From: an uncultured archaeon | GTDB lineage: Archaea; Thermoproteota; Nitrososphaeria_A; Caldarchaeales; Wolframiiraptoraceae | Assembly (NCBI GenBank): GCA_938083505.1 | Contig: CALKCF010000004.1 | Coordinates: 1 to 64,000, forward strand | Length of the DNA stretch: 64,000 nt | Direction: 5' to 3' | Shown: in pieces, positions 1 through 64,000 of the stretch | Layout of the letters: each line of letters starts with the position of its first letter | Position numbering within the stretch: the stretch's first letter is position 1 | Position numbers and translations under genes: made by a program | The notes under the pieces: generated by a model | Databases searched by the model: none | Seen by the model: the letters and a program-made list of their open reading frames with translations, nothing else | What the model was told of the DNA's origin: nothing

Positions 1-647
1 AGGAAAGCAAGGTCTGGACCTGCACCGAGCCACTCAGGCTTTATTGCTAGGTTCTTAGCACCAGTTCTGTAGCATGCCCTTCCTTCGAACTTCTTGGATG
101 CAGCATCACCCATACCGCCAGCTAGCCATCTGGCAGGTGCCTCTGCAATTATCTTGGAGTCTACCAATACAAGGGCTGGGTTAAAGTTGAAGAACAATAC
201 CTCTTTGAAAATATGCTCTGGCGTATATACGACGGATAGTGCGCTAGTAGGAGCATCCGTAGCTGCTATTGTTGGTATTATCACAGTCTCGCCGCCAAGC
301 CTGTCGGCAACTATCTTACCAGTATCTAAAGCCTTACCTCCACCTACCGCTACCACACCATCGCATCCGTTCTCTCTACCTATCTTCGTTAACCTTTCAA
401 TCTCGGGTTCGCAACATTCCGGTCCATATGGAACCCCTTCTCCAAAGACTACCTCGACAAACTTTACGCCCTCTTTCTCAAGTCCAGCTTGCAAACCAGT
501 CTTCCTACAGGATTCGAGTGCTCTCTTCCCGCCCATTATCAACGGCTTCTTTACGTATAGTTTTATTAGCTTACCAGCGATATTCATAACACCAGGTCCC
601 ATTACGAACCTCCTTGGGAATATCATCATCTTTATGCCTGGCAACAT
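1..647 (-). CDS. gldA: Glycerol dehydrogenase (GldA-type), 3' end cut by window edge
   Basis: About 215 N-terminal residues are visible; the C-terminus lies beyond base 1. The protein belongs to the iron-containing alcohol dehydrogenase superfamily and would oxidise glycerol to dihydroxyacetone with NAD+ in the cytoplasm. The nucleotide-binding motif GGGKALDTGK is followed by the stretch PTIAATDAPTSALSVVY. This stretch is typical of glycerol dehydrogenase and separates it from glycerol-1-phosphate dehydrogenase, which has a SHDG-type motif there. The start is ATG at 647. The gene diverges from the glcD-like gene at 743 across a 95-base AT-rich gap that must hold both promoters. The substrate is inferred from the family only. 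Confidence 0.85.
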   Translation of the reverse strand, partial: MLPGIKMMIFPRRFVMGPGVMNIAGKLIKLYVKKPLIMGGKRALESCRKTGLQAGLEKEGVKFVEVVFGEGVPYGPECCEPEIERLTKIGRENGCDGVVAVGGGKALDTGKIVADRLGGETVIIPTIAATDAPTSALSVVYTPEHIFKEVLFFNFNPALVLVDSKIIAEAPARWLAGGMGDAASKKFEGRACYRTGAKNLAIKPEWLGAGPDLAF

Positions 648-742
648 TTTTACATCACAAAGGTTATGGTTAGGGTCAATTAGGTTAATAAGATTTTCGA
701 ACATGAAAATCCTAATATTGCACGGAAAATATTTTTTTATCA

Positions 743-2119
743 ATGAACCAAGGAATTATTCAAACACTTAAAAAAATAGTCGGTGAGGCTAATGTTTTTG
801 AACAATTAGAAGACGTGCTTCCCTATACGCTGGATGCTTCAATAATTTATAGAGGGGTGCCAGTGTGTGTTGTCAGACCTCATTCAACAGAAGAAGTTTC
901 AGAAATAGTAAAGTTTGCTAATGAGCATAAAATACCTATAATACCTAGGGGTGCAGGAACGAACTTCGTAGGAGCAGTTGTTCCTTCGAGTGGCGGTATA
1001 GTCGTAGACCTTACTGGTATGAATAGGATAATTGAAATTAACCCAGCAGATCTGACATGTACCGTTGAGGCAGGCGTGGTGCATGCCAAGCTAGAGAGTG
1101 AACTCGCAAAATACGGTCTTTACTGGCCACCCGATCCGGGCAGCAGTGATGCTTGCACGATGGGCGGCGTCATCGCGATGAATGCTGGCGGCATGAGGGC
1201 ATTAAAGTATGGTACAACCCGGGACTGGGTACTTGGCCTTAAGGTTGTATTACCCAATGGTAGGGTTATAAAGACTGGAAGTAAGACGTTAAAAGGTAAT
1301 GCTGGTTATGACCTCACGAGGTTATTCATTGGTTCCGAAGGAACACTCGGAATAATAACCGAGGCCACGCTTAAGCTTAGACCTATTCCTGAGGCTGAAA
1401 ACAGAATATCCGCCTACTTTGATAGCATAGAAAAAGCAGGAGCGGCTGTATCAAAAATATATATGGCGGGCATAGTTCCGGCTGCCATGGAGCTTATGGA
1501 TAGAAGCATAATAACTGCTGTTAGTAAATGGCTCGCTAAAAAATTCCCCGACGTGGATGCATATTTAATCGTTAGCGTTGACGGCTCGCGAGATGAGGTA
1601 GAGGTATTATCGAACAAAGTAGAACGCGTTCTGAAAGAATCTGGTGCCTCACAAGTGCTAAGGGCAACCACACAGGAAGAATTCAACGAGATATGGTTGA
1701 TTAGGAGCGAAGGTGCTACAGCATTGCCAAACGTAACCGGTAAGATGAACGTCACCCATGACGTATGCGTACCCATAAGCAAGCTACCTGAGGTATTTAA
1801 GGAGATCAGAAACATTTGCAATAAGTATGGTATACCCGTGGCTATAGAATCACATGCAGGTGACGGTAATGTGCACGCTATCTTTTCCGTGAATCTAGAA
1901 GATCCAGAAGAATGTGCAAGGGCAAAGAAGGCTCATGATGAAATGTGTAGATATATAATCAAAATCGGCGGAACGATATCAGGCGAACATGGTATAGGTA
2001 TAGACAAGGCGGAGTTACTAGTGGAAGAAATTGGACCCATTTCGATGGAGCTCATGAGGGCTATAAAGAGAGTTTTTGATCCAAACAATATAATGAACCC
2101 AGGTAAGATGGGTGTGTGA
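743..2119 (+). CDS. glcD: FAD-linked oxidase, GlcD / D-lactate dehydrogenase family
   Basis: 458 residues, the usual length for GlcD-type 2-hydroxyacid dehydrogenases. The N-terminal FAD_binding_4 domain (about residues 35-215) shows PRGAGTNFVGAV, DPGSSDACTMGG and IGSEGTLGIITEATL. The C-terminal FAD-oxidase domain ends with GTISGEHGIGIDK. The family oxidises glycolate, D-lactate or related 2-hydroxyacids. The next gene, seven bases downstream, encodes an Fe-S GlcF-like protein that should accept the electrons and pass them to the membrane chain. The exact substrate cannot be read from the sequence. The ATG start lies just after an AT-rich tract. Confidence 0.9.
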   Translation: MNQGIIQTLKKIVGEANVFEQLEDVLPYTLDASIIYRGVPVCVVRPHSTEEVSEIVKFANEHKIPIIPRGAGTNFVGAVVPSSGGIVVDLTGMNRIIEINPADLTCTVEAGVVHAKLESELAKYGLYWPPDPGSSDACTMGGVIAMNAGGMRALKYGTTRDWVLGLKVVLPNGRVIKTGSKTLKGNAGYDLTRLFIGSEGTLGIITEATLKLRPIPEAENRISAYFDSIEKAGAAVSKIYMAGIVPAAMELMDRSIITAVSKWLAKKFPDVDAYLIVSVDGSRDEVEVLSNKVERVLKESGASQVLRATTQEEFNEIWLIRSEGATALPNVTGKMNVTHDVCVPISKLPEVFKEIRNICNKYGIPVAIESHAGDGNVHAIFSVNLEDPEECARAKKAHDEMCRYIIKIGGTISGEHGIGIDKAELLVEEIGPISMELMRAIKRVFDPNNIMNPGKMGV

Positions 2120-2125
2120 AAAATA

Positions 2126-3400
2126 ATGGGTAAAAGCCTTAATGATTTAGCGAAAAAATTGCAATTCTGTGAACATTGTGGTTTCTGCCGTTCTGTCTGT
2201 CCGTTTTTGGAAGCTTCAAATATGGAAGAATCCGTCGGTCCGAGGGGTAGGAAGACGCTCTTCTTATCGTTATTTGAAGGCAAGGTCCAACCAACACCAA
2301 GGCTTGCTCAGAAATTCTATATGTGCGGTGTTTGCAGGGCGTGCGCGGTAAAATGTCCGCAAAGTATTGACATAGCAGAGGTATCAGTTCATGCCAGGCA
2401 CATTATCATAAAGGCAAACGCACTTAATCCATTCATGAGGAAGGTTGCAAACAGTTTAGTTAAAGGAGTTGAGGATGGTGACATATTTGGCGCGGCTGCT
2501 ACAAAAGCAAAATGGGCAAAAAACATTACAATACCCAACGATTCAGGCACGGTTTTTTTCGCTAGTTGTATGGATACGTCGATGGCTTATGGTGAGCTTT
2601 TAGTTGACACTCTTGAGAATTTTGGTTGGGCCGAAAATACCTTAATGTTTTTGAGCGAACTTGTTCAAAAACTTAACATCATTAAATTCCTCGATACGTT
2701 TCTTAAAAGAAAAAATGAGTTTTATAGGAAAAGCTTAGTTAATACAATAAATCTATTGAATAAACTAAACATAAGACCCTCATACTTAGGAAATGACGAA
2801 CCGTGTTGTGGTGCAGCCCTCCACACCTATGGTTTACTTGATGAATTTACTGAACATGCAAAAAAAGTCTACAAAATATTTAAAGAAAAAGGTATTAGAA
2901 GATTAATAGTCCACAATCCGATATGCGGTGGTATTTTCAAAACTGAATACCCATCGTATGTTGACGGTTGGGATGTTGAAGTCAAACACGTGATAGAGGT
3001 TGTTGCCGAAGCTATAGAAAATAATGGTATAGAACTTCAGTATCCTGAACCTATTAAGGTTGTATTTCACGACCCTTGTTACCTTGCGAGATTCATGGGT
3101 GTGGTAGATGAACCAAGGATTGTATTAAAGACAATAGAAAATTTGGAACTTATAGAACCCCCACATAACAAACGTGAGACAAAATGTTGCGGTGGAGGTG
3201 GTGTGGAGTTGATTTACAGGGATGTTGCAATAAGTGCGGCAATAAACCGTGTATCAGAACTTAATACCGGAAATCCAGATATAATATCTTCATGTTGTCC
3301 CGTTTGTGCTCTTATGATAAAGAAAGGAATAAAGAACCTTAAACTCAAGGTTAAATATGTAGATCTCATAGACCTTGTAAACAATTCATTAAATCCATAG
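2126..3400 (+). CDS. glcF: Fe-S oxidoreductase, GlcF-like subunit
   Basis: 424 residues. Two N-terminal [4Fe-4S] motifs, CEHCGFCRSVCP and CGVCRACAVKCP, are followed by two cysteine-rich CCG domains (PCCGAAL; HDPCYLARF, KCCGGGG and SSCCPVC). This is the arrangement of the GlcF, HdrD and LldE family. It starts six bases after the stop of the GlcD-like gene, so the two are almost surely cotranscribed and form one complex. The CCG domains may bind a special cluster or quinone site, as in HdrD. This subunit would carry electrons from the flavin subunit to a membrane or heterodisulfide-type acceptor; the acceptor is unknown. Confidence 0.88.
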   Translation: MGKSLNDLAKKLQFCEHCGFCRSVCPFLEASNMEESVGPRGRKTLFLSLFEGKVQPTPRLAQKFYMCGVCRACAVKCPQSIDIAEVSVHARHIIIKANALNPFMRKVANSLVKGVEDGDIFGAAATKAKWAKNITIPNDSGTVFFASCMDTSMAYGELLVDTLENFGWAENTLMFLSELVQKLNIIKFLDTFLKRKNEFYRKSLVNTINLLNKLNIRPSYLGNDEPCCGAALHTYGLLDEFTEHAKKVYKIFKEKGIRRLIVHNPICGGIFKTEYPSYVDGWDVEVKHVIEVVAEAIENNGIELQYPEPIKVVFHDPCYLARFMGVVDEPRIVLKTIENLELIEPPHNKRETKCCGGGGVELIYRDVAISAAINRVSELNTGNPDIISSCCPVCALMIKKGIKNLKLKVKYVDLIDLVNNSLNP

Positions 3401-3406
3401 CATAAT

Positions 3407-4411
3407 TTAAAAAAGCTTAAATTTTCTACCCAATCCTTTCTCCTTTGCTATTTTATAAACTATGTTAGCAACTACTACGTCTTCGCATCCGAGCCCTGTC
3501 AATACGCATAATATCTTCTCATCATCCGAGGTTCTACCTTTCTTTCTTTTTGTCAAAATCTCGCCTAATTCCGCGTAGATATCTCCATTCGATATTAGTC
3601 CTTTTGCAAACAAATCGGCCAACGCACCTTCCGATTTCGTCTGCTCTCTGGTATCAACTATTATTTTATTAAACCACCTCATAAGTTTCTCTCCTAATTC
3701 GTTGTATGTACCAAGTGAGCATACCAAATTCGCCGTGTCAAGTAATGTTACTTCGTCTAAAACGGGTACGCGAGAGGAAGTCACTGTAACGACTAAGTCT
3801 GTACCCTCGACCGCCTCCTTAACACTTTTACATGGAATTATTTCCGCGTGAAACATTTGGTTGGCATTTCTGAGGAACGACTCCATAGCGTCCCCGTCTA
3901 TGTCAAATACTTTAACCTCGTCCAGCTTTATAACCTCGTTTATTGCCATTAGTTGAAATTTAGCCTCATACCCTGTTCCGATTATTGAAAGACTCTTTGA
4001 ACCCTTTTTAGCCAACTCCCTTACGGCTAAACCGGTGGCAGCTCCTGTCCTCATAGCAGTCAGCCAGTTTGCGGACATTATAGCTAATGGTACAAAACTT
4101 TCTGGATCGTTTAATATGACGATTCCAATAACGTTTGGTAGGCCTCTTTTGTGCCTGTTTTCCCAATTCGCGCCTATCCATTTTACACCACACGTGTCTA
4201 TGTATTTAACGTAAGCTGGCATAGCGTCCGCATCGCATTGATGTTCGCTAATTACTCGCATGTCTAAGAAGACCTTAGACGGAGAAAGTACTTGCCCGTT
4301 TGCGCGAGCTTTTAATACCTCTTCGACAAGATTCATGCATTGCGACATTGTTAAACCAGTTGAAATAACATCTTCTTCAGAAAGTAGTAGTACCTCAACC
4401 TCGTTGTACAA
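3407..4411 (-). CDS. Ornithine cyclodeaminase / mu-crystallin family protein
   Basis: 334 residues, full length for the family. The Rossmann motif SIIGTGYEAKFQ (GxGxxA) lies near residue 140. The family includes ornithine cyclodeaminase, alanine dehydrogenase (archaeal Ala-DH), ketimine reductases and opine-type reductases, so the substrate is open. The start is TTG at 4411, supported by a GGTGAG ribosome site five bases upstream. Its 3' end faces the end of the glcF-like gene with six bases between the stops. It lies downstream of the UroD-like gene on the same strand with 79 bases between them, so cotranscription is possible. Confidence 0.82.
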   Translation of the reverse strand: MYNEVEVLLLSEEDVISTGLTMSQCMNLVEEVLKARANGQVLSPSKVFLDMRVISEHQCDADAMPAYVKYIDTCGVKWIGANWENRHKRGLPNVIGIVILNDPESFVPLAIMSANWLTAMRTGAATGLAVRELAKKGSKSLSIIGTGYEAKFQLMAINEVIKLDEVKVFDIDGDAMESFLRNANQMFHAEIIPCKSVKEAVEGTDLVVTVTSSRVPVLDEVTLLDTANLVCSLGTYNELGEKLMRWFNKIIVDTREQTKSEGALADLFAKGLISNGDIYAELGEILTKRKKGRTSDDEKILCVLTGLGCEDVVVANIVYKIAKEKGLGRKFKLF

Positions 4412-4490
4412 TGAATCTCACCATTTTGGTTTTGACACCAACTATGTAGTTGCTAAAATATTAATTATTAGTTAATTTTTACAAAAATAT

Positions 4491-5513
4491 CTACCTTATT
4501 TTTCCGTATTTCTCAACTAGCTTTACAAAATTTCTTAACTTTTCAGTTTGGGTCGCTATCCATAAATCGCAACCTGGTGAAACAAAATCCACCCCCTCAT
4601 TAATGACCTCGAGCACTCTTTCTTCCATTCTTCGATCATCTGCCAAATATATATCCCAAAACGGTGACAGATTGCCGGCGACTAGGATTTTTTTGTTTAG
4701 CTCGCTTAATGTTTTCATCACAAACTTTACCGGAGTCTTGTAGTCAAACACGATAGCTGAGGGGTTGCCACTGACTATTTTATCTAAAACTTGAACTATA
4801 TTTCCACATATATTTACAACGGTTGGTAATTTGGTCTCTTCGATTAATGCTTTATGGTATGATAAGACGAGCGAATCAAAAAAGCCTGGATTTAGAACAT
4901 CCGGTGAACCTTTCGGATCATGAAGTGTTATTATGTCAGCGCCCCATTCTTCGTAAAGATTAACCAGCTCACGGTGAAGTCTAAAGGTTTCCTCTAACAT
5001 ACCTTTGACCGCACCGGGAAACCTTCTCATCATCAGGTTTGTTGCTGACGGACCCAGCAGGTACGTTGCGACCGTAGTCATGGGTGGTGTGACGATCACG
5101 TTAATGGGTACCTTACCTCCGTACTCTTCCTTAAGCTTCTTGATAGCCTTTTGGATGACTGGCATCCTTCCCTTGTCTGCAAGAGAATGCGGTACTACTA
5201 TCTCGAAGTACTGTTCTTCAAGTAGGAAGCTTACAGGTGTAGGTGAACCATCAACACGATAGTTAAACTCTATACCTAACAGTTCTGCCTCAATTGATTG
5301 GTCAAAAGGAAGGCTTATATTATCTAGACCGCAATATCTATGAGCTGCGGACGCTATACTGGCCATTTTCTCCGGATCTTGATAAACATCGATCCAGCTT
5401 GCGTTACAGGTAGCTAAAAATTCCTTTGTTATAACGCTGGCGAAGTTTACACAAGGAATTCTATCTGGTGAGCCTCTCTTAAATGTTTCCATTACTCTAT
5501 CATACGATGACAT
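4491..5513 (-). CDS. Uroporphyrinogen decarboxylase-family protein, MtaA/MtbA-like methyltransferase
   Basis: 340 residues with a UroD/MtaA TIM-barrel pattern. The family includes haem UroD and the zinc methyltransferases MtaA, MtbA and MtsA that move methyl groups from corrinoid proteins to a thiol. Sequence near residue 240 (VVNICGN) aligns with the H-x-C zinc motif of MtaA/MtbA, but the histidine is replaced by asparagine. The distal cysteine is kept near residue 315 (SPGCDLW). No corrinoid protein or methyltransferase partner is nearby, so methyl transfer is unproven. The start is ATG with a GGGAG ribosome site eight bases upstream. The neighbours are dehydrogenases and an ornithine cyclodeaminase-like gene. 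Confidence 0.75.
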   Translation of the reverse strand: MSSYDRVMETFKRGSPDRIPCVNFASVITKEFLATCNASWIDVYQDPEKMASIASAAHRYCGLDNISLPFDQSIEAELLGIEFNYRVDGSPTPVSFLLEEQYFEIVVPHSLADKGRMPVIQKAIKKLKEEYGGKVPINVIVTPPMTTVATYLLGPSATNLMMRRFPGAVKGMLEETFRLHRELVNLYEEWGADIITLHDPKGSPDVLNPGFFDSLVLSYHKALIEETKLPTVVNICGNIVQVLDKIVSGNPSAIVFDYKTPVKFVMKTLSELNKKILVAGNLSPFWDIYLADDRRMEERVLEVINEGVDFVSPGCDLWIATQTEKLRNFVKLVEKYGKIR

Positions 5514-5561
5514 ACATAAACTCCCTTAAAAAGAAGAAAAAATAAAAAATTAAGAATTATT

Positions 5562-6752
5562 TTACTCCTTCCACGGGTCTATTACGTGCTTTATACCGAC
5601 ACCTGCGAGGAGAGATCTAATACCATCAGTTATTTCTTCAGCTAATAGTCTACGTTTGTGAGTGATTATTTCATGATATGGTTTTTTGTCGAAAAGTCCC
5701 TTGTTGACTTGCTTGATAGCTTTGTCACATGTCGAGAGAGGATATGCCCAGCTTCCTACAAAGAAAAGCTCTCTAGCACAGATCTCGTGAGGGTCTATAG
5801 TGAATTTGCCAGCCGTGAATGCCGTGAACGCACCAACCTCGTCCAGCACACCCATGGGTCTTAGGATTTCGATAGCCTCCGGTATTACTACATCAGCGTT
5901 CTTCCCAGTACAATCAATTACAGCATCGACACCCCATCTATCGCCAAGTCTGGGTCTATCCATGCTTGTCGCAATCTCCTTGATGAACTTTATTCTCTCT
6001 TCTTGCGTAGTCTCTCTTACGTTAAGGACATAGTCAGCACCCAGCTTCTTAGACATCTCCAATCTGTGCTTATTGGGGTCAACTACAATCGCGATAGAGT
6101 TTGGAGCCGAGGTCTTAAGGGCAACAAGTGCGGCGTTTCCAATGGCGCCCGCACCATATATCACAAACAGGTCAGCATCGGGGTTGGCTTCCTTCTCGGA
6201 GATAGACAACAACGTCATTACTTTGTCAACAGCTCTTAGACCTACAATATAGGGTTCTACAACGACACCTTTTTCTGGTGTTATGTACTTCGCGAGTTTC
6301 CAAATGTGGGTTCCAGGTTCTATAACGACATAACGACTCCATGCACCGTGGAACGGGACTTCATCAAACCCGTAGAAGAATGCACCAAGACACCACTGCT
6401 GCCATCCGTACACAGTCTCCCAATCGCATACGTAACAGTAGTGGTCCACACCCCACCAGATTCTATCGCCCTCTTGCGGTATCTCGGTGTGGTAAAACAT
6501 TTTCTTGTCAGCCTCTTTGCCCTTCTTCTCTATTACGCCTACATATTCGTGTCCGAGGTATAACGGATATCCCACCTTGCCGGATATCCTATGTGGTCCA
6601 AAGCCTTTCTCGAAAACATGAGCATCCGTTCCGCAGATACCACTTAGTTCAACCCTGACAAGTATCTGGTCGTCCCTGAGCGTCGGCATAGTGTGTTCAA
6701 GAATCTCAACTTTGCCCGGCCATGTTCCAGCCATCTTAACTTTTTCTGGCAT
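5562..6752 (-). CDS. Zinc-binding alcohol dehydrogenase (MDR superfamily)
   Basis: 396 residues, a little longer than typical MDR alcohol dehydrogenases. The catalytic zinc site is visible as GICGTDAH and GHEYVG near the N-terminus. The NAD(P) fold has VIYGAGAIGNAAL around residue 210. The structural-zinc lobe is altered: it holds CYVC and one further cysteine (QQWCLG) instead of the usual four-cysteine pattern. I prefer ATG at 6752 over GTG at 6758 because GTGAG sits five bases upstream. The gene lies between the UroD-like gene and an Fe-alcohol dehydrogenase on the same strand. The substrate may be an alcohol, polyol or threonine-like compound. Confidence 0.85.
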   Translation of the reverse strand: MPEKVKMAGTWPGKVEILEHTMPTLRDDQILVRVELSGICGTDAHVFEKGFGPHRISGKVGYPLYLGHEYVGVIEKKGKEADKKMFYHTEIPQEGDRIWWGVDHYCYVCDWETVYGWQQWCLGAFFYGFDEVPFHGAWSRYVVIEPGTHIWKLAKYITPEKGVVVEPYIVGLRAVDKVMTLLSISEKEANPDADLFVIYGAGAIGNAALVALKTSAPNSIAIVVDPNKHRLEMSKKLGADYVLNVRETTQEERIKFIKEIATSMDRPRLGDRWGVDAVIDCTGKNADVVIPEAIEILRPMGVLDEVGAFTAFTAGKFTIDPHEICARELFFVGSWAYPLSTCDKAIKQVNKGLFDKKPYHEIITHKRRLLAEEITDGIRSLLAGVGIKHVIDPWKE

Positions 6753-6820
6753 AAACACTCACACAATCTATCAAAATACAGATAGTTGTATATTAACTTT
6801 TTTTACTTAATATAATACAC

Positions 6821-8065
6821 TTAGTATCGTAAACTTTCGAGTGCTACTTTTTTCAAAATGTCCCTATCAGGGATTACGGGACTTACTGATAGGAGTCGCT
6901 TATTCGAGAGTGCAGCATCAACTAAAGCATCTATGTCATTCTCACTTATACCTAACTCGTAAAGACCGTTTGGAAGTCCTAAGGTTTTAATGAGGTTTGA
7001 CATGGCCTCATGGGCACATGGGGTGGCACCCCTGCTCAGATAGTTTGCTATTATTGAACACTTTTCTGGATAAAATGGCTCTAAAACCCTTAGCATGCCC
7101 GGCCCAAAAACTCCTGCTGCAATACCATGCGGCAGTTTCATACCCTTTTCCATTACGATTGTGGAAAGGGATAGTGCGAGGGCATGAGCTAAGTGTACGC
7201 CAGCGTTACCAAAAGCAACACCAGCTATAAACGCAGCAAGATGCATATTTGATCTAGCCTCCATGTTAAGACCGTTTGCATAAGCTTTTGGAAGGTATTC
7301 TCCAATTAACATAATTGCCTTCTCGGCAAGGAAGTCAGTTATAGGCATGGAGCCTTGATAGGCTGGCCTAGTTAACGGTGACTGTGGTTTTTCTCTTGTA
7401 GTATAGGGTTTCGCCAAGTATGCCTCAATCGCATGCATAAGTGCATCCACACCTGTGCTAGCCGTCAGTTTTGGCGGCATAGATATGGTAAGAAGAGGAT
7501 CTAGGATTGCTATCTTGGGCATTAGGTATTCATGGGTTATACCAAATTTCGACTTTTTAGCCACGAAGGTTACCACGGCTGTTCCTGTTGTTTCGCTACC
7601 GGTTCCCGATGTTGTAGGTACTGCTACTAAGAATTTTATGGGACCTGGAATTTGCAGTCCTTTACCAATCGGTGCTGCAAAGTAGTCAGTAAACTCAGCA
7701 GGATATGTTATGTAAAGGTCGATTAGTTTAGCGGTGTCTATGGAGCTACCGCCACCGATAGCCACGAAGCTATCATACCCGCCTTTCTTAGCAAATTCTA
7801 TCCCTTCTTGTATTGAGGTGTCTGAGGGCTCAGGTTCAACACCATCCCAAACGTCAGCTTCGATACCGTTTTGCTTAAATGATGAAACTACGCGTTCAAC
7901 ATAATCTGTATTTTTGCTTATGTGATCATCTGTTACAATTAGGGCTTTCTTTAACTTTAACTTAGAGAAATCATAACCTAATTCGTAGAGTGCGCCAATG
8001 CCAAACTTTGCATAAGGCATGCGGAGCTCGAAAACAAGCTCCGTTATACTAAACTTATCCATCAC
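6821..8065 (-). CDS. Iron-containing alcohol dehydrogenase
   Basis: 414 residues. The NAD(P)-binding signature GGGSSIDTAK and TTSGTGSETTG are present. The metal-site region has TGVDALMHAIEAY, with the Asp and His of the family, then GVHLAHALA and LPHGIAAGVF. The protein resembles bacterial and archaeal butanol/1,3-propanediol dehydrogenases and hydroxyacid-oxoacid transhydrogenases. A TTTTAA box at 8090-8095 lies 26-27 bases before GTG 8065, which suggests a leaderless mRNA starting at that GTG; ATG at 8062 is the alternative. It diverges from the methylthiotransferase gene. Confidence 0.85.
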   Translation of the reverse strand: MMDKFSITELVFELRMPYAKFGIGALYELGYDFSKLKLKKALIVTDDHISKNTDYVERVVSSFKQNGIEADVWDGVEPEPSDTSIQEGIEFAKKGGYDSFVAIGGGSSIDTAKLIDLYITYPAEFTDYFAAPIGKGLQIPGPIKFLVAVPTTSGTGSETTGTAVVTFVAKKSKFGITHEYLMPKIAILDPLLTISMPPKLTASTGVDALMHAIEAYLAKPYTTREKPQSPLTRPAYQGSMPITDFLAEKAIMLIGEYLPKAYANGLNMEARSNMHLAAFIAGVAFGNAGVHLAHALALSLSTIVMEKGMKLPHGIAAGVFGPGMLRVLEPFYPEKCSIIANYLSRGATPCAHEAMSNLIKTLGLPNGLYELGISENDIDALVDAALSNKRLLSVSPVIPDRDILKKVALESLRY

Positions 8066-8134
8066 AACTTTTCATACATAAATCTTCATTTTTAAGTTTT
8101 TATTGTGCATATAAGTTAGACATGAGGTGAGCAA

Positions 8135-9430
8135 ATGTTACTAAAGGTATACGCAGAGGTCTATGGTTGCGCCGCTAACCAAGCTGAAGGCGAAATCCTT
8201 CTCGGCCTAATAAAGGAGGCCGGCTTTAGCATAGTAAATGATCCTAATGAGGCTGACTTAAACATACTCGTTACCTGCGCGATAAAGAAACCAACCTCTG
8301 ACAGAATGCTCGAAAGGGCGAAAAAACTTCACGAAAGCGGAAAACCACTCGTAGTGGCAGGGTGCATGGTCACGGCTGAATGGGAAACGATAAGAAAGGT
8401 AGTGCCCTCTGCAATTTTTATTGCTCCACGAGATGTTTGCAAAGTTATTAAAATACTCAATGAACACATGAATTTAGAATGTAATTACACGCCCCAGAAT
8501 ATTTACAGTAAACTAGGTTTGCCTAGATATAGAAAAAACAGAATTATAGGAATAGTGCCCGTGTCCGAGGGTTGTAAATGGAGAAAATGCACTTTTTGTG
8601 TTGTCCCAATAGCAAGAGGGCCGTTCTTTAGTTATCCGATGAACGAAGTAATGAACGAAGTCCGAAGGATGCTTGAGAATGGTTGTCGAGAAATATGGCT
8701 GACGAGTCAAGATATGGGTAGCTACGGTCTTGACCTTGGGAGAAATATGTTGCCCGATCTAATAAATGAAGTGGCAGAACTGAAAGGTAATTTTTTCATT
8801 AGAGTAGGTATGATGAACCCAATATATTTGAATCCTATATTAGACGATTTAATCACATCATACTTAAACCCCAAAGTCTTCAAGTTTCTTCACCTACCGT
8901 TACAATCTGGTTCTGCTAAGGTTCTAAGGGACATGTGTAGGGGTTATACGCCCCAACTTTTCAAGAAAATAGTGGAAAAGTTTAGAAAATCGATTGCAGA
9001 ACTTACGTTGGCAACTGATATAATCGTTGGATATCCAACAGAGACCGAAGAAGATTTCGAGATGACCATAAAGATGCTCAACGAGATAAAGCCTGATGTA
9101 GTGAACATCTCCAAATTTTATCCTAGACCTGGAACACCCGCAAATAAGCTTTCAAGACTTCCTTCAAGACTTGTCGATGAAAGAAGCAAAGTTATGACAG
9201 AAATCTGCAAGGAGTTATCAACAAAATCTAATGAAAAGTGGGTGGGTTGGCACGGTATAGCCTTAGTCGATGAAGTAGGGAAATACGGTGAGATGGTATG
9301 TAGGAATGCATCTTATAAACCGATAGTGCTAGACACAAAGCGGGATTTGCTTGGTAAGTTCATTGAGGTTAGTGTTATCGATGCAGCTACATACTGCTTA
9401 TTCGGAAAGCTCGAGAAAGTTCTGGATTAG
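8135..9430 (+). CDS. tRNA methylthiotransferase (MiaB/MtaB family radical SAM), archaeal e-MtaB/CDKAL1-like
   Basis: 431 residues. The N-terminal UPF0004 domain has three conserved cysteines (VYGCAANQAEGE, LVTCAIK, VAGCMV) for the auxiliary cluster. The central radical SAM domain has EGCKWRKCTFCVVP and the C-terminus is TRAM-like. The family adds a methylthio group to t6A37 of tRNA. The radical SAM motif is odd: the cysteines are spaced Cx4Cx2C instead of Cx3Cx2C, one extra residue being inserted. A GAGGTGA ribosome site sits four bases before the ATG. The thiI gene follows, another tRNA sulfur-modification enzyme, which fits the role. Confidence 0.88.
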   Translation: MLLKVYAEVYGCAANQAEGEILLGLIKEAGFSIVNDPNEADLNILVTCAIKKPTSDRMLERAKKLHESGKPLVVAGCMVTAEWETIRKVVPSAIFIAPRDVCKVIKILNEHMNLECNYTPQNIYSKLGLPRYRKNRIIGIVPVSEGCKWRKCTFCVVPIARGPFFSYPMNEVMNEVRRMLENGCREIWLTSQDMGSYGLDLGRNMLPDLINEVAELKGNFFIRVGMMNPIYLNPILDDLITSYLNPKVFKFLHLPLQSGSAKVLRDMCRGYTPQLFKKIVEKFRKSIAELTLATDIIVGYPTETEEDFEMTIKMLNEIKPDVVNISKFYPRPGTPANKLSRLPSRLVDERSKVMTEICKELSTKSNEKWVGWHGIALVDEVGKYGEMVCRNASYKPIVLDTKRDLLGKFIEVSVIDAATYCLFGKLEKVLD

Positions 9431-9467
9431 GTTTAATAACCTCAATCGTGATTATTATCCTTAGAGT

Positions 9468-10616
9468 TTGTACGACGTTGCTTTAGTTCATTACGGCGAG
9501 ATAGGCACGAAAGGTGCTAATAGGCACATCTTTGAGAATGCGTTAGTCGAAAATATAAAATGGACATTAAAAGACAAGACGAGTGATGTTTTACGTATTA
9601 GTGGTAGAGTGTTAGTTAGGCTAAAGTCGGATGTATGTTCAGAAGAAATAAAGCAAGCCTTAGGAAGGGTGTTCGGTATAGCATGGTTTGCGCTGGCATA
9701 TGAAAGTGCACAGGATATGGGTGCTATGATTAAAGACATTCTCAGGAAACTTACAGAGCATAATATAAAGGCAAAAAGTTTCATGATCCAGACAAAAAGA
9801 GCGGATAAGAACTTTCCATACACATCCATCGAAGTTAACAAAATAATCGGTGCGAGAATACTCGAAAGTACAGGAATGAGTGTTGACTTAGAAAACCCGG
9901 ATGTTACAGTATTCATAGAGCTTGCTAACGGAAAAGCTTACCTGTACTTTGAGAAAGTAAGAGGGCTTGGGGGTTTACCAGTTGGTGTTAGCGGAAAGGT
10001 CTTGAGTCTTTTATCTGGGGGGCTGGACTCGCCAGTTGCAGCTTGGTTAATGATGAAAAGGGGGTGCCATGTTGACTTTCTCCACCTACACGCACTAAGG
10101 GACACGCAAGAAGTTCGGGAGTCTAAAGTGTTCGAAATCTTTAGGCATTTATCTTCCTTTTGTAAGGATTCAAAATTATTTGTTGCGCCTTTCTACAAAT
10201 TCTTAGAGAAAGCTCTGAAGGCACCTATAAAACTTGAACTGGTTTTGTTCAGAAAGTTCATGCTGAAGTTAGCAGAGGTTTTAGCAAAACGCGAAGGTTA
10301 TTTAGGCATGGTAACAGGAGATAGCATAGGACAAGTCGCGTCTCAGACACTTCGGAATATCTGGTCTGCTCAAAGAGGCTTGGATTTACCAGTTTACAGA
10401 CCTCTTTTGACTTATGACAAAGAAGAAATAATAAGATTAGCTAAGCGTATCGGCACCTATGAGTTATCTTTAAAGAAATACAAAGATTGTTGTTCGATCA
10501 TCGCTAGACATCCTGAAACTTCATCTAAACCCGAGATAGTCCAAGAAATTTGGGATAAGCTTGGATTAGAGGAAGCAGTTATAGGCACAGTTGGTCTTAT
10601 CGAGTTGCTAGAATAG
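9468..10616 (+). CDS. thiI: tRNA 4-thiouridine synthetase ThiI (no rhodanese domain)
   Basis: 382 residues, TTG start. A THUMP domain fills about residues 55-165. A PP-loop ATPase follows with SLLSGGLDSPVAAW near residue 187. This is the archaeal short form that lacks the C-terminal rhodanese domain of E. coli ThiI, so sulfur must come from another donor. It adenylates U8 of tRNA for thiolation and in many organisms also serves thiazole synthesis. It sits 37 bases after the methylthiotransferase gene and is probably cotranscribed. Confidence 0.9.
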   Translation: MYDVALVHYGEIGTKGANRHIFENALVENIKWTLKDKTSDVLRISGRVLVRLKSDVCSEEIKQALGRVFGIAWFALAYESAQDMGAMIKDILRKLTEHNIKAKSFMIQTKRADKNFPYTSIEVNKIIGARILESTGMSVDLENPDVTVFIELANGKAYLYFEKVRGLGGLPVGVSGKVLSLLSGGLDSPVAAWLMMKRGCHVDFLHLHALRDTQEVRESKVFEIFRHLSSFCKDSKLFVAPFYKFLEKALKAPIKLELVLFRKFMLKLAEVLAKREGYLGMVTGDSIGQVASQTLRNIWSAQRGLDLPVYRPLLTYDKEEIIRLAKRIGTYELSLKKYKDCCSIIARHPETSSKPEIVQEIWDKLGLEEAVIGTVGLIELLE

Positions 10617-10665
10617 CGCTATGTTTTTAGAGAAGAGCAAAACAAAATTTGAAGGGTAATGCGGT

Positions 10666-11328
10666 ATGAGGATAGCACTTTTAGGAGGTACTGGTGGTCA
10701 GGGTTTCGGTCTCGCTCTGAGGTTCTGTAAAGCAGGTATGGATGTAATTATCGGCTCAAGAAGTACGGAAAGGGCTTTGGAAGCTGCAAAGAATGTTAGA
10801 ACAACGTTAGGTAGTGACATAAAAGTTGAGGGCATGTTGAACGAAGAGGCGGCTAAGGTAGCGGATGTTGTATTACTTACGGTTCCGCTAATAGGTCTTA
10901 TGCCGATTCTCAAAGCTATCGCGAACGATGTAAACGGAAAAGTTGTGGTGTCTACGGTTGTTCCACTTGAGACAGAAATAGGTGGAGCACCTAGGCCCAT
11001 ACGTCTATGGTCAGGGTCAGTCGCTGAGCTTGTTGCCGAAAGATTAAAGAACTCTAAAATTGTAGCGGCATTTCACAACATTTCAGCCGATGCTTTAAAT
11101 GAGCTTGAAAAATCAGTTGAATGTGACGTTATTGTCTGCAGTGACCACGAAGACGCGAAGCAGTTGATTATGCAACTATCAGAGAAGATAGAGGGTGTGA
11201 GAGCTATTGACGGTGGACCTTTAAGAAACTCAAGATACGTCGAAGAACTTACCGCGCTACTCATCTTTTTAGACAAAAGGTATTCTGTCAAATTCTCGGG
11301 CTTACGCTTTACCGGAATTAAAATGTAA
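10666..11328 (+). CDS. npdG: F420-dependent NADP+ oxidoreductase
   Basis: 220 residues, the family length. The N-terminus has the nucleotide motif MRIALLGGTGGQGFGLALRF, and GSRSTERA follows as an NADP-phosphate pocket. The middle has VLLTVP and the proline-rich GGAPRPIRLWSGS segment. The enzyme passes hydride between reduced coenzyme F420 and NADP+. Its presence says that the organism uses F420, in line with the methanopterin genes at 26-29 kb. Confidence 0.88.
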   Translation: MRIALLGGTGGQGFGLALRFCKAGMDVIIGSRSTERALEAAKNVRTTLGSDIKVEGMLNEEAAKVADVVLLTVPLIGLMPILKAIANDVNGKVVVSTVVPLETEIGGAPRPIRLWSGSVAELVAERLKNSKIVAAFHNISADALNELEKSVECDVIVCSDHEDAKQLIMQLSEKIEGVRAIDGGPLRNSRYVEELTALLIFLDKRYSVKFSGLRFTGIKM

Positions 11329-11368
11329 AGTAACGTATTTCAATAAGCAAGGGTAACCGAAAATAGGC

Positions 11369-12727
11369 ATGGTTGATCCAAACATTTTCAGGGCATATGA
11401 CATCAGAGGTGTTTTTGGTAAAGATATAAACGAAGAGGTCGCGACCATATTGGGTAAGGTTTTTGGAACTTACATTGGCAACAAGGGCGAAGTCCTTGCT
11501 GGTAGGGATGTTAGGCTTAGTGGAGAAACATTATGTAAAGCCTTCAGTAATGGAATTATGGAAGCTGGATGTAACGTTTACGATGCTGGAATCATACCAA
11601 CGCCTGTTGCGTATTTTGGAGTCGTAGCGTTAAAGATGGATGGTGGGTTTCAGGTAACGGCATCACATAACCCGCCGGAATGGAATGGTTTCAAAATAAT
11701 ACTTAATACAGGTGACACCGTGTCAGAAGGGTTTGGTATGGAAAAGATAAAAGACATGACAATGAAACACGAATTTAAGCTTGCAGAAAAGAAGGGTTGT
11801 TTAAAAAGAATGGATATTCTTCCAGTTTATGAGAACTTTTTACTGGGAAGGTTTAGGTTGGAGAGAAAGGTAAAAGTGGCGCTTGATTTATCAAACGGTG
11901 CAGGATGTAATTTTATTCCAAAACTTCTGTCCAAAGCAGGTTGCGAAGTGATTGCTATAAACGATGTAGCAGATGGAAACTTTCCGGGACACTTACCCGA
12001 ACCTACGCAAGAAACCATGCAACAACTTTCACAGTTGGTTATTGGCTCCAAAGCCGATTTTGGTGTTGGTTTAGATGGTGATGCGGACAGGGCAGTATTC
12101 GTTGACGACCTAGGGAGAATACTGCCAGGAGATGTTGCACTTGCTGTATTCGTTACCAACTTGAATAAGAAAGGTAAGGTAGTTTACGATGTCAGCTGCT
12201 CATCCTTCCTGAAGAAGATTATAGAAGAAACTGGTTGCGAGCCTATTGAAAGCAGAGTTGGCAGGGCTTTTATGATGAGAAAGGTCAGAGAAACTGGCGC
12301 GTTAATTGGTGGAGAAAAAAGCAACCACATATACTTCTCGGATGTTTATGGCTTTGACGATGCAATATTTGCGATTTGTAAAATGGCCGAGATAATCTCA
12401 AAAAGTGAGACTAAGCTCTCAGAAATCGTCGATAAATTTCCGAAACTTCCATCCACGCCCATAATGTCGTTTGACTGTCCAGATGAATACAAATTTAGAG
12501 TTGTGGAAGAACTTGCAAAGTTTTTCGAATCAAAAGGATTTATCATCAATAGGATTGACGGTGTGAAAGCAATTTCTGAGGATTGTTGGGTCCTCGTCAG
12601 ACCTTCAAACACTATGCCGCAAATAAAGATAACTGCCGAAGCTAAGACGGAAGAGAAATTAAAGGAACTTGTTAATATAACACAAGAAATTATCAAGAAA
12701 AAAATCGACGAAATTTCAGGAGAATAA
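11369..12727 (+). CDS. manB: Phosphomannomutase / phosphoglucomutase
   Basis: 452 residues, alpha-D-phosphohexomutase family. The catalytic phosphoserine loop is TASHNPPEWNGFK near residue 95. The magnesium loop is GLDGDADRAVFVD near residue 235. The sugar-binding region and the phosphate-binding loop RPSNTMPQIKIT near the C-terminus are all present. It interconverts hexose 1- and 6-phosphates for glycan and lipid sugar synthesis. Mannose, glucose and glucosamine phosphates cannot be told apart from the sequence. A small membrane protein gene follows four bases after the stop. Confidence 0.9.
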   Translation: MVDPNIFRAYDIRGVFGKDINEEVATILGKVFGTYIGNKGEVLAGRDVRLSGETLCKAFSNGIMEAGCNVYDAGIIPTPVAYFGVVALKMDGGFQVTASHNPPEWNGFKIILNTGDTVSEGFGMEKIKDMTMKHEFKLAEKKGCLKRMDILPVYENFLLGRFRLERKVKVALDLSNGAGCNFIPKLLSKAGCEVIAINDVADGNFPGHLPEPTQETMQQLSQLVIGSKADFGVGLDGDADRAVFVDDLGRILPGDVALAVFVTNLNKKGKVVYDVSCSSFLKKIIEETGCEPIESRVGRAFMMRKVRETGALIGGEKSNHIYFSDVYGFDDAIFAICKMAEIISKSETKLSEIVDKFPKLPSTPIMSFDCPDEYKFRVVEELAKFFESKGFIINRIDGVKAISEDCWVLVRPSNTMPQIKITAEAKTEEKLKELVNITQEIIKKKIDEISGE

Positions 12728-12730
12728 GTT

Positions 12731-13405
12731 TTGAGCATTTTAGAGAGCTTCTACGAACTCATCGATCTTTTTACCTCATACGGTTATTTCGGCTCTTTTA
12801 TCATATCTTTAATGGGTAGTCTCATACCTTTCTTACCCTTACCGTACCTTTTTCCTATAGTTCTATTAAGCATGAAGCTCGACCCGTTACTTTTAGGTGT
12901 GCTATCAGGATTAGGGGGCTCCTTGGGTAAAGTTACATCTTATGTTGCAGGTAGATTTTGGAGAAGGTTTGCATCACAAACTAGCAAGAAAAACCTTGAT
13001 TTTTTCAGGTTTGCTGTTAATAAATATGGTGCGATTGCTGTCTTCTTATTCGCGTTGACTCCCTTACCCGATGACGTCATCTACATACCCATGGGCCTCA
13101 TAGGTTATGGTTTTTTGAAGTTTATGCTGGCAAACTGCGCTGGTAAAATCATTCTTGCTATATTCGTTGCATACATTGGCAGATACTACAAAGAACTAAT
13201 GGACATGTTCATTGGCGAGTCGATGAGCATAGTATCTGTTCTCATTGCTGTAATGATTATGATATTCTTTTCTATCGTTCTGTTTAAAATAGATTGGCAA
13301 GAATTCATAATAATCTTTAGGCAGAAGGGATGGAAAGGTGTTTTAGTCGAGCTACCAAGGTTAATTGGTCCATCCAAAAAAAGAAAACGTTTAAACTACT
13401 CTTAA
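12731..13405 (+). CDS. DedA/VTT-domain membrane protein
   Basis: 224 residues, TTG start with AGGAGAA eight bases upstream. There are about five hydrophobic segments. The VTT (SNARE-associated, DedA) signature is seen as SGLGGSLGKVTSYVAGR and LFALTPLPDDVIYIPMG. Family members are thought to move lipids or to act in membrane homeostasis. The gene lies four bases after the phosphohexomutase stop, so it is likely translated from the same message. The specific role here is unknown. Confidence 0.78.
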   Translation: MSILESFYELIDLFTSYGYFGSFIISLMGSLIPFLPLPYLFPIVLLSMKLDPLLLGVLSGLGGSLGKVTSYVAGRFWRRFASQTSKKNLDFFRFAVNKYGAIAVFLFALTPLPDDVIYIPMGLIGYGFLKFMLANCAGKIILAIFVAYIGRYYKELMDMFIGESMSIVSVLIAVMIMIFFSIVLFKIDWQEFIIIFRQKGWKGVLVELPRLIGPSKKRKRLNYS

Positions 13406-13423
13406 ATAACTTCACGTAAGGAC

Positions 13424-14872
13424 ATGGAGACCATAACATCGGAAGAGATGGCGGTTGCTGATGAGAATAGTGAGTATCTTGGCATACCGAGAATTCTTTT
13501 GATGGAGAATGCAGGCAAAGCTGTTGCTGATCACCTGAAGGAATATTTTAAAGATCTGAGGGGCAAATTTGTGACTGTTTTTTGTGGCACCGGTAACAAC
13601 GGTGGGGATGGAATGGTTGCCGCTAGACATCTAGCAGGTTATGGTTGCAAGGTCCTCGTAATATTTCTGGGAAGTCCGGATAAAATAAGGACTTACGAAG
13701 CGAGCAAGAACTTTACAGCAATTAATTCGATGAAAACAACGATAGAGGTAATCGTGACTAAAGATGTTACAACATTGGAATCATTAACCGATAGAATAAA
13801 AAATTCGGATGTTATCGTTGATGCTATATTTGGTACAGGTATAAAAGGAGAAATCAGAGAACCATGGTTGACTGCAATAAAACAAATCAATGAATCAGGT
13901 AAGTACGTGTTGGCGATAGACGTTCCCTCAGGTCTTGACCCAGATACAGGTGCCGTTGCAGGTACAGCAGTTAAGGCAAACACGACTATAACCTTTCACA
14001 GAATAAAGCCGGGTCTATTGACAGAGCAGGGTAAAATACTATCAGGTAGGCTAATAGTTGCATCAATAGGTATACCACCAGAGGCTGAATTGATCGCAGG
14101 ACCCGGTGATTTGAGAGTTGCAGCGACTTATGTTGGTAAGTATGGAGGAAGACTCGGCATCGCGGTTGACGAGATATCGGACGATAACGTAATTTTGTTG
14201 CAAATATGCAGCTTGATTTGTAAAGAGGTCGTTGTGACAAGCAGGGTTATACTTTCCGAGTTTTCAAAACACAACGTAAAATATGTGAATATTGAAAAGT
14301 TTATAGATTCTGCTAAGATGCTTCCAGTCGTATTTCTTGAGGGAAATGTCGGAAAAGACGTTTTGATAAAGATAATAAATTCTGGTGTTAAAGTCAGCAT
14401 GTTTACCCATTCGTATGAGCTTGCAAACTTGGCTAAAAAGCACCTTGACGTAGTATTAAGTCTTCAATCAAAAGACGTCACATCCTTAGGGTTGTCTACA
14501 CCGGATGCGTTTAAAGATATAAAATCAGTTATGAAAGTTGCAAAAGATCTGAGCAAAAAGTTCGGTATACCAGTGAGCATAATGGCAGAAATTGATGGTA
14601 TATCAGATGGAAGGACTGTAAAGGTAAATTGGTTTTCAGATCCGATTCGTGAACTGATGCATAAGTATCTTTACTTTACAATTGCGTTGGCATTTCTGTC
14701 ATGGGGAGTAGGTGCCGTGAGGTCTTTATCAGCAGCCAGCTTCCTTACGAGAAACGTAATCGCTAAGCTATTACAAGTGCATAGGATTACAACTTTTGAT
14801 AACATACTCTTAACTCTCAGGAATCTTTTGGACGAAATGAAACTATCAAATATTCTTCAAAATTCTTCATGA
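13424..14872 (+). CDS. nnrE: NAD(P)H-hydrate epimerase with a degenerate C-terminal dehydratase-like domain
   Basis: 482 residues. The first 225 or so form a YjeF_N epimerase domain: LMENAGKAVADH, FCGTGNNGGDGMVAARHL and DAIFGTGIKGE are intact. It repairs damaged NAD(P)H by epimerising the R-hydrate. The remaining 250 residues have the length and layout of the NnrD kinase-fold domain, but the ATP and catalytic motif (GTGDVL in active enzymes) is missing. Near the end, FTIALAFLSWGVGA still resembles the helix GLVAGFLSKGVKP of NnrD. An intact stand-alone nnrD lies next door, transcribed convergently. Confidence 0.82.
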   Translation: METITSEEMAVADENSEYLGIPRILLMENAGKAVADHLKEYFKDLRGKFVTVFCGTGNNGGDGMVAARHLAGYGCKVLVIFLGSPDKIRTYEASKNFTAINSMKTTIEVIVTKDVTTLESLTDRIKNSDVIVDAIFGTGIKGEIREPWLTAIKQINESGKYVLAIDVPSGLDPDTGAVAGTAVKANTTITFHRIKPGLLTEQGKILSGRLIVASIGIPPEAELIAGPGDLRVAATYVGKYGGRLGIAVDEISDDNVILLQICSLICKEVVVTSRVILSEFSKHNVKYVNIEKFIDSAKMLPVVFLEGNVGKDVLIKIINSGVKVSMFTHSYELANLAKKHLDVVLSLQSKDVTSLGLSTPDAFKDIKSVMKVAKDLSKKFGIPVSIMAEIDGISDGRTVKVNWFSDPIRELMHKYLYFTIALAFLSWGVGAVRSLSAASFLTRNVIAKLLQVHRITTFDNILLTLRNLLDEMKLSNILQNSS

Positions 14873-14914
14873 ACTTCAGCCGTAATGTGTCGTATGAAGA
14901 TCGTGCATGTCGAA

Positions 14915-15784
14915 CTAATCTTCCACCACAACATCATATACTTTCAGTATGTGTGGTATTTCATCTAATAAATCAGTTGCTACTATGTGATGACCGAGTC
15001 TAGCGGTAGCCCTCTCACCGGCTAAGCCGTTCACTCTTGCGGCAGCCACAGCAGCTTCGATAGGCTTTACGCCCTTTGATAGGAAACCTGCCACGAGCCC
15101 GGAAAGCACGTCACCAGTTCCACCTACTGTCATCGCAGGGGTACCCGTTCTGTTAAGCACAACTTCGTTACCATCCGAGATGACATCTACAGGCCCTTTT
15201 AGAAGTATCGTTAATGAATACTCTAAAGCTTTCTCCTTAACATGGGCGATACGTTCCTCGACACTCTTTGCAAGTTCGACACCAAAAAGTCTTTTAAACT
15301 CTCCTGCGTGTGGTGTGAGGACCGCCCTTTTTCCCTTTACAACCGCTAGTAAGTCTGGTATTAACGCTGCCGCATCTAACACAACCGCTATGTTATTTTC
15401 TAAGAGTTCCTTTAGAAGGAATATCAAAGCATCAGCGTCCTTTGGTACAAGCCCGGGACCTACTACCGCCGCATCAACCTCAGGAAGGATCTTTTCAAGC
15501 CTTCTAACAGAACCCTTCGTAAGCTTCAAATTTGGTAAGGGTAGTACGATGAAGTTTGGCGATAATGCTCTTATAGCCGTCGCTATCTTCTCTGGTACCG
15601 CAATATAAACTAGGTCTACGCCGCATCTAAAAGATGCCATGCCCGCAAGGGCCGGAGCACCATGGTAGAGCCAACTTCCACCCACGACGAGTACTATGCC
15701 GTTTTCACCCTTTCTTGAGCGCACCCTCCTAGGCTTTATCGCGTTTTTGATATCATCATCTGAGGACTCCCTAACTTGACCCAA
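14915..15784 (-). CDS. nnrD: ADP-dependent NAD(P)H-hydrate dehydratase
   Basis: 289 residues, ribokinase-like CARKD fold. Motifs seen: GIVLVVGGSWLYHGAPALAG, VVGPGL, TPHAGEFKRLF and the catalytic VGGTGDVLSGLVAGFL. It dehydrates the S-form of NAD(P)HX back to NAD(P)H. The TTG start is supported by GGAGGT six bases upstream. It is convergent with nnrE, 42 bases apart, and supplies the activity that the nnrE C-terminal domain seems to have lost. Confidence 0.9.
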   Translation of the reverse strand: MGQVRESSDDDIKNAIKPRRVRSRKGENGIVLVVGGSWLYHGAPALAGMASFRCGVDLVYIAVPEKIATAIRALSPNFIVLPLPNLKLTKGSVRRLEKILPEVDAAVVGPGLVPKDADALIFLLKELLENNIAVVLDAAALIPDLLAVVKGKRAVLTPHAGEFKRLFGVELAKSVEERIAHVKEKALEYSLTILLKGPVDVISDGNEVVLNRTGTPAMTVGGTGDVLSGLVAGFLSKGVKPIEAAVAAARVNGLAGERATARLGHHIVATDLLDEIPHILKVYDVVVED

Positions 15785-15832
15785 GTATTAACCTCCAAAG
15801 AAATAAAACAACATTAAACAATAAAAATATTC

Positions 15833-15857
15833 GCGCCGAGGTCAAAGAGCTCGGCGC
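15833..15857 (-). terminator. Stem-loop with T-rich tail after alba
   Basis: A perfect 8-base stem, GCGCCGAG/CTCGGCGC, closes a 9-base loop, 27 bases past the alba stop. On the minus strand it is followed by the T-rich tract ATATTTTTATTG. This is a good candidate for termination of the strongly expressed alba message before nnrD. Archaeal termination may need only the T tract, so the role of the stem is inferred. Confidence 0.55.
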
Positions 15858-15884
15858 ATTATAGGGAGTCTTTGGGCTATATGC

Positions 15885-16187
15885 TCACTTACTCTTCTTA
15901 GCTGCTTGCTCCGGAACGCTAATGAGTATCTCAATCGTACTGACGTTTCTCGGCTTACCGTCAGCACCTACTCTACCTTCTTCGGTACCAATGTTGACTT
16001 TTTCTACAATGGCATTTTGGACGAATCTCCTTCTAACAACTTCCACGATGTCAACGGCCTTGCTTATAGCCCGCCCTCTTGCTTTCAACAACACCTTTTT
16101 GCCTTCAGCGAGCGGCAGCGTGGTAGCGAGCACATAGTTCATCGTAGGTTTCTTTCCTACGAGAACAACGGCTTCCGTGCTACTCAT
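15885..16187 (-). CDS. alba: DNA/RNA-binding protein Alba
   Basis: 100 residues from ATG 16187; GGGTGGAG lies just upstream, so this start is preferred to GTG 16196. The Alba core is clear: VLVGKKPTMNYVLATT, KARGRAISKAVDIVEVVRRRF and NVSTIEILISVP. The first lysines bind nucleic acid and are acetylated in Sulfolobus. Alba coats DNA and RNA in many archaea. A minus-strand TTATTTA box upstream (near 16230) could drive it. Confidence 0.93.
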   Translation of the reverse strand: MSSTEAVVLVGKKPTMNYVLATTLPLAEGKKVLLKARGRAISKAVDIVEVVRRRFVQNAIVEKVNIGTEEGRVGADGKPRNVSTIEILISVPEQAAKKSK

Positions 16188-16260
16188 GTTCTCCACCCTT
16201 ATTTATGCGGTTATTTTTGTAATTTCTCGGTAAATAAGCTTTTTCCAAGACTCTAAGCAT

Positions 16261-17196
16261 TCAGGAGCGACCTTGCCTCATCCATTCTTCGAAAGCCAAT
16301 ACAAGTAGGGGTAAGGCTATGGACATATCCAGGCATACGTTCGCTATCATGCCTCCTACCTTGACCTTTCCCCAAGATTTGGCCTCCTCTAACCTTGCAC
16401 CACTAAGCCCACCATGCTCTTCTCTATCAGTAGTTATTTGAATGGCATAACTCAGTGGCCTGTCAGCGGCATTAACCGCCATCATCGTAAAGTGCTTTGG
16501 GGTGCCGCCGCCAAGGAAAATGGCTCCAGTACGTTTCGAAGCCCATACCCTATCCACCAATTTGCTTACATCGGAAAGTGTGTCCAGCTTCACCTTACCA
16601 CCAGTCGTGAACCTGATCTGGCTTCCAATTATCGAGTCTGCTAAGGCCGGACTGAATACTTCGACCCCCAGCTCATAGGATGTTCTTATAAAAGAATTTT
16701 CGTCTTTTATTTTTGAAGCCAGTATTTTAATTATTTCTGAGCTGGAGAAAGTGCCGCTTACGGTTTCAAAAGTTTCTTTTGTGAAGTTCTCCAGCATAAT
16801 GTAGGACTCTTTTGTAACCCCTACATTGTATATTCTATAAATTCCCATTTTTGTTAACTTTACATCATCCATCTCTTCATGTTCAAGCACAAAATGTTTA
16901 CCACCTATCGCCTCTATAACATCATGCGTTATGTTCGCACCAGTAGTTACGATCGTATTGACGAAACCGAATCTTATAAGCTTAGTTATAAGGGGTCTTA
17001 AGCCAGACGCGACGGCGGCACCAGCAATTCCAATTAATCTATGGCATTCGTTATCTAGAAACATGTTTATCATTATCGAGAACGCCCTGCCTAACTCCCT
17101 TGCTACCATACCAATTTCGGAGAACCTCTTCAAGAGCTCGCAATATCCTATACTACAGTCAGCATCAAATTGTTTAAGCATCTTCACGTTGACCAC
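16261..17196 (-). CDS. dys: Deoxyhypusine synthase
   Basis: 311 residues. NAD-binding and catalytic motifs are present: THDVIEAIGG, GGGTPKHF and, near the C-terminus, EAKSWGKVKV, which holds the lysine that carries the aminobutyl group from spermidine. The enzyme modifies aIF5A, needed for translation. The GTG start directly abuts the TGA of the upstream Trm112-like gene, so the two are translationally linked. Confidence 0.9.
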   Translation of the reverse strand: MVNVKMLKQFDADCSIGYCELLKRFSEIGMVARELGRAFSIMINMFLDNECHRLIGIAGAAVASGLRPLITKLIRFGFVNTIVTTGANITHDVIEAIGGKHFVLEHEEMDDVKLTKMGIYRIYNVGVTKESYIMLENFTKETFETVSGTFSSSEIIKILASKIKDENSFIRTSYELGVEVFSPALADSIIGSQIRFTTGGKVKLDTLSDVSKLVDRVWASKRTGAIFLGGGTPKHFTMMAVNAADRPLSYAIQITTDREEHGGLSGARLEEAKSWGKVKVGGMIANVCLDMSIALPLLVLAFEEWMRQGRS

Positions 17197-17580
17197 TCAA
17201 ACTTGCTCTTTTAACGAAAAAGGCTTACCTTCTTTTAGAACCTTTTCAGGAATTTTCTCCTTCCATTTTCTCAGAAATTCGACGTCTTCGTTAAACTTTC
17301 TGAGCTCATCAGGTAACAACCTGGGTATCTCCTCTTCTATCGGATACCATCTCCCGCAACCATCACATATTAACATTCCGGATGATATTTCCTTTGTATA
17401 ACATGTTACACAATCTGGATTCTGCAAATCAAAGATACGGCTGTTGTGGTAAGCGCAGTAGAGCTCACATTTCCTAGTGCTTCTTGGAGGTTGAAGTTTT
17501 AGCTCAGCAAATACCAAAAGCAGGAGCGGAAACTTCTTACAAATTGGACATGCAAGCAAGTCCATTAGCCTATACTTCAA
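17197..17580 (-). CDS. Trm112-like zinc-binding protein with an extra zinc insert
   Basis: 127 residues, TTG start after GGTGAGGTG. The ends match Trm112, the small activator of several methyltransferases: LLACPICKK at the N-terminus and ICDGCGRWYPIEEEIPRLLP near the middle. Between them lies an insert with further cysteine and histidine (KCELYCAYH and DCVTC), so the protein is about twice the usual length and could hold a second zinc. It is cotranscribed with deoxyhypusine synthase. The partner methyltransferase is unknown. Confidence 0.75.
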   Translation of the reverse strand: MKYRLMDLLACPICKKFPLLLLVFAELKLQPPRSTRKCELYCAYHNSRIFDLQNPDCVTCYTKEISSGMLICDGCGRWYPIEEEIPRLLPDELRKFNEDVEFLRKWKEKIPEKVLKEGKPFSLKEQV

Positions 17581-17608
17581 AGCACCTCACCCATTAGTTA
17601 ACAAACTA

Positions 17609-18073
17609 TCATAATTTTGACGTTGGAACAAAAGGCTTTACGTTAAACAATCTTGAATATTCTTTCATCATACATCTGTCCCAGATAACTATTATGCCAG
17701 CTTTTCGCAATTTCTCAACCGCCTCCTTGTTGTATATGCCCTCCTGCATCCAGAAGACTTTTGTGCCTTTTCTTATCGCCTCCTCAGCCACTGGCGGTAC
17801 ATCTTCAGAACGTCTGAATACATTAATTATATCAATATCTTCTGGAATCTCGAGAAGGTTCTTGTAAGACTTCAATGTTTGATTTCCGACGTTGATTTCG
17901 TCTGAATTAGGGTTAACTGGTATTATTTTGTATCCGTGCTTCATAAGGAACTTTGGAACATAATGGCCCGGCTTTCGCGGATCCCTACTCATACCAACTA
18001 CGGCTACGACATTGTATTCGGAAAGTATGCTTTTTATTTCCTCATCAGAAAGGCCGTCTCTCTCTTCTAGCAT
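17609..18073 (-). CDS. CoA-binding domain protein (YccU-like)
   Basis: 154 residues made almost wholly of a CoA_binding_2 Rossmann domain: VVAVVGMSRDPRKPGHYVPK, IIPVNPN, DIINVFRRSEDVPP and VFWMQEGIYNKEA. Family members are small proteins of unknown role related to the CoA-ligase CoA-binding domain. It starts at ATG 18073. A gap of about 200 bases separates it from the ACT-domain gene; I see no RNA or gene in that gap. Confidence 0.8.
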   Translation of the reverse strand: MLEERDGLSDEEIKSILSEYNVVAVVGMSRDPRKPGHYVPKFLMKHGYKIIPVNPNSDEINVGNQTLKSYKNLLEIPEDIDIINVFRRSEDVPPVAEEAIRKGTKVFWMQEGIYNKEAVEKLRKAGIIVIWDRCMMKEYSRLFNVKPFVPTSKL

Positions 18074-18269
18074 AATAATTGGAAAGCCAAACCTTCGTCT
18101 TAAACTTTATTCCCTAAATATGTAGAGAAGACCCCGTCAACCATATGGGAAATGAACCACATGAAAATTTTCAAAAATTTGTAGAGGTTTTCGTCACTTG
18201 CACTCTTTTAACTTTTCGCTTTCTTCGCATCACGCTTTCGTTGTTAATTGTAACACTTACAATCTCCGT

Positions 18270-18773
18270 CTAGTATGCTGTAACGGACTTTACAGTCGGA
18301 ACGTTCAGTATCTTTCGGATAGCTTCACCAGAGGGGTGCTTGTCAAGGACAAGTATCAGCTTAGGTTCAGGAAATAGGTCAGGGTCCTCTGCGGAAGCCT
18401 GCCTTATAACTATGCCTTCTTCGGATAATGTCGTGGCAATCTTTGCAAGCACACCAACGGCGGAGGGGTCTGCCTTGATCTCGAGAACGGAATAACCCAG
18501 GACCTTTGCGATCGGTGATAGTAAAGCCCCTGCAGTCTTCAGACCCATGAAGACCTTTTTTAGCTTCTCGTCTGACAACAGGTGTTCGACGGTCTTCCTC
18601 ACGACCCTTCTATCAACACCAGCAGCTTTTGCAAGGGCAAGGTCTGCTATTTCGACGGGTCCTACAACTAGGCTTCCCCGTTCTGTTATACCAATTCCAT
18701 GCTCTATCATGAGCCTGACTACCTTAATACGTGCAGGATATTCCTTAAATTGTTCTAAAATGTTTTTCCACAT
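18270..18773 (-). CDS. HTH and ACT domain regulator
   Basis: 167 residues from ATG 18773. The N-terminal half looks like an archaeal helix-turn-helix (VEIADLALAKAAGVDRRVVR). The C-terminal half is an ACT-type ligand domain (VLEIKADPSAVGVLAKIATT, EGIVIRQASAEDP). Such proteins are predicted amino-acid-responsive regulators. A longer reading frame reaches 18842 but would overlap the start of the opposite gene, so ATG 18773 is preferred. It is divergent from the CitG-like gene, with 68 bases between starts. Confidence 0.72.
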   Translation of the reverse strand: MWKNILEQFKEYPARIKVVRLMIEHGIGITERGSLVVGPVEIADLALAKAAGVDRRVVRKTVEHLLSDEKLKKVFMGLKTAGALLSPIAKVLGYSVLEIKADPSAVGVLAKIATTLSEEGIVIRQASAEDPDLFPEPKLILVLDKHPSGEAIRKILNVPTVKSVTAY

Positions 18774-18841
18774 ATCTCGACGGCAATTTTTGTACATAAA
18801 GGCTTGCCATTTATAAACCTTTTTTAATAAATATATCAACA

Positions 18842-19768
18842 ATGATTGACGTGCAGCCTTACGAAAGAGCCCATAATATAGCGACTTGCTGTCAACTTGC
18901 GCTCCTCCTAGAGGTAAGCGCTTATCCTAAGCCGGGTCTTGTGCACAGAACCAAGGAATTCCATGAGACTAGCTTCGAGCATTTCTTATCTTCAGCATCC
19001 TCATTATATTGGCCATTCTTCGAAGCTGCCATGAATGGTATAAAGGGAAAATGTTCAATCGGGCGTTTGGTAAAGCTTGCAGTGAGACGAATGCTTGACT
19101 GGCAGCACGGTGGTAACACACACCTAGGGGCCCTTTTGTTAATCATACCGATGGCAACAGCGGCCGGTATGATTAATGATTTTCCTGTCGGACCAAGCAA
19201 ACTTAGGAAAGAACTGATGAGTGTTTTAAAAATGATGAGACCCAAAGATACCAAAGAGATCTTTCAGTCCATAGCTTATGTAATGCCAGGAGGTCTTGGA
19301 AGGGTCCCCTATCTGGATGTGAAGGAACAAAGGACCTATGAAGAAATTAGGCGCAAGAAGATTACACCTATAGTGGCACTAAAGCCTTACGTAGATAGAG
19401 ACATAGTCGCACATGAGTGGGCAACAGGTTACAGTCTGACGTTTGAGTTGGGATATAAAGAGTTGAAGAGGCAGATAGCGAGGGCAAAGAACTTAAACGA
19501 AGCTATCGTTAACACGTTTTTGAAAATACTTGCTCAAAAACCAGATACACTTATTATAAGAAGGGCTGGAATCCAACTTGCTAGACTCGCGTCGGCCATG
19601 GCGGCGAAGGCAATAAAGCTAGGAGGTATAAGCTATGCAAAGGGAATCGAAGAGGTTGCAAAGATGGATGAACAATTTAGGAAGACAAAGTCCATGAGAC
19701 CCGGCGCAACAGCTGACCTTTTATGTTCGTCCTTAGTCGTTCTCTTAATGGAGGGTTTTCGACCCTAG
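18842..19768 (+). CDS. Triphosphoribosyl-dephospho-CoA synthase (CitG/MdcB)-like protein
   Basis: 308 residues. Family motifs: LEVSAYPKPGLVHR near the start, LDWQHGGNTHLGALLL with the conserved NTHxG, and YAKGIEEVAKMD near the end. In bacteria CitG and MdcB make the prosthetic-group precursor for citrate or malonate decarboxylase from ATP and dephospho-CoA. No such lyase is visible here. Archaea and H4MPT-using bacteria carry this homologue without a lyase, and from memory it travels with methanopterin genes and DUF447. The next gene is DUF447, and mptG, mptA and mptE lie 7 kb away. A C1-cofactor role is inference. Confidence 0.75.
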   Translation: MIDVQPYERAHNIATCCQLALLLEVSAYPKPGLVHRTKEFHETSFEHFLSSASSLYWPFFEAAMNGIKGKCSIGRLVKLAVRRMLDWQHGGNTHLGALLLIIPMATAAGMINDFPVGPSKLRKELMSVLKMMRPKDTKEIFQSIAYVMPGGLGRVPYLDVKEQRTYEEIRRKKITPIVALKPYVDRDIVAHEWATGYSLTFELGYKELKRQIARAKNLNEAIVNTFLKILAQKPDTLIIRRAGIQLARLASAMAAKAIKLGGISYAKGIEEVAKMDEQFRKTKSMRPGATADLLCSSLVVLLMEGFRP

Positions 19769-19800
19769 GTTTTCATACGTTTAGGGGGTGTGGGAGTATT

Positions 19801-20493
19801 ATGTATGAAGCGTATACGGAAGGAGACCTCAGAAAGTTTATGAAGATGAATCATATAATCCCCAATGTAATTTACGAATGTATACTAACCACGAAGGCTG
19901 ATAACGAGACTAACGTGGCACCAATGGGCGTCGTCTTTGAACACGACACAGTGTTATTAAGAACATTTAAGAACACGAAAAGTTATAAGTTGTTGACACG
20001 CGTTCCATACGGTGTCATCAATTTTACCGACAATGTCGAAATATTTTACGTAACAACTTTTAACACGGAAATCGATTTTAACGAACTCCTCACTTCATCC
20101 ACTTCTGTGCCTGTACCGTCATTGATAAATGCGTATGCTAAGTTAGAATTTTCCGTGGAAGAGGTTGTGTGCGAAGATGATAACAAGGTAGTTTTCAGAT
20201 GCAAAGTGCTTAAGGCTTTATGGAAAAGAAGGGAAGCAAGACCGTATACGAGGGCTGAGCACGCAATTATCGAATCGCTCATTCATGCAACAAGGATAAA
20301 ATTCTTCCTAGAACATGGCATGATTCAAGAAGCCATTCGACTTACACTCCTTGTCAAACATTATGATGCGTTGATTTCTAGGATAGCGCCGAATACTGTC
20401 TACTCGTCCATAATGAACAAACTGAAAGTATTAATTTCTAGCTGGGGACTGTCAAGTCCTCTTTCGACTTTTTTTGAATTCCAAAAAGATTAG
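19801..20493 (+). CDS. DUF447 family protein (flavin-binding split-barrel-like)
   Basis: 230 residues from ATG 19801, after a GGGGGTGTGGGA tract. The N-terminal part (NVIYECILTTKADNETNVAPMG) has the look of a split-barrel flavin or pyridoxamine-oxidase-like fold; the C-terminal part is helical. It matches archaeal DUF447. It is 32 bases after the CitG-like gene. The function is unknown; a link with methanopterin synthesis or C1 metabolism is suggested by family context only. Its last 42 bases overlap the end of the opposite signal-peptidase gene. Confidence 0.7.
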   Translation: MYEAYTEGDLRKFMKMNHIIPNVIYECILTTKADNETNVAPMGVVFEHDTVLLRTFKNTKSYKLLTRVPYGVINFTDNVEIFYVTTFNTEIDFNELLTSSTSVPVPSLINAYAKLEFSVEEVVCEDDNKVVFRCKVLKALWKRREARPYTRAEHAIIESLIHATRIKFFLEHGMIQEAIRLTLLVKHYDALISRIAPNTVYSSIMNKLKVLISSWGLSSPLSTFFEFQKD

Positions 20494-21006
20494 GAAAATG
20501 TTGACAATAATGAAAATCACGAGAGTTATGCTACCGTAGGGAGGAAATATCTCGCCTTTAAGGAAAAGTGACAGGTAGCCCAAACCTGTCCAGTATGGCA
20601 ACTTCATGCCGGTCCACTTTCCTACAATACAGCTTGACGGAACAGGGCTCCAAGGATCCGGCATGAAGTTGGCATCACCTTTAGTGATGAAGCCTTCTTC
20701 CGTGACTCCTACTGCTCTATGCACTATAAGATAGCGTACATCACCACAGTATGGAGGTTTAAAGAACACTATTACATCCCCATCCTTTGGGTCTGCCTTT
20801 ATCTCTGAGGGTTGGACCGATATAGCGATTATTATGTCTCCGACGCGTAGAACTGGCTCCATACTTCCACTTTTTACAACCAAGAACGAAAATGATGTGC
20901 CAACGGTACCTTGGACCGCAGAGAATATGCCAATAATTATTAAGAAAATTAATACTACGTAAAAAAAGTAGAGGAATATGCGCCCTATGGTTTTAAGTTG
21001 AACCAT
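20452..21006 (-). CDS. Signal peptidase I, archaeal Ser/His type
   Basis: 184 residues from ATG 21006, chosen because AGGTGAG stands a few bases upstream; GTG 21015 would begin just after the previous stop. A membrane anchor (residues 8-28) precedes VKSGSMEPVLRVGD with the nucleophile serine. The second catalytic residue is the histidine in YLIVHRAVG, which replaces the bacterial lysine. A second hydrophobic helix ends the protein. It removes signal peptides at the membrane. It follows directly after the gene for a 901-residue secreted protein, suggesting a dedicated or coregulated processing pair. Confidence 0.88.
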   Translation of the reverse strand: MVQLKTIGRIFLYFFYVVLIFLIIIGIFSAVQGTVGTSFSFLVVKSGSMEPVLRVGDIIIAISVQPSEIKADPKDGDVIVFFKPPYCGDVRYLIVHRAVGVTEEGFITKGDANFMPDPWSPVPSSCIVGKWTGMKLPYWTGLGYLSLFLKGEIFPPYGSITLVIFIIVNIFLIFLEFKKSRKRT

Positions 21007-21015
21007 GTAACTCAC

Positions 21016-23721
21016 CTAGATCCTCGGTAAATGTTCCCTCCGAACACCTTCACTACCACGGCCTCTCGCTCTACGTAACACCAGCTTTCGCAAAATGCTC
21101 CACCTATTGATAAATTTTTTTATGCAAGAGAAGCTAACTAAACTGATGATACCTAACGCTACACCAAGCACAATATATGGTTCAACAACTCTCGGTGTAA
21201 GATGAATTATAACGACCTCGTTGTTGACATTAGCTTCATAACTTGAGTTGAGTGCATACTCGTCTATTCTGAGCTGAAAAACGTAAACACCTTTGGCAAG
21301 GTATGTGGATAACGCACCGTTTGGATCTGTTGTTCCATGTGCGATAACGTTCCCATTTTTTGATAATGTTACTTCGGCACCTTCAATCGGTCTGCCCTTT
21401 ATGTCTTTTAACTTAAGAATAGTTAAGTAGACTTCCGCGTCTAAAAGCATGTTGACTCTCCCATAAACTGAAAGGTCTTTCTTGGAAACCTCAGTGTCTT
21501 GGTAATAGGCAACGAAAGTGTAGTCCCCTTTTGGCAACCTCTTTGATATTTTACCAGCACTGTCTAATTCTAAGACCATCAGTTCTTCTGCTTTTAGATA
21601 TACCTTGACGTATCCGGAGGACATCGGCTTGCCGTCCGCCATCTTATAACTTAGCGTCACCGTGTAAACACTTGACAAGAGTTCTACTATTTGCTCGTCA
21701 TATTGTAGCATAAAGCTGACCTCACCAGCAGCAACACCGTAGAGGCAATACCTGATCAAAAGCAGAGATGCCGGTATGTTTTCAATCCTTGCAATACCTT
21801 CGGCCGTCACACCGCTCTTCAGCTCATTGTTCCCAAACAAAACAGAAACCGTACCCTCCTCTAGTAACATTTTATCCACGTCGAAGACTTTAACCACGAC
21901 ATCGTACACTCGTGTTCCTGATATCGTATGTATAACACTGGAAGTTACAATCAAGGAATCACTATAAATTTCAACACCATATAAATTGATAGATAAGCTA
22001 CACGTTGTCTGGGGTACGTTCTTTATGATAACAATGCCTGAAGAGTTTGTCAATCCATTTAATCTGACATCTCCTACCTTGACTGTCACTTCTGCACCAT
22101 TAATAGGTGCTACGCCATCATAATCTAAAACCTCAAGCTTAAGGTTGTGGACATTGGTTTTAACAGTTAACTCAATGTCGTTATCAATCATCAAATCCTC
22201 CACAATAGCCACATTAAAGCCAACGTGCCTCACATAGAGTGAATATCTTATTGGTATGAGGCCCCTTATGATTGCCAAACCTCCATCGTCAGCCGTTACA
22301 TCACCCAATAGCTTTCCGTCATAACTCTTGATAGTAACGGTCGCTGGAACCCCTTCATTTTCAGAATTTACGAAGGTCAAATTCAGCGTGTAGGTCTTTA
22401 GCTTTACATCGAGAGTTTCCCTATCAGTACTAAAGCTTAACTTTCCTTTACCCACTGGATAGATACCATAATGTATTTCATAGTCGTAAGTGGTAGGTGG
22501 TACGTCGTTAATTGTCGCTAGACCTTGCATTGCCGTAGCCGTGATGCTGAAAGCTTCGCTTATGGTTAGCGTAACGCTAACATCGTCTTTCAATTTTTTA
22601 CTGAAGAGCCCTTCGTCGCTAAATCGGACAAAAATATCATAGAATTTTGCATTTATATTAAAAGTACCCGTCTGCTCGTTTACGTTACAGATACCCTCAT
22701 ACACCTTGACACCTACGAAACTCACGACTAAATTGTAGCTTCTCGGATAGTATACGTGACCCAGCTGTAGGATACCGTCTTTTGTGGTGACTAACTCACT
22801 GTATGGTGCACCATCACGAAAGAGCTGACCTTTAAGCTCATAACTTTCGCCTTTAATGATTCTGTTGCCTTTAGAGTTGTAAACGGTTACGTTTACCATC
22901 TGAAGAGGCACACTGACGGTATGAATTTTATCCTCTATGACTCTTATGGTATCGTTGGATAGAATATCGCCCTTATATGTTAAAAGAGTGATATAATTTT
23001 CTGGAACTAAAAATTTCAGGGATGCTTTACCATCAGAGCCGCTAATCGTGCTAGCATAAACAGGATATGCTTTAGAACCGTTCCAAACATTTACCTCAAT
23101 GCCCCGAACGGGTTTTCCATTCTTGTCACTTACCTTCACCGTTAGACTATAGAGCGCCGCATTTACTTTAACGATTCTTGTACCCTCATCAAGGACCTCT
23201 TCCTTTTTTAAGACCTCCTTACCAGCATAAATTACTCTTACCTCATAACCAGATGTCCACGGTAAATTCTTGAAAGTCACCGCACCCCCGTTATCTGTCT
23301 TACCCTCCCTTACTAACGTGTTGACACTTACTCTTACTACAGCGTTCTGGACTGCATTTCTACCAGAACTATCGTACACCACTATTTTCCAGTCTGAGAC
23401 ATCCACAGTAAACGTAACAGAGCTAGAACCTGTTGCGTTAAAAGTGGCACTATAGACAGAAAAGGTGAGGTAGGTGATGGTTATCGATTGATTCGCATAA
23501 AGGTTGACGTCAGTGAACGATACGCGGCCATAATCGTCAGTAGTTTTGGTATATGTTTCGTTTATCTTTACGACCGCTTTAGAGAGTAAGTTTCCATCCT
23601 TAGTCTTGACTGTGATGTTTAGCGTTCCATAGGAGGCAGATGCCAAAGGAAAGTACAATAATGTAACGACCAACAAAAGCGAAATAATGACTAAGAATAG
23701 AAGCCAGACGTTGCACCTCAT
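21016..23721 (-). CDS. Large surface-anchored protein with repeated Ig-like (carboxypeptidase-regulatory-type) domains
   Basis: 901 residues. Residues 1-30 are a signal peptide (VWLLFLVIISLLLVVTLLYF, then ASAS). The body holds roughly nine or ten repeats of about 85-90 residues. Each opens with a hydrophobic strand like LTVKVSDKNGKPV and carries a glycine turn such as TDDYGRVSF or TSGSDGKASL. They resemble carboxypeptidase-regulatory or transthyretin-like beta sandwiches. A C-terminal helix (VLGVALGIISLVSF) and a basic tail anchor it. It is probably an S-layer-associated or adhesion protein. The signal peptidase gene follows at once. A CTTAAAGG box lies upstream of the start. Confidence 0.75.
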   Translation of the reverse strand: MRCNVWLLFLVIISLLLVVTLLYFPLASASYGTLNITVKTKDGNLLSKAVVKINETYTKTTDDYGRVSFTDVNLYANQSITITYLTFSVYSATFNATGSSSVTFTVDVSDWKIVVYDSSGRNAVQNAVVRVSVNTLVREGKTDNGGAVTFKNLPWTSGYEVRVIYAGKEVLKKEEVLDEGTRIVKVNAALYSLTVKVSDKNGKPVRGIEVNVWNGSKAYPVYASTISGSDGKASLKFLVPENYITLLTYKGDILSNDTIRVIEDKIHTVSVPLQMVNVTVYNSKGNRIIKGESYELKGQLFRDGAPYSELVTTKDGILQLGHVYYPRSYNLVVSFVGVKVYEGICNVNEQTGTFNINAKFYDIFVRFSDEGLFSKKLKDDVSVTLTISEAFSITATAMQGLATINDVPPTTYDYEIHYGIYPVGKGKLSFSTDRETLDVKLKTYTLNLTFVNSENEGVPATVTIKSYDGKLLGDVTADDGGLAIIRGLIPIRYSLYVRHVGFNVAIVEDLMIDNDIELTVKTNVHNLKLEVLDYDGVAPINGAEVTVKVGDVRLNGLTNSSGIVIIKNVPQTTCSLSINLYGVEIYSDSLIVTSSVIHTISGTRVYDVVVKVFDVDKMLLEEGTVSVLFGNNELKSGVTAEGIARIENIPASLLLIRYCLYGVAAGEVSFMLQYDEQIVELLSSVYTVTLSYKMADGKPMSSGYVKVYLKAEELMVLELDSAGKISKRLPKGDYTFVAYYQDTEVSKKDLSVYGRVNMLLDAEVYLTILKLKDIKGRPIEGAEVTLSKNGNVIAHGTTDPNGALSTYLAKGVYVFQLRIDEYALNSSYEANVNNEVVIIHLTPRVVEPYIVLGVALGIISLVSFSCIKKFINRWSILRKLVLRRARGRGSEGVRREHLPRI

Positions 23722-23809
23722 TATAAATCTTTATAATAATGAATGTGCCTTTAAGCTTTTTGCGCAAAAATATATGCGGAAGTGTAAAGGAAATGTTTTG
23801 GTGCACAAA

Positions 23810-24229
23810 ATGACAGTTTGGTCTTGTGAACTCTCGGTAAAAACTAAGGGCGAGGGAGAAGTGGTCGATATAACGAGCATGGTAAGTTCAGCGGTGAGAA
23901 GTTCTGGAATATCGAACGGTATAGTGAACGTATTTGTCGTAGGTTCGACTGCGGCCGTAACGACAATAGAATATGAACCGGGGCTGGTCCATGATTTATC
24001 GGACATTCTGGAGAGAATCGCGCCCAAAAACCATCCATATAAGCACCATGAAAAGTGGAGCGACTATAACGGACACTCCCATATAAGAGCAGCCCTGATA
24101 GGTCCCAGCGTATCCATCCCGCTAAGGGATGGAAAATTAGTGCTAGGAACCTGGCAACAATTGGTCCTTTTAGAGTTAGATACTAGACCAAGGGAGAGAA
24201 GAGTCATAGTGACGACCATGGGCGTATAG
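23810..24229 (+). CDS. YjbQ/UPF0047 family protein
   Basis: 139 residues from ATG 23810, with GGTG six bases upstream. The frame remains open further upstream, but homology starts here (WSCELSVKTKGEGEVVDIT). Other family marks are NHPYKHHEKWSDYNGHSHI and GTWQQLVLLELDTRPRERRV. Some members have weak thiamine-phosphate synthase activity; the physiological role is unsettled. It is divergent from the large surface protein and convergent with the coiled-coil gene at 24232, only two bases from it. Confidence 0.82.
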   Translation: MTVWSCELSVKTKGEGEVVDITSMVSSAVRSSGISNGIVNVFVVGSTAAVTTIEYEPGLVHDLSDILERIAPKNHPYKHHEKWSDYNGHSHIRAALIGPSVSIPLRDGKLVLGTWQQLVLLELDTRPRERRVIVTTMGV

Positions 24230-24231
24230 AG

Positions 24232-24807
24232 CTACCTCTGGGATGAGGATATCGTATCTAATGCCCATCTTATAGAACTTATGACCTCCCTTAACCTCGT
24301 CTCGTCTCGATAATTTCTTACTATTATCTCCCTGACCCCTCCACCCTCGTAAATTATGTCGTAGTTCAGCTCTCTGCCTGGTTCCAACTTTCCTGCATCA
24401 ACGTTCTCTTTATCAACCTTGACCATAGCATCCAAAACCTTCCTGATCAAGAAAGATGAGAAGGGTTTCATATCCGACGTTATGTGCAGCTCTGGATTAA
24501 CCGTTAATCTAATTTCGTCTGGTGTTACTGTTAGCATCCCGAGCAGGTTTCCAGATTTACCGCGAAGGTTTCTAACAGTTCCTAACTCTTTTGGTTTTTC
24601 CTCTTTTTTCACGACTTCTATAGCTTTTGGTTTTTCTTCCTTCTTGAGTGCTTCAACTGTTTTGAAAGATTTTACAGCCAACTGTTCATCCACTATTGAC
24701 ACAAGAAATTTTAAGCTTTCTATCTCATTTGAGAGCTCCTCGATTCTCCTTTCTATGTAGCTTTTGACCATAGCAAGTTTTTTTAATCTTTCTTCATCTT
24801 CAGACAT
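24232..24807 (-). CDS. Conserved coiled-coil protein of unknown function, coupled to DNA ligase
   Basis: 191 residues from ATG 24807, with GGTG nine bases upstream inside the ligase stop region; GTG 24819 is an alternative. Residues 1-50 form a charged coiled coil. Then comes a Lys/Glu-rich linker with an internal repeat (KKEEKPKAIEVVKKEEKPKE). A compact C-terminal domain (MLTVTPDEIRLTVNP, FSSFLIRKVLDAMVKVD, YDIIYEGGGVREIIV) ends in a helix. I do not recognise the family. It begins four bases after the ligase gene, so a role in ligase recruitment or DNA repair is possible but only inferred from position. Confidence 0.6.
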   Translation of the reverse strand: MSEDEERLKKLAMVKSYIERRIEELSNEIESLKFLVSIVDEQLAVKSFKTVEALKKEEKPKAIEVVKKEEKPKELGTVRNLRGKSGNLLGMLTVTPDEIRLTVNPELHITSDMKPFSSFLIRKVLDAMVKVDKENVDAGKLEPGRELNYDIIYEGGGVREIIVRNYRDETRLREVISSIRWALDTISSSQR

Positions 24808-24811
24808 TCTC

Positions 24812-26590
24812 TCAAACACCTTCCATCGGTTTTTCAGCTACTTTCTTCAGCTGTCTCTCATACATGGACTTTATCTCCGAAGATGTTGTTGCATCTTCTG
24901 GAGATTTGTCTAACCTAAACCTGCCCGTGAAGCGTGGAAACCTTATGGCAAGGCCAGCCCCCTCCTTAACTAGACCCCAGTAACACGTGTGAATAGGACT
25001 AAGCGTGATCTCATCACCGATTATCTCCAGAACTATAGCAGGCTTAAGCCATACGTCCGGTTGCATGTTGGAGTCGACCCTTGGAGGTTTGTCCTTTGAT
25101 ATGTAGGGTGATAGCATCTCCGGCAACTTAGCTAAATCCTCATCCGTAAAGCCTGAGCCCACCTTACAGACAGACTCAAAAACATCTTCTTCAGGATTGT
25201 ATGCTGCCATGAGTAAAGCACCAAATTTTCCCCTCCTTTTTCCCCTTCCATAAAAAGCTCCAACAACGACAAGGTCAACCGTGTCAACCATCTTGGAAAC
25301 ATAGGAACGTTTGTATTTAATCCATAGCCAGCCTCTTGCACCTGCTTTATAGACAGACTCCGAGGATGTTGATTTAACTATCACTCCCTCGCAGCCGTTC
25401 TCAACAGCTTTTAGGAAGAAAACTTCTAGTTCCTTAGGGTCTTTAACCAACTTGCTTTCAGTTAACATGACACTCTCATTAACATCTATTATCCTCTCAA
25501 GCACTTCCCTTCTCTCTAAGAGGGGTTTGGATGTTAGGTCCTCTCCGTCCGCGTAAAGCACATCAAAAAAGAACATGTTGACCGGATAATTTTCTATAGC
25601 CTCTTCGATATCATACTTCCTTCTTCTATGCATCAACTCTTGAAAAGGAAGCATTTCGCCTGTTTCTGGATCTATCGCAACAACCTCGCATTCGACTATG
25701 GCTTCTTTCGCCTTTATACAATTCCTAGCGTAGTTTACAACGTCGGGATATTGCGCGGTTATATTCTCCTGCCGTCTTGAGAAGATAATTATCTCTTCAC
25801 CTCGCTTATGTATTTGCATCCTTTCACCATCGTACTTAAACTCTGCTAATCCTTTACCGTCCAACTTTTCCAAAATTTCCTCAGCAGTGGGGAGCCTTTC
25901 AGCTAACATGGGTCTTATCGGGTTTCCGACCCTTATCTTAAACTCTTTTATAGCCTTCACTCCTCCCTCTGCTGCCACCTTTGCAACAAGGCCTATATCG
26001 GAGCTTATGTTGTAGGCTCTCTCAAAAACATCCCTAACCTCCTTACTGCCTCCATATGCCACGGCAAGCGCGTCCAGTATCGTCATATCAGCAATACCGA
26101 GCCTCATCGTACCCGTTACCATCCTCATGATGTATTTTGCCTCTTTTGACTGAGCAGAGCCGAGAATTCCAACGAGTATTTGGAGCTTTGTCTCTATAGC
26201 ACCTTCTCCCATGGTCCTTGCTATCTTTTCTAAGGATGAGTATACGCGTTCGACAGTTAAAGGTTCTATGAATAAGGTTATTTGGGCTTTCGATGTAAGA
26301 AGCTTTTCAGCTACTAACCCAACGTCGCCCAATTTTCCATAAAGCTCCTGTATCTTCTTCTCGGATGCACCAGTAACTGCTTTGAGTGCCCTAAGTGCCA
26401 GCTTTTCTGCAACACCCAGCTCTATTCCTACAAAAGGTGGATAAAGCTCGCCCAAAGTCATGTAAACAACCTTGTCTATTATTTCAGGGCTTGTTTTCTT
26501 GAAAAGCTCAACGAGTATGTCTGTCATCTCCAGCCTTTTCGTCGTGGCTTCGATCCTTTCATAGAATTCAACAAGCTCCGAGAACAGCAT
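24812..26590 (-). CDS. lig: ATP-dependent DNA ligase
   Basis: 592 residues, standard for archaeal LigI. An N-terminal DNA-binding domain (residues 1-210) precedes the adenylation domain with the nucleotidyl-lysine motif AEFKYDGERMQIH. Further motifs are SRRQENIT, FFFDVLYADGED, CEGVIVKS and WIKYKRSY. An OB-fold ends the protein. It seals nicks in replication and repair, joining Okazaki fragments with PCNA. The ATG start lies at 26590. The coiled-coil gene is joined at its 3' end. A 91-base gap separates its start from mptG. Confidence 0.93.
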   Translation of the reverse strand: MLFSELVEFYERIEATTKRLEMTDILVELFKKTSPEIIDKVVYMTLGELYPPFVGIELGVAEKLALRALKAVTGASEKKIQELYGKLGDVGLVAEKLLTSKAQITLFIEPLTVERVYSSLEKIARTMGEGAIETKLQILVGILGSAQSKEAKYIMRMVTGTMRLGIADMTILDALAVAYGGSKEVRDVFERAYNISSDIGLVAKVAAEGGVKAIKEFKIRVGNPIRPMLAERLPTAEEILEKLDGKGLAEFKYDGERMQIHKRGEEIIIFSRRQENITAQYPDVVNYARNCIKAKEAIVECEVVAIDPETGEMLPFQELMHRRRKYDIEEAIENYPVNMFFFDVLYADGEDLTSKPLLERREVLERIIDVNESVMLTESKLVKDPKELEVFFLKAVENGCEGVIVKSTSSESVYKAGARGWLWIKYKRSYVSKMVDTVDLVVVGAFYGRGKRRGKFGALLMAAYNPEEDVFESVCKVGSGFTDEDLAKLPEMLSPYISKDKPPRVDSNMQPDVWLKPAIVLEIIGDEITLSPIHTCYWGLVKEGAGLAIRFPRFTGRFRLDKSPEDATTSSEIKSMYERQLKKVAEKPMEGV

Positions 26591-26681
26591 TCCAAGTTAT
26601 TATATTTTTAAGCTCATAGATAAACCGTTATCGAGTTGATTTGCTATTTAGAGTCACGGGGAGCATTTTAAAATACTACCT

Positions 26682-27626
26682 CTAAATTCTTCGTATAATG
26701 GCGCCGGAGTTTAAAGCATTCGTAATTAGCACAACCCCCCTGCCTGCAAGAACGTCATTCAAAGCGGATGCTATCCTTTCCGCACTCTTTATAGAATCTG
26801 TAAAACCGTATGCCGTGGGTCCCCATGAACTTTGACCTGCGCCGGCCGCACCATTATCTAGCATAGTTTTGATACAAAGCTGTGTTAACTCATTCGAAAA
26901 TGTGCCTCCTTGAACACCTGAAAAGTATGTGCCTACGAGCCTCTGCACCTCGCTCAGTGCCTCTCCAAATCCCCACACATCCTCTTCCAATATGTTTGGG
27001 ATCAACTTCATCAGCACGAGTCTAGATATTTTCTCAGCTATCCATTCAGGCTGTATTCCAAGCTTCCTAAACGCTATCTCCTCCTCATCTTCGTTTAATC
27101 CTCTGATACCAGAAGGTATTACAAGCACTATGGGCCATCTTTCTGGAAAGTTTATTCGTGTGATAACCGGTGGGAGCTTTTTCCTGTTAGGGCTTATGCC
27201 ACCATCAATAATAAAGCCACCATGTTTAAAGACAGCTGTTCCGATACCAGACATTGTGCCCCTTCCAAGCTTGATTGCCAACTCCTCAACCGAAATTTCA
27301 ACGTCCATAAGGTTTGCCAGACCTGTTGCTATGCCCAGCAACATCTGGGTTCCGGAACCTAGGCCAACATGCCTTGGTATCTTTTCCATGACCCTTACGG
27401 TGAACCCATTGACCATGCCTAGCACTGACTTGGATTTTTCAGCAAACTCTTTTATGGACACGTCATACGGTTCAACCACGATATCTGATGGTCCAGGCTC
27501 GATAATCGCCTCGAAGGACGGTGTTGAAACGGAGAGACCTAAGGAGCCGTAAAGCCTACCGAGATTGCCGTTAAGGTCTATCATACCAAGATGAAGCCTG
27601 GAAGGTGTCTTGATGTATACTTTCAA
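26682..27626 (-). CDS. mptG: Beta-ribofuranosylaminobenzene 5'-phosphate synthase (methanopterin synthesis)
   Basis: 314 residues, GHMP-kinase superfamily fold. Motifs: IKTPSRLHLGMIDLNG at the N-terminus, PRHVGLGSGTQMLLGIATGL as the GHMP loop, and AAGAGQSSWGPTAYGF near the C-terminus, all typical of this synthase. It couples 4-hydroxybenzoate or a related aromatic acid with PRPP in the first committed step to the arylamine part of tetrahydromethanopterin. It starts with TTG 27626 and has GGTGAG upstream. It diverges from mptA across a 64-base AT-rich promoter gap. Confidence 0.88.
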   Translation of the reverse strand: MKVYIKTPSRLHLGMIDLNGNLGRLYGSLGLSVSTPSFEAIIEPGPSDIVVEPYDVSIKEFAEKSKSVLGMVNGFTVRVMEKIPRHVGLGSGTQMLLGIATGLANLMDVEISVEELAIKLGRGTMSGIGTAVFKHGGFIIDGGISPNRKKLPPVITRINFPERWPIVLVIPSGIRGLNEDEEEIAFRKLGIQPEWIAEKISRLVLMKLIPNILEEDVWGFGEALSEVQRLVGTYFSGVQGGTFSNELTQLCIKTMLDNGAAGAGQSSWGPTAYGFTDSIKSAERIASALNDVLAGRGVVLITNALNSGAIIRRI

Positions 27627-27690
27627 GTCATACTCACCATTAAATCTCGGTTGAATCCTAATACTCTTAAATTATAATTATAATATAGTT

Positions 27691-28632
27691 ATGTTGAGTA
27701 GAGAAATGCACACCCCAGATATAAAGGATGAGCAGCCCGATGTGAAATTACCTATACGACTAGTTGGAATATGTGGTGTGAAAATACCTACCGGCCAAGT
27801 CAGGTTAGGAGGGTCAAAGATCATCATGAGTGTAAGGTTCAGTGCCTTCATAGACCTTCCGCCTGACCGTCGCGGTATACACGCATCTAGAAACTACGAG
27901 CCCATAGTAGAAGTAATAAAGACCTACGAGGGCAAAACCTTCAAGCTAGAAAACATAGCGGCAGAGATAGCCGTTTCTCTACTGAAAAAACACGGGTACT
28001 CCAAGAGATCTTACGTGAAGGCAGATGCGGTAGCATTCTATGAAACAAAAACACCCTCAGGAAATGTTTCGTACGAGACATTTACTATACATGCCAAGTG
28101 TTATGCTACAAAAGAAGGAAAAGATTTCTCGGTAAAAAAGATGCTGGGCGTAACTCTCACTGGTATGACTGCCTGCCCATGTGCGTTAGAATCGATCAGA
28201 GACATTTGCAAGAATGAGCTGGCAAGTTTCTACAATGTGGATCTTAAACAAGTAATAGATAAGCTACCGATAGCAACCCATACGCAAAGATGTAAAGGTA
28301 CACTATTCATCGACGTCTCAGAAGAAGACGTCGATGTTATGGAGCTCGTTAGGATAGTTAACGAGTCCATGAGTTCTATGAAGTATGAACTACTCAAGAG
28401 GGAAGATGAGGCTAACATGGTGATGAATGCTGTTAAGAGGGCGCGGTTTGTTGAGGATGTGGCAAGGTATATAGCAAAAGCGACTTCAGAGTTGAAGATT
28501 AGGGAAAGTTGCACAATAGTGGTAAGTGTAAGAAGTATGGAAAGTGTCCACGGACATGATGTGATTGCCCTCATTAAGACAACTGCCGGAGAAATTAGAA
28601 GAACACTTATCCCTCAAAACATAAATAATTAA
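27691..28632 (+). CDS. mptA: GTP cyclohydrolase MptA (type IB family)
   Basis: 313 residues, FolE2/MptA family. VGICGVKIPTGQVR, SAFIDLPPDRRGIHASRN and TGMTACPCALESIRD (metal and active-site cysteines) are present, as is THTQRCKGT. In archaea this Fe(II) enzyme opens GTP to the cyclic dihydroneopterin phosphate for methanopterin. A TTAAAT box at 27667-27672 lies 21 bases before ATG 27691; ATG 27706 is also possible. It heads a run with mptE, and mptG is divergent. Confidence 0.9.
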   Translation: MLSREMHTPDIKDEQPDVKLPIRLVGICGVKIPTGQVRLGGSKIIMSVRFSAFIDLPPDRRGIHASRNYEPIVEVIKTYEGKTFKLENIAAEIAVSLLKKHGYSKRSYVKADAVAFYETKTPSGNVSYETFTIHAKCYATKEGKDFSVKKMLGVTLTGMTACPCALESIRDICKNELASFYNVDLKQVIDKLPIATHTQRCKGTLFIDVSEEDVDVMELVRIVNESMSSMKYELLKREDEANMVMNAVKRARFVEDVARYIAKATSELKIRESCTIVVSVRSMESVHGHDVIALIKTTAGEIRRTLIPQNINN

Positions 28633-28650
28633 CCATCCTGTTCAAATTAT

Positions 28651-29457
28651 GTGAAAAGATTCCACAATTCTTGGATAACTTTAGATGAGTGGTTAGCATG
28701 GTACCATGAGATCGTTAGGGAGTGTCAGCTTGATGAGCTTGCAGATTTGGAAGCAGCCGTACTCCTCGACTCTATGCTAAGAGGAAAGGCCTTAGAATTT
28801 ACACAAATTATACGCATACTTTCAGGTAAGATTTCTATTGTATTCGGTGCAGGCCCATCTCTTGAGATTGACATTGAAAAATATATCGATTTCTCACAAA
28901 AGGATGGTTTTGTAGTCTTGGCCGCAGACGGTGCTACCACAGCGCTACTGAAGCATGGCATAGTCCCTGACATCGTCGTTACGGACCTAGACGGGAATAC
29001 CGATGACCTAATAAGGGCTCATGTGGAAGGTTCGATAATTGTAGTTCATGCACATGGTGATAATATCAATCAACTAAAAAACAATATCCCCTTGATGTTT
29101 AAGAACGTGTTGCCAACGACACAAATCGAACCCTTTGGTTGCTTGTATAACTTCGGTGGCTTTACGGACGGTGACAGAGCTGTATTTCTGAGCTCTTCTG
29201 CCGGCGTCAGGGCCATAGTCCTGGCCGGAATGGACCTCGGGGAGGAGATAGGTCCATATTCGAAACCCATCAGTGCGCTAACACCCAAGCTCCTAACCAT
29301 GAAGAAAAAGAAATTAAAGATAGCAAGGGCATTGCTCGAATGGCTGGCGGCAAAAATACCGTTATCAATATACAATATAACGTCTCAGGGTGTGGAGTTG
29401 CAGGGAGTAATAAGGTTAAGGTCGTTTGATGAACTTATGCTACATAGATTAAGATAA
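28651..29457 (+). CDS. mptE: 6-hydroxymethylpterin diphosphokinase MptE (DUF115)
   Basis: 268 residues, GTG start, 18 bases after mptA. DUF115 marks: IVFGAGPSLEIDIEKY, AADGATTALLKHGIVPDIVVTDLDGN, VVHAHGDNI and GFTDGDRAVF. It diphosphorylates 6-hydroxymethyl-7,8-dihydropterin, the pterin half of tetrahydromethanopterin. With mptA and mptG the window holds three steps of this pathway in one divergent cluster. Confidence 0.86.
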   Translation: MKRFHNSWITLDEWLAWYHEIVRECQLDELADLEAAVLLDSMLRGKALEFTQIIRILSGKISIVFGAGPSLEIDIEKYIDFSQKDGFVVLAADGATTALLKHGIVPDIVVTDLDGNTDDLIRAHVEGSIIVVHAHGDNINQLKNNIPLMFKNVLPTTQIEPFGCLYNFGGFTDGDRAVFLSSSAGVRAIVLAGMDLGEEIGPYSKPISALTPKLLTMKKKKLKIARALLEWLAAKIPLSIYNITSQGVELQGVIRLRSFDELMLHRLR

Positions 29458-29506
29458 TCACCTAAAGGTATTTTTAGAACTTCACCAACTATTCATCCGA
29501 AAGGAC

Positions 29507-29950
29507 ATGGCTAGGATGCACTCGAGAAAACGTGGAAAGTCAGACTCTGTTAGGCCAATTAGCAAACTTCCACCTGCATGGGTGAAGGCAACACCCGAGG
29601 AGGTCGAAAGCTTAGTCGTAGAATATTACAAGCAGGGTTACAAGCCCAGTATGATAGGTGTGATATTAAGGGATAGTCATGGCATACCGCTTGTCAAGCA
29701 GATAACAGGAAAGAGCATTAAGCAAATACTCAAGGAGAACGGTCTCTACACCGGAATACCTGAAGATTTAGAAAACCTTTTGGCCAAAGTTATTAGGATG
29801 AAAAAACATCTTGAAAGGTTCAAGTCGGACAAGGCAAACGTCCACAGGCTTCAGCTAATAGAGTCCAAAGTAAGGAGGCTAACCAATTATTATAAGAGAA
29901 TAGGAGAATTACCTTCAGATTGGGTGCCGCCGATAGAGGGGGTATCTTAG
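29507..29950 (+). CDS. rps15: Ribosomal protein uS15
   Basis: 147 residues, the longer archaeal/eukaryotic form. MARMHSRKRGKSDS and WVKATPEEVESLVV mark the archaeal N-terminal extension. The conserved core has GVILRDSHGIPLVKQITGK, and HRLQLIESKVRRLTNYYK binds 16S rRNA. It begins a conserved run: uS15, GAN nuclease, Pcc1 and eS1. Confidence 0.95.
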   Translation: MARMHSRKRGKSDSVRPISKLPPAWVKATPEEVESLVVEYYKQGYKPSMIGVILRDSHGIPLVKQITGKSIKQILKENGLYTGIPEDLENLLAKVIRMKKHLERFKSDKANVHRLQLIESKVRRLTNYYKRIGELPSDWVPPIEGVS

Positions 29951-29956
29951 CATAAA

Positions 29957-31390
29957 ATGAATGACACATATGAGCGACTACTCTCCTCAGCAACATTAAC
30001 AGCTGAATTTATAAATGAATGCATTAAAGAGGATAACCTTCTGTTGCTAATCTGCCACAACGACGCGGACGCTCTGTCAGCCTGCGGTATAATGGTGGGC
30101 TCGTTATGGAGGAGCGATGCAAGATTTCTGGCAAGATCCGTCAACAGAATTGATGAGTTTTTTCAACAATTAGATGAAAGCTCAGCGGATGCTGATTGTA
30201 TAATATTCCTTGACTTAGGTAGCGGATACGTGAAAGAGATATACAACAAGGTTGGTGAGAAGAAAGTTGTTATTATCGATCATCACCAGCCGCAGAACTT
30301 TAACATCCCTAAGTGCTATGTCCACTTTAACCCTCATCTCGAAGGATTGGAAGGTGCTACACACATAAGCGCATCAGGTCTAGCATACTTGGTCTCAAAG
30401 GTGCTTAACGAAGAGAACTACATCTATTCCTCGATTGCCGTAGTAGGTGCTCTCGGCGATTTACAAGATAAAGACGGTCAGAGGAGGTTAGGAGGTGTGA
30501 ACGCAAAAATAGTCGAAGAAGCCATTGATAAAGGCCTCTTACAGGTTATGGATGATTTGATACTGTTCGGTAGGAGCTTTAGGCCGATACATGCGGCACT
30601 TGCCAGCACTTCAAACCCGTTCTTGCCAGGGTTAACTGGCAGGGAGGATGTGTGCTATAGCTTGATCACGTCGCTTGGCATAAAAGTCAAAGATGGCGAT
30701 AGGTGGCGCGTACTTACTGACCTGACGGAGGAGGAGAAGTCGAAGCTTTATAACGGCATAATATCGTTCCTTGCTTCAAGAGGATTACCGGCTAGCAGCA
30801 TCGCAAGAGAGTTGATCGGAGCAGTCTATGAGTTGAGGGAAGAGGAACGATGGACGTACCTAAGAGACGCTAGAGAGTTTGCGTGGCTCCTGAATGCTTG
30901 CGGTAAGACTGGTAATGCGTGGATGGGGATAGCAATAGCCGCAGGTGTTAGAGGAGGTATATTGGAGGAGGCGCAAAAACTCCTAGAAGAGTATAGGGTA
31001 CAGATGGCGAAGAATATGGAACTTCTTACAAGACCGGAATCCGTTGTGAGTATGGAAAATGTTATAGTTTTCAACGGCGGAGACTTAATAGATGAAAGGC
31101 AGGTTAGCTCCCTAGCGTCGCTCATTTCATCTTCAGGAATGATACCACAAGATAAAGTCTTGATAGCTTGGGCAAGATATGGGAACAGAATTAAGGTGTC
31201 GGCTAGGGCTAACAGATCACAGGTTGAAAAAGGTGTTAATCTGGGAAGTATCCTCTCAGATGTAGCTAATATTATTGGTGGTAGGGGTGGGGGTCACAAC
31301 ATAGCTGCTGGAGCTGATTTGCCCGCAGACATGCTCGAGCAATTTTTGAGGGAGGTAGACAAAAGGGTTGGATCCCAACTCAGAACCTGA
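29957..31390 (+). CDS. GAN/RecJ-like DHH-family single-strand nuclease
   Basis: 477 residues. DHH motifs: ICHNDADALSACG, CIIFLDLGSGYV and VVIIDHHQPQ. The C-terminal DHHA1 domain ends with GGRGGGHNIAAGADLP. Archaeal members associate with GINS and the replisome or act in RNA decay. It starts seven bases after uS15. Its last 23 bases overlap the start of pcc1, indicating translational coupling. Confidence 0.88.
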   Translation: MNDTYERLLSSATLTAEFINECIKEDNLLLLICHNDADALSACGIMVGSLWRSDARFLARSVNRIDEFFQQLDESSADADCIIFLDLGSGYVKEIYNKVGEKKVVIIDHHQPQNFNIPKCYVHFNPHLEGLEGATHISASGLAYLVSKVLNEENYIYSSIAVVGALGDLQDKDGQRRLGGVNAKIVEEAIDKGLLQVMDDLILFGRSFRPIHAALASTSNPFLPGLTGREDVCYSLITSLGIKVKDGDRWRVLTDLTEEEKSKLYNGIISFLASRGLPASSIARELIGAVYELREEERWTYLRDAREFAWLLNACGKTGNAWMGIAIAAGVRGGILEEAQKLLEEYRVQMAKNMELLTRPESVVSMENVIVFNGGDLIDERQVSSLASLISSSGMIPQDKVLIAWARYGNRIKVSARANRSQVEKGVNLGSILSDVANIIGGRGGGHNIAAGADLPADMLEQFLREVDKRVGSQLRT

Positions 31391-31658
31391 AACCATCAAA
31401 GCGACGTTAGAAGTGGTATGCGATTCTGAAGAGGAGGCGAACCTTATCCTGTCTGTGTTATCGCCAGATAATGCCCCGCTTCCTGAGGGGTTAAAGCTTT
31501 CGATGCATATTGAGGGGTGCAAGCTCATTTCGGAAATTGAATGCAAAAGACCCATCTCGTCACTCTTGAATACACTTGACGATATTCTATCCATGACATC
31601 CCTTATAAAGATGACAGTCTTAGAAACGAAACGGCTACAAGCAAAGATTAATAAGTAA
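31368..31658 (+). CDS. pcc1: KEOPS complex subunit Pcc1
   Basis: 96 residues, TTG start within the end of the nuclease gene. Pcc1 pattern: IKATLEVVCDSEEEANLILSVLSPDN, then a strand pair and a C-terminal helix (SLLNTLDDILSMTSLIK). Pcc1 dimerises and joins Kae1 and Bud32 to make t6A37 in tRNA. This is the substrate of the methylthiotransferase at 8.1 kb. Confidence 0.82.
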   Translation: MDPNSEPETIKATLEVVCDSEEEANLILSVLSPDNAPLPEGLKLSMHIEGCKLISEIECKRPISSLLNTLDDILSMTSLIKMTVLETKRLQAKINK

Positions 31659-31705
31659 ACCTTTCAGGAAAACCAAGCAGAATGCGTAAACAGAGGAGAA
31701 CTTAA

Positions 31706-32323
31706 TTGTCCAAAAAAGCAGGAGAAAAAACCAAGTATCAGGTAACGGTGTACGCGCCTCCGTACTTCGGAGGGCAAGAGATAGGCACGGTGCTTGCGAC
31801 AGAAGATCCTAGCCGGGTGATCGGCAGGGTAATAAGAACTGACCTATATCAACTCACAGGCGATCCATCCAAACATTACCTACTATTATACTTCAAAATA
31901 ATTAGTGTCAAAGATTCTTCAGCATCAACAATATTTCACGGTCACGAATATGGAAGGGAATTCCTAAGGAGCCTAGTTAGAAGAGGCAGCACAAAAGTAG
32001 ATGGTATATTTGACGTCACGACAAAGGACGGCTTCCACCTAAGGCTGACAGTTACAGCTTTCTCGGTGAATAGGATAAGACGTGGTAAAGATAGGACCAT
32101 AAGGCATATCATGAAAAAAGTGGTGACGAATACTGGAGAAACCTTAACACTGGACCAGCTTTCGCAAGAGATAGTCCTAGGAAAGACGGCATCGGATATA
32201 TTTAACTTGGCGAAGAAGATCACAGTCTTGAGACACGTTGGTGTCGTCAAATCTAAGGTACTTAAGGTTCCGGCTTGGGTTTATTCTGGAGAAAAAGCAG
32301 AAGAATTAAAGCAGGAGACTTAA
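31706..32323 (+). CDS. rps3ae: Ribosomal protein eS1 (S3Ae)
   Basis: 205 residues, TTG start. Typical marks are YQVTVYAPPYFGGQEIGTV, FHGHEYGREFLRSLVRRGS and NRIRRGKDRTIRHIMKK. It is a small-subunit protein near the mRNA exit site. It lies 47 bases after pcc1 and continues the translation cluster. Confidence 0.94.
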   Translation: MSKKAGEKTKYQVTVYAPPYFGGQEIGTVLATEDPSRVIGRVIRTDLYQLTGDPSKHYLLLYFKIISVKDSSASTIFHGHEYGREFLRSLVRRGSTKVDGIFDVTTKDGFHLRLTVTAFSVNRIRRGKDRTIRHIMKKVVTNTGETLTLDQLSQEIVLGKTASDIFNLAKKITVLRHVGVVKSKVLKVPAWVYSGEKAEELKQET

Positions 32324-32379
32324 AAAAGTTCCTTCTAAAACGTTAAATTTAATGATTGACACTTTTTTGAAGGCTTGCC

Positions 32380-33024
32380 TTGAGTAGGAGGCCATTAGAT
32401 AGGAGAGAAGGTAGGTTGATGGTAGCAAGGCAGGCGGCCATGCTGTTGTATGAAGGTGTTGTATCCGAGTACAAAGAAGCGAAAGAAGTTGCCGCCGAGA
32501 ACCTTAGGATAAAAAGCATGCCTAGTAACTATGAGGTGGCGATGGAACTGAGAAAATATTCTGAAGAGGTTGAAGGGGCAGCATTCGCTGAAAGGCTTAG
32601 AACAATGAGGAAGGACGCTTTAGAGGTTATGAAAGCCCTCTCAGCTTTCGCTCCTAGGCTTGTGGGTAGCGTTTGGCGGGGCGTGCTTACACCAAGGAGT
32701 GATATAGACATAGAGGTTTACACAGAAGATTTGAACATGGTGCTCTCAAAGCTGAAAGATGTTGTGAGTAAGATATTAGGTTGGGAGGAGATAAAACTAC
32801 CTGAGCAGATGAGGCTCGGATCGCTCTATAGGATTAGAGCAAAGTCAAAAGTAGGATATGAGTTAGAAATATTGGTGAAAGAGCCGGGAATGCTTAAAAA
32901 GCCCGCTAGGTGTGAAATATTCGGGGACTTAAAGAAGGGCCTAACTATTAATGAGCTGGAGGAGCTACTCATGAAAGACCCGGAAGGTCTCAGGGTTCCG
33001 AAGGGTAGGGTGAAAGCAGGATAA
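32380..33024 (+). CDS. Predicted nucleotidyltransferase, polymerase-beta superfamily
   Basis: 214 residues, TTG start. The minimal nucleotidyltransferase motif GSVWRGVLTPRSDIDIEVY (GSx..DxD) lies near residue 108. Beyond that, the helical N-terminal part has RREGRLMVARQAAMLL. The family is archaeal, of unknown substrate. The TAA stop overlaps the ATG of the next gene by one base. It stands with ribosomal genes, so a role in RNA is possible; this is inference. Confidence 0.7.
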   Translation: MSRRPLDRREGRLMVARQAAMLLYEGVVSEYKEAKEVAAENLRIKSMPSNYEVAMELRKYSEEVEGAAFAERLRTMRKDALEVMKALSAFAPRLVGSVWRGVLTPRSDIDIEVYTEDLNMVLSKLKDVVSKILGWEEIKLPEQMRLGSLYRIRAKSKVGYELEILVKEPGMLKKPARCEIFGDLKKGLTINELEELLMKDPEGLRVPKGRVKAG

Positions 33025-33365
33025 TGGGCGAGTTCGATATCGAAGAGTTTAGGAGAATGTTCCCGAATCTTTACAGAGAGATCGTTAAGAAGAATATGTG
33101 CATAAGGATAGATGCTCAAAGGGATTCTGAGAAGAGAGCTGAGGAAGCAATGGATATATTGCATGGTGGCCTACCAGGACCTGTTGACTACATCAGACGT
33201 TGTGATACTGATGACGAAGCTATAAAGCTTGTCGATTACTTGGAGTTGAGGGGAGAAATCACAAAAGAAGAGGCGGATAGGTTGAAGAAGCAGATAAGGG
33301 AGATGGGTGTCAGAAGTTTTGGAACAAAGAAAGAGTTGGGCTACTACTCGAAATTCATCCGTTAG
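33024..33365 (+). CDS. DUF2095-like archaeal protein
   Basis: 113 residues. The sequence is highly charged, with PNLYREIVKKNMCIRIDAQR, a PGPVDYIRRCDTDDEAI segment and a C-terminal FGTKKELGYYSKFI. It resembles archaeal DUF2095; I know of no function. It is coupled by TAATG overlap to the nucleotidyltransferase gene and overlaps the end of the opposite GTPase gene by four bases. Confidence 0.65.
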   Translation: MGEFDIEEFRRMFPNLYREIVKKNMCIRIDAQRDSEKRAEEAMDILHGGLPGPVDYIRRCDTDDEAIKLVDYLELRGEITKEEADRLKKQIREMGVRSFGTKKELGYYSKFIR

Positions 33366-34579
33366 CCACGTTTCGTCGTAGCTATGATTGAAATAACGTC
33401 CCTACTCTTAAGCTGGTATTTCTCTCCAAGTCTTAACTTAGTCCTTGCATCTATTGCATAGAGGAATCCTTTGCCAAGCTCGCTATGAATCTTATAAGCG
33501 AGGTCTCTTGCGGTGGAACCTTTAGGAAGAAGGTATACATCAGGCAGAACGTTTCCATCTTTGTCAGATAGTCTTTCGACATCTTCAACCGGATAGACCG
33601 GTATGTAACCAAGCACCTCAAGGTAGGCCATATTTATGAGTTGCTGAACGCCTGTACTCCCCCATCGTGCTAACACGTGAGTCTCTATCATATCAAGTGC
33701 CCTTTTCTGCTGCGGTGTCAGTTTTGAAGAATCTAATACTTTGAACGAAGCGTCACCAGGAGTGTAATTCACGAGTCCTTTTTCTGTGGCTATCCTTAGT
33801 ATTCTTTCTGCCTCTGCGCTGCAAGGTACGACTCTATAACCGGCAGACTTCAATCGTTCAACACCTCTCTCGGCACCCTCTATGTCTACCTTATTCGCAG
33901 CTACGATTATGGGCTTCGAAAGCGCTTGTAGTTCCATTGCTAGGTTGAGCAAATCTCGTTTGTCGAACTTAGACGGTATGTATGGATTAAGTCCTAGGGA
34001 TTGTAGCGCCTGTTCAATTTGGCTAGGGGTTATGCTCAAGCCTGAGAGTTTGCTGGATAATTCCTCAACCAACGTAGATTGTTTGTTTTCAACAGCCCTG
34101 CATATCTTCCCCCAATCCTTCTCGAGTAGTCCAGCAATCCAGAAGATCAGCTCCTCCTCAACGATTTTAACGTCCTCTACTGGGTCATGCGTCCCAGGTT
34201 CTACGAGCCTGCCCTCAGCATCGGTTGCACCAGCCGCGTCGCATACGACTATGAGAGCGCTTGCCTGCCTTATCTCATCCAAGAACTGTAGGCCCAGTCC
34301 TTTTCCAGCATGAGCATCTTTTACTATTCCTGGACAGTCAATTACCTGAATCGGCACGAGCCTCGAGCCGTTAATGCATAACGAGTTTTTCGGGTTGTCA
34401 TTTACACCAAATTCTTTACAAACACAATCTATCCTGAGGTGGGTTATGCCGACGTTCGGCTTGATCGTCGTGAATGGATAGTTGGCTATCTGCACGGGTA
34501 CTAGAGTCATTGCAGAAAAGAGTGTGCTTTTACCCGTGTTTGGTTTGCCGACAATACCCGCTAGCTCCAAATCCCGCAC
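33362..34579 (-). CDS. OBG-type GTPase (YchF/Ygr210 group) with TGS domain
   Basis: 405 residues. G1 is GIVGKPNTGKSTLFSAMT, G3 is VIDCPGIVKDAHAGKG and G4 is VAANKVDIEGA. A C-terminal TGS domain (STARDLAYKIHSELGKGFLYAID) follows. It belongs to the Obg-HflX superfamily, archaeal branch related to yeast Ygr210/DRG-like proteins. It probably acts on ribosomes or tRNA. It is convergent with the DUF2095-like gene. Confidence 0.88.
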   Translation of the reverse strand: MRDLELAGIVGKPNTGKSTLFSAMTLVPVQIANYPFTTIKPNVGITHLRIDCVCKEFGVNDNPKNSLCINGSRLVPIQVIDCPGIVKDAHAGKGLGLQFLDEIRQASALIVVCDAAGATDAEGRLVEPGTHDPVEDVKIVEEELIFWIAGLLEKDWGKICRAVENKQSTLVEELSSKLSGLSITPSQIEQALQSLGLNPYIPSKFDKRDLLNLAMELQALSKPIIVAANKVDIEGAERGVERLKSAGYRVVPCSAEAERILRIATEKGLVNYTPGDASFKVLDSSKLTPQQKRALDMIETHVLARWGSTGVQQLINMAYLEVLGYIPVYPVEDVERLSDKDGNVLPDVYLLPKGSTARDLAYKIHSELGKGFLYAIDARTKLRLGEKYQLKSRDVISIIATTKRG

Positions 34580-34642
34580 CTTTTCAGAATCGAATACGTT
34601 TAACGGTTATTCTTGTTGTTTTAAAACATTACTATCGACGTA

Positions 34643-35311
34643 TTAAAGCCCAAGGGCTGTGGATATCGTCATCAGCTCTGGACCTGTAGTCCTAGAACCC
34701 ACGATAGCACCTATCGAGGTCGCTACTATGCCGCTTCTTACGAAGGGCACCCCATCATTTACGGTACATGGTGTGCATGGAACCTTTAGCACATCCTTTA
34801 CGAGCCCCTCATCTTCTTCAGTACATTCTATGTGGATCACCGCACCGGTATTGGTGGCTACGGATATTGAGCCTACGTACGGTCTCCCTGCAAGTCTTGC
34901 CTGTACAACCTCTACATCTAACACGTCCCTGATCTTCGCAACCTCCTCCTTCGTGAATTCTGGGCTTACTATTGCGCCCTTGTCGTTTGTCACTACCAAG
35001 TTTCCGACTGCGGTCAGTTTGCTGTCCAAAACTTCAACCCGTATGCTATTTAGTTCTTTTTTAATAACATCAACTTCTTCTTCGAATGCTATAGGTGAAA
35101 TGAGTATGCCGTTAGAGTTACCAGTAAGAAGGGCACCTATCAAGTAAGTGCCGCCTATCGTGGTAGACACAGCCTTTACGTTTAAAACCTTAGATATCGT
35201 CTCAATCTTCTTCTTTGTTAGTTGAACTGGAACGATCACATACTTCTCGGATGCGAAAGAGAGGACACCGACCTCGGCCGTTCCGAAGAAGTCCTCCATT
35301 ATTATAACCAT
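34643..35311 (-). CDS. eif6: Translation initiation factor aIF6
   Basis: 222 residues. The pentein-type five-fold repeat is visible as repeated GNSNGILISP, NDKGAIVSPEF, TNTGAVIHIEC and TSIGAIVGSR loops. aIF6 binds the 50S subunit and prevents joining. GAGGT four bases upstream supports ATG 35311. It follows eL31 on the same strand by seven bases. Confidence 0.93.
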   Translation of the reverse strand: MVIIMEDFFGTAEVGVLSFASEKYVIVPVQLTKKKIETISKVLNVKAVSTTIGGTYLIGALLTGNSNGILISPIAFEEEVDVIKKELNSIRVEVLDSKLTAVGNLVVTNDKGAIVSPEFTKEEVAKIRDVLDVEVVQARLAGRPYVGSISVATNTGAVIHIECTEEDEGLVKDVLKVPCTPCTVNDGVPFVRSGIVATSIGAIVGSRTTGPELMTISTALGL

Positions 35312-35318
35312 TTCTACC

Positions 35319-35594
35319 TCATTCCGTCCTCTCTTCCTTTGGCAAGGATATCGTCACAACACCATCCTCGTCCTTTTCCATAAGAACCTTTATCCTCCTT
35401 GGAGGCTTTTGTATACTCATTTCCCATATGAGCTCGTTTACTTCCTCGGAAATCTTCACTTTATCCGACTTCATGTGTCTTGTTGCAAAGCTCCTGAGCA
35501 AATTTATCGCCCTTTCTGCCCTCCTCTTTCTGGAAGCCTTCCACGCATCTCTTAACGGTACCGTATATACCCTCGAAACTACGATCTTACTCAT
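35319..35594 (-). CDS. rpl31e: Ribosomal protein eL31
   Basis: 91 residues from ATG 35594, with GGTG upstream. Typical sequence: VVSRVYTVPLRDAWKASRKRR, AINLLRSFATRHMK and NELIWEMSIQKPPRRI. It lies at the polypeptide exit tunnel with eL39, whose gene is just upstream. Confidence 0.93.
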   Translation of the reverse strand: MSKIVVSRVYTVPLRDAWKASRKRRAERAINLLRSFATRHMKSDKVKISEEVNELIWEMSIQKPPRRIKVLMEKDEDGVVTISLPKEERTE

Positions 35595-35667
35595 ATGGAA
35601 CACCGTTTCTTACATAAAAGTTTTCGAAGAATGCTTATATTTAGACTTACTTAAAAATTGACTAAAC

Positions 35668-35817
35668 TTAAGGTTTTATTCTCGAAATTTTCCAGTGCCT
35701 CCTTCTCGCATGTGTCCTAACTTTGCGTGCTGTTCTTAGTATGACCCATGAGGGTACTGGCCAGCTCCTCCTCATAGCCCTTGCCAATCTTTTCTTGAGG
35801 GGCAATGTCTTTACCAT
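35668..35817 (-). CDS. rpl39e: Ribosomal protein eL39
   Basis: 49 residues, very basic. Read directly from the minus strand: ATG at 35817, TAA at 35668-35670, with an in-frame stop three codons before the ATG. MVKTLPLKKRLARAMRRS, VPSWVILRTARKVR and RRRHWKISRIKP match the eL39 pattern (VPAWVIxRTxR then RRHWR). It lines the exit tunnel. It lies between eL31 and PDCD5, the normal archaeal order. It is too short for most gene-length cutoffs and is easily missed. Confidence 0.9.
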   Translation of the reverse strand: MVKTLPLKKRLARAMRRSWPVPSWVILRTARKVRTHARRRHWKISRIKP

Positions 35818-35864
35818 GTCGGGTCAATTCCTAAGCAAGGTTCTATTATTTGTGCATTGCGCTC

Positions 35865-36185
35865 TTATATTCTTTCTATCCTTATTTCTCTCTTTTTCGG
35901 TAATACCTTCTCCAGTATCATCTTTATATCATCATCCGTGATGGGTGTTCTTACCCTACCTTCATTTACGAGTTTTATCAGTAACTCTTCTACGACACCA
36001 ACTACTTCTGGCCTAATTAACTTAAGATTAGCCAGTCTTTGACGCGCCTCTGGTGTCAATATCAGCCTCATGGCTGCTGCCCTTTCTGCCTCTCTTTGCC
36101 TCCTTGCCTGCTCCTCCGCCATCTTCGCTTGGAGCTCAGCCATCTTTTGTTGCCTTATTCGTTCAAGCTCTTCATCATACGACAT
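35865..36185 (-). CDS. PDCD5/TFAR19-family DNA-binding protein
   Basis: 106 residues from ATG 36185; GGTGA six bases upstream supports it over GTG 36194. A charged N-terminal helix (YDEELERIRQQKMAELQ) leads into a three-helix core with LTPEARQRLANLKLIRPE and ITDDDIKMILEKVLPKK. Archaeal PDCD5 is usually encoded beside eS19 and eL39, as here. It is a nucleic-acid-binding protein of uncertain role. Confidence 0.88.
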   Translation of the reverse strand: MSYDEELERIRQQKMAELQAKMAEEQARRQREAERAAAMRLILTPEARQRLANLKLIRPEVVGVVEELLIKLVNEGRVRTPITDDDIKMILEKVLPKKREIRIERI

Positions 36186-36274
36186 GACCCTCACCCCTCT
36201 GGGTTTCTGAAATAAAACTTTAGATCAAGATAACTTAAACATTGCTTTAAAATTCAGAACCTTGAAACTTTTAT

Positions 36275-36694
36275 CTAACCTTTTAGGAGAACTTTTGCCG
36301 CCTCCTCTAGTAACTCCCTACCCTTAGAAGTCGCTACTCTGCCCTTCTTTCCCTCCTTCGTTACAAGACCAGCTGCCTCTAGCTGTTGGAGGGCCTTTCT
36401 GATGATACTACCGCTGCCTTTTGCGAAAGCCGGAGGTCTATGCCCCCTTCTATGCCTGCCACCATATATCGTCCTAAGCCTAGACACCCCTATCGGGCCC
36501 TTTAGGTAGACCTTTCGTAGGATTGCAGCGCACCTAATGTACCACCAATCAGGGTCGGAAGGTGGCCTTTCTTTATGTACGCCCGTCTTAGAGAAGATTG
36601 CCCATGGAGGTGGCTTTACAAGTTGCGCCTCCTTCAGGTATGCGGCCACTCTTTTTATGAGCTTCTCCGGATTCACGGTCAATACTCGCAACAT
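36275..36694 (-). CDS. rps19e: Ribosomal protein eS19
   Basis: 139 residues. WAIFSKTGVHKERPPSDPDWW, RLRTIYGGRHRRGHRPPAF and SIIRKALQQLEAAGLV are the eS19 signature. It belongs to the head of the small subunit. It is followed by PDCD5, eL39, eL31 and aIF6, all on the minus strand. Confidence 0.95.
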   Translation of the reverse strand: MLRVLTVNPEKLIKRVAAYLKEAQLVKPPPWAIFSKTGVHKERPPSDPDWWYIRCAAILRKVYLKGPIGVSRLRTIYGGRHRRGHRPPAFAKGSGSIIRKALQQLEAAGLVTKEGKKGRVATSKGRELLEEAAKVLLKG

Positions 36695-36722
36695 CTTATA
36701 ACACCTTTCTCTTAAACTTTCT

Positions 36723-37070
36723 CTAAAGTTTTTGAGCAGTCGACTTTATGTGTTTTTCTTTTTGGGCGGGGTACCTCCTTATCCACCCACACCTCAGACA
36801 CTTTACGACAACGTGTGTAGTCATTCTGTCCCTAACCCTAACGGAGAACGAGCTCGACCCTAGAAATAGGTTACCGCATTTTCTACAAAATAGTAGCTTA
36901 TACGGTTTTGGAATCCTCAATCTAGCCCTTTGGGCTATCCTTCTAGCTATGCTCACAGCTTCCCTCGCAGCCTCTGGATCCGATTGCGCATATGTTCTTG
37001 CGAACTCGAATAGCCTCTCTATCCTTTCACGCGCTATCGCTTTAAGCAAACGGTTTTTCATAAAGGGCAT
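36723..37070 (-). CDS. rnp4: RNase P protein component 4 (Rpp21/Rpr2)
   Basis: 115 residues. A helical N-terminus (RERIERLFEFARTYAQSDPE, then SIARRIAQRARLRIP) precedes a zinc ribbon with CRKCGNLF and CLRCGWIRRYP. With Rnp1-3 it completes archaeal RNase P for tRNA 5' processing. It heads the minus-strand translation cluster and is divergent from nep1. Confidence 0.92.
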   Translation of the reverse strand: MPFMKNRLLKAIARERIERLFEFARTYAQSDPEAAREAVSIARRIAQRARLRIPKPYKLLFCRKCGNLFLGSSSFSVRVRDRMTTHVVVKCLRCGWIRRYPAQKEKHIKSTAQKL

Positions 37071-37177
37071 TATTAAAACTTTTGCTTTCTTTAATTAAGG
37101 TTATTGTTTGTTTTGAACAACTGAGCAAAAAGTTTTTCAAATCTTCAAATAGATTATAGCGTGCCGGTTGGAAGGTC

Positions 37178-37864
37178 GTGGAGTTCGTAAAACTAACTTT
37201 GGTTTTCGTGGAGGCAGCCCTCGAGCTCGTTCCAAGAGAATGTTGGAATCATAGTGCAGTGGTATCCGATGCGAGGAGGAGAGGTAAAAAACCGGAGCAA
37301 CTATTGCTTGACAGATCATATCATCATGCAGCGATGAAGAGCTTGGTTGATGCACATAAGCGGGGAAGGCCTGACATTGTACATTTTTGCCTACTGACAT
37401 CTTTAAGTTCCATCCTTTCCAAGAAAGGGCTTCTAGAGGTTTATGTGCATACGAGGGATGATAAGTTAATTTGGGTAAATCCTGAAACGAGGTTACCGAG
37501 GGTCTATGAAAGGTTCAAAGGTCTAATTGAGGCCTTGTACGAACAACACATCATAGAATCAGACGGTAAGAAGTTGCTTGAACTTAAAGATGCTACACTG
37601 ACTGATCTGCTGTTCACTTTGAAGCCTGACAAAGTAATCCTCATGAGTGAGAAAGGCAATAGGCTGACCATGAAAGAACTCGGTGAGTTACTGATCTCTT
37701 GTAAGAGGCCCGTCGTTCTCATAGGGGCCTTTCCAAGAGGTGAGCTGGAAGAACGGACTGTTAAAGTATCCGATGCTGTTGTATGCATTCATGAAGAACC
37801 TTTGGATGCATGGAGCGTTACATCATACGTGATATGTTCTCTGGAGTACGCGCTTGGTTACTAA
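37178..37864 (+). CDS. nep1: rRNA pseudouridine N1-methyltransferase Nep1 (Emg1)
   Basis: 228 residues, GTG start. SPOUT-class marks: LLLDRSYHHAAMKSL, GRPDIVHFCLLTSLSSILSK, YVHTRDDKLIWVNPETRLPR and VLIGAFPRGEL. It methylates a pseudouridine in the 16S helix 35 region and helps ribosome assembly. It is divergent from rnp4. Confidence 0.92.
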   Translation: MEFVKLTLVFVEAALELVPRECWNHSAVVSDARRRGKKPEQLLLDRSYHHAAMKSLVDAHKRGRPDIVHFCLLTSLSSILSKKGLLEVYVHTRDDKLIWVNPETRLPRVYERFKGLIEALYEQHIIESDGKKLLELKDATLTDLLFTLKPDKVILMSEKGNRLTMKELGELLISCKRPVVLIGAFPRGELEERTVKVSDAVVCIHEEPLDAWSVTSYVICSLEYALGY

Positions 37865-37904
37865 CCATATTGCTTATTTACTTGAAAATTTATGATATGA
37901 TTTT

Positions 37905-38573
37905 ATGATTGGTAGGAAAAAGTTGGCAGGACTGATAGACCACACGAATGTAAGGCCTACGGCTACAAATATTGACATAGAGAGGTTATGCGACGAGGCT
38001 ATTAAATATGGTTTCCACGTCGTGTGCGTTCAACCATGCTTTGTAAGATTAGCATCCAGACTAATTGCTGGCCATAGCAAGGTTAAGGTTTGCACAGTTA
38101 TAGGCTTTCCCTTTGGAACAAACACTACGGATGTAAAAGTTTTCGAGACAAAGAAGGCAATAGAGGATGGTGCGGAAGAGCTGGACGTCGTAATGAACAT
38201 AAGCATGGTAAAATCTGGGAACTACGCCTACATCGAAGATGAATTGAATAGGATTATGAATGTTACGAGAGGTGTTGTTTTCAAGTTAATAATTGAAACG
38301 GGATATCTGACGGTTGAAGAGATGCGCAAGGTGTGTGACATTGCCGTAAGGGTCGGAGTGGATTATGTGAAGACGTGCACGGGCTTTGGACCTAGGGGCG
38401 TATCTTTAGAGGATGTGAGATTGATAAAAGAGTTCACAGGCGGCAAAGTAGGCATAAAGGCCTCAGGAGGTATAAGAACCTACGAGCAGGCGGTTTCGCT
38501 GATTGAGGCGGGTGCCACAAGGCTTGGAACGAGCCATAGCTTGAAAGTGCTGGAAGGCGCACCACCAGAGTAG
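37905..38573 (+). CDS. deoC: Deoxyribose-phosphate aldolase
   Basis: 222 residues. LIDHTNVRPTATNIDIERLC at the N-terminus, KVCTVIGFPFG, the Schiff-base region VDYVKTCTGFGPRG and the phosphate loop VGIKASGGIRTYEQA are intact. It cleaves deoxyribose 5-phosphate into glyceraldehyde 3-phosphate and acetaldehyde. The alcohol dehydrogenases in the window could take acetaldehyde, but this link is speculative. It is followed by the minus-strand tRNA-Gly. Confidence 0.92.
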   Translation: MIGRKKLAGLIDHTNVRPTATNIDIERLCDEAIKYGFHVVCVQPCFVRLASRLIAGHSKVKVCTVIGFPFGTNTTDVKVFETKKAIEDGAEELDVVMNISMVKSGNYAYIEDELNRIMNVTRGVVFKLIIETGYLTVEEMRKVCDIAVRVGVDYVKTCTGFGPRGVSLEDVRLIKEFTGGKVGIKASGGIRTYEQAVSLIEAGATRLGTSHSLKVLEGAPPE

Positions 38574-38584
38574 GATGAGTCGGT

Positions 38585-38677
38585 TGCGGCGGCCGGGATT
38601 CGAACCCGGGATTTCAGGCTTGGAAGGCTTTCGCCGAATGTTCGACTGCGTCCTAGTCCAGACTAGACCACCGCCGC
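38585..38677 (-). tRNA. tRNA-Gly(UCC) with a 17-base intron in the anticodon stem
   Basis: The acceptor arms GCGGCGG/CCGCCGC pair fully, the D stem is GTC/GAC, and the T arm is CCGGG-TTCGAAT-CCCGG. The anticodon loop CTTCCAA gives anticodon UCC. The stem 27-31/39-43 pairs (CAGGC/GCCTG) only if 17 bases, 38629-38645, are removed between positions 29 and 30. CCA is not encoded. The position is not the usual 37/38 site. The BHB fold itself was not proven. A minus-strand ATAAATAAT box at about 38698-38706 suits its promoter. Confidence 0.87.
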
Positions 38678-38818
38678 AGACGACATAAGACCTGCTATTA
38701 TTTATCATTAATAAGAATTAAAGATAATAAAAACTTGATGCCGAACCAACTAGAAGACAAAATACTTAAATAACAACAGGCACTTTATTACGAGCAATAT
38801 AAGAGGTAATGAATAGCT

Positions 38819-39604
38819 TTGAAAGTTAGTTCAGCTTTTTCTAAAACTGTCTTTATTTTGATAGCAGTCGTGTTGTCGGCTGTCGTGATAGCAGGTGTAG
38901 CTTACTATGCGACTATGCCAGTTACAACACCAACAACCTCACCTACTACTACAACAACGACGCCCACGAGCCCTACTACGACTCCAACCATAACGACACA
39001 AACTACTACGACAGAGACACAAACCACGCAGACTCAGACCGAGACGACAACAGTTACTACGACGGGTATCAGCCCTATAGTTAACTTAAGAGTTGGGTCC
39101 TATGTAAAGTACCTTCAGAGGGCCTATATGGATGAGGACATTTTTGAGTCGTACATAACGTTCCATGTTAAGGGTGAGGAGAGATACAATAACGTGAATT
39201 GTTTGCTTTTATCAATGGTTATGGAGGCTCAGCGGAATGGTGTTAGAATGAAGGAAGTTATCACATGGTGGTTATCTAAAATGGAACTAAAGATGATGCA
39301 CGCAAAGATACAGTTCTACCATAACGACGAGCTGATTTATGAGAGTGAGCCCTCACCTTACGAGGTGAGAGAGGAAGAGAGTCCTCCAGAACCTATAGAT
39401 GTGAACTACTTTGTAGGTTATGAGAGTGTAACGGTTCCAGCAGGTACATTTATAAACTGCATTAAGGTTGAGGTCTCCGAAAAAGAATCCCTTATGAAAA
39501 CATGGGCACATCCGAACGTTCCTATATACGGTTTAGTAAAATTTGAGCTATATAAAGCAGGGAGTTTGAAGTCGGTCATGGAGCTAATATCCTACGGCGG
39601 TTAA
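38819..39604 (+). CDS. Secreted or membrane-anchored protein with Thr-rich linker
   Basis: 261 residues, TTG start. A hydrophobic helix at residues 10-30 (VFILIAVVLSAVVIAGVAYY) is followed by some 55 residues that are nearly all Thr, Pro, Ser and Gln, likely O-glycosylated. The remaining domain of about 170 residues (PIVNLRVGSYVKYLQ, VTVPAGTFINCIKVEV) looks like an extracellular beta-rich domain. I do not recognise a function. TTAAATAA near 38766 may be its TATA box. Confidence 0.65.
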   Translation: MKVSSAFSKTVFILIAVVLSAVVIAGVAYYATMPVTTPTTSPTTTTTTPTSPTTTPTITTQTTTTETQTTQTQTETTTVTTTGISPIVNLRVGSYVKYLQRAYMDEDIFESYITFHVKGEERYNNVNCLLLSMVMEAQRNGVRMKEVITWWLSKMELKMMHAKIQFYHNDELIYESEPSPYEVREEESPPEPIDVNYFVGYESVTVPAGTFINCIKVEVSEKESLMKTWAHPNVPIYGLVKFELYKAGSLKSVMELISYGG

Positions 39605-39626
39605 ACCCTTGGATAATTAATCAAAT

Positions 39627-39656
39627 ACACTTAAAAAAATAAACCAAACTTAAAAT
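39627..39656 (+). promoter_or_regulatory. Candidate promoter of the hydrogenase operon
   Basis: Two TATA-like boxes, ACTTAAAAAAAT (39629-39640) and TTAAAA (39650-39655), lie upstream of the first hydrogenase gene. Its TTG start at 39702 also has a strong ribosome site, GAGGGG, at 39688-39693. The message would therefore have a 20-45 base leader. Confidence 0.4.
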
Positions 39657-39701
39657 TCTACCATTTTTTAAACATGAGGATGAGTTAGAGGGGACCACAT
39701 C

Positions 39702-40808
39702 TTGTTGTCGCAACAAAAACTTTACTTTGCTCTAGATGCTGAAGCGTTTGGTAATTTTATTGACGTCTTGAAAGATCTCGGTTACACGGTTTATGGGCCT
39801 GCGGAAAAAGATGGTGCGATTGTCTTCGAAATCCTTGACTCCATTAAGCAGATGCCAAGAGGTTTGTACGACGAGCAATCTCCTGGAAGATATAGGCTTA
39901 CCAAGAAAGATAATCAAAGATACTTCGGTTATGTTGTCGGCCCACAATCCCCGAAATACGTGCTGTACTCGCCCCAGCACTTGCTATTTAAGGTAAGGAA
40001 GGATGGGAGGACATTCATTCCGCAACCAGACGGTAAAAAGATAGCGATCATCGGACTCAGACCGTGCGATTTGAAGGCAATCGAGATACTCGATAACGTC
40101 CTACTTAAGGGACCGTATAAGAGCAATGCATACGAAGCCATCAGAAAAGATGCGCTGTTTATAGCGGTCAACTGCGTTGAGCCTGGTAATAACTGCTTCT
40201 GTACATCCATGAACACTGGTCCGTTTGCGCAATCCGGTTACGATATCTCCATCACCGAGCTTTTAATGAACGGAAGCCACGTCTTTATCCTAGAGACTAT
40301 GACAAACAAGGGCACAGAGATCGTAAGTAGACTTAAATGCAGAAATGCGACAGAGGAGGAGTTAAACGTTGTATCAAAATTGATGGAAGATGCAAAGAAC
40401 AAAATAAGGAAGAAGTTGGACGTCGAGAATCTAAAAGATGACCTTTACAGAAACATCGAACATCCGAATTGGAACGAAATCAATAATAAGTGCTTGGCGT
40501 GCGGGAACTGTACGCTTGTCTGTCCAACGTGCTTCTGCTCTTCCGTGTTTGACAGCTCATCACTCTCGATGGATGTGGCTGAGAGATGGAGGGTATGGGA
40601 TTCCTGCTTCAGCATAGATTACTCATACATTCATGGCGGATCGATAAGACAGTCAATCATGAGTCGATATAGACATTGGTTGATGCATAAGCTTGCTACA
40701 TGGGTCGATCAATTTGGAACGTTTGGCTGCGTAGGTTGCGGAAGGTGCATAACTTGGTGCCCCGTAGGAATAGATATTGTGGAAGAGGCTAGCAAGGTAA
40801 GGGATTGA
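39702..40808 (+). CDS. hydB: Sulfhydrogenase/hydrogenase beta subunit (HydB), Fe-S
   Basis: 368 residues. Near the end are two [4Fe-4S] sites, CLACGNCTLVCPTCFCSS and CVGCGRCITWCPVGID. The N-terminal domain matches anaerobic sulfite reductase subunit A and HydB of the Pyrococcus soluble hydrogenase. It relays electrons between the flavin subunit and the NiFe small subunit. It is the first gene of a four-gene operon: hydB, hydG, hydD, hydA. Confidence 0.9.
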   Translation: MLSQQKLYFALDAEAFGNFIDVLKDLGYTVYGPAEKDGAIVFEILDSIKQMPRGLYDEQSPGRYRLTKKDNQRYFGYVVGPQSPKYVLYSPQHLLFKVRKDGRTFIPQPDGKKIAIIGLRPCDLKAIEILDNVLLKGPYKSNAYEAIRKDALFIAVNCVEPGNNCFCTSMNTGPFAQSGYDISITELLMNGSHVFILETMTNKGTEIVSRLKCRNATEEELNVVSKLMEDAKNKIRKKLDVENLKDDLYRNIEHPNWNEINNKCLACGNCTLVCPTCFCSSVFDSSSLSMDVAERWRVWDSCFSIDYSYIHGGSIRQSIMSRYRHWLMHKLATWVDQFGTFGCVGCGRCITWCPVGIDIVEEASKVRD

Positions 40809-40812
40809 GTTT

Positions 40813-41670
40813 ATGAAGGAAAAGTCCACGTTAGAGACCGCTCAAGAAGTAGAAGTCGAGGTAATGAGGAAGTTTTCAGTCGAAGAAGTCTTCAAGGAGA
40901 CGCCTGATACTTACACGCTATTACTAAAGCCGTTAGATAAGAAAGATTATAGCTTTGTTCCAGGCCAGTTTAACATGCTGTACGCGTTCGGCGTAGGAGA
41001 GGTGCCGATCTCTTTAAGCGGCGATCCAGACGAGAAGTATCTGATCGCCCACACGATTAGGGTCGTTGGTGCCGTGACAAATGCCTTGGTGAATGCAAGG
41101 AAGCCAAAATTCATTGGCCTTAGGGGTCCATTCGGGAATGGATGGCCTTTGGAGAAGACAAAAGGAAAGGACGTGATAATCGTGGCCGGAGGCATAGGTC
41201 TAGCGCCGCTCAGACCAGCAATATATTACATCTTAAAACACAGGAAGGAATATGGTAGGTTCTTCTTCCTTTACGGTGCTAGGACACCTAATGATTTATT
41301 ATACAAGAAGGAATTAAAGGAGTGGAAGAGTAGGTTCGATATGGATGCCTTCATAACTGTGGATGCTGGTGATGAAAAGTGGACAGGAAATATCGGTGTC
41401 GTAACAACTCTTTTCAAACATATAAAGCTCGACCCGAATAACACGTATGCCTTTGTCTGTGGACCAGAGATAATGATGAAGTTTACTGTACTCGAGCTCA
41501 GGAATCAAGGCTTAACTGATGATAAAATATACATCTCGATGGAAAGGAATATGAAGTGCGGCATGGGGCTTTGTGGACGCTGTCAGTTCGGGCCTTACTT
41601 TGTATGCAAGAACGGCCCGATATTTTCGATGGATCAGATAAATAGGTTCTTTGGGAGGCGTGAGGTCTGA
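40813..41670 (+). CDS. hydG: Hydrogenase gamma subunit (HydG), FAD/NAD(P)-binding
   Basis: 285 residues. Ferredoxin-NADP reductase fold: [10 protein letters not shown] for flavin, [13 protein letters not shown] for nucleotide and [11 protein letters not shown]. The C-terminal [2Fe-2S] site has [10 protein letters not shown] and FVCKNG. It exchanges electrons with NADP(H). Its TGA stop overlaps the ATG of hydD by one base. Confidence 0.9.
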
Positions 41671-42446
41671 TGGTAGGGAAAATACCTAAGATAGCGGTAT
41701 ACAAGTTCGCATCATGTGATGGTTGTCAGCTAAGCATAGTAGACCTTGAGGATGAGCTTTTGGAGATAAACCAGAAGTTCGAGATAGCTTACTTCATGGA
41801 GGTAACTAGGGCGGCGAAAAGGGGTCCTTACGACGTCGGTTTAGTCGAAGGAAGTATATCCACGCCGCACGCTATCGAACTGATAAAGTCGATAAGGAAG
41901 GACTGCAAGACGCTCGTGGCGATAGGCGCATGCGCGACTGCAGGTGGAATCCAAGCTCTCAGGAACTGGGCGAACGTCGAAGAATTCTCAAAGTACGTCT
42001 ACGCTAAGCCTGAATACATACAGACGCTTGAGAAATCCTCTCCGATCTCAGAGTATGTCCAAGTTGACTTTGAGCTCAGGGGATGTCCTGTGAACAAGTA
42101 CCAGCTCCTTGAGGTTTTGTCCGCATTTCTTGCTGGAAGGAAGCCTAACATACCAACGTACAGCTTGTGCATAGAGTGTAAGAGAAAGGGAAACGTTTGC
42201 GTAACGGTTGCTAAGAGTGTGCCGTGCCTCGGGCCAGTCGTACAAGCAGGTTGTGGTGCACTATGCCCAGCATACTCGAGGGGTTGCTACGGGTGCTTCG
42301 GTCCGATGGAGAGCCCGAACGTGAAGAGCTTAGCAAGCAAATTCATCGAACTTGGAATGGATAAGAAAGATGTGATCCTTAATTTTAGAGGGTTTACAGG
42401 TTGGTCAAAGGAGTTTAGGGAGGTGGATGTGTTAATTGAAGGGTAA
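41670..42446 (+). CDS. hydD: NiFe hydrogenase small subunit (HydD), group 3b type
   Basis: 258 residues. The proximal-cluster motif [18 protein letters not shown] lies at residue 13. [14 protein letters not shown] and further cysteines ([26 protein letters not shown]) hold three Fe-S clusters. It has no signal peptide, so the complex is cytoplasmic. It overlaps the large-subunit start by 11 bases. Confidence 0.93.
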
Positions 42447-43731
42447 GGCGAAGACGGTAAAGGTAGATTACCTCGCAAGGGTCGAAGGTGAGGGAGCCCT
42501 TTACATAAAGGTAAAGGGCACGGAGGTCCTAGATGTGAAGTTCAAGATATTTGAGGCGCCAAGATTTTTCGAGAGTTTCCTTAGAGGAAGGAAGTACCAC
42601 GAAGTCCCGGACATAACCGCAAGGATATGCGGTATATGCCCAATAGCATACCAGATGAGCTCCGTTCATGCATTAGAGGATGCGTTTGGGGTGAAAGTGG
42701 ACGGCCCTCTAAGAGAGCTCAGGAGGTTCATCTACTGTGGAGAATGGATAGAGAGTCATGCACTCCATGCATTCCTCCTACATGCACCCGACTTCCTTGG
42801 TTATGATGATGCAATGAGGATGGCGAAGGCCCATCCAGACATTGTCAAGAAGGCATTGATGGTGAAGAAGATAGGCAACGAGATCATGGCGAAGCTTGGT
42901 GGAAGGGAGATACATCCAGTATCTGTCTGCGTCGGAGGGTTTTATAAGGTACCGACGAAGAGGCAGATGGAGGCGATGAGAGAGGACCTGAAGAAGGGCA
43001 TGGACCTCAGCGTCGAACTACTCAGATGGGTTGCGGACCTCAAGTTCCCCGACTTCGAGCAGGACTATGAGTTTGTGTCGCTTAGACATCCAGATGAATA
43101 CCCATTAAACGAGGGAAGGATAGTGTCCAATAAGGGCTTGGATATATCGATAAGCGAGTACGAGAACAATTTCGTGGAAGAACATGTACCATACACAAAC
43201 GCCCTTCAATCATACATAAAGGGCAGGGGCTCTTACATGGTAGGGCCTCTTGCAAGGATAAACCTGAATTACGACAAGCTATGGGACCTAACGAAGGACA
43301 TGCTGAAGTCCATAGGCTTCAAGATTCCATGCAGGAACCCATTCAAGAGCATAATAGCGAGGTGTGCTGAGGTGTTGTACTCCTTCGAGGAGGCGCTCAG
43401 GATAATTAATGAGTATAAAGAACCTAACGAGTCAAAGGTTGATTACAAAGTAAAGGCAGGAAGGGGTTATGGTTGCACTGAGGCACCAAGAGGCTCATTA
43501 TACCATAGGTATGATGTAGCCGCCGATGGTACCATAGTTTCGGCAAAAATAGTACCTCCGACTGCGCAGAACCAAAAGCGGATGGAGGATGACCTGAGGG
43601 CGATGGCACCATCTGTCATGAAACTCCCTTATGAGAAGGCTGTCTGGAGGTTCGAGCAGGCCTTAAGGAACTACGATCCGTGCATATCTTGCGCCACACA
43701 CTTCCTGAGGCTAGAGGTAGAGCGCTCCTAG
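42436..43731 (+). CDS. hydA: NiFe hydrogenase large subunit (HydA), group 3b type
   Basis: 431 residues, TTG start with GGAGGTGG upstream. The NiFe ligands are [14 protein letters not shown] (L1) and [13 protein letters not shown] (L2). Only about nine residues follow the final His, so a cleavable C-terminal extension is short or absent. With hydBGD it forms a reversible NADP(H)-linked hydrogenase that may also reduce sulfur, as in Pyrococcus. No maturation genes (hyp) are in the window. Confidence 0.94.
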
Positions 43732-43822
43732 TTGCTGTTTAGCAATACGTGACCTGCAGGGCTTAGAAGGTCGCGAAATACTGTTAAAATTTTTATTTAG
43801 AAGCCAAAATAAGTAAAGCTGG

Positions 43823-43897
43823 GCGGCCGTGGTCTAGCCTGGATAAGACACCAGCCTGCCACGCTGGGGTTCCCGGGTTCAAATCCCGGCGGCCGCA
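43823..43897 (+). tRNA. tRNA-Gly(GCC), intronless
   Basis: Acceptor GCGGCCG/CGGCCGC with discriminator A, T arm CCGGG-TTCAAAT-CCCGG, anticodon stem CCAGC/GCTGG and loop CTGCCAC give anticodon GCC. The 75 bases have no intron and no encoded CCA. A TTTATTTAG box centred 27 bases upstream (about 43796) is the likely promoter. It is inverted relative to the tRNA-Gly(UCC) at 38.6 kb. Confidence 0.96.
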
Positions 43898-43925
43898 TAT
43901 CCTTCAATAACCAAATAGAGCCAAC

Positions 43926-45059
43926 ATGCCCGCGTTCTTTGCAACAATAGTTACAGGGCTAGAAGATGTTGGGGCAAAAGAGGTCGAGTCTATAGTAGGC
44001 TGTAAAGCAAGGCCGGATGCCGGTAAGGTGTTCTTCGAATGCGACATTTATGGTGCTGTATTGCTGAACTTTACCTCTCGTTGTTTACATAAGATTTTCC
44101 TATTACTTGGACACGATACCGTTTCCTCGCTGGAAGATGTTGCACGCCTTGCACGTAGTATAGATTATGCTGAGCTGATCCTACCGTCGCAGTCGTTCGC
44201 CGTTAGGGTCGAGAAACATGGTGAGCATGAGCTTAGAAGCCTCGATATTGCCTCAACTGTAGGCAAGAGTGTCGTAGAGTCTTACCTTGCATCCAAAAAC
44301 GTCAGGCTTGTTGTCAATTTAGACAACCCAGATGTCGAGCTGTATGCTTTGCTGAGGAACAATGAGTTGCTGATTGGCTTGAACATGACTGGGCAATCGC
44401 TTCATAGAAGGTTTTACAAAACATTCTATCATAGAGCGTCGCTCATGCCGACGATAGCTTGCTCCATGATATTGCTGAGCGGTTGGAAACCGGGAGAGAG
44501 TTTGTTAGATCCGATGTGTGGAGGCGGAACGATACCGATAGAGGCGGCACTGATGGCAAGACGCATAGCGCCAGGCTTGAGAAAGGGTAATCTGGCCTTA
44601 GAGAGGCTATTCTTCATCGAAAAAGAGCTTATTGGAGAGATTCGCGACAAGCTTCTCTCAAACGAGACGAATGTTATGGTGGAAATCTACGGCATAGATG
44701 TCTCGCCAAAGAGTGTTGAAGGTGCACTTGTTAACGCAGCCAAGGCGAACGTATTGGATACTGTGTCAATAAAGGTTGGCGACGCATTAAATTTAGTTAA
44801 TTACATAAGCGAGCCGCCCGATCACATCATAACGAATCCGCCCTACGGTATAAGGATGGGTATCAGGAACATAGAAAAGTTCTATGAGAGAATCTTAACG
44901 TCGATTAGACAGGCGGCTCCGCATGCAACTATAACGATAATAACGAGTAAGTCGAACCTTCTCAGAAGGATTGCGGAAGCGCTCAGAATGCAAGTGGTCG
45001 AGGCTAGACAGTTGTTCTACGGAAGGATTCAAGCGAACATAATTAAGCTGTTGCAATAA
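43926..45059 (+). CDS. trm14: THUMP-domain tRNA guanine-N2 methyltransferase (Trm14-like)
   Basis: 377 residues. An N-terminal ferredoxin-like and THUMP part (residues 1-160) precedes a Rossmann methyltransferase with LLDPMCGGGTIPIEAALMA and the catalytic ITNPPYGIRMG. Archaeal members make m2G at position 6 of tRNA; the RlmL branch acts on 23S rRNA. It begins 28 bases after tRNA-Gly, on the same strand. Confidence 0.85.
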   Translation: MPAFFATIVTGLEDVGAKEVESIVGCKARPDAGKVFFECDIYGAVLLNFTSRCLHKIFLLLGHDTVSSLEDVARLARSIDYAELILPSQSFAVRVEKHGEHELRSLDIASTVGKSVVESYLASKNVRLVVNLDNPDVELYALLRNNELLIGLNMTGQSLHRRFYKTFYHRASLMPTIACSMILLSGWKPGESLLDPMCGGGTIPIEAALMARRIAPGLRKGNLALERLFFIEKELIGEIRDKLLSNETNVMVEIYGIDVSPKSVEGALVNAAKANVLDTVSIKVGDALNLVNYISEPPDHIITNPPYGIRMGIRNIEKFYERILTSIRQAAPHATITIITSKSNLLRRIAEALRMQVVEARQLFYGRIQANIIKLLQ

Positions 45060-45070
45060 AAATTAACTCT

Positions 45071-46348
45071 TTACTTGCAAAAATTCATCCAGCCTTCCAT
45101 CTTCTCCCATGACCAGCTGTAGCTTGCCGGCACAGCATACCCATAGACTATGCAACCACGCCAAACCGAGTACTGCGGCTCCGATGCCATAGTAACCTCT
45201 ATGTTCTCTATGCCCTTCTCCGCCATCATACGTTTAATCTTCGTAGCAGAATCCACGCAGACGTTCTTCAACTTCTCTGGAACCCTCCAAGAGAAGTTCC
45301 CACCGGATAAGAGTATCTGGCTGTAGAGCAGTGGCTGGAGCTCAACAGGACACTTCTCTACAGCACTTATTATCGCTTCAGCCATGTTAAGCATTCCATA
45401 AAAGACAACATCACCGACCTTTGTGTCCCTTGGTCTCGGCATCCCTCTCTTAAAATAACTCTGAAATATTTCGTGGTTTGGGTTAAAGACGTACTCGCCG
45501 ACTAAAAATCTTGTCCAAGAGTTCTCGGCAAGGTCTATCTTGAGTCTAGTTCCAGGAACCGAATAGACCGTCCTAACAGCATCTGGGTTATTTTTAGCGA
45601 ATGAAATGGCAGAGTTTAAATCAGCAGGCAATAGACCCAGGTTTTCCTTAACCTTTCTCACCAGAGTCTCCTCAGCAGCCAAATCACCATAACCAGCATC
45701 TTTGAGGATTTCTGTCATGATAGCGTTGGCATCGCTCCCTCCCCTATTCAAAGCTATGACAGCACCTCTTATGGGTGCTCTAGAGATTGGTGCGAACTGT
45801 GTATTTCCATGCCCGCTCTCCACCACGACGCAAGATGTCTTCTTGTGAGCTATGGCGACAGCAAGAGGTTGCGAAATTATTGTTGCCGAATGTACGAGGC
45901 CCGCCTCTTTGGCCATGCTCTCAAGCATTTCAAAGAACTTCTCGTACATGTACCTCGGCGCGACGGCTGAGAGTGCGGCCACGACATAAAAACCATTGAA
46001 GCCCCAACCCTTTGGCTTGAACTCCTCTAACGCATGGCGCATCAGCTCCCTCACCACTTTCCATGCTTTTACATCGTCCTTCATGATGATGCCTTCTCTC
46101 ATCGGGTAGATGAGTCGTGTGGCGAGCTCTGCACCGCTCTCCAAGAATAGCGTTATATCCTTTCCGACGATCACTTCACGGTCAACACCCATTATCTGGG
46201 AGAGAATTGTTTTCTCAGGGAAGTAACCCCTGTTTTCTACGACAAGAGGTCTCTCGCCTTGGGTTATTGGCCCGTACTTAAACTCGCTTGTACCGTAATC
46301 CGTTCCGAACACGTAACGCTTTTTGTAATCTTCGTCATGCATCTCCAT
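45071..46348 (-). CDS. Crenactin (archaeal actin)
   Basis: 425 residues from ATG 46348. The actin ATPase core is clear: YVFGTDYGTSEFKYGP as phosphate 1 loop, VVVESGHGNTQFAPIS as phosphate 2, and ILLSGGNFSWRVPEKLKN with SEPQYSVWRGCIVYGYA near the C-terminus. These last two match the Pyrobaculum calidifontis crenactin sequence as I remember it, including length (about 430). Crenactin makes double helical filaments and is linked to cell shape in rod-like Thermoproteales. ATTTAA at 46373-46378 lies about 27 bases before ATG 46348, so a leaderless message of its own is likely. An arcadin-like gene lies just upstream. Confidence 0.88.
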   Translation of the reverse strand: MEMHDEDYKKRYVFGTDYGTSEFKYGPITQGERPLVVENRGYFPEKTILSQIMGVDREVIVGKDITLFLESGAELATRLIYPMREGIIMKDDVKAWKVVRELMRHALEEFKPKGWGFNGFYVVAALSAVAPRYMYEKFFEMLESMAKEAGLVHSATIISQPLAVAIAHKKTSCVVVESGHGNTQFAPISRAPIRGAVIALNRGGSDANAIMTEILKDAGYGDLAAEETLVRKVKENLGLLPADLNSAISFAKNNPDAVRTVYSVPGTRLKIDLAENSWTRFLVGEYVFNPNHEIFQSYFKRGMPRPRDTKVGDVVFYGMLNMAEAIISAVEKCPVELQPLLYSQILLSGGNFSWRVPEKLKNVCVDSATKIKRMMAEKGIENIEVTMASEPQYSVWRGCIVYGYAVPASYSWSWEKMEGWMNFCK

Positions 46349-46386
46349 CAACAATATCTATAATGCTTATGAATTTAAGCGTTAAA

Positions 46387-47052
46387 CTAACCTTTGCCCG
46401 CTAATATATCGAGCCATGGATTGTCTTTTACGAATGACGGTAACTCAATTTCGGAGTTAAGGTTAGCTATCTTGTCAGGCACATACTGTACTGTAGGTTT
46501 GACGTGCAATGGGCGCATACCCTCAAAACTCAGTAACTTGTTAGAGAGTTCGTTGTATGCTACCTCGAGCCTCTCCAACCTTGCCACCAACGCGTCTATT
46601 TCATTTACCTTATAGACAACCCTCTCCAGCCTCTCTATCCTTTCAAGCACTTGCAAAACTTCCTCGTATTTTATAGGCACGCTACCTTCATTCCCCATCT
46701 CGTCGTGCTTTATGTTCTTTACAATGGGTGGCAACTCCTCTATACCATGCGGTCCATACAACAGAAGACCTATGCCGTGCAACCTGATAACCATGAACTC
46801 ATCCATAGAGCTCATGTTCTTCGGAACCAAGATGTATGGTTTCTCACCTTTGGCCGCCCAGAAAGCAGACTGCAGAGCGGCGGAGATTAACTCCAGCCTA
46901 CCATCGGTATCATCAAGTATCTTGACGACATAAGTAGAACTGTTCCCAACGAACCTCAGCGTATCTTCTTCCACACTACCGCTATCGAACCTCAGGCCCT
47001 GCCTTGACATGTAGCTGATGACATTCCTTTCAAGAATGGTCCGCGGTACCAA
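46387..47052 (-). CDS. Arcadin-2-like crenactin partner (coiled coil with C-terminal peptide)
   Basis: 221 residues, TTG start. A globular N-terminal domain covers about residues 1-120 (LRFVGNSSTYVVKILDDTDG, MVIRLHGIGLLLYG). A coiled coil follows at 128-175 (EEVLQVLERIERLERVVYK). After a disordered stretch the protein ends in a short segment, PSFVKDNPWLDILAGKG. Arcadin-2 of P. calidifontis is about the same length and uses a C-terminal helix to hold crenactin monomers. The layout and gene position fit that role, but sequence identity was not tested. A TTTTAAC box near 47087 could be its promoter. Confidence 0.6.
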   Translation of the reverse strand: MVPRTILERNVISYMSRQGLRFDSGSVEEDTLRFVGNSSTYVVKILDDTDGRLELISAALQSAFWAAKGEKPYILVPKNMSSMDEFMVIRLHGIGLLLYGPHGIEELPPIVKNIKHDEMGNEGSVPIKYEEVLQVLERIERLERVVYKVNEIDALVARLERLEVAYNELSNKLLSFEGMRPLHVKPTVQYVPDKIANLNSEIELPSFVKDNPWLDILAGKG

Positions 47053-47140
47053 AATCTGTCAAATTACATAACAAGGCTTTTTCGTTAAAAGGTTATTTGA
47101 GTAAGGTATGGGGAGAGTTTACCGAAAGTGAAGATGAGCT

Positions 47141-48106
47141 TCAGAAGGCCTTAATCGAGACAAGCTCGTTGAGAATATGCTGCGGAGCCCTTGGTCCTCT
47201 GAACAACATGGCAGTCATTATCTGAACGGTGTTTGCACCAGCCCTTAACGCTTCTAAGGCGTCAGCTCCTGTCATTATGCCACCGACTGCGTTTATCTCG
47301 ATTTCTTCGCCCAGCTCCTTTCTAATCTCCCTCACAGTTTCTAGCATTATGCGTGTTAGTGGTCTGCCACTCAAACCACCCCTTCCTAGCGCGAGCTCTG
47401 GTGCATCGACCAAGAGTGTGTTAACGGCCGTTACGCCGTCCATTCCACAATCCATCCATACTTTTACCAACTTACACATCTCATTCATCTCTTCGGAGGT
47501 CGTTGGTGGCGGAATCTTGATGTATGCGGGCTTCAATTTTATCCCCTTCAACATCTCGACAAATTCACGCAAATTTTTTGGTTCCTTCATATATGTGCTA
47601 GCTTCGTTTGTAGGGCATGAGATATTTACCTCAACGGCATCAACGACTTTCTGCAGAGCGGCAAAGCATTCGACAAATTCGTTAATCGTGTTGCCTGTTA
47701 TGCTGGCGACGACCTTGCAACCTTCAACCCTTTTAAAGTTCTTCAAGAACTTCATTATACCAGGGTTGGGCAGACCCATAGCGTTGACGACTGCCTGTTC
47801 CGCTTCCCTGTAAGCTATTCTTGGTTTAGGATGGCCCTTTCTCGGATTTAGCGTAAAGCTGCCCACTACTATGTAGCCGAAGCCAAGCTTGGACAGTGCC
47901 TTGACGTACTTACCGCTTTTATCATAACCTGCCGCGAGACCTAATGGGTTCTTCAATCTACCCATCTTCGTTTCAACCTCTAAGTCTTTTGGAGACTCAA
48001 ACTCCAATGGTAGGTACTTCAAAAGCCTAAGCCAAGTAGCATGCAGGAGTTCTGATCCTAAAATACGCGCCAAGAGTTTTACTGCGGGATTTATCCTAAA
48101 CGACAA
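47141..48106 (-). CDS. pyrD: Dihydroorotate dehydrogenase
   Basis: 321 residues, TTG start with GGTG upstream. FMN-binding barrel motifs are GLAAGYDKSGKYVKAL, VGSFTLNPRKGHPKPRI, VNISCPTNEAS, NAVGGIMTGADALEAL and GANTVQIMTAMLF. The N-terminal helix and GHPKPR are class-2 traits, while the catalytic loop has Cys (NISCP), a class-1 trait. The electron acceptor is thus uncertain. It diverges from pyrB and serves UMP synthesis. Confidence 0.88.
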   Translation of the reverse strand: MSFRINPAVKLLARILGSELLHATWLRLLKYLPLEFESPKDLEVETKMGRLKNPLGLAAGYDKSGKYVKALSKLGFGYIVVGSFTLNPRKGHPKPRIAYREAEQAVVNAMGLPNPGIMKFLKNFKRVEGCKVVASITGNTINEFVECFAALQKVVDAVEVNISCPTNEASTYMKEPKNLREFVEMLKGIKLKPAYIKIPPPTTSEEMNEMCKLVKVWMDCGMDGVTAVNTLLVDAPELALGRGGLSGRPLTRIMLETVREIRKELGEEIEINAVGGIMTGADALEALRAGANTVQIMTAMLFRGPRAPQHILNELVSIKAF

Positions 48107-48192
48107 AATGACACCATCCTATATAACCTAAACCAAAATATTATTTTTTGTAAAGTTACACCGGTATTATGGTTGGCCAAAGCCCGTGAGTT

Positions 48193-48202
48193 CCTTATAT
48201 AT
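48193..48202 (+). promoter_or_regulatory. TATA box of the pyrBIC operon
   Basis: CTTATATATC is centred near 48198, about 35 bases before the GTG start of pyrB at 48233. The expected transcript start is near 48224, leaving a leader of about nine bases with no clear ribosome site. The 126-base gap also serves pyrD on the other strand. Confidence 0.5.
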
Positions 48203-48232
48203 CAGAACAAGGGATTTTCGTAAGGGTCACGA

Positions 48233-49150
48233 GTGTGGAAGTTTAGGGATGTTATATCTATACTGGACTACACCAGGGATGAACTTGAGCACCTTTTTTC
48301 CGTGACCGATAGGGTGCTTGAACGCCCAGTAGATGTTGGAAAGCCGTTGGAGGGTAACATAGTAGCCACAGCATTCATAGAACCAAGCACCAGGACGAGG
48401 CTGAGCTTCGAGACAGCTGCTAAAAGGCTTGGTGCAGAAATCATAAACCTTGAACCTCAGCTGTCATCTATGACTAAGGGTGAGAGTTTAACCGACACGC
48501 TTAGGATGCTAGATGACTATGCCGACCTAATAGTGATAAGGAGCCCATACGAGGGGTCGGCAAAACATGCTGCCGATATCTGCGAGCATCCTGTGATAAA
48601 CGGTGGTGATGGGACGCAGCACCATCCAACTCAGGCAATGATAGACCTGTATACGATAAGGAAGTTAAAGGGTAGGATAGATGGGTTGGAAGTTGGTGTG
48701 GTCGGTGACCTGAAGTACGGTAGGGCCGCTGCATCCTTCATATACGGCCTAACGAAGTTTAACGTTAGAAAGATATGGTTGGTGTCGCCTGAACCTCTTT
48801 CACCAAGACCTGAACTTATGGATAGGCTGAGGAAAATGAGCGTGGACATCGTGAAGACAGAGAACATAGAAGAAGCTGTGGAGAACGTTGACATCCTCTA
48901 CGTAACGAGGATACAAAAGGAGAGATTTCCCGACCTTGCTGAGTATGAGAAGCTAAGAGGTAGCTACGTGATAACGAGGAAGCTCCTCTCAAGGGCACGT
49001 GAGGGTCTAAAGGTCTTGCACCCCCTCCCGAGGGTTGATGAGCTCTCTAATGACGTAGACGATACGCCATACCAAGCGTATTTCGTTCAAGCTAAGCTCG
49101 GAGTTCCCGTCAGGATGGCTCTGATAGGTTTAGTTCTGGGAGTGTTTTAG
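48233..49150 (+). CDS. pyrB: Aspartate carbamoyltransferase catalytic subunit
   Basis: 305 residues, GTG start. Carbamoyl phosphate site FIEPSTRTRLSFETAAKRLG, aspartate site and HPTQAMIDLYTIRK with HPLPRVDELS are complete. It makes carbamoyl aspartate. The regulatory subunit gene starts at the base after its stop. Confidence 0.96.
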   Translation: MWKFRDVISILDYTRDELEHLFSVTDRVLERPVDVGKPLEGNIVATAFIEPSTRTRLSFETAAKRLGAEIINLEPQLSSMTKGESLTDTLRMLDDYADLIVIRSPYEGSAKHAADICEHPVINGGDGTQHHPTQAMIDLYTIRKLKGRIDGLEVGVVGDLKYGRAAASFIYGLTKFNVRKIWLVSPEPLSPRPELMDRLRKMSVDIVKTENIEEAVENVDILYVTRIQKERFPDLAEYEKLRGSYVITRKLLSRAREGLKVLHPLPRVDELSNDVDDTPYQAYFVQAKLGVPVRMALIGLVLGVF

Positions 49151-49636
49151 ATGTCCCATACGAACGAACAGGAAACTTTACGGGTGAGCAAGATAAAGAA
49201 TGGAACGGTCATAGACCACATACCCGCAGGTAGGGCTTTAGCCGTCCTAAGACTGCTTGGAATAACTGGAGGCGAGGGACACGTTATAACTGTGACGATG
49301 AATGTTAAGAGTGGGAAACTCGGTAAGAAGGACCTAGTAAAGGTCGAGGATCTTGAACTCATGGCTGAGCAGGTCAACAAATTGACACTTATAGCACCTA
49401 CCGCCACGATAAACATAATACGGAATTATGAGGTTGTAGAGAAGAGAGCGGTCAAGCTGCCCGATAGAATAACTGGCATCCTTAGGTGTACAAACCCAGG
49501 TTGTATAACTAGGCAACCCATGGAGCACGTGAGCTCAAAGTTTATTGTAGTCTCGAAGACCCCTCTAAGGCTCGAGTGTGAATACTGCGGTAGATATCTT
49601 GAGGAGGAAGAAGTGCTTAAGCAATTGACACAGTAG
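49151..49636 (+). CDS. pyrI: Aspartate carbamoyltransferase regulatory subunit
   Basis: 161 residues. The allosteric domain has IDHIPAGRALAVLRLLGI. The zinc domain shows CTNPGCITRQ and LECEYCGRYL. It binds nucleotides and gives feedback control to PyrB. It lies tightly between pyrB and pyrC; its stop overlaps the pyrC start by one base. Confidence 0.95.
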   Translation: MSHTNEQETLRVSKIKNGTVIDHIPAGRALAVLRLLGITGGEGHVITVTMNVKSGKLGKKDLVKVEDLELMAEQVNKLTLIAPTATINIIRNYEVVEKRAVKLPDRITGILRCTNPGCITRQPMEHVSSKFIVVSKTPLRLECEYCGRYLEEEEVLKQLTQ

Positions 49637-50874
49637 TGAAGACTATGGCGGGTCTGAGAATAGTCGGCAGGGCACTCGTAGACGGTAAGCTCCTAGACGA
49701 AGTTACTGTCGAGATAGATGGCGAGTTCATATCATCCGTGAGCATCGGCGAGAGCGGCTCAGGTCCTAGGCTTTTATTAAGTAAGGGCCAGCTACTCCTA
49801 CCCTCTGCCACGGACCTCCATGTCCACCTCAGGGATTGGGATCAAGCCTACAAGGAGGATGTGTTCACTGGAACATCCGCTGCGGCCGCTGGTGGTATCA
49901 CGACGATAGCGGAGATGCCCAACACCGTGCCGCCAATAAGGAGTCCTGAAGCTCTTAGGGAAAGGCTCAAGCTACTGGCAACGCGCGCCGTCGTGGACTA
50001 TGCGGTTCATATAGGCCCTCTCAAAAAACCCGAGGATGCCAGCAGAGCGTTGGAGTTGGGGGCATGCGGTATGAAGCTCTACCCTGAAGACTTGGAAAGA
50101 CTCGAAGATTATCTTAGGGTTTCAAGGGAGAGCGGTATAAGGCTTGTCGTACACGCAGAATTAAAGGGAGGTGATGAGGTGGAGACTGTAAAGATGCTGT
50201 TATCGTACGTGAAAGCAGGTGACGACATAAGGTTAGCACACATATCGAGGGCTGAGTCTCTGAGGATTATAGAGCTTGCGAAGAAAGAGCTTGGCGCGAG
50301 AATAACGGTAGAAGCAACGCCCCACCATCTCCTTCTATCTTATGAAGAGCTTGATGAGAATTCTAGGAGAATATCGACGGTGAGACCTCCACTCGCCTCC
50401 ATGTCTGATAGGCAGTACATTTTTTCAGGCTTAAAGAGGTGTTCCGTGGATTTCATAGCATCCGACCATGCACCGCATACCTTAGAAGAGAAGCTCTCTG
50501 GAAAAAATGCGCCAGGTTTTCCCGGTTTAGAGATAACATATCCTCTGATGCTGACCGAATGGTTTGAGGACAGGCTTGATATATCAACACTCGTCAAAAA
50601 GCTTTGCAGAGCCCCAGCCGAGTACCTCGGCATACCTAAAGGCGAGATTAAGAAGGGCTTCTACGCCGACCTAGCTGTCTTCGATATGAGAGAGCGGTGG
50701 AGCATAAGCGCGAAGGATTTCTTAAGTAAGGCGAAGTACACGCCCTTCGAGGGTAGAAAACTGTCAGCAAAGCTCATATCGGTCTTCAGGAGGGGCGAGC
50801 TGATATACAACGGCGAACTCATAGCGAAAGGTGGCGGGATCCATGTCAGCGAACTTAGGCAAAAGCACGGATAA
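49636..50874 (+). CDS. pyrC: Dihydroorotase
   Basis: 412 residues, GTG start overlapping the pyrI stop; ATG 49645 is an alternative. Zinc and catalytic motifs are TDLHVHLRDWDQAYKED, AEMPNTVPP, LVVHAEL and IASDHAPHTLEEK. It closes carbamoyl aspartate to dihydroorotate. It is the last gene of the pyrBIC operon. Confidence 0.94.
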   Translation: MKTMAGLRIVGRALVDGKLLDEVTVEIDGEFISSVSIGESGSGPRLLLSKGQLLLPSATDLHVHLRDWDQAYKEDVFTGTSAAAAGGITTIAEMPNTVPPIRSPEALRERLKLLATRAVVDYAVHIGPLKKPEDASRALELGACGMKLYPEDLERLEDYLRVSRESGIRLVVHAELKGGDEVETVKMLLSYVKAGDDIRLAHISRAESLRIIELAKKELGARITVEATPHHLLLSYEELDENSRRISTVRPPLASMSDRQYIFSGLKRCSVDFIASDHAPHTLEEKLSGKNAPGFPGLEITYPLMLTEWFEDRLDISTLVKKLCRAPAEYLGIPKGEIKKGFYADLAVFDMRERWSISAKDFLSKAKYTPFEGRKLSAKLISVFRRGELIYNGELIAKGGGIHVSELRQKHG

Positions 50875-50885
50875 AGCTTATCCGT
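50867..50885 (+). terminator. Stem-loop spanning the pyrC stop codon
   Basis: An 8-base stem ACGGATAA/TTATCCGT with a 3-base loop includes the TAA stop at 50872-50874. No clear T tract follows, so it may stabilise or pause the message instead of ending it. AAGCTTATC inside could also act as the TATA box of the guide RNA that begins about 26 bases later. Confidence 0.35.
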
Positions 50886-50904
50886 AACCTTCTCCAAAAC
50901 CTTG

Positions 50905-50965
50905 ATGGCTATGATGAAGCCCTAAACGTTGAGTCGTGATATTCTCTGGGGTAGCTGAGCCGAAA
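50905..50965 (+). ncRNA. C/D box guide RNA
   Basis: Box C ATGATGA (50911-50917), D' TTGA (50929-50932), C' GTGATAT (50936-50942) and box D CTGA (50955-50958). They are closed by a short stem, GGC before box C and GCC after box D. Guide lengths are 11 and 12 bases, standard for archaeal sRNAs. The D guide TCTCTGGGGTAG can pair over 12 bases, with one or two G-U pairs, with the conserved 23S segment CUACCCCRGGGA near the peptidyl transferase centre, as I recall it. The predicted 2'-O-methyl site is five bases from box D. It would fill the spacer after pyrC. Confidence 0.68.
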
Positions 50966-51184
50966 ACTATCGGTAGAATGTTAAAGAAACCTTATAAATT
51001 GTGCAATGAGTCAACAATTCTGGCGATGATGAAAGAACGTCGCGACTTACAGAATGCTTATGAGGAGCGGGGTCTGAGCCTCAAAGATTCTTATAACACA
51101 GAAAACGTTACAAACGCTTATTAGTCAACGGACAAAAAATAGTTACATAGGCTTAAAAATACTGAGGTTAAGCCACCGGCATAG

Positions 51185-52190
51185 ATGAGGAAGGTTCTCG
51201 TACTGGTAGTGATAGCGCTTGTCTCAGTAACCTTCTTATTCTCGACGTTTATGCTTGGAAAACCCACCACGAAAGAGTATGAGAACGTGAATGTCGCCAT
51301 AGAATTCAACAACCACGCGGCATACATCGCAAAACATTTTGACTGGTTTAAAGAAACCGGGTTGAACACGGCCACGTTCAATTCGTACGTTACAGGTGTG
51401 GCTTTGATGAATGCTTTGGCTAGAGGTGATGTGGATGCTGCTTATCTTTGCCTCGGTCCTGCACTCATTGTATACTCTAGAGGCTTAGATAGAGTCATAC
51501 TCTCTGGAACCCATATTCATAGGTTTTCTATCATCACAAGAGAGGAAATAACGACTCCTAAGGATCTTGAAGGTAAAAAGGTAGGTGTAGTTGAGGCCGG
51601 CTCCAATTCGGACGTATTTTTCCAAATGTTTGTTAAAAATGCGATCTGAAAACATCGACATTAGAAGGGGAAACCAGCCACTCTTAACAATGCTACTCTG
51701 GATGGGGCAGGTAGATGTTATAATAGTACTGGAACACTGAGCTACCATCGCAGCATCAAAGGATGGATTTCACGTCTTTCTGAGAGGTCAGGATGTTTGG
51801 GATAGTATGCCGGGTAGTGTGCTAATCGTTAGGCGCGCGTTGTTGGAAACGAAGTACGAGATTGTAGAGAAGTTGATAGAGATTACTAAAAGAGGCGTTA
51901 AGTTCATTAATGAGAATAGGAAGCTGGTAGCCAAGATCATCGTGGAAGAGTTGAGTAATGCTTATCCATTGGATGTAGAACCTACGCTGGTGGAAGAAGC
52001 ATCAAGAATGCTTTCACCAAGTTTGATGTTAGAATCTATGAAAAATCTAAACTACACTTCAGAGCTGGATTTGGATACCATCAATCAATATGTAGAGTTT
52101 TTGTACAAGTTGGGCTACATAGAAAAACAAAATCGTTGTTGCGCATCTCTTCCCGAGGAGTTAACATTTAGGGCTTACCCAAAAATTTAA
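51185..52190 (+). pseudogene. ABC transporter substrate-binding protein (NitT/TauT/NMT1 type), broken
   Basis: The N-terminal piece 51185-51649 has a signal or anchor peptide and KKVGVVEAGSNSD. It loses frame near 51640. The remainder runs in another frame (MRSENIDIRRGNQPLLTML) but meets an in-frame TGA at 51738-51740, then continues to 52190. Restoring the frame gives one periplasmic-type binding protein of about 335 residues. So the gene has at least one frameshift and one nonsense change. It heads a broken transporter operon. Confidence 0.8.
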
Positions 52191-52922
52191 GAAATTTAGT
52201 TGGCTGATACCGATAACAGTCTTGTTGATTCTTGGGAGGTCATAGTCAGAGCACGTTTATTCCCAGAATACTTATTTCTACCTTTCTTGGAAGTCATCCT
52301 TACAGCCTTCCTCCTAGCCGAAAACGGAATATTATGGAAGTATCTTGCGGCCAGCTTGCTGAGAGTATTGACAGGGTTAGCATTGGGTTCAATAACCGGA
52401 ATAGGTTTGGGAATATTAATGAGTTATAGAGAGAAAGTTCATAGGGCGCTCCACCCCATCTTTAGCCTATTAATGCCTATACCCATCCTCGGCTGGCTAC
52501 ATTTATTTGTACTTTGGATTGGGATAAACGAAGCGTTGCCCATATTGCTCATATTTATCTGCTCATTCTTCCCAGTACTTTACAACACGATCTCCGGTAT
52601 TAGAAGTGCGGATAGAAGCTACGTGGAGATCGCTAGGAGTCTTGTAGCTTCTGAGAGGAGGACTTTCTTAGATATAGTCATACCACTGGCTCTGCAGAAT
52701 ATCATTACGGGTATGAGGCTCGAGGCTGGAATGGCTTGGAGAACGATAGTTGCTACGGAGATGATAGCAATATCTGTGGGCATAGGCTTTCTCTTGATAA
52801 ACTCACAATACCTGTTACGTGTAGATGTCATTATGGTCTGTCTTGGTGTGTTAGCAATTATGTCTTTACTATTCGAGAGGATGCTGCTGTGGGTGGAAAG
52901 AAAGAGCACGAAATGGAGGTAA
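52182..52922 (+). pseudogene. ABC transporter permease (SsuC/TauC type), frameshifted
   Basis: The open frame from TTG 52200 gives 240 residues with five helices and an EAA loop (YVEIARSLVASERRTFLDIVIPLAL), but lacks the usual first helix. That helix is present in another frame at about 52199-52240 (WLIPITVLLIL) and joins at WEVIVRARLFP. So a single frameshift near 52235 splits the gene. The EAA-loop glycine is replaced by valine. The left boundary is approximate. Confidence 0.7.
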
Positions 52923-52923
52923 T

Positions 52924-53960
52924 GTGTTGACAAGCATACAACTACAGAATGTAAGCAACAAATACATACTAAAAACGTGAATTTAACGATAGCGGATAAA
53001 ACGCTTTTCATGTTAATTGGGCCGTCCGGTGCAGGAAAACAACGCTTCTCAAAGCTATTGCAGTATTAGTAAAGTACACTGGCAGAATATTGTTTAACAG
53101 TGAACTTGTAGATAGTGTACCACCAGAAGGTAGAGGTGTAGGAGATGTGCCGCAGGAGTTTACACTCTTCCCACATATGACCATTGAAGAAAACGTTGCA
53201 TATGGATTAAAGGTTAGAAATATCTTGCACGTAGAGGTTGCGCGTAGGGTGAAAGAGCTACTCGAAATAATGGGAATATATGAGCTGTGTAAACGCTATC
53301 ACAGAGATTTGAGTGGTGGCGAGAAGCAACGTGTGGCGATTGCACGTGCATTAGCCATAAATCCCAAAGTGTTGTTATTAGATGAACCGTTAAGCAACCT
53401 AGATCCAAGGACGGGTAAGTATCTCAGAGAATGGCTTAGGTACATCGTCAAGAAGCTTTCCATAACGACGATTTGGGTAACGCACAAGGTTGAGGATATT
53501 GAAGAACTAAATTGTAAAGTCGACGTAATGCTCGATGGTGCACTCGAGCAGGTTGGGCATTATTATGATATACTCTCCTCTTTAATAAATGATAAGGTTT
53601 CAAAATTCCTAAGTTTGACTAACATATTTGTATGTGACGTAGTTAGCCTCAAAGGATCTTTCGCAGAGGTGAATGTAAACGGTTTAAGGATTATTGTGCC
53701 GTACAATGGAGGAAAAATTAGCAAAATAGTAATTCATCCTCACGGCATAGTTGTCTCCAAAGAGAAGTCTTGGACGTTTGCCGTAAACAATTATAATGGG
53801 GTTTTTAGAAGAAGTTGTGAATGACAGGTACTCTGTAGACCTCAAGATTAAAGTGAATGGTGGAGTGGTCTTTAATGCTGAGCTTCCGGAGGATGTATAC
53901 AAGTCCATGAATTTAAAGGTGGGTGAGAGTATACCTGATGATAAAGCCCAGGTCGATAAA
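52924..53960 (+). pseudogene. ABC transporter ATPase (SsuB/TauB-like), several frameshifts
   Basis: GTG 52924 opens the N-terminus, which stops at TGA near 52978. A second frame gives NLTIADKTLFMLIGPSGAGK and is lost inside the Walker A site near 53040. A third frame, to 53824, carries PQEFTLFPHM, LSGGEKQRVAIARALA and VLLLDEPLSNLDP. A fourth, from about 53800, gives the TOBE-like end (FLEEVVNDRYSVDLKIKV), probably from one extra T in a TTTTT run. At least three frame changes make it non-functional. The right end is approximate. Confidence 0.82.
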
Positions 53961-53995
53961 AATTATTTCTTAACGGCGCTTAGAGGTCGCAAGGT

Positions 53996-54449
53996 ATGGA
54001 CTATCTTATGGAGCTCCGTGAAAGGTGGTGGAGTAGGACCATCAAAAATTGTTTAGAGAATAGAGAGATCGTTGTGAAAGCAAGGGCTTTAACGCCCAAG
54101 GAAGCCATTGGCATCCTTTATGGAGATGTAAAAGTGTGCCTTATAGGTTTTCAGCCTGCCATATTGTATGGTCTCTCAAGAAAGTTTAACAACATCAGAA
54201 CAACGGACATGAACGAGAAAAATATTAACAAAAACTATTACGGCATCATCATAGAGTCTTAATCTGAAAACCAAGAGGTGACCGGGGTGGAGTGACATAA
54301 TCTTGGCTACAGGTTCAACAGTTGTGAACAACACGTTACATCGGATATTGGAATGGGCCGGGAATAAGTCAATATATTTTTATGGGGTAACAATCGCTGC
54401 ACTGGCATACGAGTTCAACCTCAGAAGATTGTGCTTCGATTCTTTCTAA
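53996..54449 (+). pseudogene. DUF364-family protein remnant
   Basis: The frame to 54262 holds ARALTPKEAIGILYGDVKV and GFQPAILYGLSRKFNNI. After a stop, another frame from about 54288 to 54449 gives WSDIILATGSTVVNNTLHRI and YFYGVTIAALAYEFNLRRLC. Together these match the C-terminal Rossmann part of DUF364, a putative metal-chelating family. The N-terminal DUF4213 part seems missing or worn. The left boundary is uncertain, as it merges with the ATPase remnant. Confidence 0.65.
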
Positions 54450-54489
54450 AGAGGTAAAAGGGCAACAGTTATATAACGTTCTGCTCTAC

Positions 54490-54910
54490 ATGATGGTTAA
54501 GATTATGAAGAAACTCGTTAGACCGTTCTTGAGTGAGAAGCAGACGAAGGTTCTGAAGCTAAGAATGACACAGGACCAGATTGCCGAAGTATTAAAAATC
54601 AGTAGAGACGCTGTCGCGAACCTCAAAAAAGAGCTCACATCAATGTTATGAGGGCAAGGCAGACGTTGAAAGTGCCTTGAGGGCATTAACCTTGGCGATG
54701 AGGTCGCTATTTTGGCCGGTATGCCCCTAACAGATGTACCACGAACTGTGCTTGACCGAGCAGATATTCTTGGTATAAAGCTCATGCTTGGGGGCCGAAG
54801 CGATATATCAACTGGTCAAGAGGAGGGCTAAAAAGAGGGGTGGCCATCTCGCAGCGCCAATAAGAATAAAAATCTTCAAAAACGGAAAGATAAAGTTAAT
54901 GCCTTCCTAA
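54490..54910 (+). pseudogene. Tfx-like archaeal transcription regulator, decayed
   Basis: ATG 54490 opens 54 residues with a helix-turn-helix of the Tfx type (FLSEKQTKVLKLR, then TQDQIAEVLKISRDAV), lacking a few loop residues. After a stop at 54651 the sequence continues in two other frames: LGDEVAILAGMPLTDVPR and then APIRIKIFKNGKIKLMPS, ending at 54910. Tfx proteins regulate molybdenum-linked formylmethanofuran dehydrogenase in methanogens. Here it is a remnant next to the broken transporter. Confidence 0.6.
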
Positions 54911-54923
54911 AATACTCTGACAT

Positions 54924-55625
54924 CTATTCAATTGTTAACTCACGAGGGCCTATCACCAGCTTGTGCCATCTGCTATCTATTCTTGCAAGATCAAAATGAG
55001 CAACTCTTACGTATCTTTCAATTCCCTCAGGTCTTTCGACAATTTTATACTCGAGTATGCCATCAAATACCGACCTGAGGTAGTTTTCCAACCTCTTTTT
55101 AAGTATCCCCTCATCTAGAGCGAATGCACCTATACACGTCTCTCTTATTCTAGGTATTAGCATATTGAGAAGCCTCACGGCATGCTTGTATCCATAGGTT
55201 ATGAAGATATCGTAGAGGCTGTCTACGTAAACGAAATCTATGGGCTTTATTGTAAGCTCACCGATTAAGATGCTGAACTCCGTCGGGTCTAGACTTTTTA
55301 ATTTTACGATTCCGATACCGTGCTCTTCACATGTCGGATGGGTGCCCATTTTCATAGAATAGTAATCGATAAGTGTGAGAGACCCGTCTTTAATGTAGGG
55401 CTCGACATCCATGCCCCTCTTCTCCATTAACCAAATAAATGTTCTTGGTGAGCGCTTTACGCAAATGTGAGCGCATCTAAAGCCTTGTTTCAGCCGTTCG
55501 TACAACAAATGCATTAAGAGAACATTCTTTCCGCAACCTATCGGACCTATATGAAGGAAGGTAGCATTCGGGTAATCTTCAAGTATTAACTTCTTAACCA
55601 AGTCAAGTCTTTTATGCAACCTCAA
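54924..55625 (-). CDS. RecA-superfamily ATPase (KaiC-like), variant Walker A
   Basis: 233 residues from TTG 55625; GGGGATGG five bases upstream supports it. A longer frame to 55772 would cover the opposite gene. The P-loop HIGPIGCGKNVLLMHLL has Asn in place of the usual Ser/Thr after GK. Walker B is IDFVYVDSLYDIF. CAHICVKRSPRTFIWLM fits KaiC/RadA-like folds. Archaea have many such single-domain ATPases, often sensory. The role is unknown. It ends 14 bases after the decayed Tfx gene and is divergent from the sugar-dehydrogenase-like gene. Confidence 0.65.
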   Translation of the reverse strand: MRLHKRLDLVKKLILEDYPNATFLHIGPIGCGKNVLLMHLLYERLKQGFRCAHICVKRSPRTFIWLMEKRGMDVEPYIKDGSLTLIDYYSMKMGTHPTCEEHGIGIVKLKSLDPTEFSILIGELTIKPIDFVYVDSLYDIFITYGYKHAVRLLNMLIPRIRETCIGAFALDEGILKKRLENYLRSVFDGILEYKIVERPEGIERYVRVAHFDLARIDSRWHKLVIGPRELTIE

Positions 55626-55755
55626 TATACCATCCCCTTTTAAGTGCGTTGTTACAATAACATAGTAATGTAATTTATGTATTATATTGAATATTTTATT
55701 AAATAGATTTTTACAGAAACTAAAACTTAAATTCGGCAAGTATTTCTCGAGGTGC

Positions 55756-56592
55756 GTGAAAAACGAAAGCAACGCGATACTCGTAGTAGGGCTTGGCGAA
55801 GTTGGAAGACCGCTTTATGAAATACTCTACGAAAAGTTTTCAAACGTGTACGGCTACGATTTGGATGGTAATAGAACGGTCGACAATATTGACGAGATAA
55901 GGCCACCACTCGGGATACTTCATATAGCGTACCCGTTCAAGGACCTCGATCAGTTCTTGGATGCCGCGTTGGGTTACATCAACATTTTGAACCCTTCCTT
56001 GGTTATAATCCATTCGACGGTCGCGCTCGGAACGACTAGAGCATTGCAGTCAAAGACTGACACAAAGGTCGTCTACTCGCCGGTAAGGGGCAAGCACCCA
56101 CTGATGAAAGACCACATGGTTTTCTGGACGAAGTGGGTTGCGGCAGTCAAAAGCGCGGCCTTGGAGCACGCAAGAGAGCACCTGGAGCGTGCAGGGTTTA
56201 GGGTAAGGGTTTCACAAACGCCGGAGTCGCTGGAGCTGGCGAAGCTCTGGGAGACGGTATACAGGGCAATCATGATAACATCGTGGCAAGAAGCGCATCG
56301 AATCGCGATGAGGTTCGGAGCTGACATAGAGGTCGTGGCGGAGTTTGTATCCGAGGTGCATGAGGTTCTGAAAGATAGGCCAGTATACTATCCGGACGTT
56401 ATCGGAGGCCACTGTCTGATCCAGAATACGGAGATACTCTTCAAGCAAACGAGCTCTAGGTTGCTTAAACTTGTCTTGGAATCCAACAAGAGGAGGGGCG
56501 AGGAGGTCGTGGATAAGAAGGTGCTCGAGGGTATAGAGAAGCTTAAGGATGTATGGTTGAGACATGCTCTAAGGTCCTACTACAGGCTCTAA
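55756..56592 (+). CDS. Nucleotide-sugar dehydrogenase-like protein without the C-terminal domain
   Basis: 278 residues from GTG 55756; a frame from TTG 55687 is also open, so the start is uncertain. The Rossmann motif AILVVGLGEVGRPLYE, VIIHSTVALGTTRAL and DVIGGHCLIQNTEIL (GGHC with the catalytic-type Cys) match the UDP-sugar/GDP-mannose dehydrogenase family. Helices for dimerisation follow, but the third, UDP-binding domain is missing. It may use a different substrate or be a redox partner in surface glycan synthesis. A TTAAATTC box about 28 bases upstream of GTG 55756 would suit a leaderless message. Confidence 0.65.
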   Translation: MKNESNAILVVGLGEVGRPLYEILYEKFSNVYGYDLDGNRTVDNIDEIRPPLGILHIAYPFKDLDQFLDAALGYINILNPSLVIIHSTVALGTTRALQSKTDTKVVYSPVRGKHPLMKDHMVFWTKWVAAVKSAALEHAREHLERAGFRVRVSQTPESLELAKLWETVYRAIMITSWQEAHRIAMRFGADIEVVAEFVSEVHEVLKDRPVYYPDVIGGHCLIQNTEILFKQTSSRLLKLVLESNKRRGEEVVDKKVLEGIEKLKDVWLRHALRSYYRL

Positions 56593-56593
56593 T

Positions 56594-56655
56594 CTTGGGT
56601 CAGCACTTAAAACCTATCTCATCCGGTCGTAATCCCCGAGCTCATCATCCCCATA
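56594..56655 (-). ncRNA. C/D box guide RNA
   Basis: On the minus strand: box C ATGATGA (56642-56648) and box D CTGA (56600-56603), 38 bases apart, close to the 37 in the first C/D RNA. A GGG/CCC stem closes the ends. Inner boxes are weak: D' about ACGA and C' about ATGAGAT. The D guide is AGGTTTTAAGTG and the D' guide about GCTCGGGGATT. I did not recognise the targets. It fills the gap between the sugar-dehydrogenase-like gene and the Fe-alcohol dehydrogenase. Confidence 0.55.
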
Positions 56656-56717
56656 TCTAAAAGTTCAGCGCCACGGAAAAATTTTCCAGCATGCTGAAAT
56701 AATCGGGGGACGCACAA

Positions 56718-57974
56718 CTATGCCGTGGACCTATTGGGCGAATTGGCCTCCCTCAGACTTTCCAATTCGCCCTCCCACATCCTCGCGAATATCGTTCTGA
56801 CATCATCATAGCTAACCTCGCGTGGGTTATTGAGAAGCAGGCGCTGATAGTTAGACATGAGGATGTTTGTTAGCTCAAGTACCGCATCCTTGGGGATTCC
56901 CATCTCTCTTAAGCTGATAGGGAACCCGATCTTTCTCATCAGATCGACCACGGCTCTGACTGCCATCTTAGCCGCCTCAGTAGCCTCAAGACCTCCGACG
57001 TTCAGACCAAAAGAGGCCGCAACGTCCTTTAGCTCCTCAGCACACTCTTGCATGTTGTATTCCATTACGTAAGGTAGGGCAACACCGCAGCCGAGGCCAT
57101 GCGGTATGTGGAAAAGCGTGCTGAGCGCATAGGATATCCCATGGCCAAGAATGACACTCGAGTTGGCAAAGGACACTCCGGCAAGTGTCGCGGCTATCGC
57201 CATCCTGTACCTTGCGTTCACATCTCTACCGTTCTTGTATGCGACCTCTAGACCTTCAGATATCAGTCTTATGCTCTCCCTAGCAAACATCGAGGATATG
57301 AGGTTCGACCTTTTCGAAAGGATGCTCTCAACTGCATGAGTTAGCGCATCTATGCCCGTAATCGCAGTAAGCCTAGGAGGCATCGTTAAAGTCATCATGG
57401 GGTCCACGATCGCCACTTCTGCTATCATCCACCTGCTGAAGATTACTTTCTTGAGGTTGCCCACAGATATAACTGACCCTTTGGTGGCTTCGCTGCCGGA
57501 ACCCGACGTTGTAGGTATCAATATCAGAGGGAGACCAGGTTGCTTTAAGAGCTCATCTCCAAAGTATTCCTCAACATCACCTTCGTTCGTGGCCATTACC
57601 GCTGCAACTTTCGCCATGTCTAGACAGCTGCCACCGCCGACACCGATCACAACGTCATAGCCCCCCTCCCTTGATACCTTTGCGACAACCCTTGCGTTTT
57701 CTATGTCGGGCTCCATTTTTACACCGTCAAACACATAAAATTCTACACCATCAGCGAGTAAAACCTCCAATACTTTGCTTACCAAACCTGCTTTCTTGAC
57801 ACCTTCGTCCGTTACTACGAGTGTCCTATTACCAAACCGTTTTGTCTCCTTACTGACCTGCTTAACAGAGTCCGGTCCGAAGACCAACTTTTTCGGCATC
57901 GAAACGTACTCGCGTATGCTCTCAAAGTATGAAGGAGCCTCTTTTTTCACGGAAACGAAAGCATTGTACTCCAT
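56718..57974 (-). CDS. Iron-containing alcohol dehydrogenase
   Basis: 418 residues. GVGGGSCLDMAKVAAV, PTTSGSGSEATKGS, TGIDALTHAVESI, ILGHGISYALSTLF and HIPHGLGCGVALP are the family motifs, with all metal ligands present. This is the second full-length Fe-ADH in the window besides 6821 and the partial glycerol dehydrogenase; it is clearly a different paralogue. The substrate is unknown. It lies upstream of nothing on its strand and downstream of the BMP transporter genes. Confidence 0.88.
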   Translation of the reverse strand: MEYNAFVSVKKEAPSYFESIREYVSMPKKLVFGPDSVKQVSKETKRFGNRTLVVTDEGVKKAGLVSKVLEVLLADGVEFYVFDGVKMEPDIENARVVAKVSREGGYDVVIGVGGGSCLDMAKVAAVMATNEGDVEEYFGDELLKQPGLPLILIPTTSGSGSEATKGSVISVGNLKKVIFSRWMIAEVAIVDPMMTLTMPPRLTAITGIDALTHAVESILSKRSNLISSMFARESIRLISEGLEVAYKNGRDVNARYRMAIAATLAGVSFANSSVILGHGISYALSTLFHIPHGLGCGVALPYVMEYNMQECAEELKDVAASFGLNVGGLEATEAAKMAVRAVVDLMRKIGFPISLREMGIPKDAVLELTNILMSNYQRLLLNNPREVSYDDVRTIFARMWEGELESLREANSPNRSTA

Positions 57975-58039
57975 ATAAAAGCTTTGTCCGGCATCTTATT
58001 TGTTCCATGCACAAGTGTAGTCATAGAATAAATAGGTGT

Positions 58040-59020
58040 TCATTCCTCTCTGTAGTAAGGTTTTGCTAACGTTGCCGGAGCGCTCATCTTTTTCCTGAAG
58101 CTCTCAAGGGAGAGCAGGCTTAAGGTAATCACAGCTATCGCGTATGGAAGCATTAAGACGAATTGAGGAGATGTCGCACCCAGTCCAAAGAGCTGTAGCC
58201 TATACTGGAGTACTTCTATACCTCCAAAGAGCAGTGAGCCGAACACTGCCCTTAACGGGTTCCAAGTAGATAGTATGATTAAGGACAGCGTTATGAAGCC
58301 TCTACCCCCTGTCATGCCTTCTATCCAGAATGGTTGGAATCCAAGTATGAGGTATGCGCCGGCTAGGGCTGAGAATGCGCCTGATAATATGCATGTAAGA
58401 TACCTTATCCTGAAGACGTTGATTCCGAGGGCATCCGCCATCCCAGGATTCTCGCCGACACTCCTGATCTTTAGACCTATGCTCGTCCTAAACAGCAAAA
58501 ACCACATCAAAGGCGCTAGTATGAGCGTTATGTAGACGACGATGTTATGGTTAAAGAGCATCGGACCGATTATTGGTATTTCTTTAAGGAACGATAAAGA
58601 AACGGGCGGTAGCATAGGAACGCTTTGAGTTTCAAGGGCTGTGCTCGGAAGCTCTGGATTCAGTGTCTGAAGTACTGTCTTCCTAATAGTCGGGAATGTT
58701 ATGAAGCCGCTTAAGCCTAAGCCAAGCATCGTGATTGCAAGGCCAACGGTTATCTGGTTCAGCCTAAGCGATACCGCGAAGAAGGCGAGCAGTAACCCCA
58801 TCAACATACCAAAAACGCCGGCAAGTAAGAATGCTATTGTGTGTCCCCATGTTATTGTGAATATGAAGGAAGTAGCGGCGCCAATCGCCATAGTGCCCTC
58901 CATACCCAAGTTGAGTATTCCAGACCTTTCCGCGTAGATTTCGCCGAGTGAGCCGAGCAGGTAAACGACACCAATGCTCGTTGTGCTCGCAAGTACCGGC
59001 CCAATCCATTCTATGCTCAT
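58040..59020 (-). CDS. ABC transporter permease, BMP/nucleoside type (second permease)
   Basis: 326 residues from ATG 59020, which overlaps the previous TGA as ATGA and has GAGGTG six bases upstream. Eight or more hydrophobic helices. YLLGSLGEIYAERSGILNLGMEGTM is the classic YufQ/RbsC-like signature. It pairs with the permease at 59017-60081 to make the importer channel for nucleosides or similar ligands. Confidence 0.9.
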   Translation of the reverse strand: MSIEWIGPVLASTTSIGVVYLLGSLGEIYAERSGILNLGMEGTMAIGAATSFIFTITWGHTIAFLLAGVFGMLMGLLLAFFAVSLRLNQITVGLAITMLGLGLSGFITFPTIRKTVLQTLNPELPSTALETQSVPMLPPVSLSFLKEIPIIGPMLFNHNIVVYITLILAPLMWFLLFRTSIGLKIRSVGENPGMADALGINVFRIRYLTCILSGAFSALAGAYLILGFQPFWIEGMTGGRGFITLSLIILSTWNPLRAVFGSLLFGGIEVLQYRLQLFGLGATSPQFVLMLPYAIAVITLSLLSLESFRKKMSAPATLAKPYYREE

Positions 59021-60081
59021 TGCTTCCACCTCTTTAAAACGATTCTATACCTCCTTAAGAACTCGGCTAGCACAATGCAAAGAAAGATCACGGATTGAAA
59101 GACCGTGATGGCTGATGAGGGTAGCCTAAGTAAGGATTGAAGAGCGTCGCCAGCCGTAAGCAAACCTCCGAAGAAGATGCCTGCTGGTAAGATGAGCCAT
59201 GGGTTAAGTTGAGCGAGCATGGTTACTATTATAGCAGTGTAGCCATAACCAGGTGATGCTCTAGGTCTTAGCCTTCCTATCATACCAGATACTACGTAAA
59301 AACCTCCCAAGCCAGCTATACCGCCGCTAATTAGAGAACCTAACAACGTAGCACGTCCAACTGACATACCCGCATATTTGGCAACCTCGCTGCTCTTTCC
59401 AAGAACGTTGAGTACGAAACCAAACTTCGTGTACTTGAACAGAATGTAAACTAGTGTTGCAACTGCGACAGATATTATGATGCCAGCAATAGAAGGATGC
59501 CCACCAAGCGTGAGTGTTGCATAATCAGGAAAGGGTACGGAAAGGGCAAAACCCCAACCTTCTGGATCCCTCCATGGACCATAGACCAAATAGTCCACAA
59601 ATAGCATGGCTATGTAATTTAGCATTAAGGTTGTTAGAATCTCATTAACGCCTAGCTTAGCTTTTAAAGATGCTGGTATGAGGCACCAAGCTCCACCAGC
59701 CAAGAATGAAGCTGCACTCATTACTGCGAGCATTAAGGATACAGGTATAGCCTCATAGAAAACGTGTAAGATAACTATACCGGTTGCGGCCACCATTCCA
59801 AGATACATCTGCCCCTCAGCACCTATATTCCAGAAACCCATTCTAAAAGCAACGACTAAACCCAATGATGCCAGGATTATCGGTATGCTCCTAAAAACAG
59901 CTTGGATAAGAAGGTTTGGTGTAATAAAGACGCTACATATAACTGAGTAAAATTGGATGACGTTCACACCCAAAAAATAGAATAACACGCCCGTCACAAA
60001 AAAGGCAAGCAAGAACGATAAAAATACGATAATACTGGATACCTTCCGGCTTATGTGCATGCGTCTCTCTAACTTAAACAA
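59017..60081 (-). CDS. ABC transporter permease, BMP/nucleoside type (first permease)
   Basis: 354 residues. GFWNIGAEGQMYLGMVAATG and LKAKLGVNEILTTLMLNYIA are the YufP-type marks. About ten helices. The start is TTG 60081 within the ATPase gene, or ATG 60060 after its stop. It is part of a four-gene importer. Confidence 0.88.
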   Translation of the reverse strand: MFKLERRMHISRKVSSIIVFLSFLLAFFVTGVLFYFLGVNVIQFYSVICSVFITPNLLIQAVFRSIPIILASLGLVVAFRMGFWNIGAEGQMYLGMVAATGIVILHVFYEAIPVSLMLAVMSAASFLAGGAWCLIPASLKAKLGVNEILTTLMLNYIAMLFVDYLVYGPWRDPEGWGFALSVPFPDYATLTLGGHPSIAGIIISVAVATLVYILFKYTKFGFVLNVLGKSSEVAKYAGMSVGRATLLGSLISGGIAGLGGFYVVSGMIGRLRPRASPGYGYTAIIVTMLAQLNPWLILPAGIFFGGLLTAGDALQSLLRLPSSAITVFQSVIFLCIVLAEFLRRYRIVLKRWKQ

Positions 60082-61625
60082 ACCTTCCTGCCACCTAAAG
60101 CCGTGTTACCCTTTACCATCATCATACCAACTTCTTCTACAGTTTTTTCTGTCGGTGAAAACTCACCAACTATTCTTCCTTTAGATATGACCGCTACTCT
60201 ATCGCTCAGCATCATTATCTCCTCCAAGTCCTCGGATAGGAGGATTATGGCAGAACCCAAAGCTCTATACTTTAACAACAAACCTTGAACAAATTCTGTT
60301 GCCGCTACGTCAAGACCCTTAGTCGGATAGGCTGCGAGTATAAGCTTAGGTATCTTGCCATCCTGTGTCGCCGATAGTTCTCTGGCTAGGACAACCTTCT
60401 GCAAGTTTCCACCAGAAAGTATGCCGGCTAATTTCGACGGGCTATGTGTCGCTATATCGTATTCCTCTATGAGCTTCTTTGAAAACTCGAAAAGTTTCCG
60501 CCAATTGATCGTGAGTATATTCGAAAAATTTCTGCTTCTGTACAACTTTAGCGCGATGTTTTCTACAAGCGTCATATCACGAATGAGTGCCCATCTTGTA
60601 CTTTCAGACGGTATATACGCAACACCCTTCTCTATCAGGTACCTTGCACCCTTATTTGTTACATCCTCACCATCTATAAACACCTTACCACTATAAACCT
60701 TTCTTATACCGGCAAGAACCTCCATCAATTCCTCTTGACCGTTTCCGGCAATTCCTGCGATACCGACAATCTCGCCGGAATGAATGCGAAGGTTAACTCC
60801 GTCTAAAGCTAAAACGCCTCTATCACCCATAACCTTGAGGCCTATCGCTTCCAATACCACATCTCCTTTTTTTATCGCAGGTTTCACAAGCTTGAACAAC
60901 ACTGACCTACCTATCATCATGTTTGCAAGCTCTTCCACAGTTACTTCGTTTGTAAGTTTTGTCGCGATAACTCTTCCTTTCCTCATAACTGTGACTCTAT
61001 CACTCACCTCGAATACTTCCTCGAGTTTATGTGTGATGAAAATTACTCCTCTACCCTTTTTCGCCATAATCCTAAGGGCTTTGAATAAGTTCTTAGTTTC
61101 CTGGGGCGTAAGGACAGAAGTTGGCTCGTCCAGAATCAGAACTTCGGCGTTTCTTATCAAAAGCTTCAAAAGCTCAACCTGTTGCTTCTCGCCCACTGAA
61201 AGTTGCCAGACCTTTGCGTTTGGATCGATGTTCCAACCATATTCCTCGCAAACTCTCTTCACCTTCTCAGCAAGCTTCTTCTTGTTAAGGATAAAACCGG
61301 TTTCTTTAAGACCGAGTACGACATTCTCCCAAACCGTGTGGACTGGTATCAGCCTGAAGTTCTGATGCACCATGCCTATTCCTAGCTTTATCGAATCTGC
61401 TGGTGACTTAATTCTTACTTTCTTGCCCTTTACGTATATTTCTCCATCATCAGGATGATAAAACCCATACAGTATATTCATCAGCGTTGTTTTTCCAGCG
61501 GCATTCTCTCCCAAAAGTGCATGGACCTCGCCAGGCATGAGCGAAAAGTCTACATGATCGTTAGCTACAACGTTAGGGAATCTTTTCACTATGCCCTTTA
61601 ATTCGACTAATGGTATAACGGACAC
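60069..61625 (-). CDS. ABC transporter ATPase with two nucleotide-binding domains, BMP/nucleoside type
   Basis: 518 residues from GTG 61625; GGAGGG seven bases upstream supports this over TTG 61640. The first domain has LLGENAAGKTTLMNILYG and VLILDEPTSVLTPQE. The second has a relaxed P-loop, GIAGNGQEELMEVL, and LSGGNLQKVVLARE, as in sugar and nucleoside importers. It powers the two downstream permeases. Confidence 0.92.
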   Translation of the reverse strand: MSVIPLVELKGIVKRFPNVVANDHVDFSLMPGEVHALLGENAAGKTTLMNILYGFYHPDDGEIYVKGKKVRIKSPADSIKLGIGMVHQNFRLIPVHTVWENVVLGLKETGFILNKKKLAEKVKRVCEEYGWNIDPNAKVWQLSVGEKQQVELLKLLIRNAEVLILDEPTSVLTPQETKNLFKALRIMAKKGRGVIFITHKLEEVFEVSDRVTVMRKGRVIATKLTNEVTVEELANMMIGRSVLFKLVKPAIKKGDVVLEAIGLKVMGDRGVLALDGVNLRIHSGEIVGIAGIAGNGQEELMEVLAGIRKVYSGKVFIDGEDVTNKGARYLIEKGVAYIPSESTRWALIRDMTLVENIALKLYRSRNFSNILTINWRKLFEFSKKLIEEYDIATHSPSKLAGILSGGNLQKVVLARELSATQDGKIPKLILAAYPTKGLDVAATEFVQGLLLKYRALGSAIILLSEDLEEIMMLSDRVAVISKGRIVGEFSPTEKTVEEVGMMMVKGNTALGGRKVCLS

Positions 61626-61665
61626 ATCATGACCCTCCAATTAAAAAATAAGGGGTTTACAGCAG

Positions 61666-62985
61666 TCATTTGGGCAGCGGCTCTTCTACATACTCTACTA
61701 ACCAATCCATCGACCATAGCATGTTGCGGTCGGCCCTCTCACCAAACCCTATTTTGACGTCCCCGTCCTGGTCTCTAATAGGCCTCTTTCCATCAGGGTC
61801 GTGCCCCTCAACGCTAAATGGCTCGAAGAGTAGCTCCTTCATCTCCTCATACCTTTGCTTGATTAGGCTGACATATTCGTCTGGTATGACTGGATTCATT
61901 GGTAGCAGATAGACCGTCCCCTCTTCTTTTCCTACAGTGCTCTTCTCGACAGGCCGTCTCCACCTCCAAGGTATGTAGTCACCAACCCTCGCCCAGATGT
62001 CTACACTTTGCCACGTCTTGGTCGCAACCATCTTGTAAAAGTCTAGATATATTGGTCCCCAGTTGGCTACGGGCCCTGTTAGGTGGGCGGTCGGGCCGTA
62101 TTCTCTCATGTCGCTGTAGTGGCTGAAGCTCCATACCTTCTTACCCTTCTTTTGGTAATCTTCGGCGACCATTAGCACCGCTGGCGTATCCTCTGTGTAG
62201 TTAACTACATCGCAGTTCTTATCGTCAATTAGGGCAGAGGCTGCAAGTCTCGCCTGCTCCGGCGCAACCCAATTGAAGATCCACGTTACATGCGCTTTTA
62301 CGTCCTTTCCAGTTCTCTTCTTATATGTATATTGAGCTCCGAGTACGTAGGCATTTATATGTCTGACAACCTCCGGTATCGGATATGCAGCAACGTACCC
62401 TATGACGCCTGTTTGTGTTATCGCGCCTGCAGCAAGTCCGCATAGGTAGTAAAGCTGATAGAATTCCGCGAATGCCGCACTCATGTTCTGTGGCGCGTTC
62501 CCAGCAGCACCGCTCCTGTAACCCGATATGTGAACAAAGTACCTATCGGAGTACTTTTTAGCAGCGTCGGCTGTTGCGTCCATGAAACCAAAGCTCGTCG
62601 TTATTATCAGCTCACAACCTTTTGCTACCAAGTTTTCGATGGCCGGCGTAACTTCAGGCTCCGGAACGCTCTCGATGTAGTAGCTTTCAACGTTCTTGAA
62701 CCTCTCATCGGCCCATCTCCTGCCTCTATCGTGTCCATAGCTCCAACCGTAATCGCCGACTGGTCCAACGTACACGTATCCTACCTTAATCGGCTTTAGC
62801 TCTTTTACTGGTAATGTGTAGGTGACAGTTCTTGTGACCTCGACTTCCTCCGGCACCCTAGCAAGATAACCTGCAGCACCGCCTGCAATGCCTGCGGCGA
62901 TTATGCCGCTGATCGCCGCGGCCTTTGTGATGCCAAGAAACTCCCTTCTGGAAATCTTTTTTTCATTTACTGCATTTTTGTTCAT
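61666..62985 (-). CDS. BMP-family substrate-binding protein with Tat signal
   Basis: 439 residues from ATG 62985, exactly about 26 bases after the ATTTAA box at 63009-63014, so a leaderless start is likely; ATG 63006 is the alternative. The N-terminus has a twin-arginine signal KKISRREFLGITKAAA and a hydrophobic stretch. Then comes KVGYVYVGPVGDYGWSYGHD and ITTSFGFMDATADAAKKY, typical of the basic membrane protein family that binds nucleosides. Tat export suggests folding with a ligand before export. It is the first gene of the importer operon. Confidence 0.9.
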   Translation of the reverse strand: MNKNAVNEKKISRREFLGITKAAAISGIIAAGIAGGAAGYLARVPEEVEVTRTVTYTLPVKELKPIKVGYVYVGPVGDYGWSYGHDRGRRWADERFKNVESYYIESVPEPEVTPAIENLVAKGCELIITTSFGFMDATADAAKKYSDRYFVHISGYRSGAAGNAPQNMSAAFAEFYQLYYLCGLAAGAITQTGVIGYVAAYPIPEVVRHINAYVLGAQYTYKKRTGKDVKAHVTWIFNWVAPEQARLAASALIDDKNCDVVNYTEDTPAVLMVAEDYQKKGKKVWSFSHYSDMREYGPTAHLTGPVANWGPIYLDFYKMVATKTWQSVDIWARVGDYIPWRWRRPVEKSTVGKEEGTVYLLPMNPVIPDEYVSLIKQRYEEMKELLFEPFSVEGHDPDGKRPIRDQDGDVKIGFGERADRNMLWSMDWLVEYVEEPLPK

Positions 62986-63008
62986 ATTTACTGCATATTC
63001 GAACATTT

Positions 63009-63014
63009 ATTTAA
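63009..63014 (-). promoter_or_regulatory. TATA box of the BMP importer operon
   Basis: Minus-strand TTAAAT centred 26-27 bases before ATG 62985. The same spacing is seen before crenactin. This argues that the mRNA begins at the A of ATG 62985. Confidence 0.5.
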
Positions 63015-63081
63015 GAATATTTTTACACAAATATGTCAATTTGACACCCCTTGGAACACCAGCTGAACGTTGTAAAAAACG

Positions 63082-63088
63082 TTTATAT
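63082..63088 (+). promoter_or_regulatory. TATA box of threonine synthase
   Basis: TTTATAT preceded by the purine-rich BRE-like AAAAAACG. Its centre is about 30 bases before GTG 63115, so the transcript should start within a few bases of that codon. No ribosome site at normal spacing precedes the GTG. Confidence 0.55.
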
Positions 63089-63114
63089 CGTCGACGAATA
63101 ATTGAAGTCACAAG

Positions 63115-64000
63115 GTGGTCGGGCTAGTCAGGACGATAAAGCTTGTATGTAGGGATTGCTCCGAGGAATACGAGCCCCACCTTCTCTATATGTGCCCGAA
63201 GTGTCTAAGTGCCCTAGAGGTAAAGTATGAGATATCCGGCGTTTCGAGGTCGACTTTTGAGAAGAACGATAGATCCATCTGGAAATACTTCGAACTGCTA
63301 CCCATAGAGGATCCGAGCAACATCGTCAACATAGGCTCCGGTAACACACCGTTAGTAAAGGCCGACAGACTCGGTGAGGAGCTCGGAATAAGAAAGCTCT
63401 ACATAAAGAACGACACAACGAACCCGACGTTCTCATTTAAGGACAGACCGGCTTCGGTGGCTGTCTCTAAGGCGAAGGAGTTTAAGCTAAGCGCTGTCGG
63501 TTGTGCCTCGACCGGGAACCTTGCGTCTGCGACCGCGGCGCATGCTAGCAAAGCAAAGCTTCCCTGCTACGTCTTCATGCCTTCAAACGTTGAGCGGAAC
63601 AAAATACTGCAGGCAATACAATATGGTGCAGAGGTGGTACTCGTGGACGGTACTTATGACGATGTGAACAGGCTCGCACACATATCTTGCGACCTATACA
63701 ACGTGGGCATGGTTAACGTGAACCTCAGGCCTTACTACGTTGAGGGGTCAAAGACTATGATGTTCGAAATAGTCGAGCAGTTGGGTTGGAGGGCTCCTGA
63801 CCACGTCATAGTTCCCATGGCGAGCGGCGCACTCCTTTGCGCTCTTTACAAAGGTTTGATGGAGCTTGAGGAGCTTAACATCGTGAAAGGTCATACTAGG
63901 GTGTCAGGCGCTCAGCCTGAAGGTTGCTCACCGATAGTTCATGCGTTTAAGAAAGGCCTGAATCATGTCGTACCAGTTGAGAAGCCTAAGACTATCGTCA
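63115..64000 (+). CDS. thrC: Threonine synthase, cut by the right window edge
   Basis: About 295 residues are visible and the frame is still open at base 64000. GTG 63115 is the best start. The N-terminal zinc-ribbon has CRDCSEEY and CPKCLSAL. NTTNPTFSFKDRPASVAVSKA-like sequence gives the PLP lysine, and GCASTGNLASATAAHA the phosphate loop. It converts O-phosphohomoserine to threonine. It is divergent from the BMP importer operon. Confidence 0.92.
   Translation, partial: MVGLVRTIKLVCRDCSEEYEPHLLYMCPKCLSALEVKYEISGVSRSTFEKNDRSIWKYFELLPIEDPSNIVNIGSGNTPLVKADRLGEELGIRKLYIKNDTTNPTFSFKDRPASVAVSKAKEFKLSAVGCASTGNLASATAAHASKAKLPCYVFMPSNVERNKILQAIQYGAEVVLVDGTYDDVNRLAHISCDLYNVGMVNVNLRPYYVEGSKTMMFEIVEQLGWRAPDHVIVPMASGALLCALYKGLMELEELNIVKGHTRVSGAQPEGCSPIVHAFKKGLNHVVPVEKPKTIV

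Follow-up and report, generated by a model that had tools for sequence, protein, structure and literature searches.

The window examined here, a whole stretch of 64,000 nucleotides from a genome of the heat-loving, uncultured archaeon Candidatus Terraquivivens (Wolframiiraptoraceae, Caldarchaeales/Aigarchaeota), contains a crenactin gene with an arcadin-like gene beside it. A preliminary description had read the two as a minimal two-gene version of the crenactin system that could tell which parts are essential. The locus raises the question of whether an archaeal actin has a single partner here, or whether further components are encoded elsewhere in the genome. Our answer is that the pair is mostly ordinary: the observation was correct, but the claim that would have made the pair exceptional fails. 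We very probably see an ordinary crenactin and a monomer-sequestering arcadin-2 encoded by adjacent genes, with crenactin under its own predicted promoter, a presumed role in cell shape or internal organisation, and arcadin-1 lying in an assembly gap. Named Terraquivivens in the genome collection were Candidatus Terraquivivens tengchongensis, yellowstonensis, tikiterensis and ruidianensis. The features of the locus are listed in Table 1.

Table 1. Features of the crenactin locus (positions in the window)
Feature	Position	Strand	Remarks
Trm14, tRNA (guanine(6)-N2)-methyltransferase	43926..45059	+	NCBIfam NF040721, over cut-off; convergent; context
Crenactin gene	45071..46342	-	423 aa from conserved ATG (MHDEDYKK)
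BRE/TATA-like box TTTAACGCTTAAAT, crenactin's own predicted promoter	46373..46386	-	single match in the window; conserved in Terraquivivens
Arcadin-2 gene	46387..47052	-	221 aa; directly upstream of crenactin; profile match E=1.3e-21
Dihydroorotate dehydrogenase	47141..48106	-	Pfam DHO_dh, E=1.9e-62; next gene upstream, same strand; context, outside the system

The crenactin reading frame allows alternative starts at an ATG at 46348 (45071-46348) or a TTG at 46354 (45071-46354), and the ATG at 46342 is the likeliest start because the congeners start at the same place. All three peptides quoted in the preliminary description, including SEPQYSVWRG, were found in this frame. In a phmmer search of the PDB, the top match was the crenactin of P. 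calidifontis (4cj7, E=2.2e-112, residues 6-421) with 379 bits, against 42 bits for the best actin, and eukaryotic actin was the next-best family (E=4e-10). Among the NCBIfam models, the crenactin model NF053560 gave 558.6 bits, MamK 50.5 and syringactin 26.3, and the Pfam Actin cut-off was exceeded. The 558.6 bits lie below the equivalog naming cut-off of 630, as do the scores of every Caldarchaeales crenactin including that of Caldarchaeum, whose crenactin has been described. We regard the cut-off as a naming threshold and not a defining trait, and with the score below it biochemical equivalence rests on the identity of about 45% to Pyrobaculum-type crenactin. In an alignment of 11 diverse crenactins, the ATP-site residues D17, G19, T20, K24, Q160, E177-G-H-G-N and S348-G-G were invariant, and S178 in the N-terminal part of the motif was conserved in at least 90%. 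Q160, the catalytic glutamine, is the counterpart of Q164/actin Q137. Judging from the score margins, a placement elsewhere in the actin superfamily is very unlikely. By sequence, the gene is a genuine full-length archaeal crenactin, and the match along its whole length and its standing as a true archaeal actin had been recognized correctly.

We then turn to the neighbouring gene. The arcadin-2 profile was built from 14 arcadin-2s, taken solely from canonical arcade-type loci, and the identification is thus non-circular. When the 247 open reading frames of the window were searched with hmmsearch, the upstream gene was recovered at E=1.3e-21 and the next frame at 0.034. The NCBIfam arcadin-2 model NF053561 did not match Terraquivivens arcadin-2, and sequence comparison with the PDB gave coiled-coil or chance matches only. 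The protein consists of an N-terminal alpha/beta domain, a coiled coil (128-177), a disordered linker and a C-terminal helix, LPSFVKDNPWLDILAGKG. The groove-binding motif NPWxxxL lies at the C-terminus, and its residues N211, W213 and L217 were invariant in the 54 homologues reaching that far. The AlphaFold2 model (pLDDT 81.7) likewise predicts a disordered linker at 190-200 and a helix at 212-219. Judged by profile and motif, the gene is arcadin-2. For P. calidifontis, the C-terminal 17 residues of arcadin-2 are sufficient to bind the hydrophobic groove of crenactin and to depolymerise the filaments, and the full-length protein binds crenactin with a Kd of 31 nM (PMC5173319).

The surroundings agreed with the preliminary description, which had placed the gene among tRNA-methyltransferase and pyrimidine genes without the wider arcade cluster; no arcadin-1, -3 or -4 gene was apparent near crenactin at the locus. 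Its proposal of a leaderless-type promoter belonging to crenactin itself also held at the sequence level. The box TTTAACGYTTAAAT, about 23-30 nt ahead of the crenactin start, has a single match in the window (0.06 expected), was kept before crenactin in 6/6 Terraquivivens and was found at no other place among 309 loci. In T. tikiterensis it is retained although arcadin-2 ends 308 nt away. As a separate observation, the genes at 39702-43731, upstream of the locus, resemble a NiFe hydrogenase/sulfhydrogenase operon with a 4Fe-4S subunit, a flavoprotein, and small and large subunits, of which the large subunit alone was checked.

In order to see which components travel with crenactin, we compared 41 genomes of the order (arcadin-2 at E<=1e-20). 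Arcadin-2 was present in 36 of the 37 crenactin-bearing genomes and in none of the four lacking crenactin (Fisher p 5e-5, uncorrected for kinship). In the single exception, the crenactin gene is just a fragment that runs into the end of a contig, and one crenactin-less genome gave a partial arcadin-2 match at 5e-8. In Calditenuaceae, arcadin-2 accompanies crenactin although the two genes are unlinked. On the other hand, arcadin-1 occurred in all four genomes without crenactin. These results indicate that arcadin-2 is the constant companion of crenactin and that arcadin-1 does not depend on its presence.

Gene order at named loci fell into four recurring arrangements that differed among lineages. 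Crenactin, arcadin-2 and arcadin-4 follow one another in Thermoproteales and Thermofilales. In other Wolframiiraptoraceae, Brockarchaeota, Bathyarchaeota and Culexarchaeia, the order is gene X, crenactin and arcadin-2, in many cases with a small zinc-ribbon-like gene after them, and in Calditenuaceae crenactin stands alone with arcadin-2 elsewhere. Terraquivivens, Caldarchaeum and Pelearchaeum have arcadin-2 before crenactin, the reverse of other TACK archaea. Gene X is an undescribed gene directly upstream of crenactin (L132:7282-8007, L122:7462-7995, L126:7362-7880 and 23 similar loci), carried by many non-Thermoproteales lineages and absent from Terraquivivens, Calditenuaceae and Caldarchaeaceae. 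Its product of about 160-260 residues had no convincing relatives in Pfam, NCBIfam or the PDB, where sequence searches gave coiled-coil or chance matches only, and its model (pLDDT 86.5) had no convincing fold match; a likeness to the S-adenosylmethionine decarboxylase fold was set aside (TM 0.34). Some versions end in a possible ribbon-helix-helix. By profile comparison, the Wolframiiraptoraceae and Brockarchaeota versions have good support as one family (95%), with a weak relation towards Bathyarchaeota (25%), and the proposal that X is a divergent arcadin-1 was rejected (probability 0.5%). We regard gene X as a candidate new crenactin partner.

Several other arrangements were noticed at these loci. 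A Wolframiiraptor-group MAG (L101, G020:C27, 6925-8193) contains a second crenactin, 49% identical, adjoining a von Willebrand A-like gene, and the same arrangement is found in a Methanomethylicus-type genome (L093); the L101 copy is either a second type or contamination. A protein of some 75 residues with a coiled coil (cluster c6; L080:7296-7520, L083:8352-8567 and others) precedes crenactin in Thermofilum-type arcade clusters; it has a faint CdvA-like match (E=0.005), and a similar segment lies ahead of Calditenuaceae crenactin. In Bathyarchaeota, Culexarchaeia and relatives, the gene after arcadin-2 encodes a conserved protein of some 95 residues that has conserved cysteines (cluster c5; L071:10572-10883, L087:10488-10799 and others).

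Concerning descent, the crenactin-internal tree grouped Terraquivivens crenactin with those of Caldarchaeaceae and Calditenuaceae at 100/100 support, and a topology uniting it with the remainder of its own family was rejected (AU p 2.7e-83, lnL -64). The gene order and the lack of gene X agree with this grouping, and both NCBI and the genome collection assign Terraquivivens to Wolframiiraptoraceae. Terraquivivens may thus have acquired the pair horizontally from a Caldarchaeum-like donor, or an X-crenactin-arcadin-2 cassette may have replaced the pair in the other Wolframiiraptoraceae, an explanation to which we give about an even chance. Against it, a three-marker tree (EF-2, FtsZ, MetRS) united Terraquivivens with its own family only weakly (71/75), and EF-2 alone left the family tree unresolved and did not unite them. 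Moreover, the crenactin tree could also have arisen if two ancient crenactins were lost differentially. We consider it likely that the pair was transferred or replaced, or that one of two old crenactins was lost; transfer or replacement concerns descent and is compatible with arcadin-2 acting as a sequestering partner.

In the genome that contains the window, a 31-nt insertion, ACCTAAGGAGCATAGCATCCTTAGGGGGTAA, interrupts the EF-2 gene (G000:C3 near 139.9 kb, L254) between the P-loop codons IIAH and VDHGK. An inverted repeat is kept and the loop varies (L254; also L251, L252, L253, L242 and L244). An insertion lies at the same codon boundary in three of the four congeners examined and, with a different stem sequence, in two genomes of another family (f3); it is absent in T. 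tikiterensis (G004) and G029. From its sequence, the insertion resembles a very small bulge-helix-bulge intron within a protein-coding gene. A literature search on the subject found no paper matching all terms together.

As for mechanism, P. calidifontis crenactin forms ATP-dependent double-helical filaments (PMC5173319). By analogy with the biochemistry from that species, Terraquivivens crenactin would, with bound ATP, polymerise into double-helical filaments of the F-actin type. Arcadin-2, through its C-terminal helix, would be a competitor of the D-loop for the hydrophobic groove of crenactin, so that filaments are taken apart. The ratio of crenactin to arcadin-2 protein would then govern filament turnover. 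The genome-wide check for FtsZ and ESCRT-III proposed in the preliminary description revealed one FtsZ and two ESCRT-III (Snf7/CdvB) genes. Taking into account that two known division systems are both encoded, we infer that the filaments are more likely to serve cell shape or internal organisation than to be the sole division machine. This coexistence in Caldarchaeales also makes it possible to study crenactin independently of whether it takes the place of FtsZ and ESCRT-III.

We also considered an adaptor function for arcadin-2. Its predicted N-terminal domain resembles a splicing endonuclease and XisH, members of a restriction-endonuclease-like fold (Foldseek E 3e-4 to 1e-3, probability up to 1.00), with modest TM-scores of 0.3-0.58. 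The homologue alignment contained no conserved catalytic residues in this domain, and no Pfam nuclease was among the 25 families most often matched by 55 arcadin-2 members. Such a fold without catalytic residues raises the possibility of a nucleic-acid-binding adaptor comparable to ParR, in which the nuclease-like domain would hold DNA, the coiled coil would oligomerise and the helix would engage crenactin for chromosome segregation or organisation. ParR promotes ParM growth. Arcadin-2 acts in the opposite sense on crenactin, depolymerising it in vitro, and gene X is lacking in the Terraquivivens lineage. Consistent with an adaptor, ParR occupies the same groove on ParM as arcadin-2 on crenactin (PMC5173319), arcadin-2 is located between segregated nucleoids in P. 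calidifontis (PMC9723716), and some versions of gene X have the possible ribbon-helix-helix. On balance, we consider the adaptor function unlikely. We are similarly doubtful of its generalization, in which crenactin systems would be DNA-handling machines with arcadin-2 (and X) as DNA or nucleoid adaptors docking like ParR on ParM, the core being kept beside FtsZ and ESCRT-III in Caldarchaeales and arcadin-1 and -4 being optional. A sequestering arcadin-2 remains our preferred explanation.

The preliminary description had also proposed a search of the rest of the genome for the missing arcadins. Arcadin-4, an SMC/Rad50-like protein, is really missing from the Terraquivivens crenactin system: the cut-off is 860 bits, the best match in the window's genome scored 38, and not one of 31 genomes had a match above the cut-off. 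Arcadin-1 was not found in the window's assembly even at E<=10, and a nucleotide search of that genome for the arcadin-1 region was empty, a result that is uninformative taken alone. In 5/5 Terraquivivens congeners, however, arcadin-1 is present at a conserved place, unlinked to crenactin, with 88-92% identity; its family identity is backed by the arcadin-1 structure 5ly5 (profile E=2e-44; one Terraquivivens sequence E=5e-4). We mapped contig C2 of one congener (G005) gene by gene onto the window's genome. Homology reached the end of contig C6 at 168.8 kb of the congener contig and resumed at base 50 of contig C7, corresponding to 188.6 kb. The 20-kb interval missing between C6 and C7 includes the position of arcadin-1, 180.5 kb. 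As the borders of this interval are the ends of two contigs, the region is missing from the assembly and not deleted, and arcadin-1 is most likely encoded inside this gap. A true minimal two-gene system without arcadin-1, suggested by the failure to find that gene and by the adjacency of crenactin and arcadin-2 with no other arcadin nearby, rests on this gap and is highly improbable in view of the congeners and the flanking synteny.

The gene does lie outside the classic Thermoproteales setting, but this is not a novelty. Crenactins of Korarchaeum and Caldiarchaeum were described in older literature (review PMC4571572), a set of FtsZ2, CdvBC, crenactin, arcadin-1 and arcadin-2 has been published for Caldarchaeales (PMC9723716), and crenactin was present in 113 of the 397 sampled genomes of the phylum; the basic finding is therefore not new. 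What is new is the arcadin-2/crenactin order, the tracking of crenactin by arcadin-2, the crenactin tree splitting Terraquivivens from its own family, and gene X. Comparison can still address which parts are essential, and its outcome favours arcadin-2. It is also useful for sorting core from accessory parts, as it splits arcadin-2, which travels along, from arcadin-1, arcadin-4 and gene X, which do not. The order has a cultivated member, Wolframiiraptor gerlachensis (PMC9246946), in which work on crenactin localisation is conceivable.

Compared with known systems, Terraquivivens crenactin can be aligned over its full length with that of P. calidifontis (PDB 4CJ7, 5LY3, 5LY4), with the same nucleotide-site residues and an adjacent arcadin-2. 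It differs in falling below the NCBIfam naming cut-off, in having arcadin-2 upstream and not downstream, in the lack of arcadin-4, and in the additional presence of FtsZ and ESCRT-III. Terraquivivens arcadin-2 resembles that of P. calidifontis (Rkd2, WP_011850311.1) in length, layout, C-terminal tryptophan helix and adjacency to crenactin, whereas it is only about 20% identical to the arcadin-2 of a Pyrobaculum-type genome and unmatched by NF053561. With the canonical Thermoproteales arcade cluster (crenactin, arcadin-1 to -4) the locus shares the crenactin and arcadin-2 core, but arcadin-4 is absent, arcadin-1 is unlinked and the gene order is turned round. The loci of Caldarchaeum and Pelearchaeum belong to another family, have other flanking genes and lack the Terraquivivens promoter box; nevertheless, they have the same arcadin-2-crenactin order without gene X, a similar spacing (33-72 nt), and crenactins 70-73% identical to that of Terraquivivens.
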